The position numbers were made by a program, and so were the translations under genes. Shown here in pieces: positions 1-17,793 of a stretch of 17,793 nucleotides of DNA (its first letter is position 1; each line of letters opens with the position of its first letter). The stretch lies in contig PAYW01000038.1 of assembly GCA_002715425.1 (NCBI GenBank), positions 1-17,793 of the forward strand, given 5' to 3'. This stretch comes from Actinomycetota bacterium. GTDB taxonomy: Bacteria; Actinomycetota; Acidimicrobiia; Acidimicrobiales; UBA8592. The notes under the pieces were generated by a model. The model worked only from the letters and a program-made list of their open reading frames with translations, was not told the origin of the DNA and made no database searches.

Positions 1-1485
1 CTACGGCATGCCGATGCGCTTGTGGACAAACCAGCATTTATTGAAGGAGCTTCTGGGAGGGTAGTCACTTTTGGCGAGCTGAAGAACCTAATCCATAGAT
101 TTGCAGGTGGTTTAGCTTCGCGTGGTTTTGGACCCGGCGATACGCTAGCTCTGGTCTCACCTAACCTTCCAGAGTACGCGGTCGCTTTTCACGGCACGGC
201 TGTTGCAGGTGGAACAGTGACTACGGTAAATCCAACGTATGGGGCTGAGGAAATTAGATTTCAATTAAATGATGCGAAAGCTTCAATTCTTGTCACCATT
301 GAAGCAGCAGTCCCAATGGCGCTCGAAGCCATAGAAGGCACGGACGTTACGGAGATTATCGTGATCGGCGAGCATGAGGATGCTACTCCCCTGAGTGAAG
401 TCGTTTCATCCGAACCCATAGATCAAGTACCTGTTGACCTCTCTTCACACGCCATGGTCCTGCCGTATTCATCTGGAACCACTGGATTGCCCAAAGGCGT
501 GATTCTAACGCACAGAAATCTCGTAGCGAATCTCTGCCAGTGTGATGGAGTTATCGAATATGACCAAGACGCTTCAGGGCTCGCTGTCCTTCCATTCTTT
601 CACATCTACGGCATGCAGGTTTTAATGAATGGGCTACTTGCAAATGGATGCACCGTCATCTCAATGCCACGTTTTGACCTTGTTGAAGCCCTGACCTTAA
701 TTCAGACCCATAAGATAACCCATTTCTTTGCCGTCCCTCCGATGATTCTGGCTCTCGCGAAACACCCCATCATTGACAACTTCGATCTCTCTTCCTTAGA
801 AATGGTCCTATCAGGTGCGGCGCCTTTAGGTTCTGAACTCGCTGAAGAAGCAGCAGCGCGGATCAGCTGTGAAGTGATCCAAGCGTACGGGATGACCGAA
901 CTCAGCCCCGCGACGCACATTACCCCAAGCGGACAGTACCGGCCCGGTTCTGTTGGTCTTACAGTTCCAAATGCTGAATGCAGGATCGTTGATCCAGAAA
1001 CCGGAGAGGATCAAGATATCGGAGGTGAAGGTGAACTTTGGATCCGTGGCCCTATGGTCATGGCTGGTTATTTGAATAACCCTGAAGCAACTGCTCTTAC
1101 TATTGATGATGATGGCTGGCTTCACACAGGTGACGTTGCCACAATCGATGAGCATAAGCACTTTTACATCGTCGATAGGGTAAAAGAACTCATTAAGTTC
1201 AAAGGGTTTCAGGTACCGCCTGCGGAACTTGAAGCTATTATCATCACCCACCCTGCTGTGGCTGATGTTGCAGTCATCGGCATCCCAGATGATGAGGCTG
1301 GCGAGCTACCTAAAGCGTTCGTTACGCTTAAACCTGACATGGAAGCAACGGATACTAACATCAAAGATTTTGTTGCCGATAAGGTAGCGACATACAAGCA
1401 GATTCAGATGGTCGAATTTATCGATGAAATCCCCAAATCGGCTAGCGGGAAAATCCTCCGAAGGTTCCTGCGAGATCGGTCGTGA
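1..1485 (+). CDS. 4-coumarate:CoA ligase-like acyl-CoA synthetase (5' end cut by window)
   Basis: Adenylate-forming enzyme that should activate a carboxylic acid with ATP and join it to CoA in the cytoplasm. The frame is open to base 1 and the seven codons before the GTG at 22 read as normal protein, so the true start lies upstream of the window. Counting from base 22, the phosphate-binding loop SSGTTGLPKGV is at residues 150-160, the acyl-pocket motif LPFFHIYG at 190-197, YGMTELSP at 289-296, GELWIRG at 337-343, the hinge region DGWLHTGD...DRVKELIKFKG at 364-395, and the C-terminal SASGKILRR at 473-481 with the presumed catalytic lysine K477. The HIY triad and the GELWIRG box resemble plant 4CL and bacterial relatives, but the acid (phenylpropanoid, fatty or steroid side chain) cannot be read from sequence. 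Its TGA overlaps the GTG start of the next gene, implying coupled expression of the two. Family very secure, substrate unknown. Confidence 0.93.
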   Translation, partial: LRHADALVDKPAFIEGASGRVVTFGELKNLIHRFAGGLASRGFGPGDTLALVSPNLPEYAVAFHGTAVAGGTVTTVNPTYGAEEIRFQLNDAKASILVTIEAAVPMALEAIEGTDVTEIIVIGEHEDATPLSEVVSSEPIDQVPVDLSSHAMVLPYSSGTTGLPKGVILTHRNLVANLCQCDGVIEYDQDASGLAVLPFFHIYGMQVLMNGLLANGCTVISMPRFDLVEALTLIQTHKITHFFAVPPMILALAKHPIIDNFDLSSLEMVLSGAAPLGSELAEEAAARISCEVIQAYGMTELSPATHITPSGQYRPGSVGLTVPNAECRIVDPETGEDQDIGGEGELWIRGPMVMAGYLNNPEATALTIDDDGWLHTGDVATIDEHKHFYIVDRVKELIKFKGFQVPPAELEAIIITHPAVADVAVIGIPDDEAGELPKAFVTLKPDMEATDTNIKDFVADKVATYKQIQMVEFIDEIPKSASGKILRRFLRDRS

Positions 1486-2354
1486 ATACGCAAGAGACTG
1501 TTGTGGTCACCGGAGCGAATTCAGGAATAGGACGCTCGACTGCTCTTCTCTTAGCTTCGAAAGGCTATAAGGTGTTCGCGACGATGCGGTCACTTTCGAG
1601 AGGAGAAAAACTTCGTGCTTTAGCTGATGAGCTTCAGCTTGAAGTCCTCCAAATCGAGCTTGACGTTGCAAGTGATGAGTCTGTGCAGGAAGGATTCAGG
1701 CAAATCTTTAAAGAAAGCGAAAGAATTGATGTTCTAATCAATAACGCTGGCATTGGTTCAAATGCCGCAGTAGAAGATATCAACATTGATAACGATAAGG
1801 AAGTTTTTGAAACAAACTTCTGGGGCGTCATTCGATGCACCCAAGCGGTGCTTCCTAATATGAGAGAAAACCAATCTGGACATATCGTCCAAATTTCATC
1901 TATCGCTGGTCGTGTGGGGCTTCCCGGTCAACCAGTCTATTCAGCTTCGAAATGGGCGTTGGAGGGTTTAAGCGAAAATCTGGCCCATGACCTTGCTGCA
2001 CATGGGGTGCGAGTTTCTATTATTGAACCAGGGGTCACAAGAACAGCGATTCTTGGAAAGAACAGTGACTTTCCCAATAACTCTGCGTACAAGGACACGT
2101 ATCAGCGAATGTTTGATATGTACGCTGCTGGCATTGCTGCAAATATTCGACCAGAAGCTGTAGCAGAGACCACTCTTGAATGCCTCTCCAGCTCGACGCA
2201 CCAACTCCGCTGGCCTGTAGCTTGGGGAGCTGATCAAATGACAAATGCCCGTTTTGATGGCACAGTCTCTGACGAGGAGTGGGTCATGCTTGGGAAGGTT
2301 GTTGGGAATTCTGATTCTTGGGTTGAGGAATTCACTAGGCTTTTTAACCTCTAG
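1482..2354 (+). CDS. Classical SDR-family NAD(P)-dependent oxidoreductase
   Basis: Single-domain Rossmann enzyme of 290 aa that should interconvert an alcohol and a ketone/aldehyde using NAD(P)H. The cofactor loop TGANSGIG is at residues 10-17, the structural NNAG motif at 87-90, and the catalytic tetrad is N112, S140, Y153 and K157 (YSASK at 153-157). The post-catalytic PG motif (IEPGVTRT) is at 181-188. Length is slightly over the usual 250 aa because of a C-terminal extension that may shape the substrate pocket. The start is a GTG whose last two bases form the first two of the upstream ligase's TGA (GTGA overlap); no strong ribosome binding site precedes it, so translation is probably coupled to the ligase. 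The arginine at 37 just after beta-2 would suit NADP, but this is only a hint. Substrate unknown; context suggests a step in acyl-CoA or aromatic-acid metabolism. Confidence 0.92.
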   Translation: MNTQETVVVTGANSGIGRSTALLLASKGYKVFATMRSLSRGEKLRALADELQLEVLQIELDVASDESVQEGFRQIFKESERIDVLINNAGIGSNAAVEDINIDNDKEVFETNFWGVIRCTQAVLPNMRENQSGHIVQISSIAGRVGLPGQPVYSASKWALEGLSENLAHDLAAHGVRVSIIEPGVTRTAILGKNSDFPNNSAYKDTYQRMFDMYAAGIAANIRPEAVAETTLECLSSSTHQLRWPVAWGADQMTNARFDGTVSDEEWVMLGKVVGNSDSWVEEFTRLFNL

Positions 2355-2362
2355 CCGAGGTT
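2346..2362. other. Short inverted repeat over the SDR stop codon
   Basis: AACCTC and GAGGTT are perfect 6-bp arms around a 5-base loop that includes the end of the SDR stop codon. No T-run follows on either strand, so this is at best a weak transcript-end or stabilising hairpin. Confidence 0.3.
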
Positions 2363-2399
2363 CTCAAAGACTCGCGCCTCCCCAACCACTCTCTATCGC

Positions 2400-2405
2400 T
2401 ATAAT
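2400..2405 (+). promoter_or_regulatory. Candidate -10 box (TATAAT) for the lipoprotein gene
   Basis: A perfect TATAAT lies 43 bases before the lipoprotein ATG, in the 94-bp gap after the SDR gene. I see no convincing -35 hexamer 16-18 bases upstream (the region is C-rich), so the call rests on the -10 alone. It would give a leader of about 37 bases holding the ribosome binding site. Confidence 0.45.
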
Positions 2406-2434
2406 TTAGTTAGGAAATTTCCACTGAATAGCGC

Positions 2435-2440
2435 GAGGAG
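2435..2440 (+). promoter_or_regulatory. Ribosome binding site of the lipoprotein gene
   Basis: GAGGAG sits 8 bases before the ATG at 2449, an ideal spacing. It fixes the lipoprotein start. Confidence 0.75.
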
Positions 2441-2448
2441 ATCTAACT

Positions 2449-3546
2449 ATGCATCGCCGATTAAACAAATTCCTAACTGCCATGATAGTAATGGCATTGG
2501 TAGTTGTAGGTATTAGTTGTGGGTCTGGTTCGAATTCAGACACCGAAGATGCATTACGTGCAGAATTAGCTGAGACGAAGGCACAACTAGATCAGGCACA
2601 GCAAGTTATAGCTACTCTTCAGTCTGGAGGCGATGAAGAACAGGTTCAAGATGAAGGGCCAGACGCAGAAGGAGAAGATCCGGACGCAGAAGAAGAGGAA
2701 GAAAGCACTGATGACCGAAGCGAAGGAGAACTTGAAAGCATACTTACCGGAACGTATACCTGGCTCGAACAAAGTGACGCCGTTCAGGAGCTTCAAGAAG
2801 CGTTAGGAGTGGAAGCTGATGGCTGGTATGGAAACGATACCAGAGACGCTCATCTCGCTGCGCTAGAAGAGCTTGAGCTCGCAATTGATACTGTTCCTGA
2901 AAAACCCTGCCCAGCCCAAACGAGTTTGAGTGAAGCGGTTGGATCCGCGACATCCACAAGTGAACCTATTTTGATAGACGTTGATGGTGATGGAACAATG
3001 GACGAAGCTACCGTTGTTACGATCGAAGATGGCGTGTATGTATCGGTAGCAACAAGTTTCAATGGGTCCACTGCGTGGATTGAAGCAATAGGTACAGCGA
3101 CAGCTTCAGAGGCAACCTATGTTCCTCAATTTGGTACTGATGTCAACGAAGATGGTTTTCACGAGCTGTGGGTAAAAACAATTCCTATCTCTGAACCGAC
3201 AGGGGAAGCTAGGACTCACTATGTATATGTCTTTATTGACTGTGCATTACAGGTAGTGACGAATGGCGGGGGTGCAGCTTACCGTTTACCAAGAGGAGAG
3301 CTCCAAGATACCGGTGGGCTCCTCTATATCGATTGTGTGACTTTGGAAGACGAGCCGATCATGGTCTACCACGAGGACTACCCGATCGGCGAACCCGAAG
3401 ATGGTGACTATGTCTGGGCTTTCGTCCCTACACCTCTCCGGCTTGTTGGTGCCACATTGGAAGTGGTTACTACAAACGAGATCAAACGAGATATAGCTCC
3501 TGCACCGAATCCTCTTCCGTCTGATAGCTGCCAGAAATGGTCGTAG
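2449..3546 (+). CDS. Secreted lipoprotein with coiled coil, acidic linker and peptidoglycan-binding-like segment
   Basis: A 365-aa envelope protein of unknown specific function. Residues 1-23 form a signal peptide (basic MHRRLNK, hydrophobic core) ending in VGISC; C24 is the likely lipidated cysteine, although Gly at -3 is not the commonest lipobox residue. Residues 31-58 are predicted coiled coil and 62-95 are almost all acidic, a flexible linker. Residues 110-140 (AVQELQEALG, DGWYGNDT, A-rich helix) match the pattern of the peptidoglycan_binding_1 repeat: ELQ..LG, DG.YG..T, then a helix. The C-terminal 200 residues hold two D-x-D/N-x-D-G type loops (DVDGDGTMDE at 177-186, DVNEDGFHEL at 231-240), like calcium loops of FG-GAP/VCBS or EF-hand-like repeats, and four cysteines (154, 265, 296, 361) that could pair outside the cell. 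Well-placed GAGGAG and a TATAAT box precede it; phyH-like follows at 18 bp. Role inferred only as cell-wall-attached. Confidence 0.85.
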   Translation: MHRRLNKFLTAMIVMALVVVGISCGSGSNSDTEDALRAELAETKAQLDQAQQVIATLQSGGDEEQVQDEGPDAEGEDPDAEEEEESTDDRSEGELESILTGTYTWLEQSDAVQELQEALGVEADGWYGNDTRDAHLAALEELELAIDTVPEKPCPAQTSLSEAVGSATSTSEPILIDVDGDGTMDEATVVTIEDGVYVSVATSFNGSTAWIEAIGTATASEATYVPQFGTDVNEDGFHELWVKTIPISEPTGEARTHYVYVFIDCALQVVTNGGGAAYRLPRGELQDTGGLLYIDCVTLEDEPIMVYHEDYPIGEPEDGDYVWAFVPTPLRLVGATLEVVTTNEIKRDIAPAPNPLPSDSCQKWS

Positions 3547-3564
3547 CTATCTTGAGGAAGAAGC

Positions 3565-4488
3565 ATGGTTTCACCTATTAAAGAGATAGTCAGCCCCGAG
3601 CAGAGCTCTTCTTTTCACCGAGATGGAGCTGTGCACCTTCAAGGCGTCTTGGACGATAAATGGTTAGAACTATTAGCAGAAGGGCTTGACGAATGTTTCG
3701 AGCTGCCAGATGGTATGTCAAGTGCTCTGGTATCACCGGAAAGTGAACTACGGATTGATCAATTTCCGGCTGCTAGGTCAAAGAAGCTGAAGAAATTTAT
3801 CTGTGAATCTCCAATCCCCTCTCTTGTAGGGTCGATCCTTAATGGCCCAATCCGGTTTTACATGGATCAGATGTTTTATAAGCCAGCTGGTATTCTCATG
3901 CCGACTCCGTGGCATCAAGATACAAGTTATTACAACGTGGAAGGCCATGATCTCGTTCGTGCTTGGATCTCGCCAGATATTGTTCCCCGTGAAGCGAGCC
4001 TTGAAATTGTAAAGGGCTCGCATCTTTGGAATATTACGTATCGCCCTCTTGCTGGACGGGATCCAGATCTTAGTGAGGAAGAATACGTAGCACAGATGTC
4101 AATGGCTAAAGAGTTCGGAATCTATGAGCGCCCTGGAGATGACTTCTCATACAACAGCGCAATTATGGATAAATCGCTTCCTGAAACTCCCAATATTGAA
4201 GCGTCAAGGGATTCTTTCGATATTCTCAATTGGCACTTTGAGCCGGGGGACGTGATCTTGTTCCATGGAAATGTTTTACATGCGGCTCAAGGAAATATCA
4301 ATCTCGCATATCCCCGAAGAAGCCACGCCATTATGTATGCAGGGCCAAATATCCGTTACATCAAGCGCCCGGGTCAAATCATTCCTGATCCAATAGATCT
4401 CTTGGAGCAGAACCCACAAACCGGCCAACTGCTTTCTGAATTTGATCAGATTTTCCCACTGCTTTGGCAACCCTCTTCGAATAAGTAG
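3565..4488 (+). CDS. Phytanoyl-CoA dioxygenase (PhyH) family Fe(II)/2-oxoglutarate oxygenase
   Basis: A 307-aa cupin-fold oxygenase that should hydroxylate a substrate using O2 and 2-oxoglutarate with a mononuclear iron. The metal triad is visible: H117 and D119 in WHQD (116-119), and the distal H239 in VLHA (237-240). R251 or R252 in YPRRSH is the likely 2-oxoglutarate carboxylate anchor. The segment SLEIVKGSHLW (145-155) is typical of the family, and total length is normal. The family covers phytanoyl-CoA 2-hydroxylase, ectoine hydroxylase and many natural-product enzymes, so the substrate is open; nearby acyl-CoA genes make a lipid or branched acid reasonable. GAGGAAG at 3554-3560 lies a few bases before the ATG, and the 18-bp gap after the lipoprotein suggests one transcript, although a functional link between the two proteins is not obvious. 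Confidence 0.9.
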   Translation: MVSPIKEIVSPEQSSSFHRDGAVHLQGVLDDKWLELLAEGLDECFELPDGMSSALVSPESELRIDQFPAARSKKLKKFICESPIPSLVGSILNGPIRFYMDQMFYKPAGILMPTPWHQDTSYYNVEGHDLVRAWISPDIVPREASLEIVKGSHLWNITYRPLAGRDPDLSEEEYVAQMSMAKEFGIYERPGDDFSYNSAIMDKSLPETPNIEASRDSFDILNWHFEPGDVILFHGNVLHAAQGNINLAYPRRSHAIMYAGPNIRYIKRPGQIIPDPIDLLEQNPQTGQLLSEFDQIFPLLWQPSSNK

Positions 4489-4586
4489 CGGTCTCAAGTA
4501 GCCACAGAATGCGCTCAACTTACTCAAGGAGTCCTGATTTTTCTTAGAGTTTCCATTTTGTCGCACCTGAATGCAACAATGGAGTA

Positions 4587-5789
4587 ATGGTAGTTTTTTT
4601 GTTTGTACTTGTGGGAATTCTTGCAGCTATTGTCGCGTTCATGCTGATGACGCAAATGCAAAAAAACAAAAGAGTTGATACAGAAATTAATTCAATAAGT
4701 AGCCTTGATCCTTCGGCTCTGGAGCTAATTAAGAGTGTTATCAATGCTGAAGTGACAACTGCAGCGCAGGCGGCGATGCAGCAGACCAATGAGGGAACCC
4801 AACAATTCTTTAAAGCCAACACTGAAACTCTGACCGAGCAAACAAAAAACCTTCTGAACCCAATGGAGACAGAGCTCACCAATCTGAAAGAAGTCATCGC
4901 CAAACTTCAGACCGCACATAACAGCACGTCAGGTCAGGTCAATAACCTTAATCAGCAGTTGACTGATTTGAATAGTTCGACAAGTCGTATGGTTGGAGCG
5001 TTACAGTCCCCTGTTTCTAGAGGTAAATGGGGCGAGAACTCGCTTCGGAACATTATCGAACTTGCTGGCATGTCTCCCTACGCTGACTTTGTAACGCAGA
5101 CTTCCGGACAAGTAGATGGCAAAGTTGGTATTCCAGATGTCGTGATTCGCCTTCCGAACGACTCTTCTCTAGCTATTGACGCTAAAGCCCCTGGATCTGC
5201 CTATGAGCAGATGGTGGGCTCGGATAGCCCTGATGAACAATCAAGACTTTTGCAGGCTCACATAGCCGCAATGAAACAGCACATCAAAACGTTGGCCGGA
5301 AAAGCTTACTGGAATCAATTTGAGCATTCTCCGGAGTTCGTTGTCATGTTCGTCCCGCTGGAGAGCATGCTCTCAGATGCCTTGCGGGCTGCACCAACGC
5401 TTCTTGAGGAAGCGATGAAAGACAAGATAATCTTGGCTTCTCCGATGAATCTGCTCGCTGTGCTTAAGGCCACATTTCATGGGTGGCAGGTATTCCATAT
5501 TCAGAAAGAAGCAAAGACAGTTGGAGATTTAGCGCAGACCCTTTACCGACGTATCGATACCATGCTTGGTCACGTAGCAAAGGCTGGCAGAGGTCTCGAA
5601 AGTGCTAATAAAGCCCACAACGAAATGATTGGGTCGATCGAAAAGATGGTTCTACCAACGATGCGGGAGTTGAATGAGCTGAACATTGTAAGTGAACCGC
5701 CTAAGGAACTTGAGATTACGCAGACACCGATCCGGCCTTTGAATGTTCCAGAGCTAAATGAATACGATGAAGACGTAAGCCAGGATTGA
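4587..5789 (+). CDS. rmuC: RmuC-family protein (DNA recombination-associated, predicted nuclease fold)
   Basis: RmuC proteins limit inversion at short inverted repeats and genome rearrangement; the biochemistry is poorly known. This 400-aa copy has one N-terminal membrane segment (residues 3-22), a coiled-coil region (about 55-135), then the conserved RmuC core: RGKWGE (145-150), IIELAGM (156-162), GIPDVVIRLP (181-190) and LAIDAKAP (195-202), which together form a PD-(D/E)XK-like set with E150, D184, D198 and K200. A further conserved patch, FVPLESML...AL, is at 255-266. The ATG at 4587 has a GGAG only 2 bases upstream, tighter than usual, so the exact start is uncertain, though the membrane segment needs a start near here. 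It converges on the addB-addA operon, another DNA-end-processing system; the pairing may be accidental. Confidence 0.92.
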   Translation: MVVFLFVLVGILAAIVAFMLMTQMQKNKRVDTEINSISSLDPSALELIKSVINAEVTTAAQAAMQQTNEGTQQFFKANTETLTEQTKNLLNPMETELTNLKEVIAKLQTAHNSTSGQVNNLNQQLTDLNSSTSRMVGALQSPVSRGKWGENSLRNIIELAGMSPYADFVTQTSGQVDGKVGIPDVVIRLPNDSSLAIDAKAPGSAYEQMVGSDSPDEQSRLLQAHIAAMKQHIKTLAGKAYWNQFEHSPEFVVMFVPLESMLSDALRAAPTLLEEAMKDKIILASPMNLLAVLKATFHGWQVFHIQKEAKTVGDLAQTLYRRIDTMLGHVAKAGRGLESANKAHNEMIGSIEKMVLPTMRELNELNIVSEPPKELEITQTPIRPLNVPELNEYDEDVSQD

Positions 5790-5821
5790 AGAATAGCGTC
5801 CTTATTTAGCTATTGCTTCAA
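5786..5821. other. Long bulged hairpin spanning the rmuC stop codon
   Basis: TTGAAG+AATAGC (5786-5797) pairs with GCTATT+G+CTTCAA (5809-5821): 12 base pairs with one bulged G and an 11-base loop. The stop codon of rmuC (5787-5789) lies in the left arm. There is no T-run after it, so it is more likely a 3'-end stabilising structure than a stand-alone terminator. Confidence 0.5.
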
Positions 5822-5856
5822 GGCGTGCAGGAACGTGCTTGTGCCACGTCTTTGTT

Positions 5857-5903
5857 GGGTCAGAAATTTCCTCGCTGTGTTCTGACACCCTTTATCCTTT
5901 CTT
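5857..5903 (+). terminator. Candidate intrinsic terminator for rmuC
   Basis: GGGTCAGAA (5857-5865) pairs with TTCTGACACCC (5880-5890, one bulged A) over a 14-base loop and is followed by the T-rich tract TTTATCCTTTCTT (5891-5903). It lies in the 146-bp convergent gap between rmuC and the 3' end of addA. The loop is long and the T-tract broken, so moderate to low confidence. I see nothing else in the gap. Confidence 0.4.
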
Positions 5904-5935
5904 AGGTGCTGCGATCCTGTTGGACAACTAAGTGT

Positions 5936-8900
5936 CTAAATAGAATCTACAGGAACATAGAGGTCAGAACCAAGGAACAGCAGTCCTGTTTGTATTTCGA
6001 CTTCGTCAATTTCGGTAATTGCATTGAGAACTTTTCGATAGGTAAGCAGCTGGGGAAGATATATTTTAGTTTTATCCGGAAGGGTTTCTGCTGTAACGGC
6101 GTCGGTTTTATAGTCAAGAAGTGTCACTCCGACATATTTTCCAGTGCTGTCTATCGCGACATTAACTCGGTCAATTACGCCATTCCACAGGGTTTCCCTA
6201 CCATCATCACCTTCGAGGCTGATACAGAAGCGTCGCTCTCTCCATGCCTCCCATTGAACTGGGTTTCCATGGATTGTGTTGGGCTGATTTCCTCTAGTTA
6301 GATACTTCACTACGTTCTCTTCTCGAAGCGATAGTCGGAATTCTTCTATGTATTGTCTTAGGGTCTCTTCGGTTACGTCAAACTTTCCGAGAGCCTGAAG
6401 CAGATCGTCATCGTCCAAGGCAAATTCTTCGAGCCAGTTAACCTCTTCGAAGAGGCGATGAAATATTTCTCCACGAAGGGCACCGCCGGTCGAAACGTTG
6501 AACATGTCGTCTATTCGAATTCCACGTGCTCCAAAGTGGTCACTCGGAGACCGACGGGGTAGGTGCCGGTAGTCGGACGTTCTAGGAAGTAGAGGGACTG
6601 ATGGGTCATGGATGACTATGTCTGCATCTTCATCAGTGGGACGCGCGAATAGACTGACCCATTCTGGATCGCTATCAGGGTGTTCCCAGATAATTCCATC
6701 ACCATCTGATGGAACTTCTGGAAAGGATTTACGAAGTAGTTGCTGGTAACTTTTCGCAGTCGACCCTGATTTGGGTATCACCTCAACAATCATTTCTAAG
6801 TGATACCGGGCGCGTGTCATCGCAACGTAGAGAACACAGAAGGCATCTTGTAGCTGGTGGACTAAATAATCTTGATGGAGTGCTTCGAGCGCTCCCCCAA
6901 TCAATGTGCGGTGGTCTTTTTTAGGAGATGTACTTACTCGCTGATAGAAACTTTCTGGATTCGGCCGTTCGGCGTATATTTGTGGCGGCTTGCCTTGCAG
7001 GAGTTCGCTAAGTTCAGGAACAAAAACCGCATCAAATTCTAATCCTTTAGCAGCGTGCACGGTCATAACGCGTATTCCTGCGGTATCGGGATTCTCGACC
7101 TTTCTATTTTCGATATACGTTACAAAGTCAGAAATTCGGCTACTGGTGTTTTCAACGTCATAGCTAAATGCAAGATCAATGAGCTGATTGAAACGACGGA
7201 GGTCCCAATCTCCATATGACTCATGGTCCTGTACCTTCGGAAGTAATGCAGCTATAAATTTCCCATATCCTTCTTCTAAAAGCCGGTTTCGTATAACTGC
7301 GGCTAATACTTCATTCTCTTCAGTGATGTCTTCAAATAGGTGCGTTGGCCATAACGGTGCGGTATTCGCAGCGTGCAATGCTGCTGTATCGCCAGGATGA
7401 TCAGCGAAACGAAGAATTGAGAGTAGTTGCAAGATGGCTAGCGAATCCGTGATGGTATTTCCGCCTTCGCCACTTGCTTTGAGACCTGATGCCTGTAATC
7501 GGTCAATGATGCTAGATATTGGTTTGTTCGTTCTTGTTAGAACCCCTATCGAGATACTGGCTGATTTTTCTGTTAGGGCAAGGAGACGTTCTACTAATTT
7601 TTCAAGAACAGGGTCAGATTCACCCCCGTTTTCATCTTTGCTTCTCGCTTCGACCAGATACGCTGCGCCTGGAGAACCTCGAAGATGATCGGCGCTTTCA
7701 TGTTCTGGATAGTTCATCGTCCATAGCTGAGCTCCTTCAATCCAATCCGGATCGCTACTTGAGAGTTCACTTATTGTCTCTATGAGATTTTCAAATACTG
7801 TGTTTGCCGTTTCAAGTATTACTGGTGAAGATCGATAACTGACGGAGAGAGTTTCGCTCTCCAGTTGTGGATAGATCTCTTTCATCGATTCAAGAAGGCG
7901 GGGCTCTCCTTGACGCCAAGTGTAGATCGACTGTTTAACATCGCCGACACAGTAGAAGGAGCCTCTTTCAGAAGTTGAGAGTATTTTTTCAGCAAAGGGC
8001 TGGAGCACTCTCCACTGTGTGGGATTCGTATCTTGAAATTCATCCAGTAACAGGTGCTCAATTCCTGTTCCAAGCCGATACGAAAAATCCAGTCCTGCTT
8101 TATTGCTTTCTTCATTAGTGAACGAGTTTTGTGCCAAGAGGAGCGGTAGATCACTAAACGTGTACTTGCTGTTTCGCTTTTTAAGCTCCTCTAGTTCTGT
8201 TTCGAGTTTTTCAAGAAGTAGTCGTATTGCACGATTTCTTTTCTGGATTTTCAAAGCGGTGGTATGGGCTGTGGCAGATCCAAGAACCTTTACTGCGAGG
8301 ACAAATGCTTCAGGGATTTCCTTACGGTTAAATTTCTCTGCGCCTTTAATAACTTTTTCTGCAGGTCCTATTGCAATTATTGTCTCCCAGTCTCCTGTCC
8401 GCCTAGCATCTGGGAGAAGCTCACGTACCTTATCGACTGCTTTTTCCCAGACTTGGTCAGGTGAGCCATCTTGGTTCTCCGGGATTTCGTTAAATTCTTC
8501 CAAAGTTGTTATCGCCTCTGCTAAAGCTTCAGAAGATGGAGGATGGGGAGGACTAATACAGTCCCATGCTTCAGGGTTACTTTCGAGAAAAACTGGGCGC
8601 ATTGTTTTGACTACTCGAAGGAACTGTTGATAAACCCCTTTGTCTCCTAGCTGGTTTAATCCCTCGATCATTTCTGTAACACGTTTGAGTCCTTCTTCCT
8701 GCATCATCAAAGTGAGAGCTTCGATAGTTTGCTCATCCTCTCCGGCTTCTTGGATAATCCCCCACTGGGTAGGAAGTCCAAGATCATGAGAGAAGAGATT
8801 TATAAGCCGATTGAAGAAAGCATCGATTGTACTAATTTGTATCTGATCAAGCCTCTGAACGAACTCTGCGAGCTTTCCCCGGCATTGTTGTTCGGTTAAA

Positions 8901-9136
8901 GGCATCCCTATCTCCACAGAGAGTTCTGTTCTTTTGTCAGAGTCCGCAATTGATTCGACGAGGCGTTCAAAAACACGGTCACGTATTTCTCCTGCGGCCT
9001 TTCTTGTAAATGTTGTTGCAAGAATATTCCCTGGATCCTCATTCAGAAATATGAGTCGTAGGTATTGGTTGGTTAGTGAGTACGTCTTGCCAGTACCGGC
9101 CGAAGCGAGGACAACCTTGTTTGAATGTTCAATCAT
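5936..9136 (-). CDS. addA: AddA/RecB-like ATP-dependent helicase-nuclease subunit
   Basis: A 1066-aa SF1A (UvrD/Rep-type) motor fused to a PD-(D/E)XK nuclease, the main engine for resecting double-strand breaks for RecA loading. Helicase motifs: I ASAGTGKT (11-18), Ia TTFTRKAAGEIRDR (41-54), II LLLDEFQDT (362-370), III GDVKQSIYTWRQGEP (398-412), IV VSYRSSP (432-438), V VMTVHAAKGLEF (690-701), VI VLYVAMTRAR (768-777). C-terminal nuclease: GEIFH (H893), D989 in NGVIDR, DYK at 1008-1010, and QLLTY (Q1029, Y1033). The protein begins almost on motif I with no Q-motif, as in E. coli RecB; an in-frame TAG 12 bases before the ATG rules out an earlier start. Its ATG lies inside the end of addB (8-base overlap ATGATTGA), with GAGG 6 bases upstream, so the two are co-translated in equal amounts. 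The helicase-nuclease assignment is very secure; AddA versus RecB naming follows from the AddB-like partner. Confidence 0.93.
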   Translation of the reverse strand: MIEHSNKVVLASAGTGKTYSLTNQYLRLIFLNEDPGNILATTFTRKAAGEIRDRVFERLVESIADSDKRTELSVEIGMPLTEQQCRGKLAEFVQRLDQIQISTIDAFFNRLINLFSHDLGLPTQWGIIQEAGEDEQTIEALTLMMQEEGLKRVTEMIEGLNQLGDKGVYQQFLRVVKTMRPVFLESNPEAWDCISPPHPPSSEALAEAITTLEEFNEIPENQDGSPDQVWEKAVDKVRELLPDARRTGDWETIIAIGPAEKVIKGAEKFNRKEIPEAFVLAVKVLGSATAHTTALKIQKRNRAIRLLLEKLETELEELKKRNSKYTFSDLPLLLAQNSFTNEESNKAGLDFSYRLGTGIEHLLLDEFQDTNPTQWRVLQPFAEKILSTSERGSFYCVGDVKQSIYTWRQGEPRLLESMKEIYPQLESETLSVSYRSSPVILETANTVFENLIETISELSSSDPDWIEGAQLWTMNYPEHESADHLRGSPGAAYLVEARSKDENGGESDPVLEKLVERLLALTEKSASISIGVLTRTNKPISSIIDRLQASGLKASGEGGNTITDSLAILQLLSILRFADHPGDTAALHAANTAPLWPTHLFEDITEENEVLAAVIRNRLLEEGYGKFIAALLPKVQDHESYGDWDLRRFNQLIDLAFSYDVENTSSRISDFVTYIENRKVENPDTAGIRVMTVHAAKGLEFDAVFVPELSELLQGKPPQIYAERPNPESFYQRVSTSPKKDHRTLIGGALEALHQDYLVHQLQDAFCVLYVAMTRARYHLEMIVEVIPKSGSTAKSYQQLLRKSFPEVPSDGDGIIWEHPDSDPEWVSLFARPTDEDADIVIHDPSVPLLPRTSDYRHLPRRSPSDHFGARGIRIDDMFNVSTGGALRGEIFHRLFEEVNWLEEFALDDDDLLQALGKFDVTEETLRQYIEEFRLSLREENVVKYLTRGNQPNTIHGNPVQWEAWRERRFCISLEGDDGRETLWNGVIDRVNVAIDSTGKYVGVTLLDYKTDAVTAETLPDKTKIYLPQLLTYRKVLNAITEIDEVEIQTGLLFLGSDLYVPVDSI

Positions 9137-11876
9137 GGTTTGCCTCTATCTTTCCTCCGCCAAGAAGACCCTCGCCGCATAGTGCGCGGAATGCGAAATC
9201 CCCATAGAGCTTGGGGTTTCCCAGATCTAACCAGTTTCGGTTTCGGATATCTTGAATAACCTGTTTGGCCCGCTCTACCCCTTCCTGAGCTTCAAATTCT
9301 TCCGCTGAGTGGTGGTTAAATGATGCTTTATCCGCCGCAATATTGATGTACCCCAGACGACATGCATCTGACTTCATATCCTCTTCGCGTAGATACCAAT
9401 ACAAGGGAAGCTGGAGGTCCTTCCATCCACCTTTATCTCCAACGCCGTGGGCTTTTATAGGACCAGTGGTATTTGTTTTGTAGTCGAGGATTATCCATTC
9501 ACCGGTCGATTCATTCCGGTCAATACGGTCAATCCTTCCGGTGATCGTGATCGGAATCCCATCTACCAAAAGTTCTTTCGCTAAATAAGACTCCGTTTTG
9601 TAAATAACCCACCCTTCGTTTCTGTGGATCACTTGCTGTTCAGCAAATTTATACAAACGATGGCGAAGCTGTTCCATTTGGATAGTGATGGCGGGTTTGG
9701 CATTAATACCAAACCGTCGTTTCGCCAATCGCGCCAACCCGTCATCAAGAGCTGCACAAATTTCCTTCAAACTAGTACTATCTCTTGCTGCGGAACGTCC
9801 AAAATCTTCGAGGACGTCATGGGCGACGTTACCAAATGAAGCTGGATCGAGTTCTTCACCTGTGTCATCTATGGTTCTGAGTTTGAGAATATGCTTGAGG
9901 TAGAACATATATGGGGATTCGAGATAGGTTCTAAACGCTGTAGCACTCAATTTCTCTGGGACTGCCTGATCTAAATCGATTGGGGGCTGAAACTCAATAA
10001 AGTCCGCTGATCCGTGTTCGCTCTGATACCCCACCCGCTTAGCTGGTTTCAAAGCATGCAACGCATGATCTGCTATATGCTCGTCTTCAACATTCAAAAG
10101 TATCCGGGATGGGAGTAGTGGGTCTCCACCTACTCCGCGCCGGCCAGAAATAACTCGGAGTTGATCTTTACTATGTATAAGGAATTCAAAGATATATGCG
10201 TCTCTAGCAAACCTTCGATCCCTCCGGTCCATTCCCAAGTCAAACCGAACTGTTTCGGGAAGCCAGCCAGGATAGTTAATCTTTGTCGGGAGGGTTTCGT
10301 TATTCATGCCGGTGACGATGAGCACCGGTGATTCATCAAGGGCGAGTTCTAGCCAGCCAAGTAACTCAATGGAAGGCACTCCTTCTTCAGGGGCGTCTGG
10401 TGGAATGTTCACTGATGAGAGTTCTTGCAGTATGAAACTGATAGCTTCAGCCGCAATCATGCGCGGAAGTGCTTCATCCGGTAGGCGCGAGCATTTTTCG
10501 AAGACAGTTTTAAGTTGTTCGAATGTTTCAACGAGGACTCGGTCAGTTTCGTGTATATGCGGCAATAACATGAAGTCCCCGTAAACGTTGGAAAGAAAGG
10601 TCTTAAATTCAATTATCCAATCGGTCACGGATTTCTTCTGAACTGCAGTTAATTCACCGAGCAACTCTTCGATTTTCTGATAATTGACTACCAATCGTTC
10701 ACCCCGTTCTTTCGGGTAGGTTTGCAGCTTTCCAGTGAACCTGAGTGGGAGATGGCGGTTGAAATATTCATCTAAATCATCAATTGCAGAATCATTTCTT
10801 GGTAAAAGTCGTTGAATGTCGGGATGACGAAGCAACCAAACGTAAGAAGAGAAACTTTTTGATGATAAATACGAAGCAACTGCATCTAATAAGAGCGTCG
10901 GTTTTGCCTTGCTAATTGGGGTGCCTGCGGCGTCACGTCCCGTAATCCCATACTCCTCTAGCTTTCGTTGGATGTACGGGGTCACCGAATGGTCGGGAAC
11001 ACCAACACTTATCTTTTCTGCTGGGTATTCTCCGCCTAGTTCTGCGATCGTTTGGATTGTTAGTTCAGCCTGATGTGTTGGATCTTCAGCTACCCACCAG
11101 TCATCTATGGAAAGTTCTGATTTACGCTCAGTCCAATGATCTAAGTTTGGTCTCCCATATCGGTCGAATGTTTCACTGAGCGATTCTGGAGCACCAATAA
11201 GAATGGTCACCTGATGCGGAATCTTATCGATGAGTCTTCTCAACACATCGTTGGAGTCAGGAACACCAATGAGAACGATGTCCAGGTCAGTTTTTATACA
11301 ATCGCTCTCTATGAGGGATTGTCTTGTGTGTTGCGGGTCGCAGAATCCCAGATGTGCAAGAAAGTCATCCTTTTTTTGTTCGGCCTCAGCTAATGCCTGC
11401 CAGCGAATCCTCTCTTTAACAGGGATATCTTCTGGCAGATATTGTTCGAGAGAACGGAACCAATATCCTTCACCAGCTAGTTCACGGTAGAGGCCAAAAA
11501 TCTCGTTCACGAATGCTGTCCCAACTCCGTCATCTGAATTCTCAAATAGCGTCAAGGAGCTTAGAGATTCTGGACTGATTTCTTCAAGCGCTCTCTTCCA
11601 AGCTATCGACTGAAGAAACGGCGAAGCAGGAGGTATGTCAAAATTAATAACTTCCTCTGGAAGCCGCCCTGCAGTCACTACTTTTGGCGGTATGAGCGTC
11701 TTCGCTTCACTAGTTGCAAATAATTCCCGAACACGCCATGCCGACCTTCCTCCAGGAACTCCAATAATCAAATTTTCGAGGTCACTAGGATATTTCTGAA
11801 GGAGCCATTTGACAGATTCTGCTATTAAAGGCTTATCCCAGCCTAAGAATACTCGTTTAGTAGATGACTCTTCCAT
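9129..11876 (-). CDS. addB: AddB-like subunit: degenerate helicase fold plus PD-(D/E)XK nuclease
   Basis: A 915-aa partner of the downstream AddA. The N-terminal loop reads GVPGGRSAWR (39-48) where a P-loop would be, without GKT/S, so ATP hydrolysis here is unlikely; AddB proteins generally act as a Chi scanner and second nuclease rather than a motor. Segments typical of the inactive helicase core are VLIVTGMNNETLPT (518-531), RRDRRFARDAYIF (551-563) and SGRRGVGGDPLLPS (577-590). The nuclease carries FGNVAH (H686), D783 in GRIDRID, DYK at 798-800 and QLPLY (Q822, Y826), all intact. The four Fe-S cysteines of typical AddB are missing: the CPF site is SPY (654-656) and only C900 remains near the C-terminus. 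An in-frame TGA directly precedes the ATG (TGA ATC ATG), so no longer start is possible; no Shine-Dalgarno is seen, which suggests a short or absent leader. Confidence 0.85.
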   Translation of the reverse strand: MEESSTKRVFLGWDKPLIAESVKWLLQKYPSDLENLIIGVPGGRSAWRVRELFATSEAKTLIPPKVVTAGRLPEEVINFDIPPASPFLQSIAWKRALEEISPESLSSLTLFENSDDGVGTAFVNEIFGLYRELAGEGYWFRSLEQYLPEDIPVKERIRWQALAEAEQKKDDFLAHLGFCDPQHTRQSLIESDCIKTDLDIVLIGVPDSNDVLRRLIDKIPHQVTILIGAPESLSETFDRYGRPNLDHWTERKSELSIDDWWVAEDPTHQAELTIQTIAELGGEYPAEKISVGVPDHSVTPYIQRKLEEYGITGRDAAGTPISKAKPTLLLDAVASYLSSKSFSSYVWLLRHPDIQRLLPRNDSAIDDLDEYFNRHLPLRFTGKLQTYPKERGERLVVNYQKIEELLGELTAVQKKSVTDWIIEFKTFLSNVYGDFMLLPHIHETDRVLVETFEQLKTVFEKCSRLPDEALPRMIAAEAISFILQELSSVNIPPDAPEEGVPSIELLGWLELALDESPVLIVTGMNNETLPTKINYPGWLPETVRFDLGMDRRDRRFARDAYIFEFLIHSKDQLRVISGRRGVGGDPLLPSRILLNVEDEHIADHALHALKPAKRVGYQSEHGSADFIEFQPPIDLDQAVPEKLSATAFRTYLESPYMFYLKHILKLRTIDDTGEELDPASFGNVAHDVLEDFGRSAARDSTSLKEICAALDDGLARLAKRRFGINAKPAITIQMEQLRHRLYKFAEQQVIHRNEGWVIYKTESYLAKELLVDGIPITITGRIDRIDRNESTGEWIILDYKTNTTGPIKAHGVGDKGGWKDLQLPLYWYLREEDMKSDACRLGYINIAADKASFNHHSAEEFEAQEGVERAKQVIQDIRNRNWLDLGNPKLYGDFAFRALCGEGLLGGGKIEANHD

Positions 11877-11888
11877 GATTCAATGAAG

Positions 11889-11894
11889 TCTATA
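11889..11894 (-). promoter_or_regulatory. Weak candidate -10 box for addB-addA
   Basis: On the - strand TATAGA lies 12 bases before the addB ATG, which would give a leader of only a few bases and fits the lack of a ribosome binding site. No -35 is evident, so this is tentative. Confidence 0.25.
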
Positions 11895-11950
11895 GCTCAG
11901 TCCATTACCAGTTACGGACGTTACTCGATGGTTTATTGACAATGTCGATT

Positions 11951-12006
11951 TTGTGTTCCGGTAGAACCAAGGGATGGGGACTATGGGTGGTTCTACCGGA
12001 ACAAAA
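11951..12006. repeat. 16-bp inverted repeat made of two 13-bp dyads, between the 90-aa gene and addB
   Basis: TGTTCCGGTAGAACCA (11954-11969) and its exact reverse complement (11988-12003) flank an 18-base spacer; after one mismatch a further 2 bp pair (11951-11952 with 12005-12006). Each arm also contains its own dyad, GTTC-N5-GAAC (11955-11967 and 11990-12002), with centres 35 bp apart. No T-run follows on either strand, so it is not a textbook terminator. It lies about 80 bp upstream of addB and 21 bp after the 90-aa gene, both read on the - strand; it could be a paired operator, a strong RNA hairpin separating the two genes, or a repeat-element remnant. Confidence 0.7.
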
Positions 12007-12023
12007 CTTTCTACTTCTATCGA

Positions 12024-12296
12024 TTATGTCGACCCCACTAGGTCTGCATTAGGTGATGCCTGTATCGTGGGATCAGTATCCCCGACTTCATAGATAGGAT
12101 CCCAGTCCGCTTTGGGATCCGCAAGCCATTCTTCGTCTAGGTAAGGGAATTCTTGAGGGGTTAGCGCTTTTAATTGGGTTTCAACTTGTTCGATAGCGGC
12201 TATTAGATCTCTATTTTTTATGGTGGTTTCTGGTTTCGGAGTCTTCATCTCTCTTACTAAAGATGTATGTGGGATCATGTCTGGTAGGGCTTCCAT
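12024..12296 (-). CDS. Hypothetical acidic 90-aa protein
   Basis: I do not recognise this protein. It is strongly acidic (about 18 Asp/Glu against 7 Lys/Arg), has no signal peptide, membrane segment or cysteine, and is rich in proline. Residues 28-45 form a likely amphipathic helix (NRDLIAAIEQVETQLKAL), followed by FPYLDEEWLADPKADWDPIYE (50-70), an aromatic and acidic stretch that looks like a binding tail. Evidence that it is real: AAGGAAG lies about 6 bases before the ATG, a proper start in a region with no opposing gene, and a sensible composition. It is divergent from the NrtR-like regulator across a 163-bp AT-rich gap and upstream of addB on the same strand but separated by a strong inverted repeat. 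No function is proposed; a small cytosolic adaptor is as far as the sequence allows. Confidence 0.6.
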   Translation of the reverse strand: MEALPDMIPHTSLVREMKTPKPETTIKNRDLIAAIEQVETQLKALTPQEFPYLDEEWLADPKADWDPIYEVGDTDPTIQASPNADLVGST

Positions 12297-12459
12297 AGGT
12301 TTCTTCCTTTGTTAACTGAAGATGGGATTTCTTCTGTTGCTCATGATAGAAGTAGGGTGTGACACTTCTTATGAGCTTCGTGTGACCCAGTATCTACATT
12401 TATAGTGTTTTATACAATTATATATATTAATATATTTTGTAATTTCTACTATTAATGCT
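12297..12459. promoter_or_regulatory. Divergent AT-rich control region between the 90-aa gene and nrtR-like gene
   Basis: This gap must hold promoters for both directions. The half near the regulator is very AT-rich and contains a perfect 14-bp palindrome, ATATATTAATATAT (12422-12435). The other half has AGAAGT and ACTTCT arms (12348-12353, 12364-12369), the small dyad GTGTGACAC (12357-12365), and a second GTGTGAC at 12380-12386, exactly 23 bp after the first. These are plausible repressor sites but unproven. Confidence 0.5.
12447..12452 (+). promoter_or_regulatory. Candidate -10 box giving a leaderless nrtR-like transcript
   Basis: TACTAT is followed by 7 bases and then the ATG at 12460, so transcription would begin at or next to the start codon. 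No ribosome binding site is present. The 14-bp AT palindrome at 12422-12435 covers the -35 position, where a bound repressor would block RNA polymerase. Confidence 0.45.
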
Positions 12460-13218
12460 ATGTTGTTAAGTATGGTTTTGAGCCACTCAAGTAACATCAC
12501 TCTTCAAGAGCCAGGCGAAAAATATAGCCATGAACGACACAAGGTCCTAGTTTCAGTAGAAATCGTCCTCTTCACCATACGCAATGGAGTATTCGAAGTT
12601 CTAGTGTTAAAGCGCAATAGCCCGCCGTTTCTGGATTTCTGGGAACTTCCAGGAGGCCTTATTCGACAAGATATCGGCCAAAGAGGAGAATCGGCGGATG
12701 ATGCTGCACTCCGTGAACTCAATAGAGCAACTGGACTGACTGGAGCTTCGTTGAGGTACCTTGAGCAGCTTGGAACGTATGGGGATCCAGATCGAGATCC
12801 TAGAGAGGAACGCACGATAACTATCGCCTACGTGGGTATCGGCGCCAATATAGCGGAGCCTCCAGAGCAAAGCGGAGCATCTTTTATCCCCGTCAGTTAC
12901 GTCCAAGACGAACTTTCAAACAAACTTGCCTTCGATCACAGCGCAATATTGTCCGATGCTATTTCTAAAATCCGAATGGGAGTTGAATATTCAAGGCTTG
13001 CTTCGGGGTTCTGTACTTCCTCTTTCACGGTCTCAGATTTAAGACATATTCACGAAACAATTCTGGGGAAGAAACTGGATCCTGGTAATTTCCAGAAGAA
13101 AGTCTTAGCAGCGGAAGGGTACTTGACAGAAGCTGGCGAGTCCGAAAGAGCCACAGCGACACGCGGTCGTCCAGCAAGGCTCTACAATGCCGTACCCTGT
13201 TTTAACTTAGGCAACTAG
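12460..13218 (+). CDS. nrtR: NrtR-type transcription regulator: Nudix domain with C-terminal winged helix
   Basis: A 252-aa member of the Nudix-related regulators. In this family the Nudix domain senses an ADP-ribose-type ligand and the winged helix binds DNA, usually controlling NAD synthesis or salvage. Nudix core: VSVEIVLFTI (31-40), ELPGG (62-66), the box region 65-93, then LEQLGTYGDPDRDPREER (101-118), a hallmark of NrtR and related Nudix proteins. In the box the canonical REUXEEXGU reads RELNRATGL (85-93): the two metal-binding glutamates are R89 and A90, so catalysis should be lost and the domain should act only as a sensor. The winged helix is at 189-242, with FTVSDLRHIHETILG, NFQKKVL and RGRPARLY. 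No Shine-Dalgarno; a TACTAT box 7 bases upstream suggests a leaderless mRNA. An alternative ATG lies in frame at 12472. The regulon is unknown here; the MFS gene 69 bp downstream is a natural candidate target. Confidence 0.85.
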   Translation: MLLSMVLSHSSNITLQEPGEKYSHERHKVLVSVEIVLFTIRNGVFEVLVLKRNSPPFLDFWELPGGLIRQDIGQRGESADDAALRELNRATGLTGASLRYLEQLGTYGDPDRDPREERTITIAYVGIGANIAEPPEQSGASFIPVSYVQDELSNKLAFDHSAILSDAISKIRMGVEYSRLASGFCTSSFTVSDLRHIHETILGKKLDPGNFQKKVLAAEGYLTEAGESERATATRGRPARLYNAVPCFNLGN

Positions 13219-13287
13219 TTCAACTACCTTCAGGAAATTTTTGGCACCATAAGTAGTGTTTTAATGTAAATTCGGCACACTATGTGA
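13219..13287 (+). promoter_or_regulatory. Short intergenic region with imperfect direct repeats before the MFS gene
   Basis: GGCAC-N2-TA-N-GT occurs at 13243-13254 and 13274-13285, 31 bp apart (about three helical turns), the second copy ending 2 bases before the MFS start. TAGTGT (13254-13259) and ACACTA (13277-13282) form inverted arms. A weak TAAATT (13267-13272) could be a -10 box. No ribosome binding site is seen. Confidence 0.3.
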
Positions 13288-14448
13288 ATGCGTGTTCCTA
13301 GAAGTCTGTATTTCGCAATGTTTAGCTTTACAGCTTCTATAGGCGTTATTTTTGGCCTTATCGCTTCGCTGCAAGACGACTTGGGGTTCGCTAATAGTGC
13401 GTTGGGCTTGATTGCCGCAGCTTCTTTCTTTGCATCATTTATCGGGCAGCTCTTTTTAGCTCCGCTTGCCGATCGAGGAAAGACGAAACCCCTATTGCTC
13501 TTTTCAGTAATTCTCGCTGTATTTGGAACTCTCTGGTTCGCTCTAGCTTCGTCGGTTTGGGAGTTAACAATGGCTCGGGCTTTAACGGGGCTAGGCTTCG
13601 GGGCATTTGCGCCCGCAGCGCGAGCTATTGTGTCGAACATTGATGCTTCTCGCGCTGGTGAGCGTTTGGGAAGGTTGGCGGCCATAGAGACTTCTGGATT
13701 TGTGACGGGACCCGTTATCGGCGCAGCACTAAATGAGATTTGGGGTATCGATGCGCCCTTCATTTTTCTATCTGCATTCCTTATTTGCATGTTGCCAGGG
13801 TTGATCAGGGTCAATATTTCTGTTGAAAGGAAGACCCCTCAAGAGTATCGACGCTCTACTGCAAAGGTGATTGTTAAGCGAAAGGAGGCGGCGGGGGCGG
13901 TATTGCTTGGTGCCGCAATGTTTTTCCCAGCGGGCATGTATGAGGCTATTTGGGCGCGATTTATGGAGGATCTGGGTGCTAGTACCCTTTTTGTGGGTAT
14001 CAGTCTAACGATGTATGGAATTCCCTTTGCGTTTACAGCGAGTACAGCGGGTAAATTTATTGACCGTATTGGGCCTTGGCGGGCTGCTATTTTCGGAATC
14101 TCAGTTATTATCCCGATGACTTTTATTTACGGCTTTCTTACTTCACCTTGGCTGTTGATGGGGCTGGCGATGGTTGAAGCTATAGGGCAGGGTGTCGGTG
14201 CTCCTGCATGTCAAGCAGCCATGGTTAAAGCTACGCGAGAGCATGAACGTGCTACGGGGCAAGGCATGGTTGGGGCTGCTAGCACTTTGGGGGGTGGAAT
14301 CGCAGCTCTTATTGCCGCCCCTCTTTATGCGGGCCCGGGGCCGGAAGAAACTTTCATGATTGTTGCTTGTGTGGTCGCAGTACTGGGTGTCGCAGCGATC
14401 CGCCTAGGAAGAGATCAAACACCGATTGTAAGCATTGTCCAGCCATGA
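13288..14448 (+). CDS. Major facilitator superfamily transporter, about 12 membrane segments
   Basis: A 386-aa inner-membrane secondary transporter. Hydrophobic segments fall at about residues 8-28, 36-58, 68-88, 92-114, 133-149, 155-173, then a charged loop (175-200), and 203-221, 232-252, 264-284, 287-305, 323-347 and 355-373. The loop 2-3 signature APLADRGKTKPLL (58-70) is MFS motif A, and GKFIDRIGPWRA (255-266) is its copy in the second half; GPVIGAAL (141-148) fits the motif C region of proton antiporters, favouring export. The ATG at 13288 is directly preceded by an in-frame TGA, so it cannot start earlier, and it lacks a Shine-Dalgarno. Its TGA overlaps the ATG of the following 119-aa gene (ATGA). 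Substrate unknown: the NrtR-like gene just upstream would fit a nicotinate or nucleoside carrier, while motif C fits drug efflux; neither is proven. Confidence 0.9.
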   Translation: MRVPRSLYFAMFSFTASIGVIFGLIASLQDDLGFANSALGLIAAASFFASFIGQLFLAPLADRGKTKPLLLFSVILAVFGTLWFALASSVWELTMARALTGLGFGAFAPAARAIVSNIDASRAGERLGRLAAIETSGFVTGPVIGAALNEIWGIDAPFIFLSAFLICMLPGLIRVNISVERKTPQEYRRSTAKVIVKRKEAAGAVLLGAAMFFPAGMYEAIWARFMEDLGASTLFVGISLTMYGIPFAFTASTAGKFIDRIGPWRAAIFGISVIIPMTFIYGFLTSPWLLMGLAMVEAIGQGVGAPACQAAMVKATREHERATGQGMVGAASTLGGGIAALIAAPLYAGPGPEETFMIVACVVAVLGVAAIRLGRDQTPIVSIVQP

Positions 14449-14804
14449 CTCGTATTGTCGGGGTCTACAACGCTGATGGGTCCATTCTCGGCGAATTCAA
14501 TTTCGCAATCGGGAAGGTCATCGGAAGGAGAGATTGTGGGTTATGTGATTTAACGCACGGTTGGAATCCGTTCGGAAAGCCATCATGGAGGAATGCTTGT
14601 TCCGCAAGCAGTGTCGAGATTGAACTCGTTCACCGAAATGAGCTTACGAGTGACCAGAATGAAGTTGCAGGAGATTTACCAGCAGTAATCACGCTACTTG
14701 ATGGAACATGGAGGAAACTTATGTCGGGAGATGAGATCTCTTCTTTCAAAGGCAACGGTTCTGGATTTCTAGCTGAGATCGAACGTCTAGTCAGCGAGTT
14801 ATAA
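14445..14804 (+). CDS. Conserved-looking 119-aa protein with a CxxC motif
   Basis: I cannot name this family with certainty. The frame stays open back to 14367 inside the transporter gene, but the ATG at 14445 is the sensible start because it overlaps the MFS stop by ATGA and gives the N-terminal strand MTRIVGVYNADGSILGEF. Features seen: CGLC at 31-34 flowing into DLTHG (35-39), HRNE (63-66), and LPAVITLLDG (78-87) followed by a helix at the C-terminus (about 106-119). Alternating strand and helix, the CxxC and the proline-led strand resemble a small thioredoxin-like or metal-binding fold, yet the CxxC is not placed right after the first strand as in DCC-type oxidoreductases. No signal peptide or membrane segment, so cytosolic. 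Tight coupling to the transporter suggests a shared role, or a shared transcript only. Confidence 0.75.
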   Translation: MTRIVGVYNADGSILGEFNFAIGKVIGRRDCGLCDLTHGWNPFGKPSWRNACSASSVEIELVHRNELTSDQNEVAGDLPAVITLLDGTWRKLMSGDEISSFKGNGSGFLAEIERLVSEL

Positions 14805-14891
14805 CATCCCTGTTTTCTTTCACAATGGCAAATCTTAAAATGGCGTTTCTGATGCTATTGAGCCACAATTGGTTGAACGAAGGAGATTTGG
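14805..14891 (+). promoter_or_regulatory. Intergenic region before the acyl-CoA dehydrogenase pair, with ribosome binding site
   Basis: AAGGAG (14880-14885) lies 6 bases before the GTG at 14892 and decides that start. TAAAAT (14836-14841) is a possible -10 box, without a clear -35. Nothing else stands out. Confidence 0.4.
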
Positions 14892-16061
14892 GTGTTTATT
14901 GATTTCACTGATGAACAAAAGGCGCTCCGTGAAGAATTGCGCGAATACTATGCAAATCTCATTACCCCAGAGATCTTCGAATTACAGAAACAGGAAGAGG
15001 GCACAGGGCCGGTCCGAAGAAAACTTGTAGAACAGCTGGGAGAAGATGGCTGGATCGCTATGGGCTGGCCTGAAGAATACGGCGGTCAAGGGAAAAGCGC
15101 TATTGAACAGTTTATTTTTTACGACGAGACAATGCGTGTCGGTTCGCCAGCTCCGATGCTCACAATTAATACTGTGGGCCCAACGATTATGGAGTATGGA
15201 ACCGATCAGCAAAAAGAGTTCTTCCTTCCACAGATTGCAGCTGGAAAATTACATTTTTGCATTGGTTATAGTGAGCCTGATGCTGGAACAGATCTTGCGT
15301 CCTTAACAACACGAGCGGTGCGTGACGGTGATGAATATGTCATCAATGGGCAAAAGACCTGGACGAGTCTTGCTTTAGGCTGCGATTACATTTGGTTAGC
15401 GGCACGAACTGACCCTGATGTCTCTAAACATAAGGGAATCTCATTATTTGCCATTCCCATCGATACGCCCGGCATTACGATCGAACCCCTATCTCTTCTT
15501 TCAACGCATAACATCAATCACACATTCTTCGACGATGTCCGTGTCCCAGCATCAAGCATTATTGGTGAAGAGAACCATGGCTGGCGGCTCATCACCAGCC
15601 AGCTAAATAGAGAACGAGTCACACTATGTTCCTCAGCGATGATTGAACGCTGTATCGAAGAAGCCCTCGACTGGGCAAAGAACAACCATCGTCCGGATGG
15701 AACAAAGATGATTGATATCCCCTGGGTCCGCCGAAACCTTGCCGAAGTGACCGCCGAACTTGAATTCCTGCGATTATTGAACTGGAAAGTAGCATGGAGT
15801 GTCGCCACAAAGCATCTCGATGTTGCTGACTCTTCCTCAGTGAAAGTTTACGGAACAGAATTTTACACACGAGCATTTCGAAAACTGATGCAGATATATA
15901 ACGAGGTGGCCTATCTTGTCTCCGAAAACCCTGAAGAGGACAGCCGACTAGAGTCTCTCTACCGTTCACTAGTAATCCTCACCTTCGGGGGCGGTACCAA
16001 TGAGATGCAAAGGGATTTAATCACGATGTTTGGCATGGGGTTCCCCCGGGCAGATCGGTAG
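14892..16061 (+). CDS. Acyl-CoA dehydrogenase, large/catalytic-type subunit
   Basis: A 389-aa flavoenzyme expected to introduce an alpha,beta double bond into an acyl-CoA. FAD and substrate motifs: GYSEPDAGTDLASL (125-138), INGQKTWTS (151-159), FFDDVRVP (212-219) and FGGGTNEMQRDLI (365-377). The usual medium-chain catalytic Glu position (EGT) is GGT here, but E241 in LNRERV (238-243) lies where long-chain and isovaleryl enzymes keep their base in helix G, so this subunit is probably active. Sequence style (GWPEEYGG, GGTNEMQRD) resembles the actinobacterial enzymes that work as alpha2-beta2 pairs on steroid side chains or bulky acyl-CoAs. A second dehydrogenase-like gene follows after 9 bases. 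GTG start with AAGGAG upstream. The substrate (steroid side chain, branched or long acyl) is inferred and open. Confidence 0.92.
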   Translation: MFIDFTDEQKALREELREYYANLITPEIFELQKQEEGTGPVRRKLVEQLGEDGWIAMGWPEEYGGQGKSAIEQFIFYDETMRVGSPAPMLTINTVGPTIMEYGTDQQKEFFLPQIAAGKLHFCIGYSEPDAGTDLASLTTRAVRDGDEYVINGQKTWTSLALGCDYIWLAARTDPDVSKHKGISLFAIPIDTPGITIEPLSLLSTHNINHTFFDDVRVPASSIIGEENHGWRLITSQLNRERVTLCSSAMIERCIEEALDWAKNNHRPDGTKMIDIPWVRRNLAEVTAELEFLRLLNWKVAWSVATKHLDVADSSSVKVYGTEFYTRAFRKLMQIYNEVAYLVSENPEEDSRLESLYRSLVILTFGGGTNEMQRDLITMFGMGFPRADR

Positions 16062-16070
16062 GGCGGAGAT

Positions 16071-17132
16071 ATGGATTTTGATTTTTCTGAAGAACAGCAA
16101 GAAATTAGCAATCTCACTCGCCAGATCTTCGAAGACAAGGTAACCCATGAACGTCTTCGGGAAATAGAACAGAACAGCCTATCTTTTGATACTGCACTAT
16201 GGGAAACGTTGGCTAAATCCGGAATTGTTGGAGCAGGCATCTCAGAGAGTTTCGGTGGCGCAGGCTTAAGCTTCCTAAGTATCACTGCTGTCCTAGAGCT
16301 GATTGGCGAATTCGCGGCACCTGTTCCTCTCCTTGAAACCGTAGTTATGGGAGCCTTACCTATTCAAGAATTTGGAACAGATGCTCAGCGAAATGAGTTA
16401 CTCCCACGCATCTCTTCTGGCGAGCTAGTACTAACAGCAGGACTTGTACCAGGTGACACGGTGCTCGTCGATGACGGCAAATTATCCGGCCGGATTGATT
16501 ACGTCCCGTATGGTTTAGAAGCGGAAATTATCCTGATACCAACTGAGGACGGGATGCACCTCATAAACACTTCTTCTGCTGGTGTTGATCGTACCCTTCG
16601 GGAAACAACGATGGGGCAGCGGCAGGCAATGATCACCCTTGATCAAGCCGCAGGTGACCGTTTAGGTTCAGCTTCGACGACAACGGTACTCAATTGGATC
16701 CGGCTACGTGTTGAATCGGGGATTTGTTCGATACTTTCAGGTACCTGTAAGGCTTCATTAAATTTAGCTGCTGAGTACACAAAAATTCGCCACCAGTTCG
16801 ATCGGCCCATTGCCACCTTTCAGGCCGTAAGCCAAAGGGCAGGAGACGCCTATATCGACACAGAGGCAGTTCGCCTGACATCGCGACAAGCTGCATGGAG
16901 GGTCGATGCGGGCAAGCCGGCAGAAGAAAAAGTCGCTATCGCTCGATGGTGGGCATCCGAAGCAGGATTTCGCGTTGTGCATGCAGCCACACACCTTCAT
17001 GGCGGGGTCGGAGTGGACAGAGATTACCCCCTTCATAGATTCTTTCTCATGGCTCGACAATTGGAACTTACGCTTGGAAACAGCGAAGAGCAGTTGCTCC
17101 TTTTAGGAGATCTAATTGCAGATTCCGCATAA
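16071..17132 (+). CDS. Acyl-CoA dehydrogenase, smaller partner subunit
   Basis: A 353-aa member of the same superfamily, shorter and more divergent than its neighbour. The N-terminal helical domain is present (FGGAGLSFLS at 61-70) but the central strand domain (about 118-200) is reduced and lacks the YSEPxAGTD flavin motif. The C-terminal domain keeps RHQFDRPIATFQAV (240-253) and HGGVGVDRDYPLHRFF (310-325), the latter typical of the FAD-contacting partner chain in heterotetrameric acyl-CoA dehydrogenases. No Glu lies at the EGT position. These traits suggest a subunit that completes the flavin site of the upstream enzyme rather than an independent catalyst. The gap is 9 bases with GGCGGAG directly upstream of the ATG, so equal expression is likely. 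The interaction is inferred from family knowledge and gene order. Confidence 0.88.
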   Translation: MDFDFSEEQQEISNLTRQIFEDKVTHERLREIEQNSLSFDTALWETLAKSGIVGAGISESFGGAGLSFLSITAVLELIGEFAAPVPLLETVVMGALPIQEFGTDAQRNELLPRISSGELVLTAGLVPGDTVLVDDGKLSGRIDYVPYGLEAEIILIPTEDGMHLINTSSAGVDRTLRETTMGQRQAMITLDQAAGDRLGSASTTTVLNWIRLRVESGICSILSGTCKASLNLAAEYTKIRHQFDRPIATFQAVSQRAGDAYIDTEAVRLTSRQAAWRVDAGKPAEEKVAIARWWASEAGFRVVHAATHLHGGVGVDRDYPLHRFFLMARQLELTLGNSEEQLLLLGDLIADSA

Positions 17133-17165
17133 TTAACCTTTACGTATTTTGCGGAGACTATTACC

Positions 17166-17183
17166 ATGGGGACATGGACCTAA
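17166..17183 (+). other. Five-codon open frame nested ahead of the cysteine peptide
   Basis: ATGGGGACATGGACCTAA encodes MGTWT and carries a good GCGGAG ribosome binding site (17151-17156, 9 bases upstream). The cysteine-rich gene starts inside it in another frame (17174). It may feed ribosomes to the inner start, or may simply be chance. Confidence 0.3.
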
Positions 17184-17272
17184 CAGAAAATAGAGATGAA
17201 TGTACTTGCGGGCCTACGTGCGAGTGCACAGCAGAATCGAACTGCGGCTGTCGCTGCTGGGCAAACGATTAG
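17174..17272 (+). CDS. Very small cysteine-rich, metallothionein-like peptide (32 aa)
   Basis: A 32-codon frame in the gap between the acyl-CoA dehydrogenase pair and the thioredoxin-like gene. It has seven cysteines within 19 residues (positions 10, 12, 16, 18, 24, 26, 28), spaced C-X-C-X3-C-X-C-X5-C-X-C-X-C, in the setting DECTCGPTCEC...NCGCRCW. Such clustered CXC motifs are typical of metallothioneins, which bind Cu(I), Zn(II) or Cd(II) through thiolates. The remaining residues are polar and acidic, with one tryptophan and one proline and no signal peptide, so it should be soluble and cytosolic. It is shorter than the 50-60 aa actinobacterial MymT and cyanobacterial BmtA/SmtA types and does not match their arrangement as I recall it. 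GGGG lies only 2 bases before the ATG, so initiation may depend on the nested frame at 17166 with its better GGAG. Too short for most gene callers. Function inferred from composition only. Confidence 0.65.
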   Translation: MDLTENRDECTCGPTCECTAESNCGCRCWAND

Positions 17273-17300
17273 GAATTACCGCTTAGATTAATTAGGAATT
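17268..17300. repeat. 10-bp direct repeat at the convergent gene ends
   Basis: ATTAGGAATT occurs at 17268-17277 (overlapping the stop of the cysteine peptide) and at 17291-17300, just past the stop of the thioredoxin-like gene. It is AT-rich and may be chance or a small duplication. Confidence 0.35.
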
Positions 17301-17301
17301 G

Positions 17302-17793
17302 TTACGCTAATTGTGGCGCGAGAGTTCCCGCTAAGTAAACAAGATAGGCAAATTGCTCTTCTGTGAGTTCTCCGCTGCTGCGATGGACGACAAGGCCTTC
17401 GCCATCTACGAGAACCCAAAAGGGAAATCCGGTCAGCCCGTATGCTGCAGCTATTGTCTTTTCGGGACTGTCGACAAGTACTTGCGTTGGCCAGTTTTCT
17501 GCTTCAAACCATTCAGATGGTGGGTAGTTTGGTGTCCCTTCACGAACTGACGTTGAGATAGCTACTACCTCAACACCATTAGGGAGACTGTTCTCATTTA
17601 ACCATTGGGCTACTCTGGGGACTTCTCGCTGGCAGTGCGGGCACCAATGTGCAAAGAAACCGATGAGCCGAATTGTTCCATCATCTGGTCGGATCTCGAC
17701 CATTTCTGCGCTGGTATTTGGTTGGGCTTTAAATCCTGGAGCGACATGTCCGACACTCTCGTCAGGGGGAAGCGCTTCGCCAATGATTTCGAC
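17302..17793 (-). CDS. TlpA-like thioredoxin-fold thiol-disulfide protein (5' end cut by window)
   Basis: The frame runs on the - strand off the right edge; a Met codon at 17701-17703 is internal, because the 30 codons before it read naturally (VGHVAPGF at the usual TlpA opening, G..AP.F). The protein should have a thioredoxin fold. The active site is WCPHC in GFFAHWCPHCQREVP, and the cis-proline loop is GFPFWVLVDGEG about 80 residues later. The strand, CxxC helix, strand, helix and GFPF order matches TlpA/ResA/AhpC-TSA-like proteins, which are commonly tethered outside the membrane to reduce or oxidise partner disulfides (cytochrome maturation, folding). The signal or anchor would be in the missing N-terminus. 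CPHC is the DsbA dipeptide, so an oxidising or isomerase role is possible. The gene converges with the cysteine-rich peptide gene, 29 bases apart. Family secure, partner unknown. Confidence 0.9.
   Translation of the reverse strand, partial: VEIIGEALPPDESVGHVAPGFKAQPNTSAEMVEIRPDDGTIRLIGFFAHWCPHCQREVPRVAQWLNENSLPNGVEVVAISTSVREGTPNYPPSEWFEAENWPTQVLVDSPEKTIAAAYGLTGFPFWVLVDGEGLVVHRSSGELTEEQFAYLVYLAGTLAPQLA

Follow-up and report, generated by a model that had tools for sequence, protein, structure and literature searches.

The DNA analysed here, called the window (17,793 nucleotides of contig PAYW01000038.1 from a bacterium of the Acidimicrobiia), carries at 17174-17272 on the forward strand what is, on the evidence of sequence comparison, a real and conserved protein-coding gene under purifying selection, and its product is probably a stand-alone micro-metallothionein-like peptide of a new short family that would hold a Cu(I) or Zn(II) thiolate cluster. 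An earlier note made from the letters of the window had drawn attention to a 32-residue frame with seven cysteines in 19 residues, and translation confirmed where and on which strand it lies, that it has 32 aa and a stop codon, and that its cysteines are spaced as C-x-C-x3-C-x-C-x5-C-x-C-x-C. The frame ends in TAG and reads MDLTENRDECTCGPTCECTAESNCGCRCWAND, with 22% Cys and a pI of 4.1. The core cysteines lie in the segment CTCGPTCECTAESNCGCRCW and fall into the groups CxC, CxC and CxCxC, with a fixed T-A-E-x-N between groups and a fixed Gly and Trp besides. No two cysteines adjoin in the window copy and no signal peptide was seen in it by eye, while His is absent from the window, L303 and L336 peptides as well as from the seven rows of the profile A3 described below. 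An AlphaFold2 model of the peptide, run without metal, was uninformative (pLDDT 59.8, pTM 0.20). The gene occupies a 169-bp gap between an upstream acyl-CoA dehydrogenase gene (16071-17132, forward strand) and a convergent thioredoxin-like gene (17302-17793, reverse strand, cut by the window end). The claim that such a pattern is improbable by chance in this gap is upheld, the exact form occurring in 0 of 20,000 mononucleotide shuffles of the gap read in six frames, and its DNA form, present once in the window, in none of 200 dinucleotide-shuffled versions of it. Even a stop-free stretch with at least seven Cys in 19 aa arose in just 1 of 20,000 mononucleotide shuffles of the gap (six frames).

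With the dehydrogenase as query, 397 genomes of the order yielded four relatives at 87-90% identity and three at 65-70%; the peptide gene lies directly 3' of the dehydrogenase in six of these seven and elsewhere in the seventh (G975). The profile A3, made from the window copy and six copies downstream of the dehydrogenase, found one peptide copy each in 8 of the 20 genomes of the nearest family (class Acidimicrobiia), among them G757 as a newly found carrier, and none at E <= 0.01 in the other 12. In the order as a whole the peptide profile matches 6 of 298 genomes, all six being among the eight family carriers. Chloroflexota gave no peptide in 151 genomes, and the single match among 145 Actinomycetota genomes (L342, E 7e-4), whose frame has neither the first CxC nor the motif, was judged spurious. 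A class-wide search with the single peptide gave matches at E <= 1 in 133 of 296 genomes (best 0.004), with the motif present in none of the 20 loci fetched (regular expression). The acyl-CoA dehydrogenase, searched for in the class under a very strict E-value, matched 0 of 296 genomes. Tblastn of the peptide against plasmids matched nothing; against phages it returned four Rhizobium phage terminase matches at E 3-4, and a phage search with the P0002 form returned four at E 8-9, both sets being taken as noise.

Thirteen columns are invariant in the seven A3 copies, namely the seven Cys together with T, A, E, N, G and W, and the G757 and G975 copies likewise keep all thirteen, which brings the count to 9/9 copies including that of the window. 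The C-terminal part is conserved and the N-terminus varies; an eighth Cys stands two residues ahead of the core in the G734, G780 and G757 copies, and the G904 copy has an extra Cys between the first two core Cys, giving CCC. The earlier note had proposed that dN/dS and cysteine conservation in homologous frames should decide the matter, and such frames exist, without stops or frameshifts and with the cysteines kept in the carriers examined (12 of the 20 family genomes having no copy). The six pairs formed by the four closest copies have dN/dS values of 0.08-0.19. Over the 20-codon core, seven copies give a pooled pN/pS of 0.16, and their Cys codons differ only as TGT versus TGC. Variable sites at codon positions 1, 2 and 3 number 4, 5 and 15, and invariant alignment columns make up 75/99 of the gene, 23/45 of the upstream and 10/43 of the downstream flank. 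Because 8 of 20 family genomes carry a copy and all nine copies read keep the core residues, the frame is taken as a real gene.

The neighbour that the earlier note called a thiol-disulfide protein was borne out as such by Pfam (PF00578, PF08534, PF13905), having a thioredoxin fold with a CPHC motif. A homologue of this Trx-like gene is present in 11 of the 20 family genomes, and it stands tail to tail with the peptide gene in 8/8 carriers, G975 included. Three Trx-bearing genomes are without a located peptide: in G704 the contig ends at the gene, in G947 (58% homologue) the peptide frame was not found in the following 260 nt, and in G799 (homologues at 50% and 45%) the gene was not located by motif. 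Trx is the last gene of an RF3-DsbB-Trx cluster in the relatives, and this gene order, on the opposite strand to the peptide throughout, recurs in 7/7 loci compared, a comparison that leaves out the eighth carrier, G780, as its locus is too short; DsbB was assigned by PF02600 and RF3 named by eye. One such locus, L323:5333-8329 (reverse strand), encodes RF3, DsbB and a membrane-anchored-looking Trx-like CPHC protein, an odd but stable trio in Acidimicrobiia. Since the peptide stays with this cluster in G975 while the dehydrogenase lies about 11.6 kb away, the oxidative-folding cluster is the stable link of the peptide, though within one family the pairing may reflect no more than the species tree. 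A functional tie to the acyl-CoA dehydrogenase was rejected, as the genes are apart in G975, and the dehydrogenase is probably not connected with the peptide in function. No metal-transport or metal-sensor gene is among the identified neighbours (acyl-CoA dehydrogenase, Trx, DsbB and RF3, with part of the ORFs scanned). Among the best 120 relatives of the dehydrogenase listed, the closest named is from an Acidimicrobiales bacterium (74%), other named ones are from Acidimicrobiia or Actinomycetota, and four have Tara names; the source is an uncultured actinobacterium of class Acidimicrobiia, probably of marine habitat. Elsewhere in the window, two overlapping long genes at 5936-11876 (reverse strand; 1066 and 915 aa) look by eye like an AddA/AddB-type helicase-nuclease pair.

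The start region suggests that the peptide is translated from a leaderless transcript. A putative -10 box, TACCAT, lies at 17162-17167 on the forward strand, 6 nt before the ATG, and a TAnnnT hexamer ends 6 nt (eight copies) or 7 nt (one copy) before the ATG in 9/9 copies, which are not independent of one another; for comparison, TAnnnT occurs at a rate of 0.023 per random window position. The hexamers and their flanks vary among the diverged copies (TACCAT, TACTAT, TATACT, TAAACT, TATAAT, TATGCT). It is from the place of this box, 6-7 nt before each start, that a leaderless mRNA is inferred. The complete sigma-70 consensus was scanned for and had no match at the peptide, as would be expected if the -35 element is missing, but this lends the -10 box no support. 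The reading as a structured RNA was rejected, the window being without an Rfam match.

Forms of the core also occur in viral contigs. A wide version of the cysteine pattern matched at least 119 stretches in genome contigs and at least 120 in viral contigs, mostly low-complexity frames, and a stricter filter reduced the 239 loci to 10 rows, of which L096, L120, L172 and L229 were taken as relatives for their T/E/N/G residues and L058, L112, L132, L136, L152 and L236 were dropped. The full pattern ending in CW is found in 6 viral stretches and the motif CxCTxExNCGC in 12 stretches of 11 viral contigs. Some of these forms are proteins 46-71 aa long whose core lies close to the C-terminus and others are stand-alone genes of 26-29 aa (L336, L337, L339 and L340). 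In three of the latter the ATG of the Cys-rich gene shares one base with the TGA that closes a ferredoxin gene (L336:1421-1750, L337:629-965 and L340:3271-3600, all forward strand; the ferredoxin was assigned by PF13459 for the L336 gene), L336 and L340 having identical ferredoxin and peptide letters. The sequence upstream of L339 is different and holds no ferredoxin, and the longer viral forms are likewise without an upstream ferredoxin. The three pairs are followed by a 61-aa frame and then by long frames without Pfam match. WhiB is an actinobacterial family, and because WhiB-like proteins were found by regular expression in 5 of the 12 stretches, with Pfam confirmation for the one tested (L172), the hosts of those five are likely to be actinobacteria. 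As L172 and L336 are parts of one contig, IMGVR_UViG_3300031774_000064, the form linked to ferredoxin has WhiB on its own contig; this contig holds two peptide forms (52 aa and 29 aa) along with WhiB-like and ferredoxin genes. The core of L338:2996-3445 (reverse strand) and a variant core in L233 lie behind an apparent signal peptide by eye, suggesting exported versions.

The core is attached to larger proteins as well. It ends a DUF1858 protein in L096 (3412-3711) and, by eye, probably a second one in L320 (1489-1821), both on the reverse strand, and it opens a GrpE protein (PF01025) in L321; these DUF1858 and GrpE attachments come from 3 of the 98 genomes of the family of a Christensenella genome. 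The GrpE gene (L321:817-1599, reverse strand) has a long N-terminal extension, rich in Cys, which begins with CTCGEDCNCTPNDNCGC and can be read as a putative metal-binding arm on a chaperone cofactor, and the gene right after it reads like dnaK. The core further stands at the end of a DUF1292 protein (P0127), near the end of the 76-aa P0128, and makes up P0126, an unnamed predicted protein of 28 aa from a JGI source. Its occurrence both in stand-alone viral genes and as the tail of other proteins points to a self-contained unit. Besides Cys, the bacterial and viral forms have T, E, N and G residues in common, and while the core-bearing forms may be homologous or partly convergent, these shared residues favour homology, at any rate for the bacterial and viral ones.

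The placing of the peptide outside known families stands, no family of Pfam-A or NCBIfam, metallothionein models included, matching it at E <= 10 with HMMER filters that drop most weak matches. In PHROGs the window, P0003 and P0004 forms were unmatched and P0002 matched one family at E 2.3, a PDB profile search gave 0 matches, and nothing on this peptide was found in a literature search whose coverage mostly excludes subscription journals. The peptide nevertheless has the traits of the metallothionein class, being small, gene-encoded and Cys-rich with CxC motifs, and it is shorter than the known bacterial metallothioneins, as the earlier note had maintained. For a metallothionein it is unusual that T, A, E, N, G and W should be so strictly kept. 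In size and number of thiols, the seven-Cys fungal copper metallothionein comes nearest as a functional analogue, a matter of analogy and not of membership. Like the peptide, the fungal family-I proteins of Neurospora crassa and Agaricus bisporus are very short, with seven Cys mostly in CxC groups; they differ in the order of the cysteine spacings and belong to another domain of life. No T-A-E-x-N or Trp signature is known among them. Seven-Cys fungal proteins of similar size bind about six Cu(I), according to part of PMC13107397. SmtA/BmtA of cyanobacteria and Pseudomonas are likewise small, Cys-rich and gene-encoded in bacteria, but SmtA-type proteins bind Zn through Cys and His in a zinc-finger fold (as given in passages of PMC7387436 and PMC10612145), whereas the present peptide has 32 aa, no His ligands, no zinc-finger portion and no match to a curated Pfam or NCBIfam model. 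A check for a divergent metal-sensing repressor gene of the cyanobacterial smtB type met the same four identified neighbours, with part of the ORFs scanned. MymT of Mycobacterium tuberculosis is short, Cys-rich and from Actinomycetota; it is longer than the peptide and has another Cys order, and the peptide is without an NCBIfam match. A copper role is ascribed to MymT in part of PMC7387436, and that paper, of 2020, states that biological function had been studied for only two bacterial metallothioneins.

Other explanations of the gene differ in how they treat its company and its fixed residues. A possible, if rather doubtful, one is a redox or Fe-S helper that passes metal or reducing equivalents as a specific thiol/metal partner of Trx/DsbB in bacteria and of ferredoxin in phages, without general buffering. 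The tail-to-tail Trx gene in all eight carriers, kept in G975 where the dehydrogenase lies elsewhere, the ATG-stop overlap with ferredoxin in three viral stretches and the invariant non-Cys residues all favour it; yet the Trx gene runs in its own direction on the opposite strand and is thus no operon partner, the co-occurrence, confined to one family, may simply track the species tree, L336 and L340 among the three ferredoxin stretches are identical in their ferredoxin and peptide letters, and L339 and the longer viral forms have no ferredoxin upstream. It is unlikely that the peptide is a small structural module binding Zn or another metal for protein-protein or nucleic-acid contact, such as a regulator of host or phage expression, since the stand-alone forms have almost nothing outside the metal-ligand core and the PDB profile search was empty, although a core set on the unrelated domains DUF1858, GrpE and DUF1292 and the conservation of T, E, N and G besides Cys would suit such a role.

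The remaining readings carry far less weight. Mycobacterial leaderless polycysteine ORFs, which have contiguous Cys codons and act on downstream genes (described in part of PMC9031893), resemble the peptide in their leaderless-type start, Cys-richness and occurrence in Actinomycetota, and a short ORF of this kind would attenuate a downstream operon according to cysteine supply. This is very improbable here: Trx, DsbB and RF3 follow on the opposite strand in 7/7 loci, no Cys codons adjoin in the window copy (the G904 copy having CCC), non-Cys residues are conserved and the core also ends or opens larger proteins. The attenuator reading was rejected on gene orientation, no same-strand downstream operon being present in those loci. 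Equally slight is the probability of a modified-peptide precursor (RiPP), for example a methanobactin-like copper chelator; a short Cys-rich product with a conserved C-terminal part and a variable N-terminus would fit, but no modifying enzyme was found among the four neighbours identified above, though such an enzyme may act in trans, the N-terminal part of about nine residues is short for a leader, and the core also sits within larger proteins. That the frame arose by chance and has no function is barely credible: it spans only 99 bp and the window product is absent from the protein search result, but dN/dS, codon-position pattern, flank divergence, shuffles and syntenic conservation all oppose this, as does the 28-aa homologue predicted in the JGI source, and it was rejected on selection and synteny.

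On the preferred micro-metallothionein-like reading, the peptide would be translated from a leaderless mRNA and remain cytosolic and reduced, wrapping a soft-metal cluster by bridging thiolates (some 4-6 Cu(I) or about 2 Zn(II)) and so buffering or storing copper or zinc and sparing other thiols. Its lasting place beside the DsbB/Trx cluster suggests a task at the junction of metal and disulfide chemistry. The fixed T, A, E, N, G and W argue against a plain sponge and would rather imply a defined cluster fold or a partner protein, which keeps the specific-partner reading in play, and the viral overlap with ferredoxin and the nearness of Trx/DsbB are no more than hints in that direction. A broader proposal can be put forward tentatively, namely that CxCx3CxCTxExNCGC is a widely scattered metal-thiolate micro-module with three uses, as a stand-alone gene of fewer than 33 codons in a family of Acidimicrobiia, as a phage auxiliary gene that in some cases overlaps ferredoxin and as a terminal addition to GrpE, DUF1858 and DUF1292 proteins, and that it might serve redox proteins as a specific partner, for metal or for Fe-S/thiol, one that phages share with their actinobacterial hosts.

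What is new beyond the earlier note is the invariant T-A-E-x-N-x-G and W, the probable leaderless start, the link to RF3-DsbB-Trx, the viral relatives and the fused cores. The peptide is short enough for chemical synthesis, so that its metal stoichiometry, its structure and its tie to DsbB/Trx or ferredoxin are directly testable. If the reading is true, a conserved bacterial family of peptides 28-32 aa long would match the smallest fungal seven-Cys metal peptides in size, and viruses would carry such metal peptides too, in genes that gene callers miss.
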